Assembly: GCF_000377345.1 (NCBI RefSeq)
Contig: NZ_KB898040.1
Coordinates: forward strand, 62,001 to 126,000
Length of the DNA stretch: 64,000 nucleotides
Reading direction: 5' to 3'
Source: Thioalkalivibrio sp. ALJ16
GTDB taxonomy: Bacteria; Pseudomonadota; Gammaproteobacteria; Ectothiorhodospirales; Ectothiorhodospiraceae
Each line of letters begins with the position of its first letter. Within the stretch, counting starts at the first letter, position 1. Positions 1 to 64,000 of the stretch are shown piece after piece. The notes beneath the pieces are model-generated. The model was not told where the DNA came from. It saw only the letters and a list, made by a program, of their open reading frames with translations, and searched no databases. The position numbers and the translations under genes were made by a program.

Positions 1-487
1 TGAAGATCCAGATCGAGGCGAACCACATGCGCGCGTGGTTGTGCAGGTAGCCGGTCTGCACCAGTTCGTGCGCCCAGTCGTCAAAGCCTTCCACGCCGGT
101 GCGGCCCTGCTCGGCCGCCGTCACCGCCGCGCGCAGACCGGGTTCGTGCTCCAGGCGCTCCCGCTGGGCCGCGCATTCGTCCAGAAAGGATCGCCAGACC
201 TGTGGCCGCATCTGCAGCCAGCCCTTCCAGTAGGTGCGCCAGAACACCTCCTGGATGAACTTTTCCGCGGTTTCCGGCGTATGGTGCTGCAGCACCGCGG
301 CCAGGACCTCGTGTTCAGCAAGGGCCCGATGGCGGATGTACGGAGACAGCAGCGAGACGTTGTCGCGGCGCTCTGGCCCGGAGTCGCGGTTGCGCTCGGC
401 CGCGTAATGGCGCCCGGCCAGGGGCGCAAAGGCCTCCAGACGTGCCCGCGCAGCGTTCAGCCGGGGCGTGAAGAGCGGTGTTGTCAT
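1..487 (-). CDS. Photolyase-type FAD-binding domain protein (3' end outside window)
   Basis: The visible 162 residues begin with MTTPLFTPRL and move at once into the helical FAD-binding half of the photolyase/cryptochrome fold: SLLSPYIRHRAL, then FWRTYWKGWL, then EGFDDWAQELVQTGYLHNHARMW, the counterpart of the 'WxxGRTGYPLVDAxMRxLxxTGWMHNRxRM' helix pair that holds FAD. The N-terminal antenna-binding alpha/beta domain is absent, because the ATG overlaps the upstream stop as ATGA. It is therefore a stand-alone C-terminal-half protein, not a full photolyase. It is the last visible gene of a tightly coupled three-gene minus-strand set. Binding of FAD is likely; DNA repair activity cannot be judged because the rest lies beyond base 1. 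Confidence 0.8.
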   Translation of the reverse strand, partial: MTTPLFTPRLNAARARLEAFAPLAGRHYAAERNRDSGPERRDNVSLLSPYIRHRALAEHEVLAAVLQHHTPETAEKFIQEVFWRTYWKGWLQMRPQVWRSFLDECAAQRERLEHEPGLRAAVTAAEQGRTGVEGFDDWAHELVQTGYLHNHARMWFASIWIF

Positions 488-1455
488 GGTATGCCCCGGG
501 GGTGTGGCGTCGGCACCACGGGCAGACTGGCGGCGACCGCCGCGGCCAGGGACTCGCCGCTGTCGAAGGCGGCCTCGACCCGCGCGCCCAGGGCCCAGTC
601 GCCGCATGCGCCGAGACGCCGGTCGGCATCCCACAGGCAGGGCTGGTCGGCGGCCTGTTCGACCCGGGCGTACAGCCAGCGGTGGACCTGTCGATGGACC
701 GGCTCCGCCTCGCCCACGTAGGGTCGCAGGGCCTGCGTGAGGGGGGCGACCAGTGTCTCCGGGTCCGACTCGATGTGCGCGCGCGACCATTCGGAACCCG
801 CGTGGGCTACTACGGTCTCGGGCCGTGCTGCGCGCCCGGGTTTCGTGTGGTTGCGTGCAATCCAGGCGAGCGGGCCGCTCTCAGGCTCCAGGGCCTCCCC
901 GATCCCGCTCAGGGGTCGGTCGAAGGCCGCCATCAGTGTGATCGTGGGTGCGTAGCGCACTGCGTCCAGCGCGGGCAGTTCTACACCCGAGGGACGCGAC
1001 AGGTCCGCGGCCTGGGGGGCCGGAATGGCCAGCAGTACCGCCGCGAATGCGGCCTCGAGGTCGGCGGGGCTGGGGGCTGGATCGGCCTGCAGGCGCCAGC
1101 CGTCGGCGGTGGGGATCAGTTGTGTGATTCGGCATTCGCGATGGATGGTCAGGCCACGGGCCAGGGCGTGCGCTGGCGCCGTCATGTCCGGGCAGCCCAC
1201 CAGGCGGCCGGGTGCCCACTCGGCGGCGGCCCCGAGGGTCTGCCATTCGCGGGCCCGCGCCTGCAGCGAGGGCCCGCGCGCGGTGAAGTACTGGGCCCCA
1301 TGGTCGAAGCGCAGTGGCCCCGCGCGCCGCGTCGCCATGCGTCCGCCCAGCCCGCGGCTTTTCTCGAATACGGTGCAGGCGTAGCCGCGAGCGGCCAGGT
1401 CGCGCGCGGCCGCCAGCCCGGCGATGCCGGCCCCGATGACGGCGATGCGGGTCAT
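484..1455 (-). CDS. Renalase-like NAD(P)/FAD-dependent amine-oxidase-fold flavoprotein
   Basis: 323 residues. The N-terminus carries a Rossmann dinucleotide motif, AVIGAGIAGLAAARDL, followed by the FAD-binding continuation VFEKSRGLGGRMATRR, and the C-terminus has the second FAD contact region around CGDWALGARVEAAFDSG. This is the architecture of bacterial renalase-like oxidoreductases, which oxidise reduced nicotinamide isomers or amines; the substrate is not deducible here. Its start overlaps the stop of the SDR gene, and its stop overlaps the start of the photolyase-domain gene, each as ATGA, so the three are probably translated as a unit. Genes of this type commonly sit beside photolyases in proteobacteria, which suggests a role in photo-oxidative stress (inference). 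Confidence 0.82.
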   Translation of the reverse strand: MTRIAVIGAGIAGLAAARDLAARGYACTVFEKSRGLGGRMATRRAGPLRFDHGAQYFTARGPSLQARAREWQTLGAAAEWAPGRLVGCPDMTAPAHALARGLTIHRECRITQLIPTADGWRLQADPAPSPADLEAAFAAVLLAIPAPQAADLSRPSGVELPALDAVRYAPTITLMAAFDRPLSGIGEALEPESGPLAWIARNHTKPGRAARPETVVAHAGSEWSRAHIESDPETLVAPLTQALRPYVGEAEPVHRQVHRWLYARVEQAADQPCLWDADRRLGACGDWALGARVEAAFDSGESLAAAVAASLPVVPTPHPRGIP

Positions 1456-2222
1456 GCGCGTTGCACCAGCGGACGCACGCGGGAGAAGCCGCCGTCCACG
1501 GACAGCACCTGCCCGGTAACCCAGGCGGCCGCATCGGACAGCAGCCAGTCTGCGGCGCGGGCGATATCGTCGGCTTCACCGTAGCGCTGCAGCGGGTATT
1601 GCGCGGCGACCTGGGCCTCGGCATTGCGCGCCTTGAACAGGTGTTCGGTGGCTCCGGTTCGGGTCAGCCCCGGGGCGATGCCATTGATGCGCAGTCCCTG
1701 GGGGGCGTAGGTGGCCGCGGCGGCCGGGACCAGGCTGGCAATGGCGCCCTTGGCCATGGCGATGGCCTCGTGGTTGGAAACCCCGATCTGCGCGACCACC
1801 GAGCTGAACAGGACCGCGCCGCCCGCGGTGACGTCCGCCTGCAGCCGCGCCTGGACCCAGGCGCGGAGGGTGAAGAAGGCGCTGTCCTGGTTGGCGACCA
1901 AACAGTCTCGATACTGGCGATCGGTGGTGCGGTGCAGGGGTGCCAGCAGGGCGCTTCCGACACAGTGGGCGAGGCAGACCGGGGCGGCGCCGAAATGCTC
2001 CGAGGCTGCCCGCACCGCCTCACGGGCGCCCTCCGGGGTGCTGGTGTCCGCGTCGATGGCGATGGCTTCGAATGCCGACGGGAGCGTTGCAGCGAGCTCG
2101 TGCAGGGCGGTGGCGTCGCGCGCGGCCAGGGCTACGCGGTCGCGCCCGGGTTCGAGCTGCCCCAGCAGGGCGCGGGCGATGCCACCGGTGGCGCCGGTGA
2201 TCAGCAGGGTCCGGGGGCTCAT
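1452..2222 (-). CDS. Short-chain dehydrogenase/reductase family protein lacking the catalytic Tyr
   Basis: 256 residues with a clear SDR Rossmann fold: LLITGATGGIARAL (TGxxxGxA cofactor loop), the strand-beta5 serine in FSSVVAQIG, and a C-terminal WVTGQVLSVDGGFS typical of FabG-like members. The active-site tetrad is incomplete. Where classical SDRs have Tyr-x-x-x-Lys this protein reads IAMAK inside SNHEAIAMAKGAI, so Tyr is Ile while Lys is kept. From memory, related SDRs next to photolyases share an NHEAIA-type segment, so this is probably a natural subfamily rather than a broken gene. First gene of the coupled operon; the 304-bp divergent region upstream would hold its promoter. Confidence 0.85.
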   Translation of the reverse strand: MSPRTLLITGATGGIARALLGQLEPGRDRVALAARDATALHELAATLPSAFEAIAIDADTSTPEGAREAVRAASEHFGAAPVCLAHCVGSALLAPLHRTTDRQYRDCLVANQDSAFFTLRAWVQARLQADVTAGGAVLFSSVVAQIGVSNHEAIAMAKGAIASLVPAAAATYAPQGLRINGIAPGLTRTGATEHLFKARNAEAQVAAQYPLQRYGEADDIARAADWLLSDAAAWVTGQVLSVDGGFSRVRPLVQRA

Positions 2223-2526
2223 GGCGGCAGGTCCCGTTCGTAGGTGAGGAGGCGGACGCAGGGTCGCACCCGCGAATGAGAACTATGGCCGGTACGGGGC
2301 CGGCAAGTTCCCTTCGGGCGGTGCCCCGGAACCGGGGGCGTCGAGCGGAGTCAGTGCTAGGGGCGCGCTCGTACCGCATATGCGCAAGCAGAGGCGGGAA
2401 CAGGTGACAGGGATCGTCGTGTGGCCCCTTGGCATTCAGAACGGCATGGGTCGAATCAGCTCGTGTTCCTCCCGACCGAGGCCGGGATGGAGCGGGTCGG
2501 TCAACCCGTCACCGTGGAGGTTTCGC
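2223..2526. other. Divergent intergenic region between SDR operon and photolyase homologue
   Basis: 304 bp separating two divergently transcribed light/flavin gene sets, so it should contain both promoters. By eye no convincing sigma-70 pair, sigma-54 site or long operator palindrome stands out. A GGAGG Shine-Dalgarno lies at 2516-2520, six bases before the photolyase-family start. The reading frame of that gene stays open upstream to 2380, but the codons there lack family similarity and are treated as untranslated. Confidence 0.6.
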
Positions 2527-4089
2527 ATGTCGTCACCGGTTCAGGTGGTCTGGTTCAAGCGCGATTTGCGGATTGACGATCATCTGCCGCTGGTGCAGGC
2601 GGCGCGGGCGGGTCGCGTGCTCCCACTGTATGTCGTCGAACCGGAATACTGGGAGCAGGCGGATACCAGCCGCCGCCACTGGGACTTCATCCGTGGCAGC
2701 CTGGTGGCGCTGGACCGGGCGCTGCGCGGCCTGGGCCAGCCGCTGATCGTGCGCCATGGCGATGCCGCGGACGTGATCGAACAGCTGTGCGCGACCGTAC
2801 CGGTGGCCGCGTTGTACAGCCACCAGGAAACGGGCAACCAGTGGACCTTCGACCGCGACCGGGCGGTTGCGCGTTTCCTGTCGGCGCGGGGGATACCGTG
2901 GCATGAATACCGCCAGCACGGGGTGGTGCGGCGCCTGCGCCGCCGCGATGGCTGGGCCGCGCAATGGGAGGCGCTGATGGCCGAGCCCGCCGAGGCCGCA
3001 CCCGTGGCGATCACCGGCTGCGAGGACGTAACCGGCGGGATCGAGCGGCTTCCGGACAGCCCCGAGGCGGTTGCAGCGGAGCCACCGATCGACTTGCAGC
3101 CGCCGGGTCTGGAGGCCGGGCGCGAGGTGTTGCGGGATTTCCTGCGGGACCGGGGGCGCCACTACGCCGGCGGCATCAGCAGCCCGGAGCGCGCCTGGAC
3201 CGCCAGCTCGCGCCTGAGTCCGCATCTGGCCTACGGCACGCTCTCCCTGCGGCGGGTGCTGCAGGCGACCCGCGAGCGCCAGCGTTCGCTACGGGGTGCC
3301 CCGGAACCGGCGCGCCGGGCCTGGCAGCGCTCGCTGCGCCAGTTCGAGGAACGGCTGCACTGGCATTGCCACTTCATGCAGAAGCTCGAGGATCAGCCGT
3401 CGATCGAGTTTCGCAACCTGCATCGCGCCTGCGACGGGCTGCGCGAGGAGGGCTTCAGCCGTGACCATTTCGAGGCCTGGCAGGCGGGCCGCACGGGGTT
3501 CCCGCTGGTGGACGCCTGCATGCGGGTCCTGCGCGATCACGGCTGGATCAATTTCCGCATGCGGGCGATGGTCGTGGCCTTCGCCGCCTACCATCTGTGG
3601 CTTCACTGGCGCGAGCCGGCGCTGCACCTGGCCCGCATGTTTACCGACTACGAGCCCGGGATTCACTACAGCCAGATGCAGATGCAGTCCGGCACCACCG
3701 GCATCAATGCCCTGCGCATCTACAACCCGGTGAAGCAGTCACAGGATCAGGACCCGGAGGGTCGGTTCATTCGCCGCTGGGTGCCCGAGCTGGCGGCGGT
3801 ACCCGGTGACTGGATCCACCAGCCGTGGCGGATGCCGGAACCACTGCAGCGCAGGGCCGGCTGCCGCATCGGTGTCGACTATCCAGCCCCGCTGGTGGAT
3901 CACGCGTACGCGGCCCAGCGCGCCCGCGAGCGGTTCCGGGGGATCCGTGGGGACGCGGCCGCCCGGCGCGAGAGCGCGGCCATCCGGAAGCGTCACGGCA
4001 GCCGGCGCGCGGCCCGCGGGCGGCGTGGATCGCCGCAGGGCCACCCGGACGGCGATCAGCTGGATCTGTTCCCGGAGCCGGACCTCTGA
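2527..4089 (+). CDS. Cryptochrome/photolyase family FAD-binding protein
   Basis: 520 residues from ATG 2527, chosen because MSSPVQVVWFKRDLRIDDH is the canonical photolyase N-terminus and is preceded by GGAGG. The N-terminal antenna domain (about 1-170) contains YSHQETGNQWTFDRD; the FAD domain contains SSRLSPHLAYGTLSLRRV, EERLHWHCHFMQKLED and AWQAGRTGFPLVDACMRVLRDHGWINFRMR. In the region where classical CPD photolyases read GGWQWAASTG it instead reads SQMQMQSGTTGINALRIYNP, which marks a divergent subfamily. The last 40 residues are Arg/Lys-rich and may aid DNA binding. It could repair pyrimidine dimers or act as a blue-light sensor; the sequence alone does not decide. Convergent with ubiG, 7 bp apart. 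Confidence 0.85.
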   Translation: MSSPVQVVWFKRDLRIDDHLPLVQAARAGRVLPLYVVEPEYWEQADTSRRHWDFIRGSLVALDRALRGLGQPLIVRHGDAADVIEQLCATVPVAALYSHQETGNQWTFDRDRAVARFLSARGIPWHEYRQHGVVRRLRRRDGWAAQWEALMAEPAEAAPVAITGCEDVTGGIERLPDSPEAVAAEPPIDLQPPGLEAGREVLRDFLRDRGRHYAGGISSPERAWTASSRLSPHLAYGTLSLRRVLQATRERQRSLRGAPEPARRAWQRSLRQFEERLHWHCHFMQKLEDQPSIEFRNLHRACDGLREEGFSRDHFEAWQAGRTGFPLVDACMRVLRDHGWINFRMRAMVVAFAAYHLWLHWREPALHLARMFTDYEPGIHYSQMQMQSGTTGINALRIYNPVKQSQDQDPEGRFIRRWVPELAAVPGDWIHQPWRMPEPLQRRAGCRIGVDYPAPLVDHAYAAQRARERFRGIRGDAAARRESAAIRKRHGSRRAARGRRGSPQGHPDGDQLDLFPEPDL

Positions 4090-4096
4090 GGCGCCC

Positions 4097-4852
4097 TTAC
4101 GCCGGTCTGTGTGCCATCAGCATGTAATTGACGCTCTGCGAGCGTGACAGCCACATCCGCCGCGTCAGGGGGTTCACCTTGATGCCAGTACTGGCCACCG
4201 GCTGGAGTCCGTCGCGCTCGAAGAAGGTCTGCATCTGCGCAGGGGTGACGAAGCGCCGCCACTGGTGGGTGCCGCGAGGCAGGATGCGGAAGATGTACTC
4301 GGCCCCGAGGATGGCCACCAGGTAGGACACCGGGTTGCGGTTGATGGTGGCGACGAAGCCGTATCCGCCCGGCCGGACCATCCGGTGCACGGCCTGCAGG
4401 AACCCGGACAGGTCGGCCACGTGCTCGACCACTTCCATGTTCAGGACCACGTCAAAGCGCTCGTCGCGCGCGGCGAGTGCCTCGGCGGTTGCCAGTTCGT
4501 AGCGCACGCCGAGCCCGGTGTCCTGCGCATGCTGGCGGGCAACGGCGATGTTGCTTTCGACCACGTCCACGCCCAGCACGTCGGCGCCGAGCCGGGCCAT
4601 GGCCTCGCTCAGCAGGCCGCCGCCACAGCCGATGTCGAGCATGCGCAGCCCGGCCAGCGGGGCCGGCTGTGCCGGGTCGCGTCCGAGCGCGGCGCAGAGC
4701 TGATCACGGATGTACCCCGTGCGCAGGCCGTTCAGGACATGCAGCGGCCACAGGCGGCCCCCGGGCTCCCACCACATGTCGGCCAGGGCGCGGTAGCGCG
4801 CCACTTCGGCGGGATCGACCGTGCGGTCATGCGGGGAGGAGGGAGATGTCAT
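4097..4852 (-). CDS. ubiG: Ubiquinone biosynthesis O-methyltransferase
   Basis: 251 residues. UbiG performs both O-methylations of ubiquinone biosynthesis (2-polyprenyl-6-hydroxyphenol and 3-demethylubiquinol) using S-adenosylmethionine. Diagnostic segments: ALADMWWEPGGRLWPLHVLN near residue 30, SAM motif I LDIGCGGGLLSEAMARLGADVLGVD around 70, LNMEVVEHVADL, and the late block NRNPVSYLVAILGAEYIFRILPRGTHQW characteristic of UbiG. Length matches the family (about 240). The neighbouring minus-strand gene also encodes a methyltransferase but is not a known ubi gene. Its stop is 8 bp from the convergent photolyase-family gene, with no recognisable terminator between them. Confidence 0.96.
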   Translation of the reverse strand: MTSPSSPHDRTVDPAEVARYRALADMWWEPGGRLWPLHVLNGLRTGYIRDQLCAALGRDPAQPAPLAGLRMLDIGCGGGLLSEAMARLGADVLGVDVVESNIAVARQHAQDTGLGVRYELATAEALAARDERFDVVLNMEVVEHVADLSGFLQAVHRMVRPGGYGFVATINRNPVSYLVAILGAEYIFRILPRGTHQWRRFVTPAQMQTFFERDGLQPVASTGIKVNPLTRRMWLSRSQSVNYMLMAHRPA

Positions 4853-4922
4853 GCGCGGCCCCTGGCGGAGATCGTGTTTGTGCTACGACCGTCCCCGGCT
4901 GCAAACGATCCCTCGCGGCGGA

Positions 4923-5591
4923 TTACCCCGGGTTCCGTACCCGGCGTTGGTGCTGGTGACGGGGTTCTTGCCCGCCGGCGTCTGACCGGGCCGGTCTTGC
5001 GACCACCAGGCAGGCGGCGCGGCTCCGGTGTTCATCCAGCGTGGTCCAGTCCTCGATGGTCAGTCCGACATGGGCAAGATGCGCGCGAAAGTCCGCCGCG
5101 TAGGTCACCTGCCCGAAGTCGATGGTGGTCAACCGGCGCAGCCATGGCTTGAGGCGCTCGAGCAGCGGCGAACGCCGAATCTGGAAGGTCTGGGTGAAGT
5201 AGATGCGGCCCGTGTCGGACAGCAGGCCCGCACAGTGGCGCAGCGCCCGCTCGGGATCGGGAAGCAGCATGAAACTGCCGGAGAAATACACCGCGTCATA
5301 GGGTCCGCCGGCGTGGTCGTACACCGATTCCAGCGCCAGCTCGACCTGGTCTTCCAGCCCCGCTGCACGGACCCGGGCACGGGCGCGGTGGATATAGTCC
5401 CGGTCAACGTCGATACCGGTCACGCGCAGCCCGCATTCGCGGATCCGGCGCTCGTGAGCGAGCAGGGCCCCGGCGGTGCCCACGCCGACATCCAGTACCG
5501 TGGCCCCCGGCGCCAGGCGCTGGAACACGGCGGCATACCACTGCGTGGTCAGGCGCAGGATCAGGCGGTCGTAGATCAGGCTTCTGAGCAT
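4923..5591 (-). CDS. Class I SAM-dependent methyltransferase, substrate unknown
   Basis: 222 residues from ATG 5591 (MLRSLIYDRLILRLTTQWYAAVF); an in-frame ATG at 5645 would add 18 residues without family character. SAM-binding motif I is ATVLDVGVGTAGALLAHE, followed by VTGIDVDRDYIHRARAR, and the post-motif block VYFSGSFMLLPDPERAL. The sequence ends in a hydrophilic Gln/Arg/His-rich tail. A hydrophobic N-terminus without a signal peptide suggests a cytoplasmic protein that may touch the membrane, perhaps acting on a lipid or quinone-like acceptor (inference from ubiG next door). It is divergent from the DUF5610 gene, and the sigma-28 promoter of that gene lies in their shared spacer. Confidence 0.8.
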   Translation of the reverse strand: MLRSLIYDRLILRLTTQWYAAVFQRLAPGATVLDVGVGTAGALLAHERRIRECGLRVTGIDVDRDYIHRARARVRAAGLEDQVELALESVYDHAGGPYDAVYFSGSFMLLPDPERALRHCAGLLSDTGRIYFTQTFQIRRSPLLERLKPWLRRLTTIDFGQVTYAADFRAHLAHVGLTIEDWTTLDEHRSRAACLVVARPARSDAGGQEPRHQHQRRVRNPG

Positions 5592-5667
5592 GGTGTCCGG
5601 CCTCGCGGCAGGCGGCGTTAAGGGGCCGGCAGTGTGCGCAGGCACGGGCGGCGGTGCAACGCACCAC

Positions 5668-5694
5668 TCAAGAAATCAAAAACGCGGCCGTTAC
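5668..5694 (+). promoter_or_regulatory. Candidate sigma-28 (FliA) promoter of the DUF5610 gene
   Basis: TCAAGAAA, 11 bp, GCCGTTAC. This fits the FliA consensus layout (TAAAGTTT-N11-GCCGATAA), with the -10 element matching 6 of 8 and the spacing exact. The same layout, TCAAGCAT-N11-GCCGATAC, precedes cheW at 49279. The -10 ends 34 bp before ATG 5729, giving a leader of about 28 nt, and lies downstream of the in-frame GTG at 5654, which argues against that earlier start. Confidence 0.7.
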
Positions 5695-5728
5695 CTTCCG
5701 TACCCGTCCCCGTGTGTGCGTGACCGAT

Positions 5729-6871
5729 ATGATGATCGATACCCCCGTTGCCGCTTCCAACCGTACCATTCCTGCCAGCCTGCGTGCGGGCTCCGAAGGG
5801 CCGGGTGCCGGCCCCGCCGGTGGCCCCTCGGCCGCTACGCGCAGCCTCACAGCGTTGCAGAATCAGCTGCTGCATCAGCTCGCGCAGCATCTTCCCGGGC
5901 AGAGCCCGGGCAGTCTGAAACGGCTGGACGCGAACGATTTCACCCCGGAAAAGGTGGCCGAGCGCATTGTCGGTTTCGTCGAGCTGGGCCTGGCGCATGC
6001 ACGCGCCCGCGGGGCCTCGGAGGCGGAACTTGGCAAGCTGAAGGAACAGGCGGTTGCCGGCGTGGAACAGGGCTTTCGCGAGGCGCGCGAGATCCTGTCC
6101 GGCCTGAACCTCCTGAACGGGCAGATCGCGGCGGACGTGGATGAAACCGAACGCCTGATCTTCGCGGGTCTGGAAGAACTGCGGACCGACCCGATGGCCA
6201 CGATGCCCCCCGAGGAGGCCCGCTTCGTGCGCGCGGAGCGCTTCCAGCGCGCGGAGAGCCTGGAGCTGAACATCCAGACCCGCTCCGGTGCGGAGGTCCG
6301 AATCGAGTTCCAGAGCGTCCAGGATGCGCGGGCACAGCTCGCACTGGAGACCGGGGCCGACGGCGCCGGGGCATGGATGGATGTGAGCCGTTATCAGGAG
6401 AGCGGGTTCAGTTTCTCCGTACAGGGCAGCCTCGATGCCGACGAAATCCGCGCCGTGCAGGGCCTGGTGCGGGATATCGGGCAGGTGGCCGACGAATTCT
6501 TCAACGGCGACGTGCAACAGGCCTTTGCAATGTTGCCGGACCTGCGCTTCGACCGTGAGCAGCTGAAGTCCATGGACCTGCGCATGACGCGCACCGAGGT
6601 CTACCGCATGGCACAGGCCTACGAACAGACCCAGAAGATCGATGCCCCGGAGCAGTCGGCGCCGGTGCGGCGCCTGGGCCAGCTGATCGAGGCCCTGCGG
6701 GAAAGTCTGAAGACCCCGGAGCTGCCGTTCGCTGGCGATGCCCTCACCGGTGCGGGCCCGATCCTGCAGACACTGGTGGAGCAGGACACCCGCTTCAAGA
6801 CCGCAGCCGCGGCGCAGCAGGAGGCCTTCCGCAAGAACCTGGAGCGGCTACTGGACGCCGTGCGTGGATAG
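5729..6871 (+). CDS. DUF5610-type protein, probable member of the flagellar regulon
   Basis: 380 residues from ATG 5729 (a second ATG follows directly). I do not recognise an enzyme. The N-terminal 50 residues are Gly/Ala/Pro-rich and flexible; then comes a helical block LTALQNQLLHQLAQHLPG... with DANDFTPEKVAERIVGFVELGLAHARARG that matches my memory of the DUF5610 domain, and a C-terminal helical part (ARFVRAERFQRAESLELNIQTRSGAEVRIEF onward). No signal peptide or membrane segment, so cytoplasmic or exported by another route. The sigma-28 promoter immediately upstream places it with late flagellar/chemotaxis genes although it lies 14 kb from fleQ. A bidirectional terminator follows. Confidence 0.7.
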   Translation: MMIDTPVAASNRTIPASLRAGSEGPGAGPAGGPSAATRSLTALQNQLLHQLAQHLPGQSPGSLKRLDANDFTPEKVAERIVGFVELGLAHARARGASEAELGKLKEQAVAGVEQGFREAREILSGLNLLNGQIAADVDETERLIFAGLEELRTDPMATMPPEEARFVRAERFQRAESLELNIQTRSGAEVRIEFQSVQDARAQLALETGADGAGAWMDVSRYQESGFSFSVQGSLDADEIRAVQGLVRDIGQVADEFFNGDVQQAFAMLPDLRFDREQLKSMDLRMTRTEVYRMAQAYEQTQKIDAPEQSAPVRRLGQLIEALRESLKTPELPFAGDALTGAGPILQTLVEQDTRFKTAAAAQQEAFRKNLERLLDAVRG

Positions 6872-6916
6872 GCCCGGACCCTTCGGCGGCCACAACCGCG
6901 CGCTGCGTCGGAAATA

Positions 6917-6950
6917 AAAAGGCCGCCCCGGTTTCCCGGGGCGGCCTTTT
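6917..6950. terminator. Bidirectional intrinsic terminator (DUF5610 gene / tRNA-Val)
   Basis: Perfect 11-bp stem 6921-6931 / 6936-6946 (GGCCGCCCCGG), loop TTTC, followed by TTTT on the plus strand and by a T-rich tract on the minus strand (AAAAA at 6916-6920). It ends the DUF5610 transcript in one direction and the tRNA transcript in the other. Confidence 0.9.
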
Positions 6951-6957
6951 CTGGATC

Positions 6958-7034
6958 TGGTAGGCGCGATTGGACTCGAACCAACGACCCCCACCATGTC
7001 AAGGTGGTGCTCTAACCAGCTGAGCTACGCGCCT
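6958..7034 (-). tRNA. tRNA-Val (anticodon GAC)
   Basis: 77 nt with encoded CCA. Acceptor stem AGGCGCG/CGCGCCT is perfect, the D arm reads GCTCAGCTGGTTAGAGC, the anticodon arm is CCACC-TTGACAT-GGTGG giving anticodon GAC, and the T loop is TTCGAGT. It matches the gammaproteobacterial tRNA-Val(GAC) pattern and reads GUC/GUU codons. Confidence 0.96.
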
Positions 7035-7052
7035 GTCGTGTTCAAGCGGCGT

Positions 7053-7080
7053 ATTCTACAGCGTCTTGCGGGGGTGTCAA
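7053..7080 (-). promoter_or_regulatory. Sigma-70 promoter of tRNA-Val
   Basis: On the minus strand: consensus -35 TTGACA (7075-7080), 16-bp spacer, -10 TAGAAT (7053-7058). The -10 lies 18 bp before the mature tRNA 5' end, as expected for a strong single-tRNA promoter with a short leader to be removed by RNase P. Confidence 0.88.
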
Positions 7081-7280
7081 AGACTTCCGCACCGGTTGGC
7101 TTGCGGGCATACGGGTCGGGACCTGATCGATGCCCGGAACCCTCTGGCGCTGATTCCTCGGAGCTGCGCTGGCCAATGGCCTGAAGGGCTCGGTGCAGAT
7201 GGGCGCCTGGCTGCGGGTGGCGGTTTGTGTATGCTTGGGCCGGGCCGGGGGAGCGGCCTGCACGGGGATCTGCTGGGCAC

Positions 7281-8843
7281 ATGGGACACTGGAAGCTGTA
7301 CGGGGCGTTCGTCCTGGCCGCGGTGCTGGGGCTGGTGGTGGGCTGTGCGCCGATGCAGCCGGCACCGGACCGTGCGTGGGCGAAGCTGGCGCCGCCTGCC
7401 ACGGACGGGCCTCTGGCGCACTGGCTGGAGGGCTACGAGCCAGCCCGGATCGATGGGAAGAGCGGATTTCGCTTGCTCGACGAGGGTGCGGAGGCCTTTC
7501 GCTGGCGGGTGATGAGCGTTCGCAAGGCGCGCGAGCGGATCCAGGTGCAGGCGTACATCTGGCGCGATGATGCCGCGGGTCGCGTGCTCATGGGCGAGCT
7601 GCTGGCGGCGGCCGATCGCGGGGTGCAGGTATCGCTGCTGCTGGATGACATCGATGCCCGCGGGCGCGACGCGAAGCTGGCGGCGATCGACCAGCACTCG
7701 CATATCGAGGTGCGGATCTTCAACCCCTTCCATACTCGCGAGGGCCTGCTGCGGGCCAGCGCCGAGTTCTTCTTCCGCGGTAGCGACCTGAATCACCGGA
7801 TGCACAACAAGGCCTGGGTCGTGGACGGCCATCTGGCAATCACTGGGGGGCGCAATGTCGGCGACGAATACTTCGAGGCGAGCCCGGACTACAACTTCGC
7901 GGACCTGGATCTGGTGGTAGCCGGCCCGCTGGTCCGGGAGATCGAGCAGTCCTTCCTGGATTTCTGGAACAGCCCGGGGGCCATCGGCATGGCGCGACTG
8001 GCGCCGGGGGAGGGGGCGCCGGAGCGGCTGGCGGTGCAGCAGGGCGCGTTGCGCGCCTGGGTGGCACAGAATCACACCCATCCGTTGATGCAGATGGAGC
8101 CGTTAAATGGCCTGCCGGTGCCGCAGCCGATGGCCGATGCCGCGGCCTATGTGTGGACCGCGCAGGCGGAGTTCGTGGTGGATGCCGAGGCCAAGGCGCG
8201 CGGACGCGGTGACGGCTCGCGGGTCGCGGATGCGCTGGCCCAGCGGCTGCTGGAAGTGGAGCGGGAGTTGCTGATTATGTCGCCGTACTTCGTGCCCGGA
8301 CGCGATGGTACCGCGCAGCTTTCGCACATGAGCACCTCGGGCGTGCGGGTGCAGGTGCTGACTAATTCCCTGGCCTCCAATGATGTGGCGTTTACCCATG
8401 GCGGCTATGCGCGCCGCCGCCACGCGCTGCTGGACGCGGGCGTCGAGCTGTTCGAGCTGCGCCCGACCGGACCGCCGCGCTGGGCGCGGCTGGAACGCGA
8501 CCGCGACATCCACCCGTCGCAGGCCAGCCTGCATACTAAACTGCTGGTGTTCGACCGCGAGGAGGCCTTCGTAGGGTCGTTCAACATGGACCCGCGCTCG
8601 GCCCATACCAACAGCGAGTCGGGCATGTTTCTGCGCGATCCGGTGCTGGTGGAGCGCCTGGCCGAGCTGTACGGGCAGGGGCTGCGTTCCGAGGTCGCCT
8701 ACCGCGTGGACCGGGATGCAGTCGGAGGGCTGATCTGGCGGGACGGATCCGGCAATGCCCGTCGCTACGAGCCCAAGGCGGGATTCTGGCAGCGATTCGT
8801 GTCCGGGATGACACGGATTCTGCCGGTGGAACCATTGCTGTAG
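7281..8843 (+). CDS. Phospholipase D-family lipoprotein (cardiolipin synthase-like)
   Basis: 520 residues from ATG 7281. The N-terminus (GHWKLYGAFVLAAVLGLVVGCAPM) is a lipoprotein signal with a lipobox ending LVVGC, so the mature protein is probably a membrane-anchored envelope lipoprotein. Two HKD motifs define the phosphatidyltransferase/PLD fold: HNKAWVVDGHLAITGGRN near residue 170 and HTKLLVFDREEAFVGSFNMDPRS near 415. The arrangement resembles ClsC/YmdC-type cardiolipin synthases or other PLD lipoproteins. Two catalytic His-Lys pairs are intact. It is followed 48 bp later by the RDD membrane protein. Exact substrate is not certain. Confidence 0.85.
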   Translation: MGHWKLYGAFVLAAVLGLVVGCAPMQPAPDRAWAKLAPPATDGPLAHWLEGYEPARIDGKSGFRLLDEGAEAFRWRVMSVRKARERIQVQAYIWRDDAAGRVLMGELLAAADRGVQVSLLLDDIDARGRDAKLAAIDQHSHIEVRIFNPFHTREGLLRASAEFFFRGSDLNHRMHNKAWVVDGHLAITGGRNVGDEYFEASPDYNFADLDLVVAGPLVREIEQSFLDFWNSPGAIGMARLAPGEGAPERLAVQQGALRAWVAQNHTHPLMQMEPLNGLPVPQPMADAAAYVWTAQAEFVVDAEAKARGRGDGSRVADALAQRLLEVERELLIMSPYFVPGRDGTAQLSHMSTSGVRVQVLTNSLASNDVAFTHGGYARRRHALLDAGVELFELRPTGPPRWARLERDRDIHPSQASLHTKLLVFDREEAFVGSFNMDPRSAHTNSESGMFLRDPVLVERLAELYGQGLRSEVAYRVDRDAVGGLIWRDGSGNARRYEPKAGFWQRFVSGMTRILPVEPLL

Positions 8844-8891
8844 GCGGCACGAGCAAACCCCAGGTACAGAGAAAACGGAGAGCGATCAATC

Positions 8892-9440
8892 ATGGAATGT
8901 GGACAGTGCGGCAAGGAGAATGCCCCGGATGCGCGTTTCTGCGCGCAGTGCGGGACAGAGCTGGACGGGGCCATCGCGCGGGCCGACGGCCCGCCAGAGG
9001 ATCGCGCGGCCTATGGTGGTTTCTGGATCCGGGTCGGGGCCTATCTTCTGGATGCGGTGATTATCGGCGTGCCGCAGGTGGTGGCACAGGCGCTGATCAG
9101 TCCGGAGACCATGGTGGCGCGCGGTCCGGATGATCCCGTGCCCCCGGGCGAGGCCGCTTGGTTCCTGGTGAATGTCGTGGTCGCCTGGCTGTACTGGGCC
9201 GGGATGCACAGCTCCCGGTATCAGGCAACGCTTGGGAAGATGGTGTTCGGCCTGAGAGTGGTGGATTTCAACGGGGACCGGATCACGTTCCTGCGCGCGA
9301 CCGGGCGCCATTTCGCGACCATTCTGTCCGGGCTGATCCTGATGATCGGCTATATCATGGTGGCGTTCACCCGGCGGCGTCAGGCGCTGCATGACCTGAT
9401 CGCGAACACCCTGGTTGTGCGCAAGGAATGGTTGCGCTGA
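8892..9440 (+). CDS. Zinc-ribbon RDD-family membrane protein
   Basis: 182 residues. The N-terminus is a compact zinc ribbon (CGQCGKENAPDARFCAQCG, two CxxC knuckles), followed by an RDD domain: YGGFWIRVGAYLLDAVIIGVPQVV (first membrane segment with its charged R..D), AAWFLVNVVVAWLYWAGMHSS, and QATLGKMVFGLRVVDFNGDRITF with a third membrane segment ATILSGLILMIGYIMVAF. RDD proteins are small three-helix inner-membrane proteins of generally unknown function, sometimes linked to transport or ion tolerance. A GGAG element lies upstream of the ATG. Likely co-transcribed with the PLD lipoprotein. Confidence 0.85.
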   Translation: MECGQCGKENAPDARFCAQCGTELDGAIARADGPPEDRAAYGGFWIRVGAYLLDAVIIGVPQVVAQALISPETMVARGPDDPVPPGEAAWFLVNVVVAWLYWAGMHSSRYQATLGKMVFGLRVVDFNGDRITFLRATGRHFATILSGLILMIGYIMVAFTRRRQALHDLIANTLVVRKEWLR

Positions 9441-9465
9441 AGGTGCCGAGACCGTCGCGGGACCT

Positions 9466-10683
9466 ATGCCGCGCGAGGCGCTACCAGTGACGGCGGATGC
9501 GAAGCCGACGGAGGTCTTCGATGTCGTCGTGATCGGGGGTGGCGCGGCCGGGCTGATGTGCGCGCTGACCGCGGGCGGGCGCGGTCGCCGGGTACTGGTG
9601 CTGGACCACGCCAATCGGGTCGGCAAGAAGATCCTGATGTCCGGTGGTGGCCGCTGCAACTTCACGAACCTGTACTGCGAGCCGGACAATTTCATCTCCG
9701 CCAACCCGCATTTCGTGAAGTCCGCGCTCAGTCGCTACAGCCAGTGGGACTTCATCGCCCTGGTGGAGAAACACGGCATTCCCTACCACGAGAAGAAGCT
9801 GGGACAGCTGTTCTGCGACCGTTCGTCCAGGGATATCGTGCGCATGCTGCTGGACGAGTGCGCAGCGGTCGGGGTCTCGGTGCGCACGGATACACCGGTG
9901 CGCGACGTCCAGCCGGGCGCACCGCACCGGCTGGAGGCAGGCGGCGAGGCGATCGCCTGCGAGTCGCTGGTGATCGCCACCGGGGGGTACTCGATCCCGC
10001 GCATGGGGGCGACCGGATTCGGTCTGGACCTCGCGCGCACGCTGGGACTGTTGCTGCAGCCGACGCGCCCGGCTCTGGTGCCGTTCACACTGAGTGGGCG
10101 CCCCCTTGAGGAACTGGAGGGGCTCTCCGGTGTGGCGCTGGATACGGTGACGACGGCCGGCGGGATGGGATTTCGCGAGAACCTGCTGTTCACACACCGC
10201 GGGCTGAGCGGGCCGGCCGTGCTTCAGGCCTCGTCCTACTGGGAGGAGGGGCAGGCGGTGATGATCGACCTGTTTCCGGATCTGGATCTGTCCGCGCACC
10301 TCCAGGCGCTGCGCACGCAACGTCCCAAGGTCGAACTGAAAAGTGTGCTCGGAGAGCAGCTGACGCGCCGTGTGGCGCAGCGCTGGTGCGAACTGTGGGT
10401 CGAGAACCGGACCCTGGAACAGCTAAGCAACGCCGATATCGAGCGGGTGGTCGCGGCCTGCCAGCCCTGGACGGTGTGGCCCTCCGGGACCGAGGGCTAC
10501 CGCACGGCGGAAGTGACCCTGGGTGGGGTGGATACCGGCGAGCTGTCCTCCAAGACCATGGAGTGCCGGCGGGTCCCCGGTGTGTACTTCATTGGCGAGG
10601 TGGTGGACGTGACTGGCCATCTGGGCGGGCACAACTTTCAGTGGGCCTGGGCCTCCGGGCACGCGGCCGGGGAGCACGCCTGA
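9466..10683 (+). CDS. BaiN/HI0933-family flavoprotein (RdsA-like NAD(P)/FAD-dependent oxidoreductase)
   Basis: 405 residues from ATG 9466; a GTG at 9487 preceded by GAGG is an equally good start (398 residues). N-terminal Rossmann motif FDVVVIGGGAAGLMCALTAG, then the family signature HANRVGKKILMSGGGRCNFTN, mid-protein SLVIATGGYSIPRMGATGFG, and C-terminal FAD contact VYFIGEVVDVTGHLGGHNFQWAWASG. Members are YhiN/HI0933/BaiN flavoproteins whose physiological substrates are largely unassigned. It overlaps no neighbour; the class I aldolase follows after 151 bp with no strong terminator, so read-through is possible. Confidence 0.9.
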   Translation: MPREALPVTADAKPTEVFDVVVIGGGAAGLMCALTAGGRGRRVLVLDHANRVGKKILMSGGGRCNFTNLYCEPDNFISANPHFVKSALSRYSQWDFIALVEKHGIPYHEKKLGQLFCDRSSRDIVRMLLDECAAVGVSVRTDTPVRDVQPGAPHRLEAGGEAIACESLVIATGGYSIPRMGATGFGLDLARTLGLLLQPTRPALVPFTLSGRPLEELEGLSGVALDTVTTAGGMGFRENLLFTHRGLSGPAVLQASSYWEEGQAVMIDLFPDLDLSAHLQALRTQRPKVELKSVLGEQLTRRVAQRWCELWVENRTLEQLSNADIERVVAACQPWTVWPSGTEGYRTAEVTLGGVDTGELSSKTMECRRVPGVYFIGEVVDVTGHLGGHNFQWAWASGHAAGEHA

Positions 10684-10834
10684 GCCCCGCGGCAGTCCGG
10701 CTGCCAGGCCGTGCGCAAAAACCTGGTTCAGCACCCGCCGTCCCGTTGGAAGAAGGCATGGCGGGTGACTACGCTCCTGTGGAAGGCATTCAGCCCTTAC
10801 AGCGCATTGCCGCAAAGGCATGCAAGGAGCAGGC

Positions 10835-11839
10835 ATGAAGATTGACCAGTTGGTTGAGACCGCCGAGGCGATGGTGGCGCCCGGCAAGGGCATCATCGCC
10901 ATTGATGAATCCACCGGTACGATTGCCAAGCGCCTGGCAGCGGTCGGAGTGGAGAACTCGGAGGAAAACCGGCGCACCTACCGCGAGCTGCTGCTGACCA
11001 CTCCGGGTCTGAACGAATACATCTCCGGGGCGATCCTCTACGACGAGACCATTCGCCAGTCCACCCGGGACGGCCGCCCGTTCGTCGACGTGATGCGGGA
11101 GGCCGGCATTCTTCCCGGCATCAAGGTGGATACCGGGGCGAAGGATCTGGCCGGTTTTCCGGGGGAAAAGGTGACCGAGGGCCTGGACGGTCTGCGTGAG
11201 CGCCTGGAGGCGTATGCCGGGATGGGCGCGCGGTTTGCCAAGTGGCGTGCGGTGATCACGATTGGCGAGACCATGCCCACGGACACCTGTATCGAAGCGA
11301 ACGCGCATGCCCTGGCCCGGTATGCGGCGCTGTGTCAGGAGCAGGGGGTAGTGCCCATCGTTGAGCCGGAGGTGCTGATGGACGGGGATCACGACATCGA
11401 GACCTGCTACGGCGTGACCGAGGCCACCCTGCGGGCGGTATTCCGCGCCCTGTACGAACATCACGTATTGCTTGAGGGCACGATCCTGAAGGCGAGCATG
11501 GTGCTGCCCGGGAAGGACTGTCCGGAGCGGGCGGACGCAGAGGACGTCGCGCACGCCACGCTGCGCTGCCTGGAGTCCGCGGTACCGGCCATCCTGCCAG
11601 GCATCGTGTTCCTTTCCGGCGGCCAGAGCGATGCGGATGCGACCCGGCACCTGGACGCGATGAACCGGATCGGCGCGGCACCGTGGCCGCTGTCGTTTTC
11701 CTACGGGCGCGGCATGCAGCAGGCCGCGCTGCAACTGTGGGGGCAGGATATGGCCGCGAACTACGAGAAGGCACAGCAGACTGTGTACGAGCGTGCGCGC
11801 GACAACGGGCTGGCCTCCCAGGGTCGGTATGCGGCCTGA
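10835..11839 (+). CDS. Class I fructose-bisphosphate aldolase
   Basis: 334 residues from ATG 10835, with AAGGAG ending six bases upstream; an upstream in-frame ATG at 10820 is less well placed. The protein is the Schiff-base (eukaryote-like) aldolase that cleaves fructose 1,6-bisphosphate to DHAP and glyceraldehyde 3-phosphate. Evidence: GKGIIAIDESTGTIAKRL, VDTGAKDL, ARFAKWRAVI, the Schiff-base lysine in LEGTILKASMVLPG, and the late block LSGGQSDADATRHLDAMN. No metal-binding class II motifs. In an autotroph it serves glycolysis, gluconeogenesis or the Calvin cycle (context inference). The C-terminus is NGLASQGRYAA; the eukaryotic C-terminal Tyr is not terminal here. Confidence 0.95.
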   Translation: MKIDQLVETAEAMVAPGKGIIAIDESTGTIAKRLAAVGVENSEENRRTYRELLLTTPGLNEYISGAILYDETIRQSTRDGRPFVDVMREAGILPGIKVDTGAKDLAGFPGEKVTEGLDGLRERLEAYAGMGARFAKWRAVITIGETMPTDTCIEANAHALARYAALCQEQGVVPIVEPEVLMDGDHDIETCYGVTEATLRAVFRALYEHHVLLEGTILKASMVLPGKDCPERADAEDVAHATLRCLESAVPAILPGIVFLSGGQSDADATRHLDAMNRIGAAPWPLSFSYGRGMQQAALQLWGQDMAANYEKAQQTVYERARDNGLASQGRYAA

Positions 11840-11873
11840 GCCCTGGGCGAACGGCCCCGGATCGCACGCGTTA

Positions 11874-11887
11874 TTGATCTGGATCAA
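11874..11887. promoter_or_regulatory. Perfect FNR/ANR box
   Basis: TTGATCTGGATCAA matches the FNR consensus TTGAT-N4-ATCAA at every defined position. If it acts as a class II activator site (centre at -41.5), transcription on the plus strand would start near 11922, with TAGCCT at 11910-11915 as a weak -10. This is the only perfect FNR half-site pair I noticed in the window. Confidence 0.75.
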
Positions 11888-11921
11888 GAAAAGACGTAGC
11901 GGGCATTACTAGCCTGAAGCG

Positions 11922-12041
11922 GTCGGACTCGACTGCGGGGCCGCGTGGGATGCACGACTCCCCCAGCGTGCGCGCGGTCCGCTCGTTTTCGACGGTGTAT
12001 GTCGCGTCTTGGCCTGCTATCTGCGGATAGCAGGCTTTTTT
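11922..12041 (+). ncRNA. Candidate FNR-controlled small RNA
   Basis: A roughly 120-nt unit bounded by the FNR box with a class II-spaced -10 and by a strong intrinsic terminator, without an open reading frame that looks translated. An interior segment reads ACUCCCCCAG, complementary to GGGGGAG-type Shine-Dalgarno sequences, a feature often seen in small RNAs that block translation. Organisation resembles FnrS (enterobacteria) and PhrS (Pseudomonas), which are FNR/ANR-activated small RNAs, but I see no clear sequence identity with either. The start point is inferred from the box; orientation follows from the terminator T-tract. Alternative: an attenuated 5' leader of soxB. Confidence 0.5.
12012..12041 (+). 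terminator. Intrinsic terminator of the candidate small RNA
   Basis: Perfect 9-bp stem GCCTGCTAT (12012-12020) / ATAGCAGGC (12027-12035), six-base loop, and TTTTTT at 12036-12041. It lies 172 bp after the aldolase stop, far from that gene and upstream of soxB. Confidence 0.88.
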
Positions 12042-12265
12042 GTGTCCGGGCCGGGGAAATGTGAAGCCCCGTCCAAAAATGATGAAAATCGTTAACGTCC
12101 GCGATTGTCCGGAAAAATACGCAAATAAAGCGGAAATATCGGCCAAAAAAGGCGATGCGAGCGGGGCAATGGGGCCCTTGCAGGGAACATTCTGCGGCCA
12201 CGTGCGTCGTGAAGCGGGAAGGACGTTATTGTCCGAAACGATTTAAGCCACCGAGGAGAACGTGA

Positions 12266-13999
12266 ATGAGTCTTACGCGCAGAGAGTTTCTTGAAGCCAT
12301 GGTTGCAGCCAGCGCGGCCGGATTCTCGATGAATGCCTGGGCGGGCGAGAAGGGCAGCTGGCGACCTGCCGAAGCGGATATGTACGACCTCCCGAAGTTC
12401 GGCAACGTGTCGCTGCTGCACTACACCGACTGCCACGCGCAGCTGAAGCCGGTGTACTTCCGCGAGCCGGACGTGAATATCGGCGTGGGGGACATGCAGG
12501 GCAAGCCGCCGGTGCTGGCGGGCAACGCCATACTCGAGTACTTCGACGTGGAACCCGGCACTCCGATGGCGCATGCCATTTCCCATCTGGACTTCAAGTA
12601 CGCCGCGGAGAAATACGGCCGCCTGGGCGGGTTCTCGCATCTGTCCACGCTGGTCAAGAAGCTGCGCGCCGAGCGCCCGAATTCGCTGCTGCTGGACGGC
12701 GGCGATACCTGGCAGGGTACCGCCACCTCGCTGTGGACCGACGGACAGGACATGGTCGACGCCCAGAAGATGCTGGGGATCGACATCATGGTGGGGCACT
12801 GGGAGTTCACCTTCGGGGCCGAACGCGTGACCGAGGTGGTCGAAAACGAGTTCAAGCCGAACGGCATCGACTTCCTGGCGCAGAACATCGAGGACCGGGA
12901 CTGGGGCGACCCGGTGTTTGATCCCTACACCATCCGCGAGATGAACGGTGTGCCGGTGGCGGTCATCGGTCAGGCGTTCCCGTACACCTCGGTGGCCAAC
13001 CCGGACTACATGTTCCCGGACTGGAGCTTCGGTATCCGTGACCAGAACATGCAGCGTATGGTCGACGAGTGCCGCGAGAAGGGTGCGAAGGTCGTGGTGA
13101 TCCTGTCGCACAACGGCATGGTGACCGACATGGAAATGGCGCGTCGCCTGCGCGATGTGGACGTGATCATGGGTGGTCATACGCATGATGCGGTCCCGGG
13201 CGCGATGGAGATCGAGAATGCCGATGGTGGCCGTACCCTGGTGACCAATGCCGGCTCGAATGGCAAGTTCCTCGGCGTGATGGATCTGGACGTGACCGAT
13301 CGCGGCATCCGCGACTACAAGTTCACCCTGCTGCCGGTGTTCTCCAACCTGATCGAGCCGGATGCGGATATGGAAGAACACATCCGCAAGGTGCGCGAGC
13401 CGTACGAGGACAAGCTGAACGAGGAACTGGCTGTTACCGAGGGCGTGCTGTACCGCCGCGGCAACTTCAACGGCACGTTTGACGAGGTCATCATGGACGC
13501 GATGATCAAGAAGATGGATGCCGAGGTGGCGCTGTCTCCGGGCTTCCGCTGGGGTATCAGCGTGCTGCCGGGCAAGCCGATCACCTTCGAGGAGCTGATG
13601 ACCCAGACGGCGACCACCTATTCGGAGACGCAGCGCAACGAGATGACCGGTGCGCAGCTGAAGAACGCGCTGGAGGATGTGGCCAACTCGATCTTCAACT
13701 CCAACCCCTACCACCACCGCGGTGGCGACATGGTGCGTACCGCCGGTATCGAGTACACCATCGACCCGCACGAGTCGATGGGGAGCCGAATCAGCGACAT
13801 GTACATCAATGGCGAGCCGGTGGATGCGGACAAGAACTACGTGGTCGCCGGTTGGGCCAACGTCCATGAGCCGCTGGATACCGACCCGGTCTGGGATGTG
13901 GTCGCTGACTACCTGCGCGAGCAGGACACGATCCGGCCCGGCAAGCCGTACCTGCCGAAGCTGAAAAACGTGGAAGGGGACCCCGGTCTGGCGCGCTAG
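12266..13999 (+). CDS. soxB: Thiosulfohydrolase SoxB
   Basis: 577 residues. SoxB is the periplasmic dimanganese hydrolase that removes sulfate from SoxY-bound cysteine S-thiosulfonate during thiosulfate oxidation. The N-terminus TRREFLEAMVAASAAGFSMNAWA is a twin-arginine signal, fitting folded export. The metallophosphatase/5'-nucleotidase fold is shown by LLHYTDCHAQLKPVY, LLLDGGDTWQGTATSLWT, VGHWEFTFG and VILSHNGMVTD...MGGHTHDA. GDTWQGT and GHWEFTFG are SoxB signatures. The gene stands alone: no soxA, X, Y, Z, C or D within the window. Start supported by GAGGAG. A strong terminator follows within 50 bp, so it is probably monocistronic. Confidence 0.97.
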   Translation: MSLTRREFLEAMVAASAAGFSMNAWAGEKGSWRPAEADMYDLPKFGNVSLLHYTDCHAQLKPVYFREPDVNIGVGDMQGKPPVLAGNAILEYFDVEPGTPMAHAISHLDFKYAAEKYGRLGGFSHLSTLVKKLRAERPNSLLLDGGDTWQGTATSLWTDGQDMVDAQKMLGIDIMVGHWEFTFGAERVTEVVENEFKPNGIDFLAQNIEDRDWGDPVFDPYTIREMNGVPVAVIGQAFPYTSVANPDYMFPDWSFGIRDQNMQRMVDECREKGAKVVVILSHNGMVTDMEMARRLRDVDVIMGGHTHDAVPGAMEIENADGGRTLVTNAGSNGKFLGVMDLDVTDRGIRDYKFTLLPVFSNLIEPDADMEEHIRKVREPYEDKLNEELAVTEGVLYRRGNFNGTFDEVIMDAMIKKMDAEVALSPGFRWGISVLPGKPITFEELMTQTATTYSETQRNEMTGAQLKNALEDVANSIFNSNPYHHRGGDMVRTAGIEYTIDPHESMGSRISDMYINGEPVDADKNYVVAGWANVHEPLDTDPVWDVVADYLREQDTIRPGKPYLPKLKNVEGDPGLAR

Positions 14000-14044
14000 G
14001 CGCCGCCCTGTACTTGGCCCGCCTTTGCGGGCCGGGTAGTCTCG

Positions 14045-14082
14045 CCGCCGTGCACGTCAGGCCGTGCACGGCGGTTTTTTTT
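14045..14082 (+). terminator. Intrinsic terminator of soxB
   Basis: 12-bp perfect stem CCGCCGTGCACG (14045-14056) / CGTGCACGGCGG (14063-14074), loop TCAGGC, followed by eight T residues (14075-14082). One of the strongest terminators in the window. Confidence 0.93.
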
Positions 14083-14118
14083 GCCCGACGGGCGGCGATC
14101 AGGGGAGAGCACTTGCGG

Positions 14119-15195
14119 ATGGATACTCGGGAAGAGGGTTTTGCCGGCCTGCTGCTGTACTGCCGCGCAGGATTCGAGGGCGACCTGACCGCCGAACTGA
14201 CCGAGCGCGCCGCAGCCGCGGGCCTGGCCGGCTTTGCGCGAGTGGAGGCGGGTGCGGGGTTTGTCCTGTTCGAGCCCGCGGACGGCTGTGTGGCGTCGCT
14301 GGAGTCGGTGCTGGCGCTGGAGCCGCTGGTGTTCGCGCGCCAGGTCTTTCCGGCTCTGCCCGTGCTCGAGGGGCTGGATCGCAGCGACCGTCTGACGCCG
14401 ATCATCGAACAGGTGGTCGCGGCCGGGTGGCGGGTCGACTCGATCTGGCACGAGACTCCGGATACCAACGAGGGCAAGGCGCTGCGGCGGTTGATACGGG
14501 CGGTGGAGCGCCCGCTGTCGGCGGTGCTGAAACGCCGTGGCGTGCTGCGACCAGCGGCGGGTGGGCGGCGCCTGCATGTGTTCTGGCGCGCGGGTGACCG
14601 GGTCCAGCTCGGGCTCAGCCAGCCGGGACGGCGCAGCGAATGGCCGGGGGGCATCCTGCACCTGCGTTCACCGCGGGAGGCCCCCAGCCGATCCACCCTG
14701 AAACTCGAGGAGGCCTGGCATACCTTTATCCCCCGCGAGGCCTGGGAGGAACGTCTGGCGCAAGGGATGCAGGCGGTGGACCTGGGGGCGGCGCCGGGCG
14801 GGTGGACCTGGCAGCTGATTCGGCGCGGGATGTACGTACATGCGGTGGATAACGGGCCCATGGATGCCCGGCTGATGGCGACCACCCAGGTGGAGCACCA
14901 CCGCGCGGATGCCTTTACCTGGGAACCTCCGAACCCGGTGCGCTGGCTGGTGTGCGATATCGTCGACAAGCCCGCAAGGGTGGCCGCACGCATCGCGGAC
15001 TGGCTGGAGGCCGGCTGGTGCCAGGAGACGATCTTCAACCTCAAGCTGCCGATGAAGAGCCGCTGGCAGACGGTGCGCCAGTGTCTCGGCCATATCGAAG
15101 AGCGCCTGCAGGCAACAGGGGTGGGTTACCGGCTGCGGGCGCGGCAGCTGTATCACGACCGCGAGGAGATCACCGTGCACGTGGTGCGCGATTGA
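14119..15195 (+). CDS. rlmM: 23S rRNA (cytidine-2498-2'-O)-methyltransferase
   Basis: 358 residues from ATG 14119; AGGGGAG lies ten bases upstream. RlmM methylates C2498 of 23S rRNA before subunit assembly. The N-terminal THUMP-like part (GLLLYCRAGFEGDLTAELTERAAAAGL) is followed by a Rossmann methyltransferase domain: TFIPREAWEERLAQGMQAVDLGAAPGGWTWQLIRRG, with a catalytic-type KDKE arrangement including CDIVDKP and NLKLPMKSRW. Length is close to the E. coli enzyme (about 366). Open frame continues upstream to 14014 but overlaps the soxB terminator, so it is excluded. Confidence 0.95.
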   Translation: MDTREEGFAGLLLYCRAGFEGDLTAELTERAAAAGLAGFARVEAGAGFVLFEPADGCVASLESVLALEPLVFARQVFPALPVLEGLDRSDRLTPIIEQVVAAGWRVDSIWHETPDTNEGKALRRLIRAVERPLSAVLKRRGVLRPAAGGRRLHVFWRAGDRVQLGLSQPGRRSEWPGGILHLRSPREAPSRSTLKLEEAWHTFIPREAWEERLAQGMQAVDLGAAPGGWTWQLIRRGMYVHAVDNGPMDARLMATTQVEHHRADAFTWEPPNPVRWLVCDIVDKPARVAARIADWLEAGWCQETIFNLKLPMKSRWQTVRQCLGHIEERLQATGVGYRLRARQLYHDREEITVHVVRD

Positions 15196-15222
15196 GCCTG
15201 GCGGTCAGGGTTAGCGGCGGCG

Positions 15223-15642
15223 CTATTCGCCTTGAATGGTGATGGTGAGTCGGCGACTGTGGGGCGCGTATCGGTGTTCCCACAAAAAGAGACCCTGCCA
15301 GGTGCCGAGTACCAGGCGCCCGTGACCAACCGGGAGGGTCAGGTCGTTGTGGGTGAGCATGGCGCGCGCGTGAGCGGCCATGTCGTCGTCGCCTTCCATG
15401 TCGTGGCGGTAGGCGGGGTCGGCGTCCGGCGCAATGCGCTGAATCAGGGTTTCCAGATCATGGCGCACATCGGGATCCGCGTTCTCGGTGATCAGCAGCG
15501 AGGCGCTGGTGTGATGCTGGAAGACGTGACAGGTCCCGGTGGTGATGCCGGAAGCCCGGACCACATGTTCCACCGCCTGGGTGATGTCGAGGGTGCCGCG
15601 CCCCCGGGTCTGCTGTGTGAGGGTGTCCTGGTAGACGGCCAT
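15223..15642 (-). CDS. YjbQ/UPF0047 family protein (secondary thiamine-phosphate synthase-like)
   Basis: 139 residues from ATG 15642 (MAVYQDTLTQQTRGRG), preceded by GAGAAC; an ATG six codons upstream at 15660 is possible. Family markers: GTCHVFQHHTSASLLITENADPDVRHDLE, HARAMLTHNDLTLPVGHGRLVLGTWQGLFLWEHR, with the conserved His residues that bind metal in the YjbQ trimer. Members show weak thiamine-phosphate synthase activity in vitro; the in vivo role is unsettled. It lies convergent to rlmM (27 bp between stops) and directly downstream of the tmRNA terminator. Confidence 0.9.
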   Translation of the reverse strand: MAVYQDTLTQQTRGRGTLDITQAVEHVVRASGITTGTCHVFQHHTSASLLITENADPDVRHDLETLIQRIAPDADPAYRHDMEGDDDMAAHARAMLTHNDLTLPVGHGRLVLGTWQGLFLWEHRYAPHSRRLTITIQGE

Positions 15643-15662
15643 GAGCGTTCTCGAATGCAAAC

Positions 15663-15685
15663 AAAAAAGCGCCCGCAGGCGCTTG
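15663..15685 (-). terminator. Intrinsic terminator of tmRNA
   Basis: On the minus strand: AGCGCC (15683-15678, written 5'-3' as GGCGCT on plus) with partner GGCGCT, four-base loop, followed by TTTTTT (plus-strand A-run 15663-15668). It lies 17 bp after the tmRNA 3' CCA and ends just before the yjbQ start. Confidence 0.8.
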
Positions 15686-15701
15686 ATTGGTCGGTCAAAA
15701 G

Positions 15702-16062
15702 TGGTGGAGGCGGCGGGAATCGAACCCGCGTCCGCAGGACCTCCGCCTTCGGCTCTACATGCTTATTCTGTCTTTGAGTTTAACCAGCCACTACCCGACA
15801 GGCAGGGAATGCAACTGGCGATCCCGGTTGAGTTTTAATGGATCCACGCCGGGCGCGCTTCACCACGAGCTTATGAGAGTCGACGCCCGATACTGGACGC
15901 ATAAGCACGGCTCCAGTCGGACGGCATCTACCGGTTTTTAAGCGGCGAGTGCGTAGTTGTCGTCGTTGGCAACTATTTTTTTGCAGTGATTTTAACGAGG
16001 TTCACCACATCCTCGGCATGCACCTAAGGTTTCGCGACCCGCGTCGAAGCCAAGTCGCCCCC
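15702..16062 (-). ncRNA. ssrA: Transfer-messenger RNA (tmRNA)
   Basis: 361 nt. The tRNA-like ends pair as GGGGGCG (5') with CGCCUCC (3', one G-U), followed by discriminator A and an encoded CCA; the T arm is GCGGGTTCGATTCCCGC. The internal reading frame begins at resume codon GCC (15970-15968) and encodes tag ANDDNYALAA then UAA (15940-15938), nearly identical to the E. coli tag. tmRNA with SmpB rescues ribosomes stalled on broken mRNAs and tags the product for ClpXP. No smpB occurs in the window. Confidence 0.97.
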
Positions 16063-16410
16063 AAGTACTTCATTGACATGGTAGCGCATCCGAAGTTCCC
16101 CGGCCATGTGATTGTCGCCCAGGAGCAGGTCAAGGGCGGATTTATCACGGAGGGCACAGCGGACACAGAGCCGGTCGATTTACAGGAAGATTGGAAGACG
16201 GGAAGATTTTTAATGGGATGACTGGCACCGTTCAGGGCGATCCTCGTCACCCCAGAACCTTCTTGCCTTCCCGTCTTCCCGTGAACAGTCGCTTGACCTT
16301 CTCCGTGCCCTCTGTGGGCTCCGAGGTGAGATCGGTCTGACAGGTCCCGCGCGGCGGGCGTGTCCGGTACAATGCGCTGCTTTTGCCACGTCGGGTTTCG
16401 AGGAAGCGCA
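16063..16410. other. 348-bp intergenic region between tmRNA and purL
   Basis: Divergent spacer. It carries a dispersed inverted-repeat element (16179-16285), an outer imperfect inverted pair GAGGGCACAG... / ...GTGCCCTCTGTGG around it, and near purL a possible -10 TACAAT (16368-16373) without a well-spaced -35. I could not pick a convincing tmRNA promoter by eye. No coding gene is supported. Confidence 0.65.
16179..16285. repeat. Dispersed inverted-repeat element, copy 1
   Basis: Ends TTTACAGGAAG (16179-16189) and CTTCCCGTGAA (16275-16285) are inverted with two differences; inside them is a perfect 13-bp inverted pair GGAAGACGGGAAG (16193-16205) / CTTCCCGTCTTCC (16267-16279). Copy 2 at 63749-63884 has the same terminal sequence TTCACAGGAAG. 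No coding capacity; REP/BIME-like organisation. Confidence 0.7.
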
Positions 16411-19400
16411 ATGCGGGTTGTGGAAGGGGGCGCGGCGGTCTCGCCGTTTCGGCTGCAGGCAATGGAGGCTGGGCTGCGGGCGGTGGTGCCGGGGGCCGGT
16501 CCGCTGGCCGCTCGGTTTGTCTATTTCGTGGCCACCCGCCGCCGGCTGAGCGCCGCCGAGGAAGCCGTGCTCGGGCGCCTGCTGAACGAGGGTGAGGCCT
16601 GGACTCCCCCGCGGTTCGCGGTGTGTCGCGAGCTGGTGGTGATCCCGCGCTTCGGCACGATCAGCCCGTGGTCGTCCAAGGCCACCGAAATCGCACATCA
16701 CGCGGGTCTTGAGGGTGCGATCGAAAGGATCGAACGCGGGGTGCACTGGCAGCTCGGCGGAGAGCCGGCTCGGACCGCCGATGCGGACGTGCTGGCAGGG
16801 GTGTTCCATGACCGCATGACCGAGGCCGTGATCGAAGACCCGGCCTATGCGGCCCGTCTGTTCCATGATGAAACGCCGCGCTCGCTGGCGCGCGTGGAGC
16901 TGGGCGCCGATGCCCGCGCGGCCCTGGAACGCGCCAACGCCGATCTGGGGCTGGCGCTGTCGGCGGACGAGGTCGACTACCTCGCCGAGGGCTTCTCCGC
17001 CCTGGGTCGCGCGCCCACCGATGCCGAGCTGATGATGTTCGCGCAGGCGAATTCGGAGCACTGCCGGCACAAGATCTTCAATGCCGCCTGGGTGCTGGAC
17101 GGTCAGGAGGACGCACGCACCCTGTTCGGGATGATCCGGCAGACCCATGCGCGCCACCCGGAGGGTGTGCTGTCGGCCTACAGTGACAACGCATCCGTGA
17201 TCGCCGGGCACCAGGGAACCCGCCTGATGCCAGATGCTATCACCGGCGAGTACCGGCGCGAGACGCTGGACCTGCCGATCCTGATGAAGGTGGAGACGCA
17301 CAACCATCCCACCGCGATCTCGCCCTTTCCGGGCGCGGCCACGGGCTCCGGCGGCGAGATCCGTGACGAGGGCGCCACCGGCCAGGGCTCCAAGCCGAAG
17401 GCGGCGCTGACCGGTTTCTCGGTGTCCAACCTGCAGATCCCCGGTTTTGCCCAGCCCTGGGAGCGCGATTTCGGTCGCCCCGGGCGGATCGAGAGTGCGC
17501 GGCAGATCATGCTGGACGGCCCGATCGGGGCCGCGGCCTTCAATAACGAATTCGGCCGCCCCGCGCTGGCCGGTTACTTCCGGACCCTGGAGATGGCGTT
17601 GCCGGACGGGAGCGGGGGCGAGCGACTGTACGGCTACCACAAGCCGATCATGCTGGCGGGCGGGGTCGGGTCGATCCGCGGCGAGCATGTGCACAAGCAG
17701 GATGTGCCGGCGGGTACCCCGATCGTGGTGCTGGGCGGCCCGGCGATGCTGATTGGTCTGGGCGGTGGGGCCGCTTCGTCCATGGCCAGTGGCGCGAGTT
17801 CCGAGCAGCTGGACTTTGCCTCTGTGCAGCGCGGCAATCCGGAGATGGAACGGCGCTGTCAGGAGGTGATCGACCGCTGCACCGCGCTGGGTGCCGGCAA
17901 CCCCATTCTTTCCATTCATGATGTCGGGGCCGGCGGGCTTTCCAACGCGATCCCGGAGATCCTGGATGATGCGGGGCGTGGCGGGGTCATCCAGCTGCGC
18001 GATCTGCCCACCGCGGAACCGGGACTGTCGCCAATGGAGCTCTGGTGCAACGAGGCACAGGAGCGCTACGTACTGGCGATCGCCGCCGATCGTCTGGAGA
18101 CCTTCCGCACCCTGGCCGAACGCGAGCGGGCGCCGTTCGCGGTGGTCGGAGAGGCCACCGATGCCGGACACCTGCGGGTGGAGGATCGCCTGTTTCACGA
18201 GCCGCCGGTGGACATGCCGATGGGCATGCTGCTGGGCAAGACGCCGCGGATGACGCGCGAGGACCGGCGCCTGCCCGCGCCGGTGACCGCGTTTGACCCG
18301 GAGGGCGCGCCGCTGGCGGAGGCCCTGGGGCGGGTGTTGCGCATGCCGGCGGTCGCGGCCAAGCACTTCCTGATTACGATTGGTGACCGCAGCGTGGGCG
18401 GGTTGGTGGCGCGCGACCAGATGGTGGGCCCGTGGCAGGTGCCAGTGGCCGACTGCGCGGTGACGCTGACCGATTTCGACGGCCACAGCGGCGAAGCGAT
18501 GGCGATGGGCGAGCGCACGCCACTGGCGATCCTGTCGGCACCGGCCTCCGGACGAATGGCGATCGGCGAGGTCGTGACCAACCTCGCGGGCGCGGATATC
18601 GACGGTACGCATGCGATCCGTCTGTCGGCCAACTGGATGGCGGCCGCCGGCGTGCCGGGTGAGGACGCCAATCTGTTCGACACCGTGCGTGCCATCGCCG
18701 AGGACCTGTGTCCGGCACTGGGGATCTCGATCCCGGTGGGCAAGGATTCGCTGTCGATGCGCACGGTATGGGAGACCGCCGAAGGCCAGTCGCGTCACAT
18801 GCATGCGCCGGTATCGCTGATTGTGTCCGGGTTCGCACCCGTGGTCGACGCGCGGCGGACGCTGACCCCGATGCCGGATGTGGCCGCCGACGACCGCCTG
18901 TGGCTGATCGATTTGGGCGAAGGCCGGATGCGCAGCGGTGGCTCGGCGCTGGCCCAGAGTTATGGACACATTGGCGAGACGGTCCCCGATGTGGTGGACG
19001 CCGGGCGCCTGCGCGCCTTCTTTGATGCGATCACAACGCTACGGCGTAACGGGCTGTTGCGGGCCTATCACGACCGTTCCGATGGCGGTCTGATCACCAC
19101 GCTGCTGGAGATGGGCTTTGCCGGGCGCTGCGGACTCGATATCGAGGTGCCCGCGGACCATCCGGCCGCGGCCTGGCTGTTCAACGAGGAGCTGGGCGCG
19201 GTGGTGCAGGTTGCGGCAGGCGCCGAATCGGCGTTGCGCGACGCGCTGGCGGCCGCCGGGCTGGAGGCCCATCTGCACCCGGTAGCGCGTCTGCGTGCGG
19301 ACGAAGCGATCACGGTGCAGCAGGGCGGCAGCCCGCTGTTGCACGCGACCCGCTCGGACCTGCAGCGCCAGTGGCAGGAGACCTCGGCGCAGATGCAGCG

Positions 19401-20286
19401 CCTGCGCGATGATCCCGAGTGCGCCGACGAGGAGCTGGAGCGCGTGGACGCGGACGATGGCCTGCAGCCACGACTGGTCTTCGACCCGGCCGAGGATGTG
19501 GCGGCGCCGATGATCGCAACGGGTGTCCGCCCGCGGGTCGCGATCCTGCGCGAGCAGGGTGTGAACGGGCAGCTGGAGATGGCGGCGGCCTTCGAGCGGG
19601 CCGGCTTTGCGCCGGTGGATGTGCACATGACCGACCTGCTGCAGGGCCGTCAGGATCTGGACTCGATGCAGGGACTGGCGGTCTGCGGCGGTTTCTCCTA
19701 TGGCGATGTCCTGGGTGCCGGGGGTGGCTGGGCGCAGACCATCCTGAATCACGCCAGCCTGCGCGATGCGTTCCAGGCGTTCTTCGAGCGCGGGCAGACC
19801 TTCACTCTGGGGGTCTGCAATGGCTGTCAGATGCTGTCGCACCTGGCACCGCTGATCCCGGGGGCCGATCACTGGCCTCGCTTCGTGCGCAACCGTTCGG
19901 AGCAGTTCGAGGCGCGGCTCTCGCAGGTGCGGGTCGAGCCGGGACCGGCGGCCCTGCTGGACGGCATGGCCGGGTCCGTGCTGCCGGTCGTGGTATCACA
20001 TGGCGAGGGCCGCGTGCGCTACCCGGGCGACACACCGGTCCATGACCAGGCCGCGCTGCGTTACGTGGAGGCCGATGATGCCCCGGCCACACGGTATCCG
20101 GCCAACCCCAACGGATCGCCCGGTGGCGCCACCGGGTTCTGCAGCGGCGATGGCCGTGCGCTGATCATGATGCCGCACCCGGAACGGGTGTTCCGCACGG
20201 TCCAGCACAGCTGGCACCCCGAGGACTGGGGCGACGACGGACCGTGGATGCGGCTGTTCCGCAATGCCAGGGTGTTCGTCAACTGA
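16411..20286 (+). CDS. purL: Phosphoribosylformylglycinamidine synthase
   Basis: 1291 residues, the large single-chain gammaproteobacterial form (E. coli 1295). It converts FGAR, glutamine and ATP to FGAM in the fourth step of purine synthesis. Start ATG 16411 follows GAGGAA. Domains: N-terminal PurS-like region, two AIR-synthase-type ATP domains ([87 protein letters not shown]), and C-terminal class I glutaminase ([18 protein letters not shown], nucleophile Cys in [13 protein letters not shown], catalytic His-Glu in MPHPERVFR). All catalytic segments are intact. Followed 54 bp later by the tPilZ-like gene. Confidence 0.98.
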
Positions 20287-20340
20287 GGGGCTGCGCCGGG
20301 ATGGTCTATAAGGAAGGCAGTTTCCGGAGCAGTCAGGGAC

Positions 20341-20889
20341 ATGGGGGCGTGCATGGATGAGGCCAGCGAGAACGAGTTCCTCGGCGAGGAGCTCCGGGTT
20401 TCCAGCCCCCTGATGATCGGGCCGTCGAGCCGCCCGCTGACCGATCCCGTGCTGGCGCAGCGTCTGATCGAGAGTCTCGACCTGTTCGACGACTCTCAGT
20501 CGCGCGCGGTCTCGCCGCACGAGGAAGAGGGCGCGCCCGAGGTGCAGCGGCTGGAACACAAGCTGGATCTTCTGCTGCACCTGGTGGCGGAGTCCCTGCA
20601 CCCCGAGCGGCCCGATCCGGTCGCGGTCACCATCAGCGCCCGCGGAATTGTGCTGCCGGAAGGCACGCTGCCGGAGGACTGCGACCGCGTGGAGATCTAT
20701 CTCAGCCGTTTGCTGCCGCAGCCGTGCGTGCTGGGTGTCGAGACTCCGACAACCCGCGGAGCGCAGCAATTCACACGCTGGACCGGCATCGACGGTCCGC
20801 TGGAGGAGGCCATCGGGCGCTGGATCTTTCGCCTGCACCGGCGCGAGGTGGCGGAGAAACGCCAGAAAGTTGACGCCAATCGCAACTAG
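20341..20889 (+). CDS. Atypical PilZ (tPilZ)-like c-di-GMP receptor candidate
   Basis: 182 residues from ATG 20341; ATG 20353, preceded by a G-rich stretch, is also possible. After a 60-residue acidic N-terminus it shows the pattern [19 protein letters not shown], then [39 protein letters not shown], recalling the helix-strand layout of the atypical PilZ family (XC_6012-like), in which the usual RxxxR and D/NxSxxG c-di-GMP motifs are missing. Those motifs are not visible here. It sits directly before fleQ (89 bp), so a role in flagellar or surface-attachment control is likely by context. A TATAAG box lies at 20309-20314. Family assignment is from memory and moderate. Confidence 0.55.
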
Positions 20890-20978
20890 GCCGGATACTG
20901 CGAACTCGATCACAGCGCCGGATGCGGCCCGGGGCTCCCCGGAGTCCGCAACGGTCACGGCCACCGAGGCACAGCAGC

Positions 20979-22358
20979 ATGTCGGATCCGGGCGAAGTTC
21001 AGCAGACCCTGCGCATTGCGCTGAGTGGTGACGTCGGCGCGACGGAGGCCACACGGGCCATCCTCAACTGCATGGGCTGCGAGGCGGAGACGCACAGCAA
21101 TCCCAGTGACCTGACCGATGGCTCGCCCGCGGCGGCGGTGTGGCTCTGCGGCCCGGCCGCGGAGCTGGACGCGCGCCTGCAGGAGGAGCGCGGCGACCCG
21201 GCCGCGGTGGTGGTGCAGCCGACCGACGGAGGCGAGGTCCAGGCCGATGGTGTGGATTGCGTGGTCGAGCATCCGCTGTCCATCGCCCGGGTCTCCCAGG
21301 TCCTGCAGTGGCTGCGTTTTGGCCGCGAGCCGGGCTATGACGACATGCCCGGCCTGGTCGGGTCCCATCCAACGATGCAGGCGGTCAAGCGCCTGGTGGG
21401 CCAGGTCGCACGGACCGATGCCACCGCCCTGATCCTGGGCGAGACGGGATCGGGCAAGGAGGTCGTGGCCCGCGCGATTCACAATGCCTCCGAGCGCGCG
21501 GACAAGCCTTTTGTCGCGGTGAACTGCGGGGCGATCCCGGGCGACCTGCTGGAAAGCGAGTTGTTCGGCCACGAGAAGGGTGCCCTCACCGGGGCATTCA
21601 CCGCCCGCGCCGGGCGCTTCGAGCTGGCCGAGGACGGCACGCTGTTTCTGGACGAAATCGGTGACATGCCGCTGCCCATGCAGGTCAAGCTTCTGCGGGT
21701 GCTGCAGGAGCGGGTGTTCGAACGTGTGGGCTCCAACAAGTCCATCCCGGCGCGAGCGCGAATCATCGCCGCGACCCACCGCGACCTGGATGCCGCAGTG
21801 GCGGATGGCGGCTTTCGCCAGGATCTGTATTTCCGGCTGAGCGTATTCCCCATCGAGCTGCCGCCGCTGCGCGAGCGCACCAGCGATATGCCGCAGCTGA
21901 TCGCGGCGCTCGAGGAACGAGTGCGCGAGCAGGGCATGACCCCGGCCCATCTGACCCCGGCCGTGGTGGCGCATCTGGGGCAACTGGAGTGGCCCGGCAA
22001 CATCCGCGAGCTGGCCAACCTGCTGGAACAGCTCGCCATCATGTATCCCGATCTGCCGGTGGATCTGGCGCAACTCCCGGCACGGGTGCGCCCGGACGGC
22101 ATCGAGGACCTGAGCCTGCCGCCCACGGCGGGACGCGAGAACAGCGGCGGCGCGGCCGCGGAAGGGTTGTCGCTGGTCGGTGGGCTGCCACCGGAGGGCG
22201 TAGATCTGCGCAGCTTCCTGAACGATCTCGAGCGCGACATGATTATCCGAGCGCTGGAGGAGACGGGGCATGTGGTCGCCCGCGCGGCCCGGCGGCTGGG
22301 CATGCGCCGCACGACCCTCGTCGAGCGTATGCGCAAGTTCGGTTTGGGGAAGGGCTGA
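20979..22358 (+). CDS. fleQ: FleQ-type sigma-54-dependent master regulator of flagellar genes
   Basis: 459 residues from ATG 20979 ([18 protein letters not shown]). The N-terminal receiver-like domain (about 1-115) lacks a phosphorylatable Asp, as in FleQ. The central AAA+ domain has Walker [18 protein letters not shown], the sigma-54 contact loop as GALTGA instead of GAFTGA, Walker [26 protein letters not shown], and [21 protein letters not shown], a strongly FleQ-like stretch. The C-terminal Fis-type helix-turn-helix is [25 protein letters not shown]. In Pseudomonas and Vibrio, FleQ/FlrA switches on class II flagellar genes and responds to c-di-GMP. It precedes fleR, whose promoter is a sigma-54 site. 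Confidence 0.92.
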
Positions 22359-22473
22359 AGGGACGGAATCCCGTCGCTTCCGCGGTCCAGCATGCAGGCC
22401 AGACGCGTCGGAAGTTCGACGAAAAATCCAGGACGGCTCGAATAACCCTCCAAAAAACAATCCCCTAAAGACC

Positions 22474-22489
22474 TGGCGCATGTCTTGCT
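22474..22489 (+). promoter_or_regulatory. Sigma-54 promoter of fleR
   Basis: TGGCGCATGTCTTGCT: the -24 GG (22475-22476) and -12 GC (22487-22488) are exactly 10 bp apart and both arms match TGGC-N8-TTGC-type consensus. Predicted start near 22500, 23 bp before the fleR ATG. FleQ, encoded just upstream, is the likely activator. Confidence 0.85.
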
Positions 22490-22522
22490 TTATGTCTCCC
22501 GAATCTCTTGCGGAAGGCATCC

Positions 22523-23893
<1,371 letters not shown>

Positions 23894-23905
23894 GGCGGAC
23901 GTTTG

Positions 23906-23921
23906 TGGCATGTGCCTTGCA
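23906..23921 (+). promoter_or_regulatory. Sigma-54 promoter of the fliE operon
   Basis: TGGCATGTGCCTTGCA with GG (23907-23908) and GC (23919-23920) separated by 10 bp, a close match to consensus. It begins 13 bp after the fleR stop and about 100 bp before fliE; activated by FleQ or FleR. Confidence 0.88.
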
Positions 23922-24007
23922 TTGAATTTTTCAACAGTTCAGGACATTAGGGGTTTCGGCGGACGGACGGATCGTGACCGCCGCGCGGCCACCGAGGGGT
24001 AGAGAAC

Positions 24008-24346
24008 ATGAGCGAGATGCAGATCCAGAATGTGCTGCAGCAGATGCGTCAGCTGACCCAGGCCAGCGGTGTGCAGAATACGCAGCCGGCCCAGCCCGTG
24101 CGCGAGTCGCAGCGGGTGGGCGGGGTCGACTTTCAGAATGTCCTGACCGAATCGCTGCGCGGCGTGAACCAGGTGCAGCAGGAAGCGACCGATCTGCAGA
24201 CGCGCTTCGAGCTCGGCGACGAGAACGTGAGCCTGCCGCAGGTGATGACCGCGATGAGCAAGTCCAGTATCGCCTTCGAGGCGACCAATCAGGTACGCAA
24301 CCGGCTGTTGACCGCGTATCAGGAAATCATGCGGATGCAGGTCTGA
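24008..24346 (+). CDS. fliE: Flagellar hook-basal body complex protein FliE
   Basis: 112 residues. FliE links the MS ring to the proximal rod and is the first rod protein exported. The first 35 residues are Gln-rich and flexible; the conserved C-terminal half contains VDFQNVLTESLRGVNQVQQEATDLQTRFELGDENVSLPQVMTAMSKSSIAFEATNQVRNRLLTAYQEIMRMQV, split here by family blocks GVNQVQQEA, VSLPQVM and LLTAYQEIM. First gene of fliEFGHIJ. Confidence 0.95.
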   Translation: MSEMQIQNVLQQMRQLTQASGVQNTQPAQPVRESQRVGGVDFQNVLTESLRGVNQVQQEATDLQTRFELGDENVSLPQVMTAMSKSSIAFEATNQVRNRLLTAYQEIMRMQV

Positions 24347-24377
24347 TCGGCGCGCGGGCTGAGGGAGAGAACGGACA

Positions 24378-26051
24378 ATGGCCGAAAATGCACAGTCCCT
24401 GCCGGCGGTCGTGACCAGCGGGATCCGGGAGTTCAACGGGATGCCCGCCGGGCGCCAGCTGGCGCTGATGGGTATGGCCGCCGGGGCGGTCGTCGTGATT
24501 GTGGCCTTGTTGTACTGGGCGATGCGTCCAACCTACGTACCGTTGTTTCCGCGTATGGATGCCGAGGATGCGGCCGAGGTGGTCCAGGTGTTGTCGCAGG
24601 CCGGGATTCAGTATCAGGTGGATTCCACCACGGGGCAGGTCAAGGTGCCGCAGGGCGATGTCGCCAGTGCGCGCCTGCAGCTGGCCAGCGAGGGGCTGCC
24701 GCGCTCCGGCGATCTGGGTTTCGAGCTGCTGCAGGAGGATACCGGCCTCGGCACCAGCCGGATGATCGAGGGTGCCCGGCGACACCGGGCGATGGAGGGC
24801 GAACTGGCGCGTACCGTCGCATCGCTGGATGCGGTGGATTGGGCGCGCGTGCACATCGCCGAGGGCGAACAGTCCGTGTTCGTTCGGGATCGGCGCCCGG
24901 CCAGTGCGTCGGTGGTGGTGCACCTGCGCGGCGGGCGCTCGCTCAGCGAGTCGCAGGTGGGCGCGATCGTCCATCTGGTGGCCTCCAGCACCTCGGATCT
25001 GGACCCGGAACGGGTGACGGTCGTGGATCAGCGTGGACGGCTGCTGACGCAGGACGGCGCCGAGGCCGGCATGGGCGGAAGCAGTGATCGCCTCAGCTTT
25101 ACCCGCGACGTGGAACAGCGTTACACCGACCGCATCCAGGACCTGCTGATCCCGATTGTCGGGCGTGATCGGGTGCGGGTGCAGGTCAATGCCGATATCG
25201 ACTTTTCGCGGGTGGAGCGGACCGAGGAGCTGTACGACCCGGAGACCATTGCGCTGCGTTCCGAGCAGACGCGCGACGACGAGCGTACCGGCCCCGATGC
25301 CGGCGCCGGGGGCGTGCCCGGGGCCCTGACCAACCAGCCGCCCGCCGGTGGCGTGATCGGCGATGACGCGGCGGACGCCGAGAACGGCGCGGGCCAGCCG
25401 GCGCCGCTGCCCGGCAGTCGCAGCAGCAGCGTCACGCGCAATTTCGAAGTGGACCGTCGCATCAACCACATTCGTGAAATGCCGGGTGGCGTGCAGCGGG
25501 TCTCGACCGCGGTGGTGGTGGACTTCCGTCAGGAGGTCAACGAGGACGGCGAGAGCGTGCAGGTGGCGCGCGATGCCGAGGAACTGGACCGGATCGAGGC
25601 CCTGGTGCGCGAGGCGGTTGGCTTCAATGCCGCGCGCGGGGATACGATCAACGTGGTGACGGCCCCGTTCGAGGCCCCGGCCGAGGAGATCATGGCCGAC
25701 GAGATCGCGTTCTGGGAGCAACCCTGGTTCCTCGAACTGGTCAAAATCGTGGCGGCCCTGCTGCTGGCGCTGATCATCCTGCTGACCGTGGTGCGCCCGG
25801 CGATGAAACAGCTGATGAAGCGCCCGGAACCGCCACCCCGGCGCGAGGATGAACGCGAGGCGCTGACGGACGAATCCGGTGGCATGGCGATGGGCGCCAG
25901 CGGTGAGGGCTCAGCCGTGGCCGCGCTGACCGGGCCGAAGGGGCCGGACCAGCAGGAAATGGATCTGGAGGCGGTGCGCGAGATGGTCCGCGAGGATCCG
26001 AAGCGCGTGGCCCAGGTGATGAAGACGTGGTTGGGTGAAGATGGCCGCTGA
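24378..26051 (+). CDS. fliF: Flagellar MS-ring protein FliF
   Basis: 557 residues, usual length. FliF forms the membrane MS ring that carries the C ring and export gate. First membrane segment LALMGMAAGAVVVIVALLYWAM near residue 35, second FLELVKIVAALLLALIILLTVV near 455. The periplasmic ring-building motifs are present (FPRMDAEDAAEVVQVLSQAGIQYQV; DWARVHIAEGEQSVFVRDRRPASASVVVHLR; VTVVDQRGRLLT). The cytoplasmic C-terminus (MVREDPKRVAQVMKTWLGED) is the FliG-binding tail and overlaps the fliG start. Confidence 0.97.
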   Translation: MAENAQSLPAVVTSGIREFNGMPAGRQLALMGMAAGAVVVIVALLYWAMRPTYVPLFPRMDAEDAAEVVQVLSQAGIQYQVDSTTGQVKVPQGDVASARLQLASEGLPRSGDLGFELLQEDTGLGTSRMIEGARRHRAMEGELARTVASLDAVDWARVHIAEGEQSVFVRDRRPASASVVVHLRGGRSLSESQVGAIVHLVASSTSDLDPERVTVVDQRGRLLTQDGAEAGMGGSSDRLSFTRDVEQRYTDRIQDLLIPIVGRDRVRVQVNADIDFSRVERTEELYDPETIALRSEQTRDDERTGPDAGAGGVPGALTNQPPAGGVIGDDAADAENGAGQPAPLPGSRSSSVTRNFEVDRRINHIREMPGGVQRVSTAVVVDFRQEVNEDGESVQVARDAEELDRIEALVREAVGFNAARGDTINVVTAPFEAPAEEIMADEIAFWEQPWFLELVKIVAALLLALIILLTVVRPAMKQLMKRPEPPPRREDEREALTDESGGMAMGASGEGSAVAALTGPKGPDQQEMDLEAVREMVREDPKRVAQVMKTWLGEDGR

Positions 26052-27051
26052 AAAGACCTCCAAACTGGAAGGCGCCGAGCGCGCCGCGGTGTTCATGATG
26101 AGCCTGGGCGAGGAGGCCGCGGCCGAGGTCATGCGCCACATGGGCCCGAAGGAGGTGCAGAAGATCGGCACAGCGATGGCGGCGATGGACCGGATCTCGC
26201 GCAGCGACGTGAACGCCGCCCTGCATGACTTCTCTACCCACGTGCAGGAACAGACGGCCTTGGGCGTGGGCGCCGACGAGTATGTGCGCAGCGTGATGGA
26301 GAGCGCGCTGGGCGACAAGGCATCGGGTCTGATCGACCGGATCCTGCTGGGGCGCAATTCCAAGGGTATCGAGGCGCTCAAATGGCTGGATCCGCGCGCC
26401 ATCGCGGACATGCTGCGCAACGAACATCCGCAGATCGTGGCCATCGTGCTGTCGCATCTGGATGCGGACCAGGCCTCGGATACGCTGAAGTACCTCCCTT
26501 CGCGCGTGCAGTCAGACATCTTGATGCGGATCGCGACGATGGACGGCGTTCAGCCGCAGGCCCTGCAGGAGCTGGACGATATCCTCGATCGCCAGCTGTC
26601 CGGCAATGCCGCGAGCAAGACCTCCATGCTGGGCGGGGTGCGTTCCGCCGCCAACATCATGAATCTGATGGAGGGCTCGCGCGAGGCGGAGCTCATGGAG
26701 TCGATCAAGGAGTCCGACGCCGATCTGGGGTCGCGCATCGAAGAGGAGATGTTCATCTTCGAGAACCTGGTGGAGATCGACGATCGTGGCATCCAGACCC
26801 TGCTGCGCGAGATCCAGACCGAGTCGCTGGTGCTCGCGATGAAGGGCGCCGATGACGACCTGAAGGACAAGATCTTCCGGAACATGTCCAAGCGCGCCGG
26901 CGAAATGCTGCGCGAGGACCTGGAGGCGAAGGGGCCGGTTCGGGTCAGCGAGGTCGAAGCGGCCCAGAAAGAGATCCTCACCGTTGCACGGCGCCTGTCG
27001 GAGAACGGCGACATCGTGCTGGGCGGTGGGGGTAGCGAGGCGATGCTGTGA
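26041..27051 (+). CDS. fliG: Flagellar motor switch protein FliG
   Basis: 336 residues from ATG 26041; a GTG two codons earlier (26035) is possible. FliG sits at the top of the C ring, contacts FliF and converts stator force to torque. N-terminal FliF-binding domain (EGAERAAVFMMSLGEEAAAEVMRHM), middle EHPQIVAIVLSHLDADQASDTL (EHPQ motif), C-terminal torque helix FENLVEIDDRGIQTLLREI with the alternating charged residues. Overlaps fliF by 11 bp and fliH by 4 bp, indicating translational coupling. Confidence 0.97.
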   Translation: MAAEKTSKLEGAERAAVFMMSLGEEAAAEVMRHMGPKEVQKIGTAMAAMDRISRSDVNAALHDFSTHVQEQTALGVGADEYVRSVMESALGDKASGLIDRILLGRNSKGIEALKWLDPRAIADMLRNEHPQIVAIVLSHLDADQASDTLKYLPSRVQSDILMRIATMDGVQPQALQELDDILDRQLSGNAASKTSMLGGVRSAANIMNLMEGSREAELMESIKESDADLGSRIEEEMFIFENLVEIDDRGIQTLLREIQTESLVLAMKGADDDLKDKIFRNMSKRAGEMLREDLEAKGPVRVSEVEAAQKEILTVARRLSENGDIVLGGGGSEAML

Positions 27052-27767
27052 CCGACGCCCCCGCGGCCCGGCTGTACACGGACGCCTCGGCGTCGCGCTG
27101 GGAACCGCCGGAGATCGGCGCCGATGGCCTGCAGCCGCCCCGGCGGCTACCCACGGCTGCCGAGATCGAGGCGATCGAGGAAGAGGCGCGCAAGAACGGC
27201 TTTGAAGCCGGCTATGCCGAGGGTCATGAACTCGGTCAGAGGGAGGCCGAGAAGGCGGCGCGGGCGCGCGAGGACAAGAAGCTGCGGGAGACCGTGGCCG
27301 CGCTGGAGGCCGTCGCCTGCGGCCTGGTGGACCCGCTGGCCGATGCCACTGATGCGCTCGAGCCGGAACTGCTCGCGCTGGTGACGGCGCTGGCGCGCAA
27401 GGTTGTTCAGGGCGAACTGCACACCCGCCCGGAACAGATCGAGGCTGTGCTGAAGGAGGCCCTGGCCCAACTGCCCGGCCGCAATCAGACGGTCCGGGTC
27501 TACCTGAATCCCGACGACCAGGCCCTGGTACAGGATTACGGCGCGGCGGCGCCAAACGAGATCACCTGGGTCGCGGACCCCGCGCTGGCTCGCGGCGGCT
27601 GCCGTGTGGAGGCGGGCGCCGCGAGTGTGGACGCCAGTCTGGAGCGGCGCCTGCAGCAGACGGTAGAGGCGCTTTGGGATGGCGACTACCCCGATCCCGA
27701 GGCGCACGCGGGAGCGGAGCAAGACCCTGAACCGCGTACGGACGGCCCCGGCCGGGAGGATACGTGA
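27048..27767 (+). CDS. fliH: Flagellar assembly protein FliH
   Basis: 239 residues from a GTG that overlaps the fliG stop (GTGA). FliH is the negative regulator/stator of the FliI export ATPase. Visible features: Pro/Ala-rich N-terminus with a WEPPEIG segment (Trp residues bind FliN/FlhA), a Glu/Lys-rich coiled region [29 protein letters not shown] with the GxxxG-like repeat, and the V-type-ATPase-E-like C-terminus [28 protein letters not shown]. Overlaps fliI by 4 bp. Confidence 0.94.
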
Positions 27768-29143
27768 GCAGCCCGATCGAAGAGGTACGGCGCAAGGGGC
27801 GGGAACGCCTGAGCAGTGGTCTGCTGGATCGCCTGCAGCAGTCGCGCGGGCGGGTCGAGCGCGTCAATCCGCCACAGTCGGAGGGCCATCTGTCCCGCCT
27901 GACGGGACTCACCTTCGAGGCCGAGGGCCTGCGCCTGCCAATCGGGGGGCGCGCCCTGATCCACGGCGAGAACGGACCGCCGGTACCGGCCGAGGTGGTG
28001 GGGTTCCAGAACGACCGTACCTTTCTGATGCCGGAGGAGCTGGCGACCGGCCTGACCCCCGGGGCCCGCATCGAGCCCCTGGATAACCAGCGCCAAATCC
28101 CGGTGGGCGAAGGCCTGCTCGGTCGCGTGATTGACGCCAATGGACAGCCGCTGGATGGCAAGGGCCCGATCCGGACGCATGTGTTCGGACCGCTGGCCGG
28201 GCGCCCGATCAATCCCCTGCAGCGGGCACCGGTGCGTGAGCCCCTGGATGTCGGCATTCGCGCCATCAACGGGCTGCTTTCGGTCGGCCGTGGCCAGCGC
28301 CTGGGCCTGTTTGCGGGTTCCGGGGTGGGCAAGAGCGTGCTGCTCGGCATGATGACGCGAAACACCACGGCCGACGTGATCGTGGTGGGGCTGATCGGCG
28401 AGCGTGGCCGGGAAGTGAACGAGTTCATCCACGAGATCCTGGACGAGGAGTCGCGGACGCGAACGGTCGTGGTGGCGGTGCCGGCGGACCAGTCTCCGCT
28501 GCTGCGTCAGCATGGGGCCTGGGTCGCGACTGCCGTGGCCGAGCACTTTCGCGATCAGGGGCTGCATGTCCTGCTGCTGATGGATTCCCTGACCCGGTTC
28601 GCCCAGGGCGCGCGCGAGATCGCCATGGCCATTGGCGAACCCCCGGCCTCCAAGGGCTATGCGGCCTCGGTGTTCGCACGCCTGCCGCAACTGGTGGAGC
28701 GGGCGGGCAATGCCGATACCGGGGGCGGGTCCATTACCGCCTTCTACACCGTGCTCGCCGAAGGCGATGACCAGAACGACCCGATCGTGGACGCCGCGCG
28801 TGCCATTCTGGACGGACATGTCGTGCTCTCGCGCGAGGTCGCGGAAACCGGCCGTTATCCCGCGATCGACGTCGGCGCCTCGGTATCGCGCGTGATGTCG
28901 GCGCTGATTGCGCCGGAACACGAGCGCGCCGCCCGCCGCTTCCGCGACCTGTCGGCGACATACATGCGTAACCGCGACCTGATCGCGGTCGGGGCCTACC
29001 GCAAGGGTGCCGATCCGCACCTCGACGAGGCGGTCGCCATGCACGAGCGGCTGGAGGCGTATCTGGCGCAGGGCCGCAACGAGGCGGTGGGCTTCGATCA
29101 GGCGCGCAGCGAACTGCTGGCGCTGGTCGGAGCCGCGGGGTGA
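27764..29143 (+). CDS. fliI: Flagellum-specific ATPase FliI
   Basis: 459 residues from GTG 27764. FliI is the hexameric ATPase of the flagellar type III export apparatus. Walker [15 protein letters not shown] near residue 184, [15 protein letters not shown], Walker [18 protein letters not shown], and the family signature [28 protein letters not shown] with [19 protein letters not shown]. Length agrees with the family. It overlaps fliH by 4 bp; fliJ follows after 4 bp. Confidence 0.98.
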
Positions 29144-29147
29144 CGGG

Positions 29148-29594
29148 ATGAACCCGAGGCGTCTTGAGCGACTGCTGCGGCTGCGGCGGATCGAGGAGAG
29201 TGAGGCGACGCGTCAGCTCGGGGAACGCCTGCAGCAACTGGACACGATTGCGGGGCAGCGGGAGCGGCTGGAGACCTACCAGCAGGACTACCTGCACGCG
29301 ACCCTGCCGGACGACGCCAATGCCCTGAAGTGGCTGGCCGGGATGCGGGATCAGCTGCGTTCGGCGCTGGAGCAGCAGGATCTGCGCCTGCAGGCCGCGG
29401 AGTCGCAGGTGGATACCGCGCGCCAGGAATGGCTGGAACGCCACCGCAACTGCCTCTCGCTGGAGAAGCTGCTGGAACGGCGCCGAGCCGAGACCGCGCA
29501 GCAGGATGCCCGGCGGCAGCAGGTGGAACAGGACATGTGGGCGACGCGGCAGGCGCATGCACGCGGGGGCGCCACGGATTGGCAGGGTTCTTGA
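29148..29594 (+). CDS. fliJ: Flagellar export chaperone FliJ
   Basis: 148 residues from ATG 29148, 4 bp after fliI. FliJ is the coiled-coil central stalk of the FliI ring and an escort for late substrates. The whole sequence is a charged antiparallel coiled coil: RRLERLLRLRRIEESEATRQLGERLQQLD, then LRSALEQQDLRLQAAESQVDTARQEWLERHRN. Last gene of this sub-operon before a short palindromic spacer and fliK. Confidence 0.92.
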   Translation: MNPRRLERLLRLRRIEESEATRQLGERLQQLDTIAGQRERLETYQQDYLHATLPDDANALKWLAGMRDQLRSALEQQDLRLQAAESQVDTARQEWLERHRNCLSLEKLLERRRAETAQQDARRQQVEQDMWATRQAHARGGATDWQGS

Positions 29595-29604
29595 ATGGAC
29601 CCTG

Positions 29605-29634
29605 TTGGTAAACGATTAATCAGTGTTTCCCCAA
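29605..29634. repeat. Near-palindrome related to the AAACACTGAT repeat
   Basis: A 30-bp near-palindrome centred on GATTAATC between fliJ and fliK. Its minus strand carries GGGGAAACACTGAT (29632-29619), the head of the element found after the phosphatase gene (52964) and sppA (59343). No T-tract follows, so it is not an ordinary terminator. Confidence 0.6.
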
Positions 29635-29677
29635 GGCAAGGGCGCCGGGCAGTCCCCGGCATACAGAGGATCCGGAC

Positions 29678-30784
29678 ATGATCGCGACACAGAACACCGG
29701 CCAGGGCATGTTGCCGCTGCTGCAGTTGCTGGGCGGCAATGGCGCGGCCCAGGACCTGGAAGCGCTGCAGAACGGCCTGCAGACGCTGGAGGCCGATGCG
29801 GAAGGCAGTTTCCTTTCCGTGCTCGAGCCGCAGATGGAGGCGCTTCTGGCGCAACTGGGTGTGCCCGCCGACGAGCTGGAGGGGCTGGACCTTGAGGCCA
29901 TGCTGGCCCGCCTGCAGGACCTGCTGGACGGGCACGACCTGGCCGCTTCCGCGAGTGCGGATGGCAAGGGCTTGCCGCTGGCCGCACTGATGGCGGCCAC
30001 AGACGCGGGCGAGCCACGCGCGGTCGGGCGCGGCGAGGCGACCGGAAACGAGCGATCCGGTCGCTCGGCCGCCGCCTCCGAGGCGGCCCCGGTGAAACCG
30101 CTGCCGGCGGCCCTGATGCGCCTGTTCCTCGACGCCAGCCAGGCCACGGCAGGCCGCGAGGGCGGCGCGTCCCTGAAGCTGGACCCGACGGGCATGCCGG
30201 GCCTGACCCGCGAAAACGTACTGGATGTGCTCGCACAATGGATGACTCAGGGGGCGGACGAGGGGCGGCGTGGACGCTCGGATGTGCTGAGCGCGGTACT
30301 GCCGGCCGCGGCCGGTCAGGCCGAGGCCGGTGAGCCCGCGCGCGCCCTGCCGCGGCTGGACCTGACGCGTCTGCTGCAGCAGCCCAACGGCGCCCGGGAA
30401 CTGGCCGATCAGGTGCGCATGCTCGCCCAGGCTCAGGGGGGGCGGACGGAACTCAAGCTGCATCCACCTCAGTTGGGCAGTCTAGATGTGCGTGTGCTGG
30501 TCGATGGTGACCGCACCAGCATCCAGTTTATCAGCGCCAATCCGGTGACCCGCGAGGTGCTCGAGGCCGCGATGCCGCGACTGCGTGACAGCCTGGCGGA
30601 GAGCGGGCTGAAGCTGGAGGATGCGACCGTCTCCGATCACGCCGCCGAAGAACAGCGCGAGGATACGAGTGACGCATCGCAGGCGCGTGCCGCCAGCGAG
30701 GGCGCGGGTGACGAGCCGGGCGACGAGGCCCATGACGGCAGCACCCTGTCGTTGCTTAATCGTCGTCTGGATCTGTTTGCCTGA
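29678..30784 (+). CDS. fliK: Flagellar hook-length control protein FliK
   Basis: 368 residues; AGAGGA precedes ATG 29678. FliK is secreted, measures the hook and switches FlhB specificity. N-terminal two thirds are Ala/Gly/Leu-rich and variable; the conserved C-terminal FliK domain reads ARELADQVRMLAQAQGGRTELKLHPPQLGSLDVRVLVDGDRTSIQFISANPVTREVLEAAMPRLRDSLAESGL, here cited in its blocks LKLHPPQLGSLDV and FISANPVTREVLEAAMPRLR. The tail is Glu/Asp-rich. A second FliK-like protein is encoded at 51049-52347. Confidence 0.92.
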   Translation: MIATQNTGQGMLPLLQLLGGNGAAQDLEALQNGLQTLEADAEGSFLSVLEPQMEALLAQLGVPADELEGLDLEAMLARLQDLLDGHDLAASASADGKGLPLAALMAATDAGEPRAVGRGEATGNERSGRSAAASEAAPVKPLPAALMRLFLDASQATAGREGGASLKLDPTGMPGLTRENVLDVLAQWMTQGADEGRRGRSDVLSAVLPAAAGQAEAGEPARALPRLDLTRLLQQPNGARELADQVRMLAQAQGGRTELKLHPPQLGSLDVRVLVDGDRTSIQFISANPVTREVLEAAMPRLRDSLAESGLKLEDATVSDHAAEEQREDTSDASQARAASEGAGDEPGDEAHDGSTLSLLNRRLDLFA

Positions 30785-31089
30785 TCGCGGTTGCGGGTCT
30801 GGGAGTCGGCCCCTGTTGTCCGTGCCGGCACGCAGACCACCGCTGCCTTGAACAGCCTCGCCACCGTTTCATTTCTCCCGCCGATTTGGCGCCAAGAATC
30901 CGTCTCCCGGCCTGCGGGGCTGGCTGATTCTTGACGTTCGCGGCCGCGCGCGCCGTCCTGGCGCGTGCTCTGTTTTCCTCCAGAACAATACAAGCCACTA
31001 AAAACGTTAATAAAAATGATGCTTGGCATCTGCTTTGCTATGTTCCCTGGAAAGAGCGAATCCTGGGCTCGGCGGACAGCGGGTGTGAC
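30785..31089. other. 305-bp spacer between fliK and fliL
   Basis: Contains the sigma-54 promoter of fliL (31024-31039) and, upstream, an 8-bp inverted pair CAAGAATC (30893-30900) / GATTCTTG (30926-30933) that encloses a GC-rich hairpin. An AT-rich stretch (30985-31020) precedes the promoter. No coding gene. Confidence 0.7.
31024..31039 (+). promoter_or_regulatory. Sigma-54 promoter of the fliL operon
   Basis: TGGCATCTGCTTTGCT; GG (31025-31026) and GC (31037-31038) are 10 bp apart. Predicted start near 31050, 40 bp before fliL. It would drive fliLMNOPQR-flhBA and probably flhF, flhG and fliA, since no other promoter is evident up to there. Confidence 0.88.
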
Positions 31090-31584
31090 ATGGCAGAGAA
31101 AGAAGTCAATCTGGGCGGCGAAGACGGCGCCGGGAAAAAGGGCGGCAAGGGCAAGCTGATCATTCTGCTGCTCGTGGCGGTGATCCTGGTGGCAGGGGGT
31201 GCGGCGGCGACCTGGTTCTTGCTCGGGGGCGGCGACGCGGACACCGAGCAGGCCGAGCCCGGCCCCCCGCAGCGTTTCTATGTGAGCCTGGAGCCGATGA
31301 CGGTGAACATCGAGGCGCCGGGGCGTATCCGCTATCTGCGCATCCAGCTGAGCCTGGTCACCCACGAGCCCGCTGTCAGCGAGGCCATCGAACGCCACCT
31401 TCCGGCCATTCGCAACGACATCCTCGGCATTCTCGGCGAGCAGCGCTACGAAGACCTGAATACGCGTGCCGGCAAGGAGGCGCTGGCGGAGGAATTGCGC
31501 GATACGGTCCGCGAGATCCTGGCCTCGCGTGATGCCCCGCAGGCGGTCGAGGCGGTGCTGTTCAACGAACTGGTCATGCAGTAG
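31090..31584 (+). CDS. fliL: Flagellar basal body-associated protein FliL
   Basis: 164 residues from ATG 31090. FliL is a single-pass inner-membrane protein that rings the stator and supports torque. A Lys/Gly-rich cytoplasmic head is followed by one membrane helix LIILLLVAVILVAGGAAATWFLL (residues 21-43), then the stomatin-like periplasmic domain FYVSLEPMTVNIEAPGRIRYLRIQLSLVTHEPAVSEAIERHLPAIRNDILGIL. The last residues (EAVLFNELVMQ) are the typical FliL C-terminus. Confidence 0.95.
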   Translation: MAEKEVNLGGEDGAGKKGGKGKLIILLLVAVILVAGGAAATWFLLGGGDADTEQAEPGPPQRFYVSLEPMTVNIEAPGRIRYLRIQLSLVTHEPAVSEAIERHLPAIRNDILGILGEQRYEDLNTRAGKEALAEELRDTVREILASRDAPQAVEAVLFNELVMQ

Positions 31585-31593
31585 GGGCTCGTC

Positions 31594-32568
31594 ATGGCGC
31601 AGACGGACATCCTCAGCCAGGACGAGATCGATGCCCTGCTGCATGGCGTAGACGAGGGCGAGGTCGAGACCGAAGACCCGTATCCGAGTGACGGCCAGGC
31701 GCGCGACTTCAACTTTGCCACTCAGGACCGGATCGTGCGTGGGCGCATGCCCACGCTGGAGATGATCAACGAGCGTTTTGCCCGTCATCTGCGCGTACGC
31801 CTGTTCAACCTGCTGCGGCGCTCCGCCGAGATCTCGGTGGTCGGCACCCGCATCACCAAGTTTTCCGAATACATGCATTCGCTGTTCGTGCCGACCAGCC
31901 TGAACCTGGTCCGCGCGCATCCGCTGCACGGTACGGGCCTGTTCGTGTTTGATCCCAAGCTGGTGTTCATCCTTGTGGACAACTTCTTCGGCGGGGACGG
32001 GCGCTACTACACGCGTATCGAGGGCCGCGACTTCACGCCGATGGAGATGAAAGTGGTCCACGGGGTACTCCAGGGCGCCTTCGAGGACATGCAGAAGGCG
32101 TGGCAGCCGGTCATGGAGCTGCAGTTCGAGTTCCTGAACTCGGAGGTGAATCCGCAGTTCGCGAATATCGTCTCGCCGACCGAGATCGTGGTGATCAGCG
32201 AATTCCACATCGAGCTGGACGGTGGCGGCGGCAACCTGCACGTGACGCTGCCGTACTCGATGATCGAGCCGATCCGCGAACAGCTGGACACCGGCATCCA
32301 GTCGGACCGTTCCGACGTGGACCAGCGCTGGATGCACGCGCTGCAGGACGAGATTCAGAGCGCCGAGGTCGAGATCAGCTCGGTCCTTGCGGAGACCGCG
32401 GTCACTGTGCGCGAACTTCTGGACATCCAGCCGGGCGACATCATCCCGGTGGAGCTCCCCGAAAAGATCACCCTGCAGGTCGAGGACATCCCGATGTTCC
32501 GCGGGAAATTCGGGGTATCCAATGGCATGAATGCGTTCCAGGTTCTGGAACGCATGATTAAACGATAG
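31594..32568 (+). CDS. fliM: Flagellar motor switch protein FliM
   Basis: 324 residues. FliM is the C-ring protein that binds phospho-CheY through its extreme N-terminus, here ILSQDEIDALLHGVDEGEV (residues 6-24). The middle CheC-like domain includes TLEMINERFARHLRVRLFNLLRRSAEISVV and FFGGDGRYYTRIEGRDFTPMEMKVV; the C-terminal SpoA domain ends FGVSNGMNAFQVLERMIKR. All domains are complete. Confidence 0.97.
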   Translation: MAQTDILSQDEIDALLHGVDEGEVETEDPYPSDGQARDFNFATQDRIVRGRMPTLEMINERFARHLRVRLFNLLRRSAEISVVGTRITKFSEYMHSLFVPTSLNLVRAHPLHGTGLFVFDPKLVFILVDNFFGGDGRYYTRIEGRDFTPMEMKVVHGVLQGAFEDMQKAWQPVMELQFEFLNSEVNPQFANIVSPTEIVVISEFHIELDGGGGNLHVTLPYSMIEPIREQLDTGIQSDRSDVDQRWMHALQDEIQSAEVEISSVLAETAVTVRELLDIQPGDIIPVELPEKITLQVEDIPMFRGKFGVSNGMNAFQVLERMIKR

Positions 32569-32579
32569 AGGGCGGCAAC

Positions 32580-33173
32580 ATGGCAGACACCGACGATCCG
32601 AAACAGGAAACCGCGACCCCGGAGGACTCCACCACCGGGCAGGAGACGGTGGACGCGGCCGCCGAGGGTGGTGCTGACGACCAGGCCCTGGCGGACGAAT
32701 GGGCCGCCGCGCTGGCCGAGCAGAAGGACGACGACGGCGCGGAGGCAGCTGACCCTGACGAACTGCTGAACGCCGCCCAGGGCGGCGACGCTGGCGGCGG
32801 CGAATCCGCGCCGGCGGAATCCGCAAAGCGCGAGCGCAAGCACCAGCCGGACCCGGGGGCCGAGGCCCTGAAGCCGGAGCAGCTCTCCGGTGTGGTCCAG
32901 GGCGATGGCGAAGAGATGAACCTGGAAATGGTGCTGGATGTGCCGGTGACCATCTCCATGGAGATCGGTCGTACGCGCATCCCGATTCGCAACCTGCTGC
33001 AGCTCAACCAGGGCTCGGTGGTCGAGCTCGATCGCCTGGCCGGGGAGCCGCTCGATGTCCTCGTGAACGGCACGCTGATCGCGCACGGCGAGGTGGTGGT
33101 GGTCAACGAGAAGTTCGGGATCCGTCTGACCGACGTGATCAGCCCCAGCGAGCGCATCCGCAAGCTGAAATAG
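32580..33173 (+). CDS. fliN: Flagellar motor switch protein FliN, with long acidic N-terminus
   Basis: 197 residues against 137 in E. coli. The C-terminal SpoA domain is canonical (MVLDVPVTISMEIGRTRIPIRNLLQLNQGSVVELDRLAGEPLDVLVNGTLIAHGEVVVVNEKFGIRLTDVIS, blocks NLLQLNQGSVVELDR and ANG-type LVNGTLIA). The first 100 residues are acidic and disordered (repeated Asp/Glu/Ala, a KRERKHQ patch). FliN forms the base of the C ring and docks FliH-FliI. Starts 12 bp after fliM. Confidence 0.95.
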   Translation: MADTDDPKQETATPEDSTTGQETVDAAAEGGADDQALADEWAAALAEQKDDDGAEAADPDELLNAAQGGDAGGGESAPAESAKRERKHQPDPGAEALKPEQLSGVVQGDGEEMNLEMVLDVPVTISMEIGRTRIPIRNLLQLNQGSVVELDRLAGEPLDVLVNGTLIAHGEVVVVNEKFGIRLTDVISPSERIRKLK

Positions 33174-33175
33174 CC

Positions 33176-33613
33176 ATGTATCCACGGATCCCACGCAAAC
33201 TGGCCGTACTGCTGACGGCGGCCGCGGGCCCGCTCTGGCCGCTGGCGGCTCAGGCCGAGGGTGGCGGCATTGGCGCGGCCGGCTACCTGGCGCAGCTGAT
33301 TGGCGGGCTCGTGCTCGTGATCGGGGCCATCGTGATCCTCGGCTGGGTGCTGCGCCGCACCCAGGGCGGGCTGAATCGCGGCTCCCAGGTGATCGAGATC
33401 GTCGCGGCGCGTTCGGTCGGGACGCGTGAGCGTCTGGTACTGGTGCAAGTTGGCGACGAGCAGGTGCTGGTTGGCGTGGCACCGTCGGGCATGCGCACGC
33501 TGCACACGATGAACAGCCCGGTCACGGCACCCGAGGGTGGCGGGGCGGATTTCTCCGGTGCGCTGAAGCGCGCCGTAAGCCGGCGTGTGGACACCGAGCG
33601 GGGGGGCTCATGA
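33176..33613 (+). CDS. fliO: Flagellar biosynthetic protein FliO
   Basis: 145 residues. FliO is a small membrane chaperone for FliP assembly of the export gate. A signal-like N-terminus ([21 protein letters not shown]) precedes one membrane helix [23 protein letters not shown] and a cytoplasmic part [39 protein letters not shown], the usual FliO pattern. Start ATG 33176 is 2 bp after fliN; the stop overlaps fliP by 4 bp. Confidence 0.92.
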
Positions 33614-34365
33614 GCGCCCTGATCCCGCGTCTGCTGCTGGCGCTGGGCCTGCTGGCGCTACCCGGGCTGGCCGGGGCTCAGATGGCCCAGGGGATCGAGG
33701 CGCTGACGGTCACGACCAACGGCGATGGTGGCGAGACCTATTCGGTGACGCTGCAGATCATCCTGCTGATGACGCTGCTGACCCTGCTGCCTTCGATCCT
33801 GATCATGATGACCGCCTTCACCCGCATCCTGGTGGTGCTGGCGATCCTGCGCCAGGGGCTGGGGACCACCCAGACGCCGTCCAACCAGATCCTGATCGGC
33901 CTGGCGTTCTTCCTGACGCTGTTCGTAATGGCGCCGGTGTTCGAGGAGATCTACGACACCGCGGTGGTGCCCTACCTGAATGAAGAGATGGGCACCGAAG
34001 AGGTGCTGGCGGCCGGGGTGCAGCCCCTGCGCGAGTTCATGCTGGCGCATACCCGCGAGAGCGATCTGGCCATGTTTGCGGAGATCAACGGCATTGACGG
34101 CTTCGAGGACGCGGACGACGTGCCTCTGAGCCTGCTGGTGCCGGCGTTTGTGACCTCGGAGCTGAAGACGGCCTTCCAGATTGGATTCCTGATCCTGATC
34201 CCGTTCCTGATCATCGACCTGGTGGTGGCGTCGGTGCTGATGTCGATGGGGATGGTGATGCTGTCGCCGCTGATCATTTCGCTGCCGTTCAAGGTGATGC
34301 TGTTCGTCCTTGTGGATGGCTGGGCGCTGATGATGAACACCCTCGCCACCAGTTTCTTCGTATAG
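33610..34365 (+). CDS. fliP: Flagellar export gate protein FliP
   Basis: 251 residues. FliP forms, with FliQ and FliR, the helical export gate inside the MS ring. Cleavable signal peptide [21 protein letters not shown], then [60 protein letters not shown] cited by its core [15 protein letters not shown] and [15 protein letters not shown], and the C-terminal [20 protein letters not shown]. Highly conserved and complete. Confidence 0.98.
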
Positions 34366-34374
34366 GAGTTCGAG

Positions 34375-34644
34375 ATGACACCCGAATTGGTCGTGGATCT
34401 GGGGCAGGAGACCCTGATGGTGGTGACGCTGCTGGCGGCCCCGCCGCTGCTGACCGCACTGGCGGTCGGACTGGCGATCGGCATGCTGCAGGCGGCCACC
34501 CAGGTGCAGGAGATGACCCTGTCCTTTATCCCCAAGCTGCTGGCGATGTTCGCGGCGCTGCTGCTGAGCGGGCACTGGATGCTCGCCCTGCTGATCGATT
34601 TCACCGAGCGGCTCTACGAGGGCGCGCCGGGAATGGTGGGCTAG
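34375..34644 (+). CDS. fliQ: Flagellar export gate protein FliQ
   Basis: 89 residues, the standard size. Two membrane helices: TLMVVTLLAAPPLLTALAVGLAIGMLQAATQVQE and LSFIPKLLAMFAALLLSGHWML, the latter followed by LIDFTERLYE. Start 9 bp after the fliP stop with GGAG. Part of the FliPQR gate. Confidence 0.97.
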   Translation: MTPELVVDLGQETLMVVTLLAAPPLLTALAVGLAIGMLQAATQVQEMTLSFIPKLLAMFAALLLSGHWMLALLIDFTERLYEGAPGMVG

Positions 34645-34648
34645 TCGC

Positions 34649-35422
34649 ATGACGCTGGCGGCCGAGCAACTGGTGCTGTGGGTGGGGGCGGTCCTGTGGC
34701 CGTTCGCGCGCATCGGCGCCATGCTGGTCGCGATGCCGATCTTCGGCGCTGACACCGTGAATGCGCGCGTGCGCATCGGGCTGGCGCTGCTGCTGGCGAT
34801 CTTCGTGGCGCTCCAGGGCCCGGTACTCCCGGATGTTGACCCCCTGAGCCTGGAAGGGCTGCTGGTCACCCTGCACCAGGTCGCGATTGGCGTGTTCATG
34901 GGCTTCATCCTGCAGATGGTGTTTTCCGCGGTGACCCAGGCCGGCGAGGTCATCGCGCTGGGCATGGGTCTGGGTTTCGCCTCCATCGTGGACCCGGCCC
35001 AGGGCGTGCAGGTGCCGGTGGTCTCCACCATCTTCGTGATCATCTCGACCCTGCTGTTCCTGGCGATGAACGGGCACCTGATTGCGCTTGAGCTGCTGCT
35101 GACCAGTTTCGAGACCATGCCGGTGGCCCCGTCGGGGCTGAGCGCGGAGGCCTTCTACGCCCTGGTCGCGTTCGGCTCCACCATGTTCGTGGGTGCGATC
35201 CTGGTGGCGCTGCCGGCGGTGGCCTCGCTGCTGCTGGTGAATATCTCCATGGGCGTGATCACCCGGGCCTCGCCGCAGCTGAACATCTTTGCGGTCGGCT
35301 TTCCGATGATGATCCTGATCGGCTTTGTGCTGCTGATGTTCACGCTGCCGGGCCTGCCGGAGCGCTTCGGCGAGCTGATGCTCGAGGGCTTCAACCTGAT
35401 GCAGACGCGGATGGGCTTCTGA
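34649..35422 (+). CDS. fliR: Flagellar export gate protein FliR
   Basis: 257 residues, multi-pass membrane protein that completes the FliPQR gate. Recognisable: LWPFARIGAMLVAMPIFGADTVNARVRIGLALLLAIFV, MGFILQMVFSAVTQAGEVIALGMGLGFASIVDP, and ISMGVITRASPQLNIFAVGFPM. Its stop is followed by flhB after one base, as usual for this gene pair. Confidence 0.97.
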   Translation: MTLAAEQLVLWVGAVLWPFARIGAMLVAMPIFGADTVNARVRIGLALLLAIFVALQGPVLPDVDPLSLEGLLVTLHQVAIGVFMGFILQMVFSAVTQAGEVIALGMGLGFASIVDPAQGVQVPVVSTIFVIISTLLFLAMNGHLIALELLLTSFETMPVAPSGLSAEAFYALVAFGSTMFVGAILVALPAVASLLLVNISMGVITRASPQLNIFAVGFPMMILIGFVLLMFTLPGLPERFGELMLEGFNLMQTRMGF

Positions 35423-35423
35423 C

Positions 35424-36575
35424 ATGGCCGAGAACGAGAGCGGACAGGAGAAAACCGAAGAGCCCACTCCGAAGCGCCTGCGCGAGGCAAAGGAGAAGGG
35501 GCAGGTTCCGCGCTCGCGCGAGCTGAGCACCTTCCTGGTGCTGATGGCGGCCGGCAGTTTTCTGCTGCTGTTCGGGCCCAACATGGGGGCGCAGCTGGCG
35601 GACCAGATGAGCAATCGCTTCGCCTTCGAGCGCGAACTCGCCTACGACCCGCAGCTACTGCTGCCGTACCTGGCGGAGGAGATCTTCCGCACCCTGCGCA
35701 CGCTGTTTCCGCTGTTCGCGGTGCTGATTGTGGCGGCGATGCTGGCCCCGATTGTCATCGGTGGCGCCAACTTCTCGTTCAAGGCCGCCGCACCCAAGGC
35801 GTCCAAGCTGAACCCCCTCAAGGGGCTGAAGCGGATCTTTTCCTGGCAGGGGCTGATGGAGTTCGGCAAGACCTTTGCCAAGTTCGTGCTGATCTCGAGT
35901 GTGGCGGTGGCGGTACTGGCGACCTTCTCCGACCGCCTGCTGATGCTCGGCTACGAGCCGGTGCATCAGGGGATCATCCATGCCGCGCAGCTGGTGCTGG
36001 GGACCTTCATCGCGGTCTCGGCCGCGCTGATCGTGGTGGCCGCGATCGACGCCCCGTTCCAGATGTGGAATCACCAGAAGCAGCTGCGGATGACGCGCCA
36101 GGAGGTCAAGGACGAATACAAGGAGACCGACGGCAAGCCGGAGGTCAAGCAGAAGATCCGCCAGTTGCAGCAGGAGATGGCGCAGCGGCGCATGATGGAA
36201 GAGGTACCCAAGGCCGACGTGGTGATTACCAACCCGACCCATTACGCCGTCGCGATCGTCTACGAGGCCTCGCGCATGGCGGCCCCGAAAGTGGTGGCCA
36301 AGGGCGCCGACGAGGTAGCGGCCTCGATTCGTGCGGTAGCCGACGAGCACAAGATCATCCGCGTGGAGGCACCGCGGGTGGCGCGCGCCATCTACTTCAC
36401 CACCGACCTCAACCAGGAAATCCCCAACGGCCTGTTCGTGGCGGTTGCGCGCATCCTGGCCTACGTCTACCAGCTCAAGCGCGCGGACGCCGATGCGCAG
36501 ATGCCGGATGACCTGCCGGTACCGGAAGACTATCTCGACCCTGACCAGCAGCGCGGCAAGCGGAGGAATCGCTGA
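35424..36575 (+). CDS. flhB: Flagellar export switch protein FlhB
   Basis: 383 residues. FlhB has four membrane helices and an autocleaving cytoplasmic domain that switches export from rod/hook to filament substrates. N-terminal SGQEKTEEPTPKRLREAKEKGQVPRSRE is diagnostic; the autocleavage motif NPTH lies at residues 270-273 within VVITNPTHYAVAI. A FlhB C-terminal-domain paralogue without this motif is encoded at 50698-51045. Overlaps flhA by one base. Confidence 0.98.
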   Translation: MAENESGQEKTEEPTPKRLREAKEKGQVPRSRELSTFLVLMAAGSFLLLFGPNMGAQLADQMSNRFAFERELAYDPQLLLPYLAEEIFRTLRTLFPLFAVLIVAAMLAPIVIGGANFSFKAAAPKASKLNPLKGLKRIFSWQGLMEFGKTFAKFVLISSVAVAVLATFSDRLLMLGYEPVHQGIIHAAQLVLGTFIAVSAALIVVAAIDAPFQMWNHQKQLRMTRQEVKDEYKETDGKPEVKQKIRQLQQEMAQRRMMEEVPKADVVITNPTHYAVAIVYEASRMAAPKVVAKGADEVAASIRAVADEHKIIRVEAPRVARAIYFTTDLNQEIPNGLFVAVARILAYVYQLKRADADAQMPDDLPVPEDYLDPDQQRGKRRNR

Positions 36576-38677
36576 TGGCCTTCCTGGATCGCATGGGCAA
36601 CGTCGGCAAGTGGGGGCTGGGGGCACCCATCCTGCTGGTGGCGATGCTGTCGATGATGGTGCTGCCACTGCCGCCACTGGCACTGGATGTCCTGTTCACC
36701 TTCAACATCGCGCTGTCGCTCGTGGTCATCATGGTCGCGATCTACACCCCGCGACCGCTGGAATTCGCGGTGTTCCCGACCGTGCTGCTGGTGGCCACGC
36801 TGCTGCGCCTGGCGCTGAACATCGCCTCGACCCGGGTCATCCTGCTGGAAGGGCATACCGGGACCGATGCCGCTGGCAAGGTGATCCAGGCCTTCGGGGA
36901 CTTTGTAGTGGGCGGGAATTACACCGTGGGTCTCGTGGTGTTCGCGATCCTGATCATCATCAACTTCGTGGTGGTGACCAAGGGTGCCGGTCGTGTGTCC
37001 GAGGTCAGCGCGCGTTTCACCCTGGATTCCATGCCCGGCAAGCAGATGGCGATCGATGCCGACCTGAATGCCGGCATCCTGACCCAGGAGGAGGCCCGCA
37101 AGCGCCGCGAGGAGATCGCCAGCGAGGCGGACTTCTACGGCTCCATGGACGGTGCCTCCAAGTTCGTCCGCGGCGATGCGATCGCGGGCATCCTGATCCT
37201 GTTCGTGAACATCATCGGTGGCCTGACCATCGGCGCGGTACAGCACGGCATGTCGCTGGGCGATGCGGCGACCAACTACGTGCTGCTGACCATCGGCGAC
37301 GGCCTGGTCGCTCAGATTCCCTCGCTGGTGCTGTCCTCGGCGACCGCGATCATCGTGACCCGCGTGACCAGCAGCCAGGACATGGGGCAGCAGGTCTTCG
37401 GGCAGATGTTCTCCAACCCGCGGGTGCTGTATGTCGCCGGTGGCGTGATCGCGACTCTCGGGATTGTGCCGGGTATGCCGAATGCGGTGTTCCTGGGTCT
37501 GGCGGGCCTGATCTTCGGCGGCGCCTACCTGCTCAAGCGTCAGGCGCGGGAGGCCGAGGTCGAGGTGGAACGTATCCCGGCGGAGGACGAGGGCGGCGCG
37601 CGTTCCGAGGATCGCGACCTGACCTGGGAAGACGTGCCCCCGGTCGATCTGGTCTCGCTGGAAGTCGGCTATCGCCTGATCCCGCTGGTGGATCGCACTC
37701 AGGATGGCCAGCTGATGGGCCGGATCAAGGGCGTGCGCCGCAAGCTCTCGCAGGAGCTGGGCTTCCTGCTGCAGCCGGTGCACATCCGCGACAACCTGGA
37801 ACTCAGTCCGAATGCCTATCGCATCAGCCTGCTGGGCGTGACCGTGGCCGAGGCCGAGGTCTTCCCCGAGCGCGAACTGGCGATCAATCCGGGCGAGGTG
37901 TTCGGGACCGTGCCGGGGACCCCCACCAAGGATCCGACCTTCAACCTGGATGCGCTCTGGATCGATCCCGCCGACCGCGACCAGGCGCAGGGGGCCGGCT
38001 ATACCGTGGTCGACTGTTCCACGGTAATCGCAACGCACCTGTCGCAGGTGTTCCGCGAGAACGCCCACCGCCTGATTGGGCACGAGGAGGCCCAGCACCT
38101 GCTGGACCAGCTGGCGCGGCATTCCCCGAAGCTGGTGGAGAACCTGGTACCCAAGACGCTGTCGCTGTCGATCGTGCTCAAGGTCCTGCAGAACCTGCTG
38201 GCCGAGCAGGTCTCGATCCGGGACCTGCGCACCATCGCCGAAACGCTGGCAGACGAGGGTGTGAAGAGTCAGGATCCCGGCACTTTGACCGCGGCCGTGC
38301 GCGTTGCGCTCTCGCGCTCCATCGTCCAGGACCTTGTAGGACCGGAGGAAGAGCTGCCGCTGGTCGCGCTGGACCCGTCTCTGGAACAGCTCTTGCATAA
38401 GTCCCTGCAGGGCAGCTCGGGCGGCACTGTAGGACTGGAGCCCGGGCTGGCGGAGCGGTTGCAACGCTCGGTCGCCGATGCCGCCCGCCGCCAGGAGATG
38501 GCCGGGCAGCCCGCCATCCTGGTGGTGGCGCCGGAGATCCGCTCGTGGATCGCCAGCTGGCTGCGGGGCGCTGTGCGCAGCCTGACCGTGCTCGCGTTCA
38601 CCGAGATTCCCGACAACCGGCGAATCCGGGTCGTGGCTACGGTTGGTCAGGAAGAGACGCCGAAGCAGCCCGCCTGA
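36575..38677 (+). CDS. flhA: Flagellar export platform protein FlhA
   Basis: 700 residues. FlhA is the nonameric export platform that uses proton motive force. Eight N-terminal membrane helices (first ILLVAMLSMMVLPLPPLALDVLFTF), the FHIPEP-type signature region GRVSEVSARFTLDSMPGKQMAIDADLNAGILTQEEAR with KFVRGDAIAGI, and the cytoplasmic chaperone-docking ring ending LSVLAFTEIPDNRRIRVVATV-like. Complete. The start ATG shares its A with the flhB stop (TGATG). Confidence 0.98.
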   Translation: MAFLDRMGNVGKWGLGAPILLVAMLSMMVLPLPPLALDVLFTFNIALSLVVIMVAIYTPRPLEFAVFPTVLLVATLLRLALNIASTRVILLEGHTGTDAAGKVIQAFGDFVVGGNYTVGLVVFAILIIINFVVVTKGAGRVSEVSARFTLDSMPGKQMAIDADLNAGILTQEEARKRREEIASEADFYGSMDGASKFVRGDAIAGILILFVNIIGGLTIGAVQHGMSLGDAATNYVLLTIGDGLVAQIPSLVLSSATAIIVTRVTSSQDMGQQVFGQMFSNPRVLYVAGGVIATLGIVPGMPNAVFLGLAGLIFGGAYLLKRQAREAEVEVERIPAEDEGGARSEDRDLTWEDVPPVDLVSLEVGYRLIPLVDRTQDGQLMGRIKGVRRKLSQELGFLLQPVHIRDNLELSPNAYRISLLGVTVAEAEVFPERELAINPGEVFGTVPGTPTKDPTFNLDALWIDPADRDQAQGAGYTVVDCSTVIATHLSQVFRENAHRLIGHEEAQHLLDQLARHSPKLVENLVPKTLSLSIVLKVLQNLLAEQVSIRDLRTIAETLADEGVKSQDPGTLTAAVRVALSRSIVQDLVGPEEELPLVALDPSLEQLLHKSLQGSSGGTVGLEPGLAERLQRSVADAARRQEMAGQPAILVVAPEIRSWIASWLRGAVRSLTVLAFTEIPDNRRIRVVATVGQEETPKQPA

Positions 38678-38725
38678 GCGAAACGATGAAGGGTTCCGCC
38701 GCGTCAGCGGCACAGGAGAGATAGC

Positions 38726-40000
38726 ATGAATGTCAGACGATACCGGGCCCGGGACATGCGCGATGCGATGCGCCAGGTGCGCGAGCAGCAGGGCGAGGAT
38801 GCGGTCATCCTGTCCAGTCGCCGGGTCGATGGCTGGCTCGAGGTGGTCGCGGCGCTCGAGGATGGCGCGGGTCCGGAGCCGGTGTGCGCGCAGGAGACCC
38901 GCGCCCCGCGCCCGGCGCAAGGGGTCACGGATCGTGCCAGTGGCCAGGCCCAGGGCTCCTGGCCGGCTGATCCGGAGCTGACCGCGATGCGCCAGGAACT
39001 GCGGGATCTGCGCAGTCTGATGACCCGGCAATATGCCGAGAGCGAGGAGGCTCGCTGGGCCGCACGTCACCCGCTGGCTGCCGAGTGCAAGGCACGCCTG
39101 ATCGACCGCGGCTTCAGCCCCGCGCTGGCGGGCAGTCTGGCCGGCAGCATCCTGGATGACAGCTCCCCGGAGCAGGCCTGGGAGCGCCTGCGTGCACGTC
39201 TGTCCGGCGCCATTGCGACCCACCGCTCGTCGATCCTGGACGAGGGCGGATTGCTGGCCATGGTGGGGCCGACCGGGGTCGGCAAGACCACTACGCTGGC
39301 CCGGATCGCGTTGCGTCAGATCCGCCGCATGGGCCCCGATTCGGTTACGCTGGTGACTCTGGACAGCCAGCGCATCGGTGCCACGCGCCAGCTCCAGGCC
39401 TTTGCCCAGATGGCGGGGATCTCGGTGCGGGCCCTGCGCGATGCGCGCGAGCTGCGGGAACTGGCGCGTCGGGTCGATGACGGGCACCTGATCCTGGTGG
39501 ATACCGCCGGGCAGGCGCCGCGGGCTGTGGAGGAGGAATCCCTGTTCGCGCACCTGCCACCGGATATCCGCGCCGAGAGCTGGCTGGTGGTGTCCGCGAC
39601 GACCCAGGGCGGCGTGCTGCGGCGCGTACTGGAAGCCTTTCAGAAGGCCGAGCCCTCGGCGCTGGTGCTGACCAAGCTGGACGAGGCGGAACAACTCGGG
39701 GAGGTGCTTTCGGTGCTGCTGGATCAATACCTGGGGCTGGCCTTCGTCAGTGACGGGCAGCGTATCGCGGAAGACTTTCACCGGGTCGATACTGGATACC
39801 TGACCGGTCTGGCGCTGGATGGGCCGGACACGGGCGCGCGAGCCACGGGCAATGCGCGCGAGAGCTGGGCCGCGGAACGCATCGCCGAGATGCAGCCACC
39901 GCGTCGCGCCGGTTCGCAGCCGCGAGCGGCCCGCAGCGCCGAGCCGGCGACCCTGGAACTGATTCAGCCGGTGGGCAAGGGGCGTTATGCCACGCACTAA
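38726..40000 (+). CDS. flhF: Flagellar placement GTPase FlhF
   Basis: 424 residues; AGGAGA six bases before ATG. FlhF is an SRP-type GTPase that places polar flagella. N-terminal basic B domain MNVRRYRARDMRDAMRQVREQQGEDAVILSSRRV, middle helical N domain, and GTPase G domain with G1 MVGPTGVGKTTTLARIAL near residue 180, VTLDSQRIGATRQLQAFAQMAGI, G3 LILVDTAGQAP and G4 LVLTKLDEAEQLGEVL. The C-terminal 50 residues are Arg/Ala-rich. Overlaps flhG by 14 bp. Its presence predicts polar flagellation. Confidence 0.96.
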   Translation: MNVRRYRARDMRDAMRQVREQQGEDAVILSSRRVDGWLEVVAALEDGAGPEPVCAQETRAPRPAQGVTDRASGQAQGSWPADPELTAMRQELRDLRSLMTRQYAESEEARWAARHPLAAECKARLIDRGFSPALAGSLAGSILDDSSPEQAWERLRARLSGAIATHRSSILDEGGLLAMVGPTGVGKTTTLARIALRQIRRMGPDSVTLVTLDSQRIGATRQLQAFAQMAGISVRALRDARELRELARRVDDGHLILVDTAGQAPRAVEEESLFAHLPPDIRAESWLVVSATTQGGVLRRVLEAFQKAEPSALVLTKLDEAEQLGEVLSVLLDQYLGLAFVSDGQRIAEDFHRVDTGYLTGLALDGPDTGARATGNARESWAAERIAEMQPPRRAGSQPRAARSAEPATLELIQPVGKGRYATH

Positions 40001-40811
40001 CAAGCCACTGAAGGTGATTGCGGTGGCCTCGGGCAAGGGCGGGGTCGGCAAGACCAATGTGTCGGTCAACCTGTCGGTGGGGCTGGCGCGTCTGGGGCGC
40101 GAGGTGATGCTGTTCGACGCCGATCTCGGCCTGGCGAACGTGGATCTGCTGCTGGGGATGCGCCCGGAGCGCACCCTGCATGATCTGGTCACGGGCGCGG
40201 TGGACAGCCTCGATGACGTGCTGGTGCAGGGGCCGGACGGGGTCAAGGTCGTGCCCTCGGCCTCCGGCATTGCCGCGATGGCGAACCTGACGCCGGCTGA
40301 ACACGCCGGGCTGATTCACGCCTTCAGTGCCTATCGCAAGCCGCTGGATGTTCTGATCGTGGATACCGCTGCGGGCCTGCAGGAATCGGTGACATCGTTC
40401 TGCCGAGCAGTGCAGGAGACCGTGGTGGTGGTCTGCGACGAGCCGGCGTCGATTACCGATGCCTATGCCCTGATCAAGGTGCTGCACCGGGATCATGGCA
40501 TGCGCCGCTTCCGTATGGTTACCAATATGGTCAGTGGACGCGATGGCGCCGACCGCCTGATGCGCAAGCTCAATAGCGTCTGTGGCAATTATCTGCCGGA
40601 AGTGGTGCTGGATCTCGCCGGCTATATTCCCATGGACGAACACTTGCGCAAGGCCGTGCAGAAACGGGTGCCGGTGGTGCAGGAGTATCCCGGCAGCCCG
40701 GCCGGCAAGGCCTTCGCCGATCTGGCGCGCACGGTCGATCGCTGGCCGGTGGGCGGCGGTGACCATGGGGGTGTCGGGTTTTTCATCGAACGGATGCTGC
40801 AGAGCGCATGA
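39987..40811 (+). CDS. flhG: Flagellar number regulator FlhG (FleN), MinD/ParA-type ATPase
   Basis: 274 residues. FlhG/FleN restrains flagellar number by acting on FleQ and FlhF. Deviant Walker A KGGVGKTNVSVNLSVGLARLGREVMLFDADLGLANVDLLLG at residues 16-50, VLIVDTAAGLQESVTSF, and the C-terminal amphipathic tail around GGVGFFIERMLQSA for membrane binding. Start overlaps flhF; stop overlaps fliA, so flhF-flhG-fliA are coupled. Confidence 0.95.
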   Translation: MPRTNKPLKVIAVASGKGGVGKTNVSVNLSVGLARLGREVMLFDADLGLANVDLLLGMRPERTLHDLVTGAVDSLDDVLVQGPDGVKVVPSASGIAAMANLTPAEHAGLIHAFSAYRKPLDVLIVDTAAGLQESVTSFCRAVQETVVVVCDEPASITDAYALIKVLHRDHGMRRFRMVTNMVSGRDGADRLMRKLNSVCGNYLPEVVLDLAGYIPMDEHLRKAVQKRVPVVQEYPGSPAGKAFADLARTVDRWPVGGGDHGGVGFFIERMLQSA

Positions 40812-41575
40812 TGATGACGCGTAATCGACTGACCGGCTACGAGACGGTGTCCGCGACCGCCAGCGGTCACGACGAGTTGATTGCGGATCACGTCGAGCTG
40901 GTGCATCGCATCGCACATCACTTGATGGCGCGGCTGCCGGCCTCGGTCCAGGTGGATGACCTGATTCAGGCAGGGATGGTCGGCCTGCTCGAGGCCGCAC
41001 GCCAGTTCGAGGGCGGCCAGGGGGCGACCTTCGCAACCTACGCCGGGATTCGCATCCGCGGGGCCATGATCGACGAACTGCGCCGCAGCGACTGGACGCC
41101 GCGCTCGGTGCACCGCAACAGTCGGCGGATCGCCCAGGCTGTGCAGATGGTCGAGGCCCGCGAGGGACGCGCGGCACGGGGCAGCGAGGTCGCAGCCGAG
41201 CTGGAGGTGCCGATCGACCAGTACTACGAAATGCTGCAGGATCATGCCGGGGCGCATCTATTTGCCCTCGATGACCTCGGCGGCGGCGAGGACGGCGCCG
41301 ACCGGGTCATCGAGGGGCAGGAGGTCTCTCCCGGGCGGCACCTGGAGGCCGGTGAGTTCCGCGAGGAACTGTCGCAGGCGCTTGGTGACCTGCCCGAACG
41401 TGAACGCCTGGTGCTGTCGCTGTATTACATCGAGGAGCTGAACCTGCGCGAGATTGGCGCCGTACTGGGTGTGACCGAGTCGCGCGTCAGCCAGATTCGC
41501 AGCCAGGCGGTGATTCGGCTGCGGGCGAGGCTGGGTTCCTGGCTCGAAGACGGAACCGCTTTGCAGTTATTCTAA
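40808..41575 (+). CDS. fliA: Flagellar RNA polymerase sigma factor FliA (sigma-28)
   Basis: 255 residues; three successive ATG codons at 40808-40816 leave the exact start open by two residues. Sigma region 2 DELIADHVELVHRIAHHLMARLPASVQVDDLIQAGMVGLLEAARQFEGGQGATFATYAGIRIRGAMIDELRRSDW, with the FliA signature DELRRSDWTPRSVH, and region 4 LPERERLVLSLYYIEELNLREIGAVLGVTESRVSQIRSQAVIRLRARL. It should transcribe the two sigma-28-type promoters seen at 5668 and 49279. No flgM (anti-sigma) is in the window. Confidence 0.97.
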   Translation: MMMTRNRLTGYETVSATASGHDELIADHVELVHRIAHHLMARLPASVQVDDLIQAGMVGLLEAARQFEGGQGATFATYAGIRIRGAMIDELRRSDWTPRSVHRNSRRIAQAVQMVEAREGRAARGSEVAAELEVPIDQYYEMLQDHAGAHLFALDDLGGGEDGADRVIEGQEVSPGRHLEAGEFREELSQALGDLPERERLVLSLYYIEELNLREIGAVLGVTESRVSQIRSQAVIRLRARLGSWLEDGTALQLF

Positions 41576-41604
41576 AACTCACCCTACGAACCCCGGAGTG
41601 ACGT

Positions 41605-41997
41605 GTGGACAAGGGAATGAAAATTCTCATCGTGGACGACTTTTCCACGATGCGGCGCATTATCAAGAACCTCTTGCGCGATCTCGGCTTCAACAACACC
41701 CAGGAGGCCGATGACGGCAGCACGGCACTGCCCATGCTGCAAAACGGCGATTTCGACTTCCTCATCACCGACTGGAACATGCCCAACATGCCGGGCATCG
41801 ACCTGCTGAAGGCCGTCCGTGCGGATGCGAACCTGAAGACCATGCCGGTCCTGATGGTCACGGCGGAGGCCAAGCGCGACCAGATCGTCGAGGCGGCCGA
41901 GGCCGGTGTGAACGGTTACGTCGTGAAGCCCTTTACCGCGGAAACCCTGAAGGAAAAGATCGACAAGATCTTCGAGCGCATTGAAGCGCAGGGATAA
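41605..41997 (+). CDS. cheY: Chemotaxis response regulator CheY
   Basis: 130 residues from GTG 41605, GGAG six bases upstream. Single receiver domain: acidic pair [21 protein letters not shown], phospho-acceptor Asp in [22 protein letters not shown], switch Thr in [11 protein letters not shown], Lys in [11 protein letters not shown]. The wording DFSTMRRI and TDWNMP is that of the motor-binding CheY, not of CheV or CheB. Phospho-CheY binds FliM. Confidence 0.97.
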
Positions 41998-42104
41998 ATC
42001 GTTCCCCGGAATGCCCGGGCAGGGTCGGAAATCCCGGCCCCTTTCGCCTGTATGGGCGGATATGACCCCGGCCCGGTCAGTGCCGTACCAGCAAGAGGCT
42101 CCCC

Positions 42105-42881
42105 ATGAGTGAACAGGAACATCCGCCCCGCGATGGCCAGCTAGAGCTTGCCCGGCAACTCGTGCAGACGCTGGAGGCGGGGGATGACGCCAGCGCCCGG
42201 GCCCTGGTGCAGGACCTGGCCCGCCCCTACGATCGCGAACTCTTCGATGAACTGGGCAAACTGACCCGGGATCTGCATGAGGCCCTGCAGAGCTTCCGCG
42301 GGGATTCGCGGCTGGTGGAACTGGCACAGGCGGAGATCCCGGATGCCAAGGAGCGCCTGAACTACGTGGTCACGATGACCGAGCAGGCCGCCCACGACAC
42401 CATGAACGCGATCGAGACCAGCCTCCCGATCGCCGAATCGTTCAGTCAGCACGCGGCCGATCTCACGGCCAAATGGACGCGTTTTCGCAATCGCGAGCTC
42501 TCGGTCGACGAGTTCCGCGAGTTCGCGCGCGAGCTGGATGCCTTTTTCGTCCAGGCCGGAACCGATACCGAGGAACTGCGCCGCCTCCTGTCGGAGGTGC
42601 TGATGGCCCAGAGCTATCAGGACATTACCGGGCAGGTGATTCGCCGCGTGATCCAGCTGGTGACCGATCTGGAAGAGAACCTGGTCTCGCTGATCCGGCT
42701 CTCCAGCGGGCGCATGGAGCAGGTCGAGGCGGCCGAGGCGTCCCTGGAGCGCGGCCAGGAGGCGCGCGAGGCCGATCGCAAGGGCCACGGTCCTACGGTG
42801 CCGAAAACTCAAGAATCCGGCGCAGATGTCGTTCAAGGACAGGACGAGGTGGATGATCTGCTGTCGAGCCTGGGCTTCTAA
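42105..42881 (+). CDS. cheZ: Protein phosphatase CheZ
   Basis: 258 residues. CheZ is a long four-helix-bundle dimer that dephosphorylates CheY. The active-site Gln lies in SEVLMAQSYQDITGQVIRRVIQLV; other blocks are DAKERLNYVVTMTEQAAHDTMNAIETSLPIAE. After a flexible linker the C-terminal CheY-binding helix is QDEVDDLLSSLGF, as in E. coli. The 107-bp spacer after cheY has GC-rich hairpins but no T-tract. Confidence 0.95.
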   Translation: MSEQEHPPRDGQLELARQLVQTLEAGDDASARALVQDLARPYDRELFDELGKLTRDLHEALQSFRGDSRLVELAQAEIPDAKERLNYVVTMTEQAAHDTMNAIETSLPIAESFSQHAADLTAKWTRFRNRELSVDEFREFARELDAFFVQAGTDTEELRRLLSEVLMAQSYQDITGQVIRRVIQLVTDLEENLVSLIRLSSGRMEQVEAAEASLERGQEAREADRKGHGPTVPKTQESGADVVQGQDEVDDLLSSLGF

Positions 42882-42927
42882 GGCGACACCCCTCATGCGA
42901 CTGGCGCCACGGGACTGGAGAGACTGA

Positions 42928-45015
42928 ATGGCCATCGACCCCAATGACGAAATCCTTCAGGACTTCCTGATCGAGGCCGGGGAACTGCTGGAGGGGCTCA
43001 ACGAGCAACTCATCGACCTGGAACAGAATCCGGATGACCGGGATCTGCTGAACGCGGTCTTTCGCAGCTTTCATACCATCAAGGGCGGAGCGGGTTTCCT
43101 GAGCCTGGATGCCCTGGTGACCGTCTGTCACCACGCCGAGGATGTCTTCAACCTCCTGCGTAACGGTGAGCGGCGGGCGGACAGCCACTTGATGGACACC
43201 ATGCTGCGGGTGCTGGACGCGCTGAACGTGATGTTTGGTGACTTGCGGTCCGGGGTGGACCCGACCCCCGCCGAGGCCGACCTGGTGGAGAACCTTCGTC
43301 GGATGGCCAATAACGAGGATGTCGGGGATGCGGTGGCGGCGGCACCACCGCCACCCGAGCCGGAACCTGTCCCGGAGCCGGAAGCACCGGCCGCCGGCGA
43401 TGCGCTGGTCGGAGCAGACGACGAGATCACCGACGACGAGTTCGAGGCCCTGCTGGACAGCCTGCATGGCGATGGCGCCCCGGAACCGGTCAACGCTTCC
43501 GCGGATGCCGACGCGGGCAGCGATGCGTCGGCACCCGCCGGCGCTGGGGGTGACCTGATCTCCGATGACGAGTTCGAGAACCTGCTGGATGAGCTGCAGG
43601 CGCGCGGCGAGGGGCCCGCGGCTTCCGCACCGGCCGCAGCGTCGACGCCGCCGCCAGCACCGGAGCCGGCGCAAGCCGCGCCCGAGACGCCGGCGCCCGT
43701 CGCCGCCCGCGAGCCGGAGGCCCCGGCCGCGGCGGGTGGCCAGGGCGGGGGTGGTGCACGTGCCGGTGGTGGCGGCGAGGCAGGCGGTCGTTCCGCGCCG
43801 CAGGGCGAGACCTCGGTGCGGGTGGACACCGAACGCCTGGACGAGATCATGAATCTGGTCGGCGAGCTGGTCCTGGTCCGCAATCGCCTGAGCATGCTGC
43901 GTTCGCAGCATGTGGATGACGAACTGGGCAAGGCCATCAGCTCGCTGGCGCTGGTGACCTCGGACCTGCAGACCTCGGTGATGAAGACGCGGATGCAACC
44001 GGTGAAGAAGGTCTTCAACCGCTTCCCGCGCGTGATCCGCGACCTTTCGCGCAATCTCGGCAAGGAGATCGAGCTGGAGATCTTCGGCGAGGATACCGAT
44101 CTCGACAAGAACCTGGTGGAGGCCCTTTCCGACCCGCTGGTGCACTTGGTGCGCAACGCGGTGGACCACGGGATCGAGACCCCCGAGGTGCGCGAAGCCG
44201 CCGGCAAACCGCGCAAAGGGACCGTGGTGCTGGGGGCGGCCCAGGAGGGCGACCACATCGCCTTGCTGATCAAGGACGATGGCGGCGGCATGGACCCGCA
44301 GGCCCTGCGCCGCAAGGTGGTGGAGAAGGGGCTGATGGAGCCAGCGATGGCCGAACGCATGAGCGATCGCGAGGCCTTCAACGTGATCTTCATGGCGGGT
44401 TTCTCCACCAAGACCGAGATCTCGGACGTATCCGGCCGTGGCGTCGGCATGGATGTGGTGAAGACCCGGATCTCGCAGCTGAACGGCACCATCGAGATCG
44501 ATTCCGAGATCGGTGTGGGGACCACGCTGCGGGTGAAGCTGCCGCTGACCCTGGCGATCCTGCCCGCCTTGATGGTGATCCTGGACGGGCGCCGCTTTGC
44601 GATCCCGCTGGCCTCGGTGTCCGAGATCCTGGATCTCGACCTGACCCGGACCAACTACGTGGATGACCAGGAGGTCATCATCGTGCGCAAGCAGGCGCTG
44701 CCCATTCACTACCTGAAGCGCTGGCTCAAGCCCGGTTCCGAGCCGGAGCCGCGCAAGGATGCCCACGTCGTGGTGGTGCATACGGCCGATCGCAAGGTCG
44801 GGCTGGTGGTGGATGACCTGGTGGGTCAGGAAGAGGTGGTTATCAAGCCGCTGGGACAGAACCTGCAGGGCGTGAAAGGACTCGCCGGGGCGACGATCAC
44901 CGGGGATGGCGGCATTGCGCTGATCCTGGATGTAGCCGATCTGGTCACCATCCTGATGCGGCAGTTGCAGATGCACGGTCGTCCGCGGCGCCCGCCGCGC
45001 TCGAGCGAGGGCTGA
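42928..45015 (+). CDS. cheA: Chemotaxis histidine kinase CheA
   Basis: 695 residues. P1 HPt domain with phosphorylatable His49 in FRSFHTIKGGAGFLSL; a roughly 170-residue Ala/Pro/Glu-rich linker (about 130-300) in place of a folded P2; P3 dimerisation helices (ERLDEIMNLVGELVLVRNRL); P4 kinase with N box HLVRNAVDHGIE, G1 IKDDGGGMDPQAL and G2 VSGRGVGMDVV; P5 CheW-like regulatory domain ending LVTILMRQLQ. The linker carries two copies of an acidic-leucine motif (DDEFEALLDSL at about 168-178, DDEFENLLDEL at about 213-223) resembling the CheY-binding peptides of FliM and CheZ. Confidence 0.97.
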   Translation: MAIDPNDEILQDFLIEAGELLEGLNEQLIDLEQNPDDRDLLNAVFRSFHTIKGGAGFLSLDALVTVCHHAEDVFNLLRNGERRADSHLMDTMLRVLDALNVMFGDLRSGVDPTPAEADLVENLRRMANNEDVGDAVAAAPPPPEPEPVPEPEAPAAGDALVGADDEITDDEFEALLDSLHGDGAPEPVNASADADAGSDASAPAGAGGDLISDDEFENLLDELQARGEGPAASAPAAASTPPPAPEPAQAAPETPAPVAAREPEAPAAAGGQGGGGARAGGGGEAGGRSAPQGETSVRVDTERLDEIMNLVGELVLVRNRLSMLRSQHVDDELGKAISSLALVTSDLQTSVMKTRMQPVKKVFNRFPRVIRDLSRNLGKEIELEIFGEDTDLDKNLVEALSDPLVHLVRNAVDHGIETPEVREAAGKPRKGTVVLGAAQEGDHIALLIKDDGGGMDPQALRRKVVEKGLMEPAMAERMSDREAFNVIFMAGFSTKTEISDVSGRGVGMDVVKTRISQLNGTIEIDSEIGVGTTLRVKLPLTLAILPALMVILDGRRFAIPLASVSEILDLDLTRTNYVDDQEVIIVRKQALPIHYLKRWLKPGSEPEPRKDAHVVVVHTADRKVGLVVDDLVGQEEVVIKPLGQNLQGVKGLAGATITGDGGIALILDVADLVTILMRQLQMHGRPRRPPRSSEG

Positions 45016-45017
45016 GG

Positions 45018-46133
45018 ATGCCGATCAAGGTCCTGGTCGTAGACGATTCCGGCTTCTTCCGCCGGCGCATCACGGAAATCCTCGATTCCGACTCCGGCAT
45101 CGAGGTGGTCGGCTCGGCCGAGAACGGCGAGCAGGCGATTGCTAAGGTCCGCGAACTCGATCCCGATGTCGTCACCATGGACATCGAGATGCCGGTGATG
45201 GACGGGATCACCGCGGTGCGCAAGATCATGGCCGAGAACCCGCGGCCAATCCTGATGTTCTCCAGCCTCACCACCGAGGGTGCTCAGGCTACCCTGGACG
45301 CCCTCGAGGCCGGTGCGGTGGATTTCCTGCCCAAGCGTTTCAGCGACATGGCGAGCGACGAGGACAGCGCGCGCATGCTGCTGCGCCGGCGGGTGCGCTC
45401 TCTGTCGCGCAGCCGTGCGCGGTCGGTCAGCGCCCCCGGGAGTTCGACGCCCGCGCGCGAGGCGCGGCCCTCGGCACGCCGCGAGGAGACCGACCGCCAG
45501 GCGGCCGCCGATGCCCGCCGGCAGGCGCCACCGGTTGCCAGCACTCGGCCACCGACCCCGCTGCGGCAGCTGCGCGCGGTGCTGATTGGCACCTCGACCG
45601 GCGGCCCGGTCGCGCTGCAGGAAGTACTAAAACCGTTACCGAAGAATTTCCCGCAGCCCATCCTGCTGGTGCAGCACATGCCGGCCAGTTTCACGCCGGC
45701 ATTCGCGGAGCGTCTGAACGCGATGTGCAACATCGAGGTACGCCAGGCCGTCGATGGGGACGTACTGAAGCCGGGGCTTGCGCTGCTGGCCCCGGGCGGT
45801 ATGCAGACAACCCTGGAGCGCGGCAGCCAGACGCGAGTACGGGTGACCGAAAGTCCGCTGGGCACGATCTACAAGCCGAGTGTGGACGCCGCGTTCAGTT
45901 CCGCCGTGGATGCCCTGCGCGGGCAGGTGCTCGCGGTCGTGCTGACCGGCATGGGGGCGGACGGCCGCGAGGGTGCCCGTGCACTCAAGGCGAGCGGCGC
46001 CCAGGTGTGGTCGCAGGATGCGGCCACCTGTGTCGTCTACGGGATGCCGGCGGCGGTCGCTGAGGCCGGGCTGTCCGACCACGTCTATCCGTTGCCGGAG
46101 ATCGGACCCGCCCTGGTCAAGGGGTTCTGCTGA
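45018..46133 (+). CDS. cheB: Chemoreceptor methylesterase/deamidase CheB
   Basis: 371 residues, 2 bp after cheA. N-terminal receiver (VVDDSGFFRRRI, phospho-acceptor in DVVTMDIEMPVMDG) and C-terminal esterase with Ser in IGTSTGGPVALQEVL, His in LVQHMPASFTPAFAERL and Asp in LTGMGADGREGARAL. The 80-residue linker is Arg/Ala-rich. No cheR methyltransferase is present in this window, so receptor methylation must be encoded elsewhere. Confidence 0.97.
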   Translation: MPIKVLVVDDSGFFRRRITEILDSDSGIEVVGSAENGEQAIAKVRELDPDVVTMDIEMPVMDGITAVRKIMAENPRPILMFSSLTTEGAQATLDALEAGAVDFLPKRFSDMASDEDSARMLLRRRVRSLSRSRARSVSAPGSSTPAREARPSARREETDRQAAADARRQAPPVASTRPPTPLRQLRAVLIGTSTGGPVALQEVLKPLPKNFPQPILLVQHMPASFTPAFAERLNAMCNIEVRQAVDGDVLKPGLALLAPGGMQTTLERGSQTRVRVTESPLGTIYKPSVDAAFSSAVDALRGQVLAVVLTGMGADGREGARALKASGAQVWSQDAATCVVYGMPAAVAEAGLSDHVYPLPEIGPALVKGFC

Positions 46134-46134
46134 G

Positions 46135-46878
46135 ATGGACATTCTGAGCCTCGTTGGGGTCACCCTGGGGCTGATTGCCGTGCTGGGTGGGAGCATCGCC
46201 AAGGGCAGTGGCCTTGGGGCGCTCTGGAATGCCGCGGCCTTCGTGATCGTGGTGCTGGGTACGCTCGGGGCCACCCTGGTGCAGGCGCGGATGGCGGTAT
46301 TTCTGCACGGGATGCGTATCCTGCCGTGGGCGTTCAAGCCGCCGCGGATTGACAACCGGGCGATGGTCGAGCGCATCGTCGAGTGGTCCAACGTGGCCCG
46401 CAAGGAAGGCCTTCTGGGCCTGGAGACACTGGCCGACGAGGAGTCCGACCCGTTTGCCCGCAAGGGTCTGCAGCTGCTGGTCGACGGCAGCGAGCCGCAG
46501 GCCATCCGCCAGATCATGGAGGCGGATCTCGATACCCGCGAGCACTTCGACATGCAGGGCGCGAAGGTTTTCGAGAGCATGGGGATCTACGCCCCGACCC
46601 TGGGCATTGTCGGCGCGGTGATGGGTCTGATGGCGGTCATGCAGAATCTGGCCGACCCCAGCAAGCTCGGGGCCGGGATTGCCGCGGCCTTTGTGGCGAC
46701 GATCTACGGGATTGCCTCGGCCAACCTGCTGTTCCTGCCGGTGGCGAACAAGTTGAAGTCGATTATCCAGAATCGCTCGCAACACCAGCAAATGCTGATG
46801 GAAGGGCTGATCGCGATTGCGGAAGGGGAAAACCCGCGCAACATCGAAAGCAAGCTGAGTGGCTTCATCCACGAGTGA
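46135..46878 (+). CDS. motC: Flagellar stator protein MotC (MotA/PomA family)
   Basis: 247 residues from ATG 46135. Four-helix stator subunit: ILSLVGVTLGLIAVLGGSIAKG, NAAAFVIVVLGTLGATLVQA, MGIYAPTLGIVGAVMGLMAVMQNL with the Pro-containing third helix, and GIAAAFVATIYGIASANLLFLPVANKL. Cytoplasmic charged residues for FliG contact lie between. Position after cheB and before motD equals the Pseudomonas MotC/MotD second stator set. Confidence 0.94.
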   Translation: MDILSLVGVTLGLIAVLGGSIAKGSGLGALWNAAAFVIVVLGTLGATLVQARMAVFLHGMRILPWAFKPPRIDNRAMVERIVEWSNVARKEGLLGLETLADEESDPFARKGLQLLVDGSEPQAIRQIMEADLDTREHFDMQGAKVFESMGIYAPTLGIVGAVMGLMAVMQNLADPSKLGAGIAAAFVATIYGIASANLLFLPVANKLKSIIQNRSQHQQMLMEGLIAIAEGENPRNIESKLSGFIHE

Positions 46879-46885
46879 GGTCACC

Positions 46886-47788
46886 ATGGCACGTCGCAAA
46901 CGCGCAGAGGAGCACCAGAATCACGAGGCATGGGCGATCCCGTACGGGGATCTGGTCACGCTGCTGCTGGCCTTCTTTGTGGTGATGTACGCAATCTCCT
47001 CGGTGGACGACGGCAAATACCGTGTGCTGTCGGAATCCCTGGTGGATGCGTTTCGGGCGCCGATGCAGGCGGAGCCGATCCAGATCGGCGAGCCGACGGT
47101 GGCGCAGGATCGCACGCCACAGGATCTGCGCGCGCTGGTTCCCATCGAGGTCCAGCCCGGTCTGGTGGAGGACGGCCCACAGCCCATCGACATGGCCCTG
47201 AGCGGCATGCTGGATGACGCGGAGCCGGAAGACGGGATGCAGGCCTTTCTGGACGAACTTGCAGATACCGCGCGCGAGATCGAACAGGCCATGGCGCAGT
47301 GGATCGAGGACGGCGATCTGCGGGTGAGCCGCGAGGCCTACTGGCTGGAGATCGAGATCACCAGCCGCCTGCTGTTTCCTTCCGGCTCGGCCACGCTGAA
47401 CCCGGCGGCCGAGAACCTGCTGCAGGAGGTGGGCGCGATCCTGGCACCCCGGGTCTCGCGGATCCATGTCGAGGGGCACACCGACAATGTCCCCATCCAG
47501 ACGGCGGTCTATCCTTCGAACTGGGAGCTGTCCTCCGGTCGCGCCGCGGCGGTGGTGAGCGTGTTCGAGGGTGTCGGGGTCGATCCCGAGAACCTGGTCG
47601 CACTCGGCTATGGCGAACATCGCCCCATCGCGAGCAACGAGACCGTAGAGGGGCGGGCGGAGAATCGGCGGGTGTCCATCGTGGTGCTACCGGGGGCGCG
47701 TCCGCGTGCGGAGGGCGCTCAGGAACCGGAACGTCTGCGCGAGGATCTGGGACCGGCACCGCTTCCGACGGACGGAGATACACCATGA
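46886..47788 (+). CDS. motD: Flagellar stator protein MotD (MotB family)
   Basis: 300 residues from ATG 46886. Basic N-terminus MARRKRAEEHQNHEAW, one membrane helix IPYGDLVTLLLAFFVVMYAISSV that holds the ion-conducting Asp, a periplasmic linker, and an OmpA-like peptidoglycan-binding domain with VEGHTDNVPIQTAVYPSNWELSSGRAAAVV and GYGEHRPIASNETVEGRAENRRVSI. Forms the stator with MotC. Stop overlaps the next gene as ATGA. Confidence 0.95.
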   Translation: MARRKRAEEHQNHEAWAIPYGDLVTLLLAFFVVMYAISSVDDGKYRVLSESLVDAFRAPMQAEPIQIGEPTVAQDRTPQDLRALVPIEVQPGLVEDGPQPIDMALSGMLDDAEPEDGMQAFLDELADTAREIEQAMAQWIEDGDLRVSREAYWLEIEITSRLLFPSGSATLNPAAENLLQEVGAILAPRVSRIHVEGHTDNVPIQTAVYPSNWELSSGRAAAVVSVFEGVGVDPENLVALGYGEHRPIASNETVEGRAENRRVSIVVLPGARPRAEGAQEPERLREDLGPAPLPTDGDTP

Positions 47789-48585
47789 AGGTCTGGGCAG
47801 TCGCGAACCAGAAGGGTGGGGTGGGCAAGACCACCACCACGGTCACGCTGGGCGGTTTGCTGTCCGGGCCCGAGCAGCGAGTGCTGCTGGTGGACGTGGA
47901 CCCGCACGGCTCGTTGACGGCGTACTTCGGACACGACCCCGAGACCGCCACGCGGGGGGTGTACGAGCTGTTCAGTCAGTGCGCCGAGGGTGCTACGCCC
48001 GATCCGACTGCCCTGATCCGCGAAAGCCGGTTTCCCGGCCTGGACCTGCTGACGGCGAGTACCGCTCTGGCCACGCTGGATCGGCAGCTGGGAACCCGCA
48101 GTGGCATGGGGCTGGTGCTTCGACAGGCGCTGGAAAAGGTGGAGGGCCAGTACGACTACGTGCTGCTGGACTGTCCGCCGATGCTGGGGGTGCTGATGGT
48201 GAACGCCCTCGCCGCGTGCGACGAACTGCTGATCCCGGTGCAGACGGAATTTCTCGCCCTGAAGGGGCTCGAGCGGATGATCAATACGCTGAAGATGGTA
48301 CAGAAGTCGCGCAAGGCCGAACTCAAGTACCGCATCATCCCCACCCTGTTTGATCGCCGCACGCGGGCCGCCCACGAGGCCCTGGCGGAGTTGCGGCGGC
48401 TGTATGGCGACGATGTCTGGCCGGGCGTGATCCCGGTCGATACCAAGTTCCGGGATGCTTCGAGCGCAGGACAGCCGCTGTGCTTCATGATCCCGGATGC
48501 GCGCGGTGTACTGGCGTATTCGGACCTGCTTGAGGCGATTGGCGGACGCCTGTCGGAACCCCATGAACGGAGGCGGCGAGGATGA
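47785..48585 (+). CDS. parC: ParA-family ATPase for chemotaxis array placement (ParC-like)
   Basis: 266 residues. Walker-type ParA/Soj protein: ANQKGGVGKTTTTVTLGGLL, LLVDVDPHGSLTAYFG, YVLLDCPPMLGVLMVNALAACDELLIPVQTEFLALKGLERMI. The location between motD and a CheW-domain partner is that of Vibrio/Pseudomonas ParC (PA1462 type), which recruits chemotaxis arrays to the cell pole and helps segregate them. Not a plasmid partition gene: no parB or parS nearby. The symbol follows Vibrio usage and should not be confused with topoisomerase IV ParC. Confidence 0.88.
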   Translation: MKVWAVANQKGGVGKTTTTVTLGGLLSGPEQRVLLVDVDPHGSLTAYFGHDPETATRGVYELFSQCAEGATPDPTALIRESRFPGLDLLTASTALATLDRQLGTRSGMGLVLRQALEKVEGQYDYVLLDCPPMLGVLMVNALAACDELLIPVQTEFLALKGLERMINTLKMVQKSRKAELKYRIIPTLFDRRTRAAHEALAELRRLYGDDVWPGVIPVDTKFRDASSAGQPLCFMIPDARGVLAYSDLLEAIGGRLSEPHERRRRG

Positions 48586-49259
48586 ATCGGACCAGCCCGG
48601 ACAACCTGGCGCTGAAGGCGGAGCCCGAGGCGCTGGATGACTACTTCGGCAGCCTGCTGGACGAGCCGGCACCGGCGCGGCCGCTACTGCCCCCCGATAT
48701 CCTGGAGCCGCGCCCGGTGGTGGAGCCGGAGCCGGAGCCGGCCGCTGTCGCGGAATCCCCGGTGGTGGCGGTGGAGCCCCCTCCCGCCAGGATCGAGCCG
48801 GCGGAGCGCGAGTATGCGCGGCCGGAAGCGCCATTTTCCGCACTGGTGATCGAGGCGGGCAACCTGACCCTGCTCGCCCCGCTGGAAGCCCTTGGGGGCG
48901 TGGCCCCGCTGGACAGCCTGGAGGTGCGGCCGACCCCGAATCACTCGGTCTGGTACCTTGGACTGGCCGATACCAAGCAGGGCCGTGTGCAGCTGATCGA
49001 CCTGGCCGCGGTGGTGACCCCGGAAGACCGGGACTACGAGCCAGACACCGCGCGCCAGGTGGTGTTCCTGGCGGGTTCGCGCTTTGCGCTGGCCTGCCGT
49101 GCCATCCACGGTACCCGGGTGATCCAGCCGGAGTCGCTGCGCTGGCGCAGTCAGCGCCGGCGGCTGCCGTGGCTGGCCGGCGTGGAGCGCGAACAGATGG
49201 CCACGCTGCTGGATCTGGCGGCACTGGACCGAACCCTGGACGAGGGCGCCTGGGAGTAG
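48582..49259 (+). CDS. parP: CheW-domain protein, ParP-like array integrator
   Basis: 225 residues overlapping the ParC-like gene by 4 bp. A 75-residue Pro/Glu/Val-rich N-terminus starts with ALDDYFGSLLDEPAP, and the C-terminal half is a diverged CheW/AIF fold: FSALVIEAGNLTLLAPLEALGG, WYLGLADTKQGRVQLIDLAAVV, VVFLAGSRFALACRAIHG. ParP couples ParC to CheA and stabilises polar arrays. A simpler alternative is an additional CheW adaptor, but context favours ParP. Confidence 0.85.
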   Translation: MNRTSPDNLALKAEPEALDDYFGSLLDEPAPARPLLPPDILEPRPVVEPEPEPAAVAESPVVAVEPPPARIEPAEREYARPEAPFSALVIEAGNLTLLAPLEALGGVAPLDSLEVRPTPNHSVWYLGLADTKQGRVQLIDLAAVVTPEDRDYEPDTARQVVFLAGSRFALACRAIHGTRVIQPESLRWRSQRRRLPWLAGVEREQMATLLDLAALDRTLDEGAWE

Positions 49260-49278
49260 GGCGCGCCCCGCGGCCCAT

Positions 49279-49305
49279 TCAAGCATTGTTGCTGGCGGCC
49301 GATAC
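49279..49305 (+). promoter_or_regulatory. Sigma-28 (FliA) promoter of cheW
   Basis: TCAAGCAT, 11 bp, GCCGATAC. The -10 element matches the FliA consensus GCCGATAA at seven of eight positions and the spacing is exact. Predicted start near 49312, about 53 bp before cheW. Confidence 0.85.
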
Positions 49306-49364
49306 AACGGTCAGGACCGCATACCACTGGCGAACATCGCCCCGGACCGAACAACGAGGATGAC

Positions 49365-49850
49365 ATGAGCAGCGCACAAGACGTAGAAGCCATGGCCAAG
49401 GCCGACACCGCTCCGTACGTGACCTTCAGTCTGGCGGACGAGACCTACGCGATCGATGTCCTCCAGGTACAGGAGGTCCTCAAGGTCACAGAGATCGCGC
49501 CCGTGCCGGGCGTTCCCGACTATATCCTTGGAATCATCAACCTGCGCGGCAACGTGGTCACGGTCATCGATGCCCGGCGGCGCATGGGCCTGGACGAGCA
49601 GGAGCCGAGCGATGCCTCGCGCATCGTGATCATCGATGTGGACAATCAGAACGTCGGCATCCTGGTGGACTCGGTATCCGAGGTGGTGCGGATTGCGGCG
49701 GATGCAGTCGAGCCGGCCCCGGAGGTCGGCAACGACGACAGCAGCCGCTTTATCGAGGGTGTGACCAGCACGGAGGAGGGGCTGACCATCCTGGTCGATC
49801 TGAACAAGCTCCTGTCCGATGAGGAGTGGGCGCAGCTGCGCGAACTGTAG
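49365..49850 (+). CDS. cheW: Chemotaxis coupling protein CheW
   Basis: 161 residues with a GAGGA element upstream. CheW bridges receptors and CheA. Recognisable SH3-like fold blocks: YVTFSLADETYAIDVLQVQEVLK, IAPVPGVPDYILGIINLRGNVVTVIDARRRMGL, IVIIDVDNQNVGILVDSVSEVVRI, and the terminal FIEGVTSTEEGLTILVDLNKLL. Has its own sigma-28 promoter, apart from the cheA operon. Confidence 0.97.
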   Translation: MSSAQDVEAMAKADTAPYVTFSLADETYAIDVLQVQEVLKVTEIAPVPGVPDYILGIINLRGNVVTVIDARRRMGLDEQEPSDASRIVIIDVDNQNVGILVDSVSEVVRIAADAVEPAPEVGNDDSSRFIEGVTSTEEGLTILVDLNKLLSDEEWAQLREL

Positions 49851-49909
49851 CGATACCCGATGGGTCCAATCTGACGGGGCCATGAGAGGCGGTAGCCGGG
49901 AGGTGCACC

Positions 49910-50095
49910 ATGGTCGACGAGCTCCAGCCGGATCGGACCGTGCGCCCGGTCCATACGACCGTACCGGGTCGTCGCCTGAGTGACGACCATGACCGTGACC
50001 CGGTGTTTCGCCCTGCGATTCGCCCGACCCAGCAGCGCCCGCCACGCAAGGAAGAACGCCGCCCGCGCCGTGGCTTGATCGACGATTACGCCTGA
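49910..50095 (+). CDS. Small Arg-rich protein of unknown function
   Basis: 61 codons between cheW and the DUF2802 gene. The ATG is preceded by a good Shine-Dalgarno (GGGAGG, 49902-49907 region) at normal spacing. The product is very hydrophilic (VPGRRLSDDHDRDP...) and ends in a compact RRPRRGLIDDYA tail that looks like a deliberate C-terminus. No membrane segment, signal or known domain. Same strand and direction as cheW and likely co-transcribed. It could be a short conserved motility-linked protein or a chance frame; the strong ribosome-binding site is the main support. Confidence 0.5.
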   Translation: MVDELQPDRTVRPVHTTVPGRRLSDDHDRDPVFRPAIRPTQQRPPRKEERRPRRGLIDDYA

Positions 50096-50265
50096 ACTTG
50101 AACCTGGACCGGCTACGGTCGATTGCGCGCCGCACTGGTGAGCCTCGGGAGCCGCCCGGTCTCTGCCGACTTTGCCTATCCCGTCTACCCGATCCGCCCG
50201 GCTGGTCAGCCGGCCTCGATTCACGCGACAATCGATCCGCGCAGGGATCGAGGAGAACAGGTGCG

Positions 50266-50703
50266 ATGGGTGATGGATTACTGATATGGCTGGCCGCACT
50301 GGTGGCGCTGCTTGCGACCGTGATTGCCGGTTTTGCGGTCGGGCTGGTGATCCTGCTGCGTCGTCAGCTCGCTGCCCTGCGCGAGGATTACCAGCGCCAG
50401 GCCACGTCGGTCATGGCCCTGAAGGGCGCGATGAAGGCCCTGTCCGAGGGGGTGGCCACGCATGGTCAGGCGCAGGCCTCGGTACAGCGCGCGCTGGAAC
50501 GCCTGCACGACCAGCACAGCGAGCTGCGGGCACGCGAGGGCGACAGTGGCACCTACGAACAGGCGATCCGCCTGATCCAGGAGGGCCACGGACGCGAAGA
50601 GGTGCGGCGCCGTTGCGGGCTGACGACCAACGAGCTGGACCTGCTGTTCAGCCTGCACGGCTCCGGCACCGCGGATGGCGCCGGCATGGGGCGATCGTCA
50701 TGA
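50266..50703 (+). CDS. DUF2802 membrane-anchored coiled-coil protein
   Basis: 145 residues from ATG 50266, GAGGAG upstream (GTG 50261 possible). N-terminal membrane helix LLIWLAALVALLATVIAGFAVGLVILLRR, then a coiled-coil LAALREDYQRQATSVMALKGAMKALSEG, and the DUF2802 C-terminus YEQAIRLIQEGHGREEVRRRCGLTTNELDLLFSLHG, a helix-turn-helix-like sequence. Pseudomonas has the same gene after cheW (PA1465 position). Function unknown. Its last six bases overlap the convergent FlhB-like gene. Confidence 0.8.
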   Translation: MGDGLLIWLAALVALLATVIAGFAVGLVILLRRQLAALREDYQRQATSVMALKGAMKALSEGVATHGQAQASVQRALERLHDQHSELRAREGDSGTYEQAIRLIQEGHGREEVRRRCGLTTNELDLLFSLHGSGTADGAGMGRSS

Positions 50704-51045
50704 ACGCGGCCGGGGGCCGCGGCCGCGATAGTCGTCGTCGCGATCATCTGGCGTAATCCCCGCCAGCACAAAAACGAAGGCCAGGATCTCGGCCACCGCC
50801 ACGTACAGTTCCTCCGGAATCTCGCTGCCAAGCGGAATCTGCGCGAGGGCCTCGCTCAGCGCCGGGTCCTGGTGCAGGGGGATGCCGTGCTCCTCGGCCA
50901 CGCGCAGGATAGCCTCGGCGGTCAGCCCCGAGCCACTGGCGGTGATCCGCGGTGCCCGCCGCCGATCCCATTCCAGCGCCACCGCACGAGCCGGGCGCTC
51001 CGTGCCCCGTTCCGCTCCGGTTTTTCCGTCCCCGCGTCTGGCCAT
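50698..51045 (-). CDS. FlhB C-terminal-domain paralogue (EscU/YscU/FlhB cytoplasmic family)
   Basis: 115 residues aligning only with the cytoplasmic end of FlhB: AVALEWDRRRAPRITASGSGLTAEAILRVAEEHGIPLHQDPALSEALAQIPLGSEIPEELYVAVAEILAFVFVLAG, core blocks VAEEHGIPLHQDPALSEAL and IPLGSEIPEELYVAVAEILAFV. It lacks membrane helices and the NPTH autocleavage site, so it mimics the post-cleavage half of FlhB. Such 'FhlB/YlqH-like' proteins can replace FlhB's own C-terminal fragment in Bacillus and Salmonella experiments. Three bases downstream of the FliK-like gene, so both probably form one operon. Confidence 0.85.
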   Translation of the reverse strand: MARRGDGKTGAERGTERPARAVALEWDRRRAPRITASGSGLTAEAILRVAEEHGIPLHQDPALSEALAQIPLGSEIPEELYVAVAEILAFVFVLAGITPDDRDDDYRGRGPRPRS

Positions 51046-51048
51046 GAC

Positions 51049-52347
51049 TCAGGCCTGTTCGTTCAGCATTCGGGCGTCTGCGCGCGGGTGCGGCTCGGGG
51101 TCGACCTCGCCCTGACGCACCGACATGGCGGCGACCTGCAGTTCCCGCTGACCGAGGCGTTCCCGCAGGTCGGGGAGCTGCATCCGCAGCCTTGCGACCG
51201 TGTCGGGCTGACTCGCGGTGAAATGCACCTGAATATGCCCCGCGCGTGAGGCCACCGCGATTCGGGTGGGCCCCATGCCGGGCAGATCCAGGGTCAGAAC
51301 AATCGACCAGCGGGCCTCTTCGTCGGAGGCCGCGCGGGCTTCGCGGCGGATCTCCGCGAGGATGCCCTGCAGACCCTGTTCACTGCGAAGAGGCAGTTCG
51401 AAGAACCAGCGCGGGTTCCCCGATTCGTCGCTGGACAGGGTTTGCAGCGACTGCAGTTGCAGCGTGGTCACGCGCTTGAGCAGCCCCTCGAGGAGCGAGT
51501 TCATGGCGGGCAGGGCGGCGGCATTCGCTGCTGCCGGGGGCGCGGTCGCCGGGGCATTGGGGCGTGCCTCCGTGCGCAGCTGGCGTAGCTGGTCGGCGGC
51601 CCGCAGCAGCTGTGCCTTGAGGTCGGCGGCGAGCGCCGGGTGTGCGGCGTGCCCGCGTGCCGTCTGACCCAGCATGGCCTCCAGCCACACACCCGACTGC
51701 TGGACCTGCTGGCGCAGGGTGTCCGGGCGCGCGAGCTGCCCCGGGGTCGGAAGGGATTCCAGGACGCGCTGCAGCGCGGCCGGAGCCGGAGCGGCAGGGG
51801 TGGCTGGGGCCATGGCATCCATGCGCAGACCGGTACCGGCGAGACTGGCCAGGCTCTGCAGCGCCGCCGCCAGCGGACGCGCACCGGGGAGGTGCTGGCG
51901 CAGTTCCTGTCCCAGCCACTGCTGGGCCGGGATCTGCGATGCCGAACCCGCCGCCGGGCGGGTCGGGGCCCGTTCGCCCGGAAGGGGCATCAGCCGCACC
52001 TCCAGGCGGGGTTCCGTCCGGATGACCTCCATCAGCATGCCGGGGCTGCGCGTGCCGGTTGGGGCGCGGTTCAGGAGTGCCTCCGGTAGCTGGCCGGCGA
52101 CCTGGGCGGTCACGACCGGGGCCGCGGCGGGGCGAGCGGAGGTCGGTGGGGGCGCGGTGGCAGCGGTCGCGCCTGTGGATGCCGGGCCCAGACGCAGTCG
52201 TACACCGCGATCCCCGACGCGTTCCACGAGCTGGACCTCGATACGGGCCCCGGGCACCAGGGGGAGTCGTTCACTACTGCTTGTCCCGGTCGCGCCGGTA
52301 CCCGGTGAGGTCCAGCCGGGCATCCGGGGGCCGCTGAGATCGGCCAT
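51049..52347 (-). CDS. Second FliK-like hook-length control domain protein
   Basis: 432 residues. N-terminus Ala/Pro/Gly/Thr-rich with GARIEVQLVERVGDRGVRLRLG; long helical middle with Leu/Gln/Ala repeats; C-terminal FliK-type beta domain RWFFELPLRSEQGLQGILAEIRREAR, WSIVLTLDLPGMGPTRIAVASRAGHIQVHFTASQPDTVARLRMQLPDLRERLGQREL. Distinct from fliK at 29678 and lacking its LHPPQLG motif. Pairing with a FlhB C-terminal paralogue suggests a dedicated secretion-switch module, perhaps for fine-tuning the same flagellum. Divergent from the phosphatase gene with 125 bp between. Confidence 0.82.
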   Translation of the reverse strand: MADLSGPRMPGWTSPGTGATGTSSSERLPLVPGARIEVQLVERVGDRGVRLRLGPASTGATAATAPPPTSARPAAAPVVTAQVAGQLPEALLNRAPTGTRSPGMLMEVIRTEPRLEVRLMPLPGERAPTRPAAGSASQIPAQQWLGQELRQHLPGARPLAAALQSLASLAGTGLRMDAMAPATPAAPAPAALQRVLESLPTPGQLARPDTLRQQVQQSGVWLEAMLGQTARGHAAHPALAADLKAQLLRAADQLRQLRTEARPNAPATAPPAAANAAALPAMNSLLEGLLKRVTTLQLQSLQTLSSDESGNPRWFFELPLRSEQGLQGILAEIRREARAASDEEARWSIVLTLDLPGMGPTRIAVASRAGHIQVHFTASQPDTVARLRMQLPDLRERLGQRELQVAAMSVRQGEVDPEPHPRADARMLNEQA

Positions 52348-52472
52348 GGGCTGCTCCGAGATCCACTCAAAGGCTCAGCATCGCACACTTGGCGGTGGTG
52401 CAAGAACTGGCTGGACCGGGCCTGCGAGCGGTTTGTTATCCTGATGCGGTTCCCATTACCGGTTTTGAGGCG

Positions 52473-52964
52473 ATGTCGAAGATTCGGGTGTTGATGGTGT
52501 GTCTGGGCAATATCTGCCGTTCGCCGATGGCGCACGGGGTGTTCGAGGCGCGCGTGCGCGAACACGGCCTGGCAGACGCGATCGAGGTGGACTCGGCCGG
52601 GACAGCCGGCTACCACATTGGCGCGCAGGCGGACCGGCGTGCCCGCCAGGAGGCCCGTTCACGCGGCTACGACCTGGAGCACTTGCGGGCCAGACAGCTG
52701 GAACCGGAGGATTTTCTGGAATTCGACTACATCCTGACCATGGATGATGCGAATTTCCGGAACGCGGAGCGCATTCGCCCGGACAATGCGCGCGCCGAAC
52801 TCCTGCGCTTTCTGGATTTTGCCCCCGGCAGCGGGGAGACCGAGGTGCCGGACCCCTATTACGGGGGCGACGAGGGATTCGCCCACGTGATGGACCTGGT
52901 CGAGAAGGGTGCGGATGGCCTGATGGAGCACATTCGTTCGCGGCATGCGCTGAGGGCCTCCTAG
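52473..52964 (+). CDS. Low-molecular-weight protein-tyrosine-phosphatase family
   Basis: 163 residues from ATG 52473 (MSKIRVLMVCLGNICRSPMA). Active-site P-loop CLGNICRS fits C-x5-R-S, and the general-acid Asp lies in TEVPDPYYGG. Length typical for LMW-PTP (about 155). Members dephosphorylate tyrosine on proteins, often exopolysaccharide kinases, but no partner kinase is near. The stop TAG runs straight into repeat copy A. Ribosome-binding GAGG lies only two bases before the ATG, an unusually short spacing. Confidence 0.9.
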   Translation: MSKIRVLMVCLGNICRSPMAHGVFEARVREHGLADAIEVDSAGTAGYHIGAQADRRARQEARSRGYDLEHLRARQLEPEDFLEFDYILTMDDANFRNAERIRPDNARAELLRFLDFAPGSGETEVPDPYYGGDEGFAHVMDLVEKGADGLMEHIRSRHALRAS

Positions 52965-53014
52965 GGAAACACTGATAAATGTGCACGCGCGCGCTCGAGT
53001 CGCATTTGCGTGCG
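52964..53014 (+). repeat. 51-bp dispersed repeat, copy A
   Basis: Begins GGGAAACACTGAT with the last base of the phosphatase stop codon as its first base and ends TGCGTGCG. About 43 of 51 positions match copy B at 59343-59393, including the block CGCGCTCGAGTCGC. Function unknown. Confidence 0.75.
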
Positions 53015-53337
53015 AACAAGGCGCGGGGACTGCCGTACCGTCACCCTGCACAAGGGAACCGCAACGCCGGACCCTCGCCCATTTTTGGCAGGAACGGGAG
53101 ACCGACCCCTTCGGGGTCGCCCCCCGGGTTACCCGATCCTGCGTTGCGGTCCGAATCCTTCAGAAACAGGCCGGGTCCTGCGCGACGGTTGTGTAAGGCG
53201 CGCGCGATCGGCCAGCCAGGGCCTGGCCCGCGAACGGACGGCCGCGCCGGCGGACCGCTGCAGTAGCGCATTGCGGAAGCCGTCTCCTTCTGTCCAGTCG
53301 AGGGCCACGCAGGCTCAGCGGGTCGTGTCCGTCGCAT
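53015..53337. other. Non-coding stretch between repeat A and the rne terminator
   Basis: About 320 bp, GC-rich, lying 3' of both flanking genes. I see no gene, promoter or structured RNA that I can support. Confidence 0.6.
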
Positions 53338-53362
53338 AAAAAGCCCGCCACAAGGGCGGGCT
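53338..53362 (-). terminator. Intrinsic terminator of rne
   Basis: Minus-strand hairpin AGCCCGCC / GGCGGGCT (53362-53355 with 53349-53342), five-base loop, then TTTT from the A-run at 53338-53341. It lies 28 bp beyond the rne stop. Confidence 0.85.
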
Positions 53363-53389
53363 TCGCTGGCTGCGCAGGTGGCCGGTCGA

Positions 53390-56269
53390 TCAGTCGCCGC
53401 CCTTGCGCTCCGTCTCGCTACCTGTGGTCGCAGGCTGCTCCGGTTGCGGGCTCTCGGCAGCCGGTTTCTTGGCCGCCTCCGGCGTGTCGCTGGCAGGTGC
53501 CGCGCTCGGGGCTTCCGGCTTCGCCGCCGGCTTGCTGGCCTGTTCCGGTGCTTGCGGCGCCGAGCCTGCGGCCGGTTCGCCCGCAGGGGATGCCGGGCCG
53601 GCCTCGTCCCCGGTCGGTTTGCTCCTGGCACGGCTGCGCCGGGGTTTGGGTGCGGACTTGTCCGCGTCCGTCGCGCCGGCGGCGGTGTCTGCATCCGGTT
53701 TTGCAGCGAGTGCCGGCCGGGTGCCGCTATCCGTGTCGCTGCTGGTTGCGGGGGCGTTTTTCTCGCCCGCATCCGCGGCCGGGGCAGCATCGGCTGCGGG
53801 CTTGCGGGTGCGGCCGCCGCGGGGGCGCGGCGCCGGGCTTTCGGCCGGGCCATCGGCCGCTGCGGGAGCGGTGTCGCTGCGCTCGGTGCCCGGTTCGCTT
53901 TCGGCGGCCGGCTTGCGCGCCCTGGCCTTGACGGGCTTCGGCTCGGTGCTGGCCGGTTCGGTACCCGCCGGCTCGCTGCCGCGTTCCCCGGTGTCGCTTG
54001 CTGCGGCGGGCTTGTCGCTGTTGCCGCGACCGGACGGCGCGGGCGCGCCGCGGTCGTCGGCGTCACCGGAGCCGGATTCAGCGGTCTTGTCGCCGGAGGC
54101 CTCGCGTGACGAGTCCCCCGTCTGCTCGCCGGAGCGGCCGCGGCCGCCGCGACGGCGACCACCCCGACGCGACCGCCGGCTGCGGCTGCGGCCCTTGCCG
54201 CTATCATCCTGCTCCTGACCCTCGGGGCCGCGGGATTCGCCATTGGTACCGGCATCGCTGCCGGCCGTGGTCTCGTCCTTGCTGCGGGCGGGCTTGTCGG
54301 CGGGTCGGTCAGACGCCTTGTCGGCGGACTTTCCGGGGGCCGCATCCGCTGCCGGAGTCTTTTCGGCCTCGGGCTTCTGCGGGGCGCCATCCTTCTTGCC
54401 GCCCGCGCGGCGGGAGCGGCCCTTGCCGGCCGCCTCGGGCTTGTCACCGGGCTTGCCGTTGCCGCCACGGCCGCGGCCGCCGGATTTGCCACCACGGCTG
54501 CCGTCGGACTTGCGGCCACCGCCCTTCCTTGGCGCGCCTTCCTGTTCTTCCTGGTTCGCTGCCGGGCGCGCATTGGGGAACAGCGACGACCAGATGCGGG
54601 TGAAGAATCCGGGCTGCTCGACCGGGGCGGAGGGCTCCGGGGCCTCCGGCGCGGTGTCTCCCACTGGCGCGGGTCCGGTCATCTTCACGCCCTGGACCAG
54701 GGGCTTTTCCACCTTGCCGCGACGTTCGCGGTGCGAGTCGCTGTCTTCTTCGACGATCTCGACCAGCTCGTGCGAGCCGCGGTCGCTGACGGCGTCTTCG
54801 CGCTCGTCGCCACGGACCCGGCGCACCTCGAAACGGGGGGTGAGGTACTGCGGGTTGGGGATGATGCTGATGTCGACCTTGTGACGATCCTCGATATCGG
54901 TGATCGACTCGCGCTTTTCGTTGAGCAGGAAGGTGCCGACGTCGACCGGGACCTGGGCCAGGACCAGTCCAGTGCGGTCCTTCATTGCCTCTTCCTCGAT
55001 CAGGCGCAGAATCGACAGCGCCAGCGATTCCACGCTGCGTACCTGGCCATGGCCCTGACAGCGCGGGCAGGTGTTCTGGGAGGATTCGCCCAGCGAGGAA
55101 CGCAGGCGCTGGCGCGACATCTCCAGAAGCCCGAAGCGGCTGATACGCCCGACCTGGACCCGGGCGCGGTCCATTTCCAGCGCCTCGCGCAGGCGGTTCT
55201 CGACCTCGCGCTGGTGCTTGTTGGCGTTCATGTCGATGAAGTCGATCACGATCAGGCCACCCAGATCGCGGATGCGAAGCTGGCGTGCGACTTCCTCGGC
55301 TGCCTCGAGATTGGTGTGGAACGCGGTTTCCTCGATATCGCCGCCCTTGGTGGAGCGGGCCGAGTTCACGTCGATGGAGATCAGGGCCTCGGTATGGTCG
55401 ATCACCAGTGCGCCGCCGGAGGGCAGGGTGACTTCGCGGTCGAACGCGCTTTCGATCTGGCTTTCGATCTGATAGCGGTTGAACAGGGGGACCGGGTCGT
55501 CATATCGCTTCAGCTTGCGCAGGCTGTTGGGCATGACCAGGCGAACGAAGTCCTCCGCCTGCTGGTAGACGCCGTCATCGTCAATGATGACCTCGCCGAC
55601 GTCGTTGCGCATGTGGTCGCGCAGGGCGCGGATGATGACGTTGCTTTCCTGATGGATCAGGGCCGGCGCCTTGGCCTTTTCAGCAGCCTCGGTGACCGCG
55701 GACCAGAGGGCCGTCATGTAGTCCAGATCCCACTGCAGCTCTTCGGTGCTGCGACCGACGCCGGCGGTGCGCGCGATCACGCCCATACCCTCGGGCATGT
55801 TGAGACCGGAGAGGGCATCACGCAGGGAGGCGCGATCCTCGCCCTCGATCCGGCGCGACACGCCGCCCGCCTTCGGGTTGTTGGGCATCAGGACCAGATA
55901 GCGGCCGGCCAGGCTGATGTAGGTCGTGAGCGCCGCGCCCTTGTTGCCGCGCTCTTCTTTTTCAACCTGGACGAGCAGCTCGGTCCCTTCCTTAAGGAAG
56001 TCGCGGATGGGCTTGTCGCTGTCGGCGGGTGCGCCGACCGCGGAGTGCGCGATCTCCTTGAATGGGAGAAAGCCGTGGCGATCAGCCCCGAAGTTGACGA
56101 ACGCGGCCTCCAGGCTCGGTTCGACGCGGGTGATCTTGGCCTTGTAGATGTTGGCCTTCTTGCGCTCGCGGGAGGGAAGTTCAATATCCAGGTCGTACAG
56201 CCGCTGGCCGTCGACCATGGCGACACGCAGCTCTTCCGGCTGCGTGGCATTGATCAGGATGCGTTTCAT
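53390..56269 (-). CDS. rne: Ribonuclease E
   Basis: 959 residues. RNase E is the endonuclease that starts mRNA decay and processes rRNA and tRNA, with a C-terminal scaffold for the degradosome. N-terminus [31 protein letters not shown]1 RNA-binding domain about 35-125; catalytic DNase-I-like region with [21 protein letters not shown]; Zn-link [12 protein letters not shown] near residue 405. From about residue 510 on the protein is disordered: alternating Arg/Gly/Lys-rich ([19 protein letters not shown]) and acidic/Pro/Ala segments, lacking recognisable conserved PNPase or enolase sites. Divergent from rluC, as in E. coli. Confidence 0.97.
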
Positions 56270-56700
56270 GCAATGGACTCGGTAGGAAGTCCTGACGACC
56301 GGCGGCGAAACCGGGGATCCTGGCAGCGGCGAACGCGCGGCGAGACAGCAACGGGTAGATCCGCGCGCTCGCAGCGGCGGCGCGTAGCGGAAGCCAGCGC
56401 GCCAGCCAGGAGTTCACCAGTAACCACGGGATCAGCCGCCTGCGGGAGGCGGAGCCGGGGAGACAGGACTGGGTTAGAAGAAATAGTGTCACAGTGTCGC
56501 TTTGCGGCGATGGCCCTCCGAACGCGCGGCGGTGAGCCCGGGATCGGAGCGGCGGGTGATTCGAGGTGCGTTGCAGGTCGGTTGCAGCAGGGCACCGTGC
56601 GCCAATGTAGGGCATAACCCCGCGTCTCGGCAAGTTTTTCCGGTCGCCGCGCGTGGCGCGCAGTAGCCTGGCGCGCGTCCGTCGGGTAGCATCGCGCGCC
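56270..56700. other. 431-bp rne-rluC divergent region with long rne leader
   Basis: No gene. In E. coli the same divergent interval holds a long structured rne 5' UTR through which RNase E represses its own message. Here the minus-strand leader contains several GC-rich potential hairpins (for example CTCCGCCTCCCGCAGGCGG near 56440) and a locally AT-richer stretch (56475-56500) that may be the rne promoter. On the plus side TAGCAT occurs 9 bp before rluC with no Shine-Dalgarno, so a very short leader is possible. Confidence 0.55.
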
Positions 56701-57669
56701 ATGAATACCCGGCGCGAAACATCCGGCCCCCGCACCCTGAAGGTGACCGAACGCGGTGACGGCCAGCGTCTGGACAATTTCCTGCTGCGCGAGCTGAAAG
56801 GCGTGCCACGCGGGTTGATCTACCGTCTGGTGCGCCAGGGCGCGGTGCGGGTGGACGGGCGCCGGGCCAAGGCCCACAAGCGCCTGGCACTGGGCAACGA
56901 GGTGCGCGTACCGGACCTCGACCGGCCGCAGGCCGCGAGCGCCGAGATCCCGCCACGTGTGCTGGACCGACTGCGGCGGGCTATTATCCACGAAGACGAT
57001 CGCCTGCTGGTGCTGGACAAGCCCTCAGGGCTTGCGGTGCACGGGGGGAGCGGCCTGGCCTTCGGGATCATCGAGGCGATGCGCCAGCTGCGCCCTGACA
57101 CCGAACTGGAACTGGGCCACCGGCTGGATCGCGAGACCAGCGGGTGCCTGTTGCTGGCAAAGCGGCGCGAAGCCCTGCAGGACTTCCACGCCGCCTTGCG
57201 TGAAGGGCGCGTCGAGAAGCGCTACCTGGCGCTGCTGGTCGGGCGGTTCCGCGGCGAGCAGGCGATCGAATGCGACCTGTCGATCGCCAGTGGCCGGCTG
57301 GACGACGGTCGTCGCCGCATGCGGGCCGACGAGGACGCATCCGGCGGGCGCGATGCCCACAGCGTATTCCAGCCGCTGGAGACCCATGGCGCCTTCCAGC
57401 TCGCGCAGGTGCGTATCGGTACCGGTCGTACCCACCAGATTCGAGTGCATGGCCAGGCGATCGGCCATCCGGTGGCCGGGGACCATGACTACGGCCTGCC
57501 GGATGCCAACCGGGTGTTGCGGCGACACGGGCTGCAGCGCCTGTTCCTGCACGCCCAGTCGCTGTCCTATCGGTCGGCGGATGGCGAGGAGCATCTGTTC
57601 TCCGCGCCCCTGCCGGATGAACTGGTGGCGGTGCTGGACAGCCTCGATGCCGGAGAGGAGGGGGCATGA
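56701..57669 (+). CDS. rluC: 23S rRNA pseudouridine synthase RluC
   Basis: 322 residues from ATG 56701. RluC makes pseudouridines 955, 2504 and 2580 of 23S rRNA. N-terminal S4 domain GQRLDNFLLRELKGVPRGLIYRLVRQGAVRVDGRRAKAHKRL, catalytic Asp in LGHRLDRETSGCLLLAKRREAL, and C-terminal RIGTGRTHQIRVHGQAIGHPVAGDHDYG. Divergence from rne supports RluC rather than RluD. Overlaps the HAD gene by 4 bp. Confidence 0.95.
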   Translation: MNTRRETSGPRTLKVTERGDGQRLDNFLLRELKGVPRGLIYRLVRQGAVRVDGRRAKAHKRLALGNEVRVPDLDRPQAASAEIPPRVLDRLRRAIIHEDDRLLVLDKPSGLAVHGGSGLAFGIIEAMRQLRPDTELELGHRLDRETSGCLLLAKRREALQDFHAALREGRVEKRYLALLVGRFRGEQAIECDLSIASGRLDDGRRRMRADEDASGGRDAHSVFQPLETHGAFQLAQVRIGTGRTHQIRVHGQAIGHPVAGDHDYGLPDANRVLRRHGLQRLFLHAQSLSYRSADGEEHLFSAPLPDELVAVLDSLDAGEEGA

Positions 57670-58364
57670 CAGCGCCGTTGCTGCCGCCGGTGGCGGGTGG
57701 GCTGCGCCTGGTGGTGTTCGACTGGGACGGCACGCTGATGGATTCGCCGCTGCGCATCGTGCACTGCCTGCAGCGCGCCGCCGAGGCGCTGGGGGTGGAG
57801 GTGCGGGACGAGGCGGCCCTGCGCAACATCATCGGCCTGGGGGTGGACGCGGCCGTGCGCGAACTCTACCCGGAGGCCGATGCGGCGTTTGTGCACCGTT
57901 TTGCCACGGCCTACCGGGCCTGCTATCTGGAGGCCGGCGACGCCCCGCCAACCCCGCTGTACCCCGGCGTCGCGCGGCTTCTCGACTGGCTGGATGCGCG
58001 CGAGGTGTTGCTGGCGGTCGCCACCAGCAAGTCGCGTCGCGGGCTGGATCAAGCCCTTGAAGTCACCGGACTGGGCGCGCGCTTCGTGGCGACCGCGACC
58101 GGCGACGAGCACCCCTCCAAGCCACACCCGGCCATGCTCGAACACGTGATGGAACGGGCCGGGGTGGAACGCACGCGGACCCGCATGGTCGGTGATAGCG
58201 TTTATGATCTGCAGATGGCGCGCCATGCCGGCGTCCCCGCCGTGGCGGTTACCCATGGAGTGCACTCCAGGGACCGTCTCCGGGCGGAGGCGCCGCTGGC
58301 GCTACAGACGGATCTCGAGGCCCTGCTGGAGGTATTCCGGCAGGCCGAAGGCGTAACCGGATAA
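57666..58364 (+). CDS. HAD-IA family hydrolase (phosphoglycolate phosphatase-like)
   Basis: 232 residues. Haloacid-dehalogenase motifs in order: nucleophile LVVFDWDGTLMDSPLRIV, motif II VATSKSRRGL, motif III/IV KPHPAMLEHVMERAG...RMVGDSVYDLQMARHAGVPAVAV. The helical cap places it in subfamily IA, close to Gph-type phosphatases; HAD genes of this type commonly follow rluC. Substrate not certain. Overlaps rluC as ATGA and precedes sppA by 10 bp, making a three-gene operon. Confidence 0.9.
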   Translation: MTAPLLPPVAGGLRLVVFDWDGTLMDSPLRIVHCLQRAAEALGVEVRDEAALRNIIGLGVDAAVRELYPEADAAFVHRFATAYRACYLEAGDAPPTPLYPGVARLLDWLDAREVLLAVATSKSRRGLDQALEVTGLGARFVATATGDEHPSKPHPAMLEHVMERAGVERTRTRMVGDSVYDLQMARHAGVPAVAVTHGVHSRDRLRAEAPLALQTDLEALLEVFRQAEGVTG

Positions 58365-58374
58365 AGGAACCACC

Positions 58375-59343
58375 ATGGGATGGGCGAACGAAAACAAACC
58401 GGGCTGGGAACGCGAGACCCTCGAGCGTCTGGTCCAGGCGCAGGTGATCGAGCAGCGCCGGGCGCGCCGCTGGGGGATCTTCTTCAAGCTGCTGTTCCTG
58501 CTGTACCTGATCGCACTGCTGATCCTGGTGCGCGGGGGCGACATGGGGCTGGCCGGCATGTTCGAGAGCGAGCGCGAACCGGCCGACCATGTAGCGGTGG
58601 TGGAGGTCGAGGGGCTGATCGCGTCCAGCGCGGGGGCGAACGCCGAAGACATCTCCAAGGTGCTGAATGATGCCTTCGAGGCGAAGGGCACCCGCGCCGT
58701 GATGCTGCGCATTAACAGCGGCGGGGGGAGCCCGGTACAGGCGGCCATCGTGCATGACGAGGTCCTGCGCCTGAAGGACAAGCACCCGGATATCCCGGTG
58801 TATGCGGTGATTGGCGACGTCGGGGCCTCGGCGGCCTATTACATCGCGGTGGCGGCGGACGAGATCTACGCGAGCCAGGCCAGCATGGTGGGTTCCATCG
58901 GCGTGCGCATGGACAGCTTCGGTCTGGTCGACCTGATCGACAATATCGGTGTGGAGCGGCGCCTGTTTACCGCAGGCGACAACAAGGGCTTCCTGGATCC
59001 CTTCCTGCCGCTGGATGCCGGCCATGTGGACCACCTCGAAGGCGTGCTCTCCGGTGTGCACCAGCAGTTCGTGGACGTGGTGCGCTCCGGTCGCGGCGAG
59101 CGTCTGGTCGAGGGTGAGGACGATCTGTTCAACGGGCTGATCTGGACCGGTGACCGCTCCGTGGAGCTGGGCCTGATCGATGGCCTGGGTACCGACCGCA
59201 GCGTGGCGCGGGACGTGATTGGCGTGGAAAAGCTGGTGGTCTTCAAGCCGCGGCGCTCGCCGCTGCAGCTGCTGTTCGAGGACCTCGGCATGGCGGCGAT
59301 GCAGCAGTGGCTGAGCTGGGAATCGACCCCGCAGTGGCGCTAG
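58375..59343 (+). CDS. sppA: Signal peptide peptidase SppA-type S49 serine protease
   Basis: 322 residues, the short single-domain form. Inner-membrane anchor IFFKLLFLLYLIALLILVRGG near residue 35 with the protease domain outside. Catalytic Ser in GDVGASAAYYIAVAADEIYA and Lys in LFTAGDNKGFLDPFLPLD, with the oxyanion block MLRINSGGGSPVQAA. SppA degrades cleaved signal peptides. The stop TAG merges with repeat copy B. Confidence 0.93.
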   Translation: MGWANENKPGWERETLERLVQAQVIEQRRARRWGIFFKLLFLLYLIALLILVRGGDMGLAGMFESEREPADHVAVVEVEGLIASSAGANAEDISKVLNDAFEAKGTRAVMLRINSGGGSPVQAAIVHDEVLRLKDKHPDIPVYAVIGDVGASAAYYIAVAADEIYASQASMVGSIGVRMDSFGLVDLIDNIGVERRLFTAGDNKGFLDPFLPLDAGHVDHLEGVLSGVHQQFVDVVRSGRGERLVEGEDDLFNGLIWTGDRSVELGLIDGLGTDRSVARDVIGVEKLVVFKPRRSPLQLLFEDLGMAAMQQWLSWESTPQWR

Positions 59344-59393
59344 GTAAACACTGATTCAGGTACACGCTCGCGCTCGAGTCGCTTTTGCCTGCG
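59343..59393 (+). repeat. 51-bp dispersed repeat, copy B
   Basis: GGTAAACACTGAT... starting on the last base of the sppA stop codon, ending CCTGCG. It shares about 43 of 51 bases with copy A (52964). The CGCGCTCGA block (59369-59377) also pairs with TCGAGCGCG (59401-59409) as a possible hairpin. Confidence 0.75.
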
Positions 59394-59488
59394 ATTAAAT
59401 TCGAGCGCGTACGTGCGTTTAAGTCAGCGGCTCCCTGGGCGCCCTGGCGAGGTAGATCGCCGTACGAGGACGGCGGCAGCTTGCCCCG

Positions 59489-60184
59489 TTAGCCGGGCGG
59501 GTCCTCGTCGATCCGTGTCACGCGGGCGATCATGCCGATCACCGGGTGGTCGAGGTAGAACAGGTCCTCGCCGGAATTCATCCGCTGGCTGCCGCGCACG
59601 GTGACCGCGCGCGGGCGTGCATCGGCCGGCAGGGGCTCGTCCACGTGATAGATCAGGTCGGTCTCCAGGTGCAGGAAACGCCCGACCCAGATCCGCAGCC
59701 GTCCCTCCAGCTCGTAACGCGCCTCGTGGTCCTCGACCAGAAGGGGCCGCGGGGCCTGTAGCCCCGGCGTCTCGTCGATCAGGTCGCGCAGGCCGATCTG
59801 GCGGCCCTGTTGTACCCGTAGCCACGGGGCGGAGGCGTAATCGCGTCCGGTCTGATCCCAGGCCAGGCGGGTCAGGATGCGCCCGGCCCCGGAGTCCTCC
59901 ACCCGGCGCACGACGCGGTCCAACTGGAACCCGCGGCGCGAATCGCGGTAGATGCGCCCGCCCAGCTCCGATTCGCCGAATCGCGGCTCGCGCGGCATGG
60001 CCAGTTCCTGCTGCAGACGGCGGCTTTCTTCGGTGCGGTGCTCGAAGATCACCAGCTCGATACGGTACTCGCGCCCGGCCTGCGCCAGTGCCGGCCCGGC
60101 CATGCCCACGAACGGCAGGGTGGCCAGGGCGCCAAGCAGACGGCGACGCAGGGGGTGGGGGCGGTTCGGGTTCGGATCGGACAT
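59489..60184 (-). CDS. CsiV-family periplasmic protein
   Basis: 231 residues. Signal peptide RRRLLGALATLPFVGMAGPALAQ, then YRIELVIFEHRTEE, the typical first strand of CsiV proteins, and a C-terminal LRIWVGRFLHLETDLIYHV...RMNSGEDLFYLDHPVIGMIARVTRI. CsiV of Vibrio binds peptidoglycan and is needed for colony-size and D-amino-acid-related phenotypes; there too it lies next to mfd. Its ATG follows the mfd stop with no intervening base, so translation is coupled. Confidence 0.85.
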   Translation of the reverse strand: MSDPNPNRPHPLRRRLLGALATLPFVGMAGPALAQAGREYRIELVIFEHRTEESRRLQQELAMPREPRFGESELGGRIYRDSRRGFQLDRVVRRVEDSGAGRILTRLAWDQTGRDYASAPWLRVQQGRQIGLRDLIDETPGLQAPRPLLVEDHEARYELEGRLRIWVGRFLHLETDLIYHVDEPLPADARPRAVTVRGSQRMNSGEDLFYLDHPVIGMIARVTRIDEDPPG

Positions 60185-63100
60185 TCAGGCGGCCTGTTGT
60201 TCGGGGCTGATGGTGTTCAGTAGACGCAGTACGGTCTGGACGCGCGCTTCCAGGGTCTCCATCGGGCCGAAGAAGCGGAAGGCCTTCTGCCCGTCCAGTT
60301 TGTACGCCTGCGGGTCGGATTGCACCAGTTGAATCAGCGCGGCGATGTCGAGATTGGGACGGGTGCCAAAGACCAGGCGACCGCCGGCCGGCCCCAGTTC
60401 CAGTTTGCGGATGCCCAGAGGGGTCAGACGCAGGCGCAGCCGCGCGGCCTCGAACAGGGCCTTGGCCGGGTCGGGCAGCAGCCCGAACCGATCCACCAGT
60501 TCGATCTCCATGTCGCGCAGGGCCTCCGGCGAGGTCGCGGAGCTTACCCGCTTGTAGAGGATCAGGCGCGTGTGCACGTCCGGCACGTAGTCCGCCGGGA
60601 GCAGGGCGGGCAGGCCCAGTTCGACCTCGGTGCCGGCGGCCTCCGGGGTATCCAGTTCCGGCATCTTGCCGGAGCGCAGCGCATTGACCGCGCGGTTCAG
60701 CAGGTCGTTGTACATCGAGAACCCGACCTCGTGGATCTGCCCGCTCTGTTCGTCGCCCAGGAGTTCGCCGGCACCCCGGATCTCGAGGTCGTGGCTGGCG
60801 AGGGTAAACCCGACACCCAGATCCTCCAGCGAGGCAATGGCCTCCAGGCGCTTGCGGGCATCCGCGGTCATGGCCTTTTCCGGCGGGGTGAGCAGGTAGG
60901 CATAGGCGCGGTGGTGGGAACGCCCGACGCGTCCGCGCAGCTGGTGCATCTGCGCCAGTCCGAGCTTGTCGGCGCGGTTCATCACGATGGTGTTGGCCGT
61001 GGGGACGTCGATCCCGGTCTCGATAATGGTGGTGCACACCAGGATGTTGTAGCGACGGTGGTAGAAGTCGAGCATGGCCTGTTCCAGCTCGCGCTCGCGC
61101 ATCTGGCCGTGCGCGATGCCCACGCGGGCCCCGGGGAGTAGTTCCTGTACCCGCTGTGCAGTGCGCTCGATGGTGTTGACCTCGTTGTGCACGAAGTACA
61201 CCTGGCCGCCGCGGCGGATCTCGCGCAGGCAGGCCTCCTGGATGATGGCATCGTTCCATTCGTTGACGAAGGTCTTGATCGCCAGGCGTTCGCGCGGCGG
61301 CGTGGTGATCACCGAGAGGTCGCGCAGGCCGGCCAGGGCCATGTTCAGGGTGCGCGGGATCGGGGTCGCCGTCAGGGTCAGCATGTCCACTTCGGCACGC
61401 AGCTTCTTCAGCGCCTCCTTGTGGCGCACCCCAAAGCGCTGTTCCTCGTCCACGATGACCAGGCCGAGGTTGGAGAAATCCAGGTCCGCCTGCAGCAGCT
61501 TGTGGGTGCCGATGACGATATCGACCTTGCCTTCCTTCAGGCCTTCGAGGACGGCGGCCTGCTGCTTGCCGCTGCGGAATCGCGACAGCGACTCGATCTG
61601 GACCGGCCAGTCGGCGAAGCGGTCGTTGAAGTTCTGATGGTGCTGTTGCGCCAGCAGGGTCGTGGGCACGAGTACGGCGACCTGTTTGTGGTTCTGGACG
61701 GCCACGAATGCCGCACGCATCGCGACCTCGGTCTTGCCAAAGCCCACATCGCCGCAGATCACGCGATCCATCGGGCGCGTGTCGGCCATGTCGGCGAGGA
61801 CCGCATTGATGGCCTGCTGCTGGTCCAGGGTCTCCTCGAACGGGAAGCCGGCGGCGAAGGCGTGGTACTCGGGGGTGTCGGTGGTGAATACCGTGCCCTG
61901 GCGTGCCGCCCGCCGCGCATGGATATCCAGCAATTCCGCGGCGACGTCACGGGCCTTTTCGGCGGCCTTCTTGCGGGCCTTGCTCCACTGTTCGCTGCCG
62001 AGGCGATGCAGCGGGGCATGGTCGGCATCGGCCCCGGTGTAGCGGCTGATCAGGTGCAGCGACGAGACTGGTACATAGAGTTTGGCGCCATCGGCGTATT
62101 CGAGGGTCAGGAATTCCGAGGGCTGACCGCTGAAATCGAGCGTCTGCAGACCCAGGTAACGGCCCACGCCCTGTTCCTCGTGCACGACCGGCGCGCCGAT
62201 GGTCAGGTCGCTGAGGTTCTGGATGATGGCGTCGGCATCGCGCGTGGGGCGGCTGCGGCCCCGGGTCTGCCGTGCGCGCTCGCCGAGCAGGGCGGCCTCC
62301 GGCGCCAGCGCGACGCCTTCCGGCAGTACGAAGCCCTCGCCCACCGCGGCGACCGTTACGTGCAGGCCCGGCTCGGCCGCGAGGAAGGCGCGCCAGTTGT
62401 CGACCGCCTGATGGGCGACGCCCTGATCGCGCAGCAGGGTCAGCAGGGCCTCACGGCGTCCGGCGGATTCGGCCGTCAGCAGCACCCGCTGCTGGTCGCC
62501 CACAAAGGTCTTCAGGCGCTGCGCCGGAGCGTCCTTGCCCTGCTGCAGGCCAAGATCCGGCAGGGCGTCGCAGGCGAAGGCGATCTGGCCCCCGCGTCCG
62601 GGCGGAAGCGGGGCGGCCGGGTCCCCGAGGGCGATCCCGGTGTACTTTGCCAGCCGCTCGCCGAGCTGGTCGAGGTCGAGATAAAGGCGTTCCGGAGGCA
62701 GTAGCGGGCGATCGTACTGGTGGCTCAGTTGCTCAAAACGCTCCCGTATCTCCTGGGCAAACCCTTCGGCGGCGCCGGCGATGTCGCCCACTTGCACGAC
62801 CTGCGCGTCTGGGCAGTAATCAAACACGCTGTCCATGTGTTCGAAGAACAGGGGCAGGTAGGCCTCGATGCCGGGCGGCACCACGCCCTCGCTGATGTCG
62901 CGGTACACCGGGTGGCTGCTGGGGTCGCCCGAGAACTGGGCGCGGTAGCGGGTGCGAAACTCGCGGATGGAGTCGTCGTTCAGCGGGAATTCGTGGCTGG
63001 GGAGGATCTCCAGCTGTTCGACTTTTTCCGTGGAGCGCTGGGATTCGGTGTCGAACCGCCGCAGGGAGTCGATTTCGTCGTCGAGGAATTCGATCCGTAC

Positions 63101-63655
63101 CGGCTCGTCGGCCCCCATCGGGAACAGGTCGAGGATCTCGCCGCGGGCGGCGAATTCGCCATGGCTGATGACCTGCTGAACCGCACTGTAGCCGGCATTG
63201 GCGAGGTTCTCGCGCAGGGTCATGCGGTCCAGGCGCTGGCCGGTGCGCAGGGACAGCCCCTGGGTGGTCAGCCAGTCGCGCGGAGGCAGGCGCTGCATCA
63301 GTGTCGATACCGGCATCAGGACGATGCCGCGTTCCAGCGCGGGCAGGTGATACAGGGTGCGCAGGCGTTCGGAAATGATGTCCTCATGCGGGGAGAAGAC
63401 ATCGAAGGGCAGGGTCTCCCAGTCCGGCAGGCGCATCAGCGGGAGCTTGCGTGCGCCGGCAAAGAACTCCCATTCCTCCTGCCAGCGGTCGGCGGTCTCG
63501 TTGGACTCGGTGATGACCAGAACGGGGCGGTCGAAGTCGCCGCCGTTCTGCGCCAGGGCAAGGGTGGCCGCAGAGGCATTCAGCCCCGACCATACCTCGA
63601 AGCCGGAGCCGGGGAAGCGGCCGGGATGGAGCGGATTACGCCGTTGATCGGACAT
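60185..63655 (-). CDS. mfd: Transcription-repair coupling factor Mfd
   Basis: 1156 residues from ATG 63655 (MSDQRRNPLHPGRF); 13 upstream codons to 63694 would overlap the promoter and are excluded. Mfd removes RNA polymerase stalled at lesions and recruits UvrA. N-terminal UvrB-like domain (ITESNETADRWQEEWEFFAG; DWETLPFDVFSPHEDIISERL), RNAP-interaction CarD-like domain (PVVHEEQGVGRYLGLQTLDF), RecG-like translocase with Walker A ICGDVGFGKTEVAMRAAF, DEEQ box LVIVDEEQRFGVRHKE, and C-terminal D7 domain. Complete. Confidence 0.98.
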   Translation of the reverse strand: MSDQRRNPLHPGRFPGSGFEVWSGLNASAATLALAQNGGDFDRPVLVITESNETADRWQEEWEFFAGARKLPLMRLPDWETLPFDVFSPHEDIISERLRTLYHLPALERGIVLMPVSTLMQRLPPRDWLTTQGLSLRTGQRLDRMTLRENLANAGYSAVQQVISHGEFAARGEILDLFPMGADEPVRIEFLDDEIDSLRRFDTESQRSTEKVEQLEILPSHEFPLNDDSIREFRTRYRAQFSGDPSSHPVYRDISEGVVPPGIEAYLPLFFEHMDSVFDYCPDAQVVQVGDIAGAAEGFAQEIRERFEQLSHQYDRPLLPPERLYLDLDQLGERLAKYTGIALGDPAAPLPPGRGGQIAFACDALPDLGLQQGKDAPAQRLKTFVGDQQRVLLTAESAGRREALLTLLRDQGVAHQAVDNWRAFLAAEPGLHVTVAAVGEGFVLPEGVALAPEAALLGERARQTRGRSRPTRDADAIIQNLSDLTIGAPVVHEEQGVGRYLGLQTLDFSGQPSEFLTLEYADGAKLYVPVSSLHLISRYTGADADHAPLHRLGSEQWSKARKKAAEKARDVAAELLDIHARRAARQGTVFTTDTPEYHAFAAGFPFEETLDQQQAINAVLADMADTRPMDRVICGDVGFGKTEVAMRAAFVAVQNHKQVAVLVPTTLLAQQHHQNFNDRFADWPVQIESLSRFRSGKQQAAVLEGLKEGKVDIVIGTHKLLQADLDFSNLGLVIVDEEQRFGVRHKEALKKLRAEVDMLTLTATPIPRTLNMALAGLRDLSVITTPPRERLAIKTFVNEWNDAIIQEACLREIRRGGQVYFVHNEVNTIERTAQRVQELLPGARVGIAHGQMRERELEQAMLDFYHRRYNILVCTTIIETGIDVPTANTIVMNRADKLGLAQMHQLRGRVGRSHHRAYAYLLTPPEKAMTADARKRLEAIASLEDLGVGFTLASHDLEIRGAGELLGDEQSGQIHEVGFSMYNDLLNRAVNALRSGKMPELDTPEAAGTEVELGLPALLPADYVPDVHTRLILYKRVSSATSPEALRDMEIELVDRFGLLPDPAKALFEAARLRLRLTPLGIRKLELGPAGGRLVFGTRPNLDIAALIQLVQSDPQAYKLDGQKAFRFFGPMETLEARVQTVLRLLNTISPEQQAA

Positions 63656-63693
63656 GGGCCAGTGCGCTGTCGGGGCTGCGGGAAAGGGGCGCA

Positions 63694-63699
63694 ATTATA
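63694..63699 (-). promoter_or_regulatory. -10 element of mfd
   Basis: Minus-strand TATAAT, a consensus -10, 38 bp before the mfd start. No good -35 is seen at 16-18 bp spacing, so it may depend on other contacts. Confidence 0.65.
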
Positions 63700-63748
63700 C
63701 GGATTCCACCGCATGGGTGCGCGAGGTCCTTAGGTCGGTCAAGGGCGA

Positions 63749-63884
63749 TTCACAGGAAGTCTGGAAGGCGAGAAGGGTTTCAGGGTGAAGAGATTATGAG
63801 GACGCCGTTGCCTGACACGGTGCCTGTCGTGCCCCTGCGGCCGTGCAAATCATCACCCTTCCAATCTTCCCTTCTTCCTGTGAA
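63749..63884. repeat. Dispersed inverted-repeat element, copy 2
   Basis: Perfect 11-bp terminal inverted repeat TTCACAGGAAG (63749-63759) / CTTCCTGTGAA (63874-63884) enclosing about 114 bp of Gly-purine/pyrimidine-biased sequence (GGAAGGCGAGAAGGG on one side, CCTTCCAATCTTCCC on the other). Same family as 16179-16285. Lies between mfd and the amidase gene. Confidence 0.7.
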
Positions 63885-63898
63885 TGCTTTTGTTTGCA

Positions 63899-64000
63899 TC
63901 AGTGGGGGTCGATGTAGCGCTTGAGGATGGGGGCGTAGGCGTCGATGCGGCGATCGCGCAGGAACGGCCATTGCCGCCGGACCGCCTCGGTGCGTCCGCG
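63899..64000 (-). CDS. 3' end of a carbon-nitrogen hydrolase (N-carbamoylputrescine amidase-like)
   Basis: Only the last 33 codons are inside the window; they read EAVRRQWPFLRDRRIDAYAPILKRYIDPH before TGA at 63901-63899. The pattern RxxWPFLRDRRIDAYxxxxxRY is the C-terminus of nitrilase-superfamily amidases of the AguB (N-carbamoylputrescine amidase) type, which would belong to polyamine synthesis from agmatine. Catalytic residues lie outside the window, so the call rests on the tail only. Confidence 0.65.
   Translation of the reverse strand, partial: RGRTEAVRRQWPFLRDRRIDAYAPILKRYIDPH

Follow-up and report, generated by a model that had tools for sequence, protein, structure and literature searches.

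Between the genes for a class I fructose-bisphosphate aldolase and the thiosulfohydrolase SoxB, the window (the whole 64,000-nt stretch of Thioalkalivibrio sp. ALJ16 DNA analysed here) contains an interval, 11874–12041, that is almost certainly a functional gene for a conserved, FNR-type small RNA (sRNA) of about 120 nt, judging from its sequence. The parts of the predicted gene and its neighbours are listed in Table 1; bases 11919–11921 of the 5′ arm of helix P1 lie upstream of the predicted +1. Elsewhere in the window, a tmRNA gene (RF00023) occupies 15702–16062 on the reverse strand.

Table 1. Features of the predicted sRNA locus and its flanks, in window coordinates
Feature	Position	Strand	Basis or remark
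FNR box TTGATCTGGATCAA, class II position	11874..11887	+	Pattern match; TTGATNNNNATCA[AC] in 15/15 homologues
-10 hexamer TAGCCT	11910..11915	+	TANNNT in 15/15 homologues
Predicted small RNA, about 120 nt	11922..12041	+	Start by promoter geometry (+/- 3 nt), end by terminator
5′ arm of closing helix P1	11919..11927	+	Pairs with 11988-11996
3′ arm of helix P1	11988..11996	+	Alignment and pairing counts
C-rich segment ACTCCCCCAG	11957..11966	+	Neither position nor structure conserved
Invariant core GGTGTATGTCGCGTCTTGGCC, probable seed	11994..12014	+	One variable position among 21 (15 genomes)
Intrinsic terminator, 11-pair hairpin (12011-12021 / 12026-12036) and T6	12011..12041	+	
Class I fructose-bisphosphate aldolase (NF033379), upstream neighbour	10820..11839	+	
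GGAAC-N16-CGTC element, probable ECF-type promoter of soxB	12184..12208	+	
soxB, thiosulfohydrolase (TIGR04486)	12266..13999	+	Directly 3′ of the sRNA in 15/15 genomes

The FNR box that the original prediction had called consensus-perfect is present and is the sole exact match in the window. When one mismatch or fewer is allowed, the window has two matches against 0.45 expected, and two were reached by 9 of 100 shuffles; therefore, the box by itself is no proof. The 2.76-Mb genome of the strain contains six exact sites, compared with none for the reversed pattern used as a control, and another of its perfect boxes lies upstream of ccoN, a gene of the cbb3 oxidase. The -10-like hexamer proposed at the class II distance was likewise recovered, and its geometry recurs in all 15 homologues. 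In the window, the centre of the box lies 29.5 nt before the first base of TAGCCT, which is a class II (-41.5) arrangement and places the predicted +1 at about 11922; among the homologues, this distance is 29.5 nt in 13 and 28.5 nt in two. A TTGATNNNNATCAA box centred near -41.5 and accompanied by a -10 hexamer is found in 15/15, with the exact symmetric form in 13 and TTGATCTGCATCAC in the other two. A generic sigma-70 two-hexamer scan of the window listed no promoter at the box and the -10 hexamer; promoters that lack a -35 element are usually missed by such scans. The genome also encodes an FNR (NF008365, 258 bits against a cut-off of 228), in which Cys-X2-Cys-X5-Cys and a fourth Cys, when aligned to a solved FNR, correspond to the four cluster cysteines.

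Other perfect FNR boxes of this genome were noted in passing. One precedes a gene for a MauG-like di-heme protein, the family score of which is below the cut-off. At position 1501 of L144 (G000:C2:2011), a perfect box lies between divergent frames, and a flanking frame encodes a protein of 180 aa that matches no NCBIfam model and, by a reading of its sequence, looks hemerythrin-type.

At the 3′ end, the strong T-tailed terminator claimed for the interval was found as described (Table 1). The predicted fold of the window's RNA is more stable than that of any of 200 dinucleotide shuffles (z -3.36). Its own minimum-energy fold has a local 5′ hairpin in place of P1, for which 8 of 9 pairs in the window's own sequence are standard. 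In a MAFFT alignment of the 15 sequences, from which the structure itself was derived, 92.5% of the cells of P1, 96.3% of those of the terminator and 94.6% of both together are paired, and the last figure compares with 33.1–51.0% when the helices were slid by 1–3 columns. Changes on both sides of a pair were counted in 22 cells of the two helices (shuffle mean, 8.1; 0/500 shuffles as high) and in five pairs (shuffle mean, 2.9; 12/500 as high), of which four are in the terminator and only one (U-A/C-G) is in P1; further pair types in these counts were not above the shuffles (500/500 as high). A stretch of about 120 nt without a credible reading frame had also been proposed, and the comparison bears this out: no small ORF is conserved among the 15 homologues, closed frames within the RNA reach 26 codons at most, in three of them, and no start is common to all. 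From these sequences, coding is not supported for the RNA interval. With its own predicted promoter, an intrinsic terminator with a U-tail, a length within 50–250 nt and its noncoding character, the unit has several features of an Hfq-dependent base-pairing sRNA, and Hfq is encoded in 15/15 genomes that carry it.

The joint conservation of the box and the terminator, one of the tests named in the original prediction, was found in 15 genomes. By both a core pattern and a covariance model, the unit is present in 15 of the 30 genomes of the genus (Thioalkalivibrio, by named matches) and in none of 17 other genomes of the family. Among the 15 genus genomes without it, eight are at least 96% complete and seven are at 58–80% completeness. 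Searched at the DNA level, 15 of 58 genomes had a match, which in 13 is the sRNA unit; L014, an FNR box in another context, and L015, a short chance match, were rejected as homologues. The core pattern, with up to three mismatches, matched in 16 of 47 family genomes, namely, the 13, L016 and L023 (diverged), and L029, the last of which has neither box nor terminator and was rejected; L032, a second place in G026, is also unrelated to the unit. With a covariance model (R1) trained on 10 of the members, all 15 score 57.6–84 bits and the next place 33.3 bits, and ten weaker places proved on reading to be ordinary terminators. Over 369 genomes of the class at an E-value of 1e-4, R1 matched 28, and only G000 (the ALJ16 genome) and G025 exceed 34 bits; of the other 26, the ten with listed loci were checked, and no core 10-mer and no FNR box was found in these loci.

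Scanning 84,980 species genomes for the exact pattern returned 12 stretches from Thioalkalivibrio and one from Planctomycetaceae, the latter within a 2,261-codon frame of the opposite strand and taken as a chance match. The named carriers are nine strains with no species assignment, together with T. versutus AL2, T. thiocyanoxidans ARh2 and T. halophilus HL17. Nine soxB loci of the family that lack the sRNA were also searched for a diverged copy, with no convincing result (best, 16.2 bits). The original prediction had recognised no homology. This stands with regard to Rfam, where gathering and permissive thresholds gave no credible match for the RNA, but homologues do exist, within Thioalkalivibrio only in the collections searched. 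The predicted RNA represents a new sRNA family of a known kind, limited to part of one genus.

The most conserved part of the alignment is a 21-nt core, GGTGTATGTCGCGTNTTGGCC, which is identical in the 15 genomes except at N, its one variable position. Mean pairwise identity reaches 0.99 in the core, whereas the middle of the RNA has 0.49 and the median 21-nt block of the 15-sequence alignment 0.56, and the core is the best such block; the sequences are from one genus, and the invariance is partly due to relatedness. The first bases of the core are in P1, and it is open in several predicted folds, with part of it in a weak hairpin in some. More conserved than the rest of the RNA and predicted to be unpaired in several folds, the core has the properties expected of a seed. 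The seed had originally been placed in a CUCCCCC segment. The C-rich segment ACTCCCCCAG is indeed present, but the invariant part is the core, further 3′. A run of at least four C upstream of the core was read in 14 of the 15 sequences (it is absent in L023), and its setting differs among the homologues, being an open loop in some and a stem in others. A core that has remained almost unchanged while the rest of the RNA drifted suggests pairing with other messages for regulation.

Upstream of the unit, a class I aldolase gene is found in 13 of the 15 genomes (annotated in the window and read from the frame end or from listed frames in the relatives), and G007 and G013 have a divergent tRNA-Ser(GGA) gene instead. 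The view that the unit is self-contained and unexplained by its neighbours therefore holds, since it is conserved and persists where the upstream gene differs. At L016, an RtT RNA match (1017–1163, reverse strand; 46.1 bits against a gathering threshold of 45) was observed beside the divergent tRNA upstream of the sRNA.

The soxB gene beside the sRNA belongs to a distinct lineage, with 78–100% identity to the window's soxB in the sRNA genomes. Among 47 genomes, this soxB is found at 78% identity or more only in the 15 sRNA-bearing ones, and the 15 sRNA-less genomes of the genus have no soxB above 72% identity. G017 (72%) and G036 (73%, another genus) each have a related soxB with no recognisable unit in front of it. 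Of the sRNA genomes, G007 and G013 have no second soxB, and the other 13 do, at 56–59% identity. In the ALJ16 genome, the two soxB lineages are represented by the window gene and by G000:C12:6513-8270, which are 57% identical. In viral contigs, a scan for soxB turned up no confirmed relative.

The soxB ATG follows the T-run by 169–251 nt in 15/15 genomes, even where the upstream gene changes, and this constancy would suit a regulated 5′ leader of soxB, in which FNR starts transcription and the terminator acts as an attenuator for read-through. Such a gap is long for an attenuator, however, and the spacer between the terminator and soxB is mostly poorly conserved. Furthermore, a promoter-like element, GGAAC-N16-CGTC, precedes soxB in 13/13 aldolase-type loci with the same 16-nt spacer; it occurs three times in the whole window, both strands considered. 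Because this element resembles the consensus of an ECF-sigma promoter, soxB is probably transcribed separately from the sRNA. The core has also stayed invariant while the terminator arms changed, which argues against an alternative pairing between core and terminator. Both tRNA-type loci lack the element, and these two of the 15 keep the leader explanation alive; on balance, we regard it as improbable.

A protein-binding RNA that acts as a CsrA/RsmA sponge through GGA motifs, with no base-pairing, is comparably improbable. In the predicted folds, several members have GGA in loops or in AAGGAUC/AGGGAUG contexts, in favour of such a sponge, yet the motifs are few, their positions are not conserved, and in L016 the only GGA is in the terminator loop. 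The core contains no GGA, and a reading of the alignment and folds of the 15 members found no set of multiple conserved GGA hairpin loops.

No terminator-like site is listed between the aldolase stop codon and the FNR box, so that aldolase transcripts probably also end at 12041. The interval might accordingly be no more than the tail of the aldolase operon (its 3′ end with the terminator), in which an FNR box occurs by chance or for another purpose. This is very unlikely: two genomes keep the box, core and terminator behind a divergent tRNA gene with no aldolase upstream, and the invariant core and the near-fixed spacing between the box and the -10 hexamer (15/15) would be left unexplained. 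A short peptide starting at an ATG inside the core (MSR[LVI]G...), to which the exchange of Leu for Val or Ile codons (CTT/GTT/ATT) at the variable core position might point, can be set aside as the least probable reading. Only 5 of 15 members have a stop for the core-started frame before the RNA ends, and in the other 10 it runs past the terminator to unrelated ends. Another frame through the core, of up to 26 codons, stops in the terminator of several members at the aldolase locus but has no start shared by all, and no Shine-Dalgarno sequence is evident by eye.

Taken together, we consider it likely that the locus encodes a new FNR-activated, base-pairing sRNA of about 120 nt, probably assisted by Hfq. 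As oxygen falls, [4Fe-4S] FNR would activate transcription of the sRNA, and Hfq would bind the transcript through its U-tail. The core segment GUAUGUCGCGUCUUGG, presumably single-stranded between P1 and the terminator, could then pair with one or more mRNAs, and this pairing may lower or raise their translation.

Candidate targets of the proposed base-pairing were sought with the core. For the soxB leader and start, duplex energies ranged from -14.6 to -22.2 in the 15 genomes and were mostly within the spread of the shuffles; the best site, near +31 to +35 of the frame in nine of the 15, is conserved coding sequence. When compared with 2064 random tiles, the soxB start ranked from 3% to 96%, inconsistently among genomes. 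With energies like those of shuffles and such ranks, soxB is not supported as a target. The seat beside soxB is firm as a location, kept in 15/15, and any functional link is putative. The 11-mer ACGCGACATAC, a complement of the core, occurs at 25 places in the 15 genomes, 15 of which are the sRNA itself; none of the other ten recurs in more than two genomes, and one lies upstream of an AAA+ ATPase gene (by reading) in a single genome.

In seven genomes, scans for the 7-mer complements CGCGACA or AGACGCG followed by GGAG and ATG gave 74 and 38 places, while the reversed control patterns gave 30 each. Of the places that recur in at least five of the seven, just one lies outside a reading frame, by reading: it belongs to the leader of a putative porin of the TorF family (6/7). 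Another place recurring in 6/7 lies inside a reading frame, by reading. In the porin leader, complementarity to the core extends over 8 nt in 14 sRNA genomes and over 7 nt in the remaining one, but 14–70% of 2064 random 62-nt tiles from the 15 sRNA-bearing genomes pair with the core at least as well. Moreover, the site is inside a stable hairpin, versions of which are also found in sRNA-less relatives. With its pairing within background and its site in a hairpin, the porin leader is not supported as a target and was kept as a weak lead only. The TorF-family porin gene of the ALJ16 genome has, at about 1590–1672 of L209 (G000:C9), a sigma-54-like -24/-12 element and a leader with a conserved hairpin, GGGTGTCGACTACGCGACAC; partial complementarity to the sRNA core lies in one arm of this hairpin.

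Several sRNAs of oxygen-dependent regulation provide a comparison; the FnrS family is in Rfam, and SicX of Pseudomonas is ANR-dependent. The predicted RNA would share with FnrS activation by FNR and a short transcript that acts at low oxygen, and FnrS and PhrS are nearest to it in working principle. In contrast, the Rfam search gave no FnrS match here, and PhrS and SicX likewise show no sequence relation to it by Rfam, through which all three were compared. In the passages available, FnrS of enterobacteria is described as an FNR-activated short RNA that acts at low oxygen and PhrS of Pseudomonas as an sRNA under ANR (PMC5703892), while SicX is described as a gammaproteobacterial sRNA of the anaerobic response (PMC10247376, in part).

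Within the genus, the accessible part of a 50-genome survey reports the Thioalkalivibrio structured RNAs mgtE, aceE-II, ykoW and smtA 'Soda Lake RNA' (PMC11109978). These resemble the soxB-adjacent sRNA in being genus-restricted noncoding RNAs but differ from it as riboswitch or large-structure candidates beside other genes. The main text of that survey does not mention soxB or aldolase, and its tables hold 10 sRNA and many unnamed candidates, among which the present locus may already figure. Passages of PMC8092127 include RtT sRNA, SRP RNA, RNase P RNA and tmRNA among the regulated noncoding RNAs of two Thioalkalivibrio strains and report lower soxB expression in T. versutus at low temperature; the soxB-adjacent sRNA is not mentioned in these passages. 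RNA-seq data are on record for T. versutus AL2 and T. thiocyanoxidans ARh2 (PMC8092127, PMC5744179). In the part of PMC12285233 available, small RNAs occur only in a reference title. No description was found in the open-access literature on small RNAs of Thioalkalivibrio or of sulfur oxidizers and soxB, as represented mostly by its listings.

A more specific role can be proposed only tentatively, and we think it rather doubtful: a genus-specific, oxygen-responsive sRNA locked to one soxB lineage may couple oxygen to sulfur oxidation or the envelope, such that at low oxygen its core would pair with thiosulfate-oxidation or outer-membrane porin mRNAs and tune electron input to cbb3 capacity. sRNAs under FNR or ANR are known in heterotrophs (FnrS and PhrS), and none was found described for sulfur-oxidising autotrophs in the open-access literature, much of it seen in part. 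If confirmed, the sRNA would be a defined oxygen-dependent RNA regulator in soda-lake sulfur oxidisers, and its tight linkage to one soxB lineage provides a concrete hypothesis for how sulfur oxidation may be matched to oxygen.
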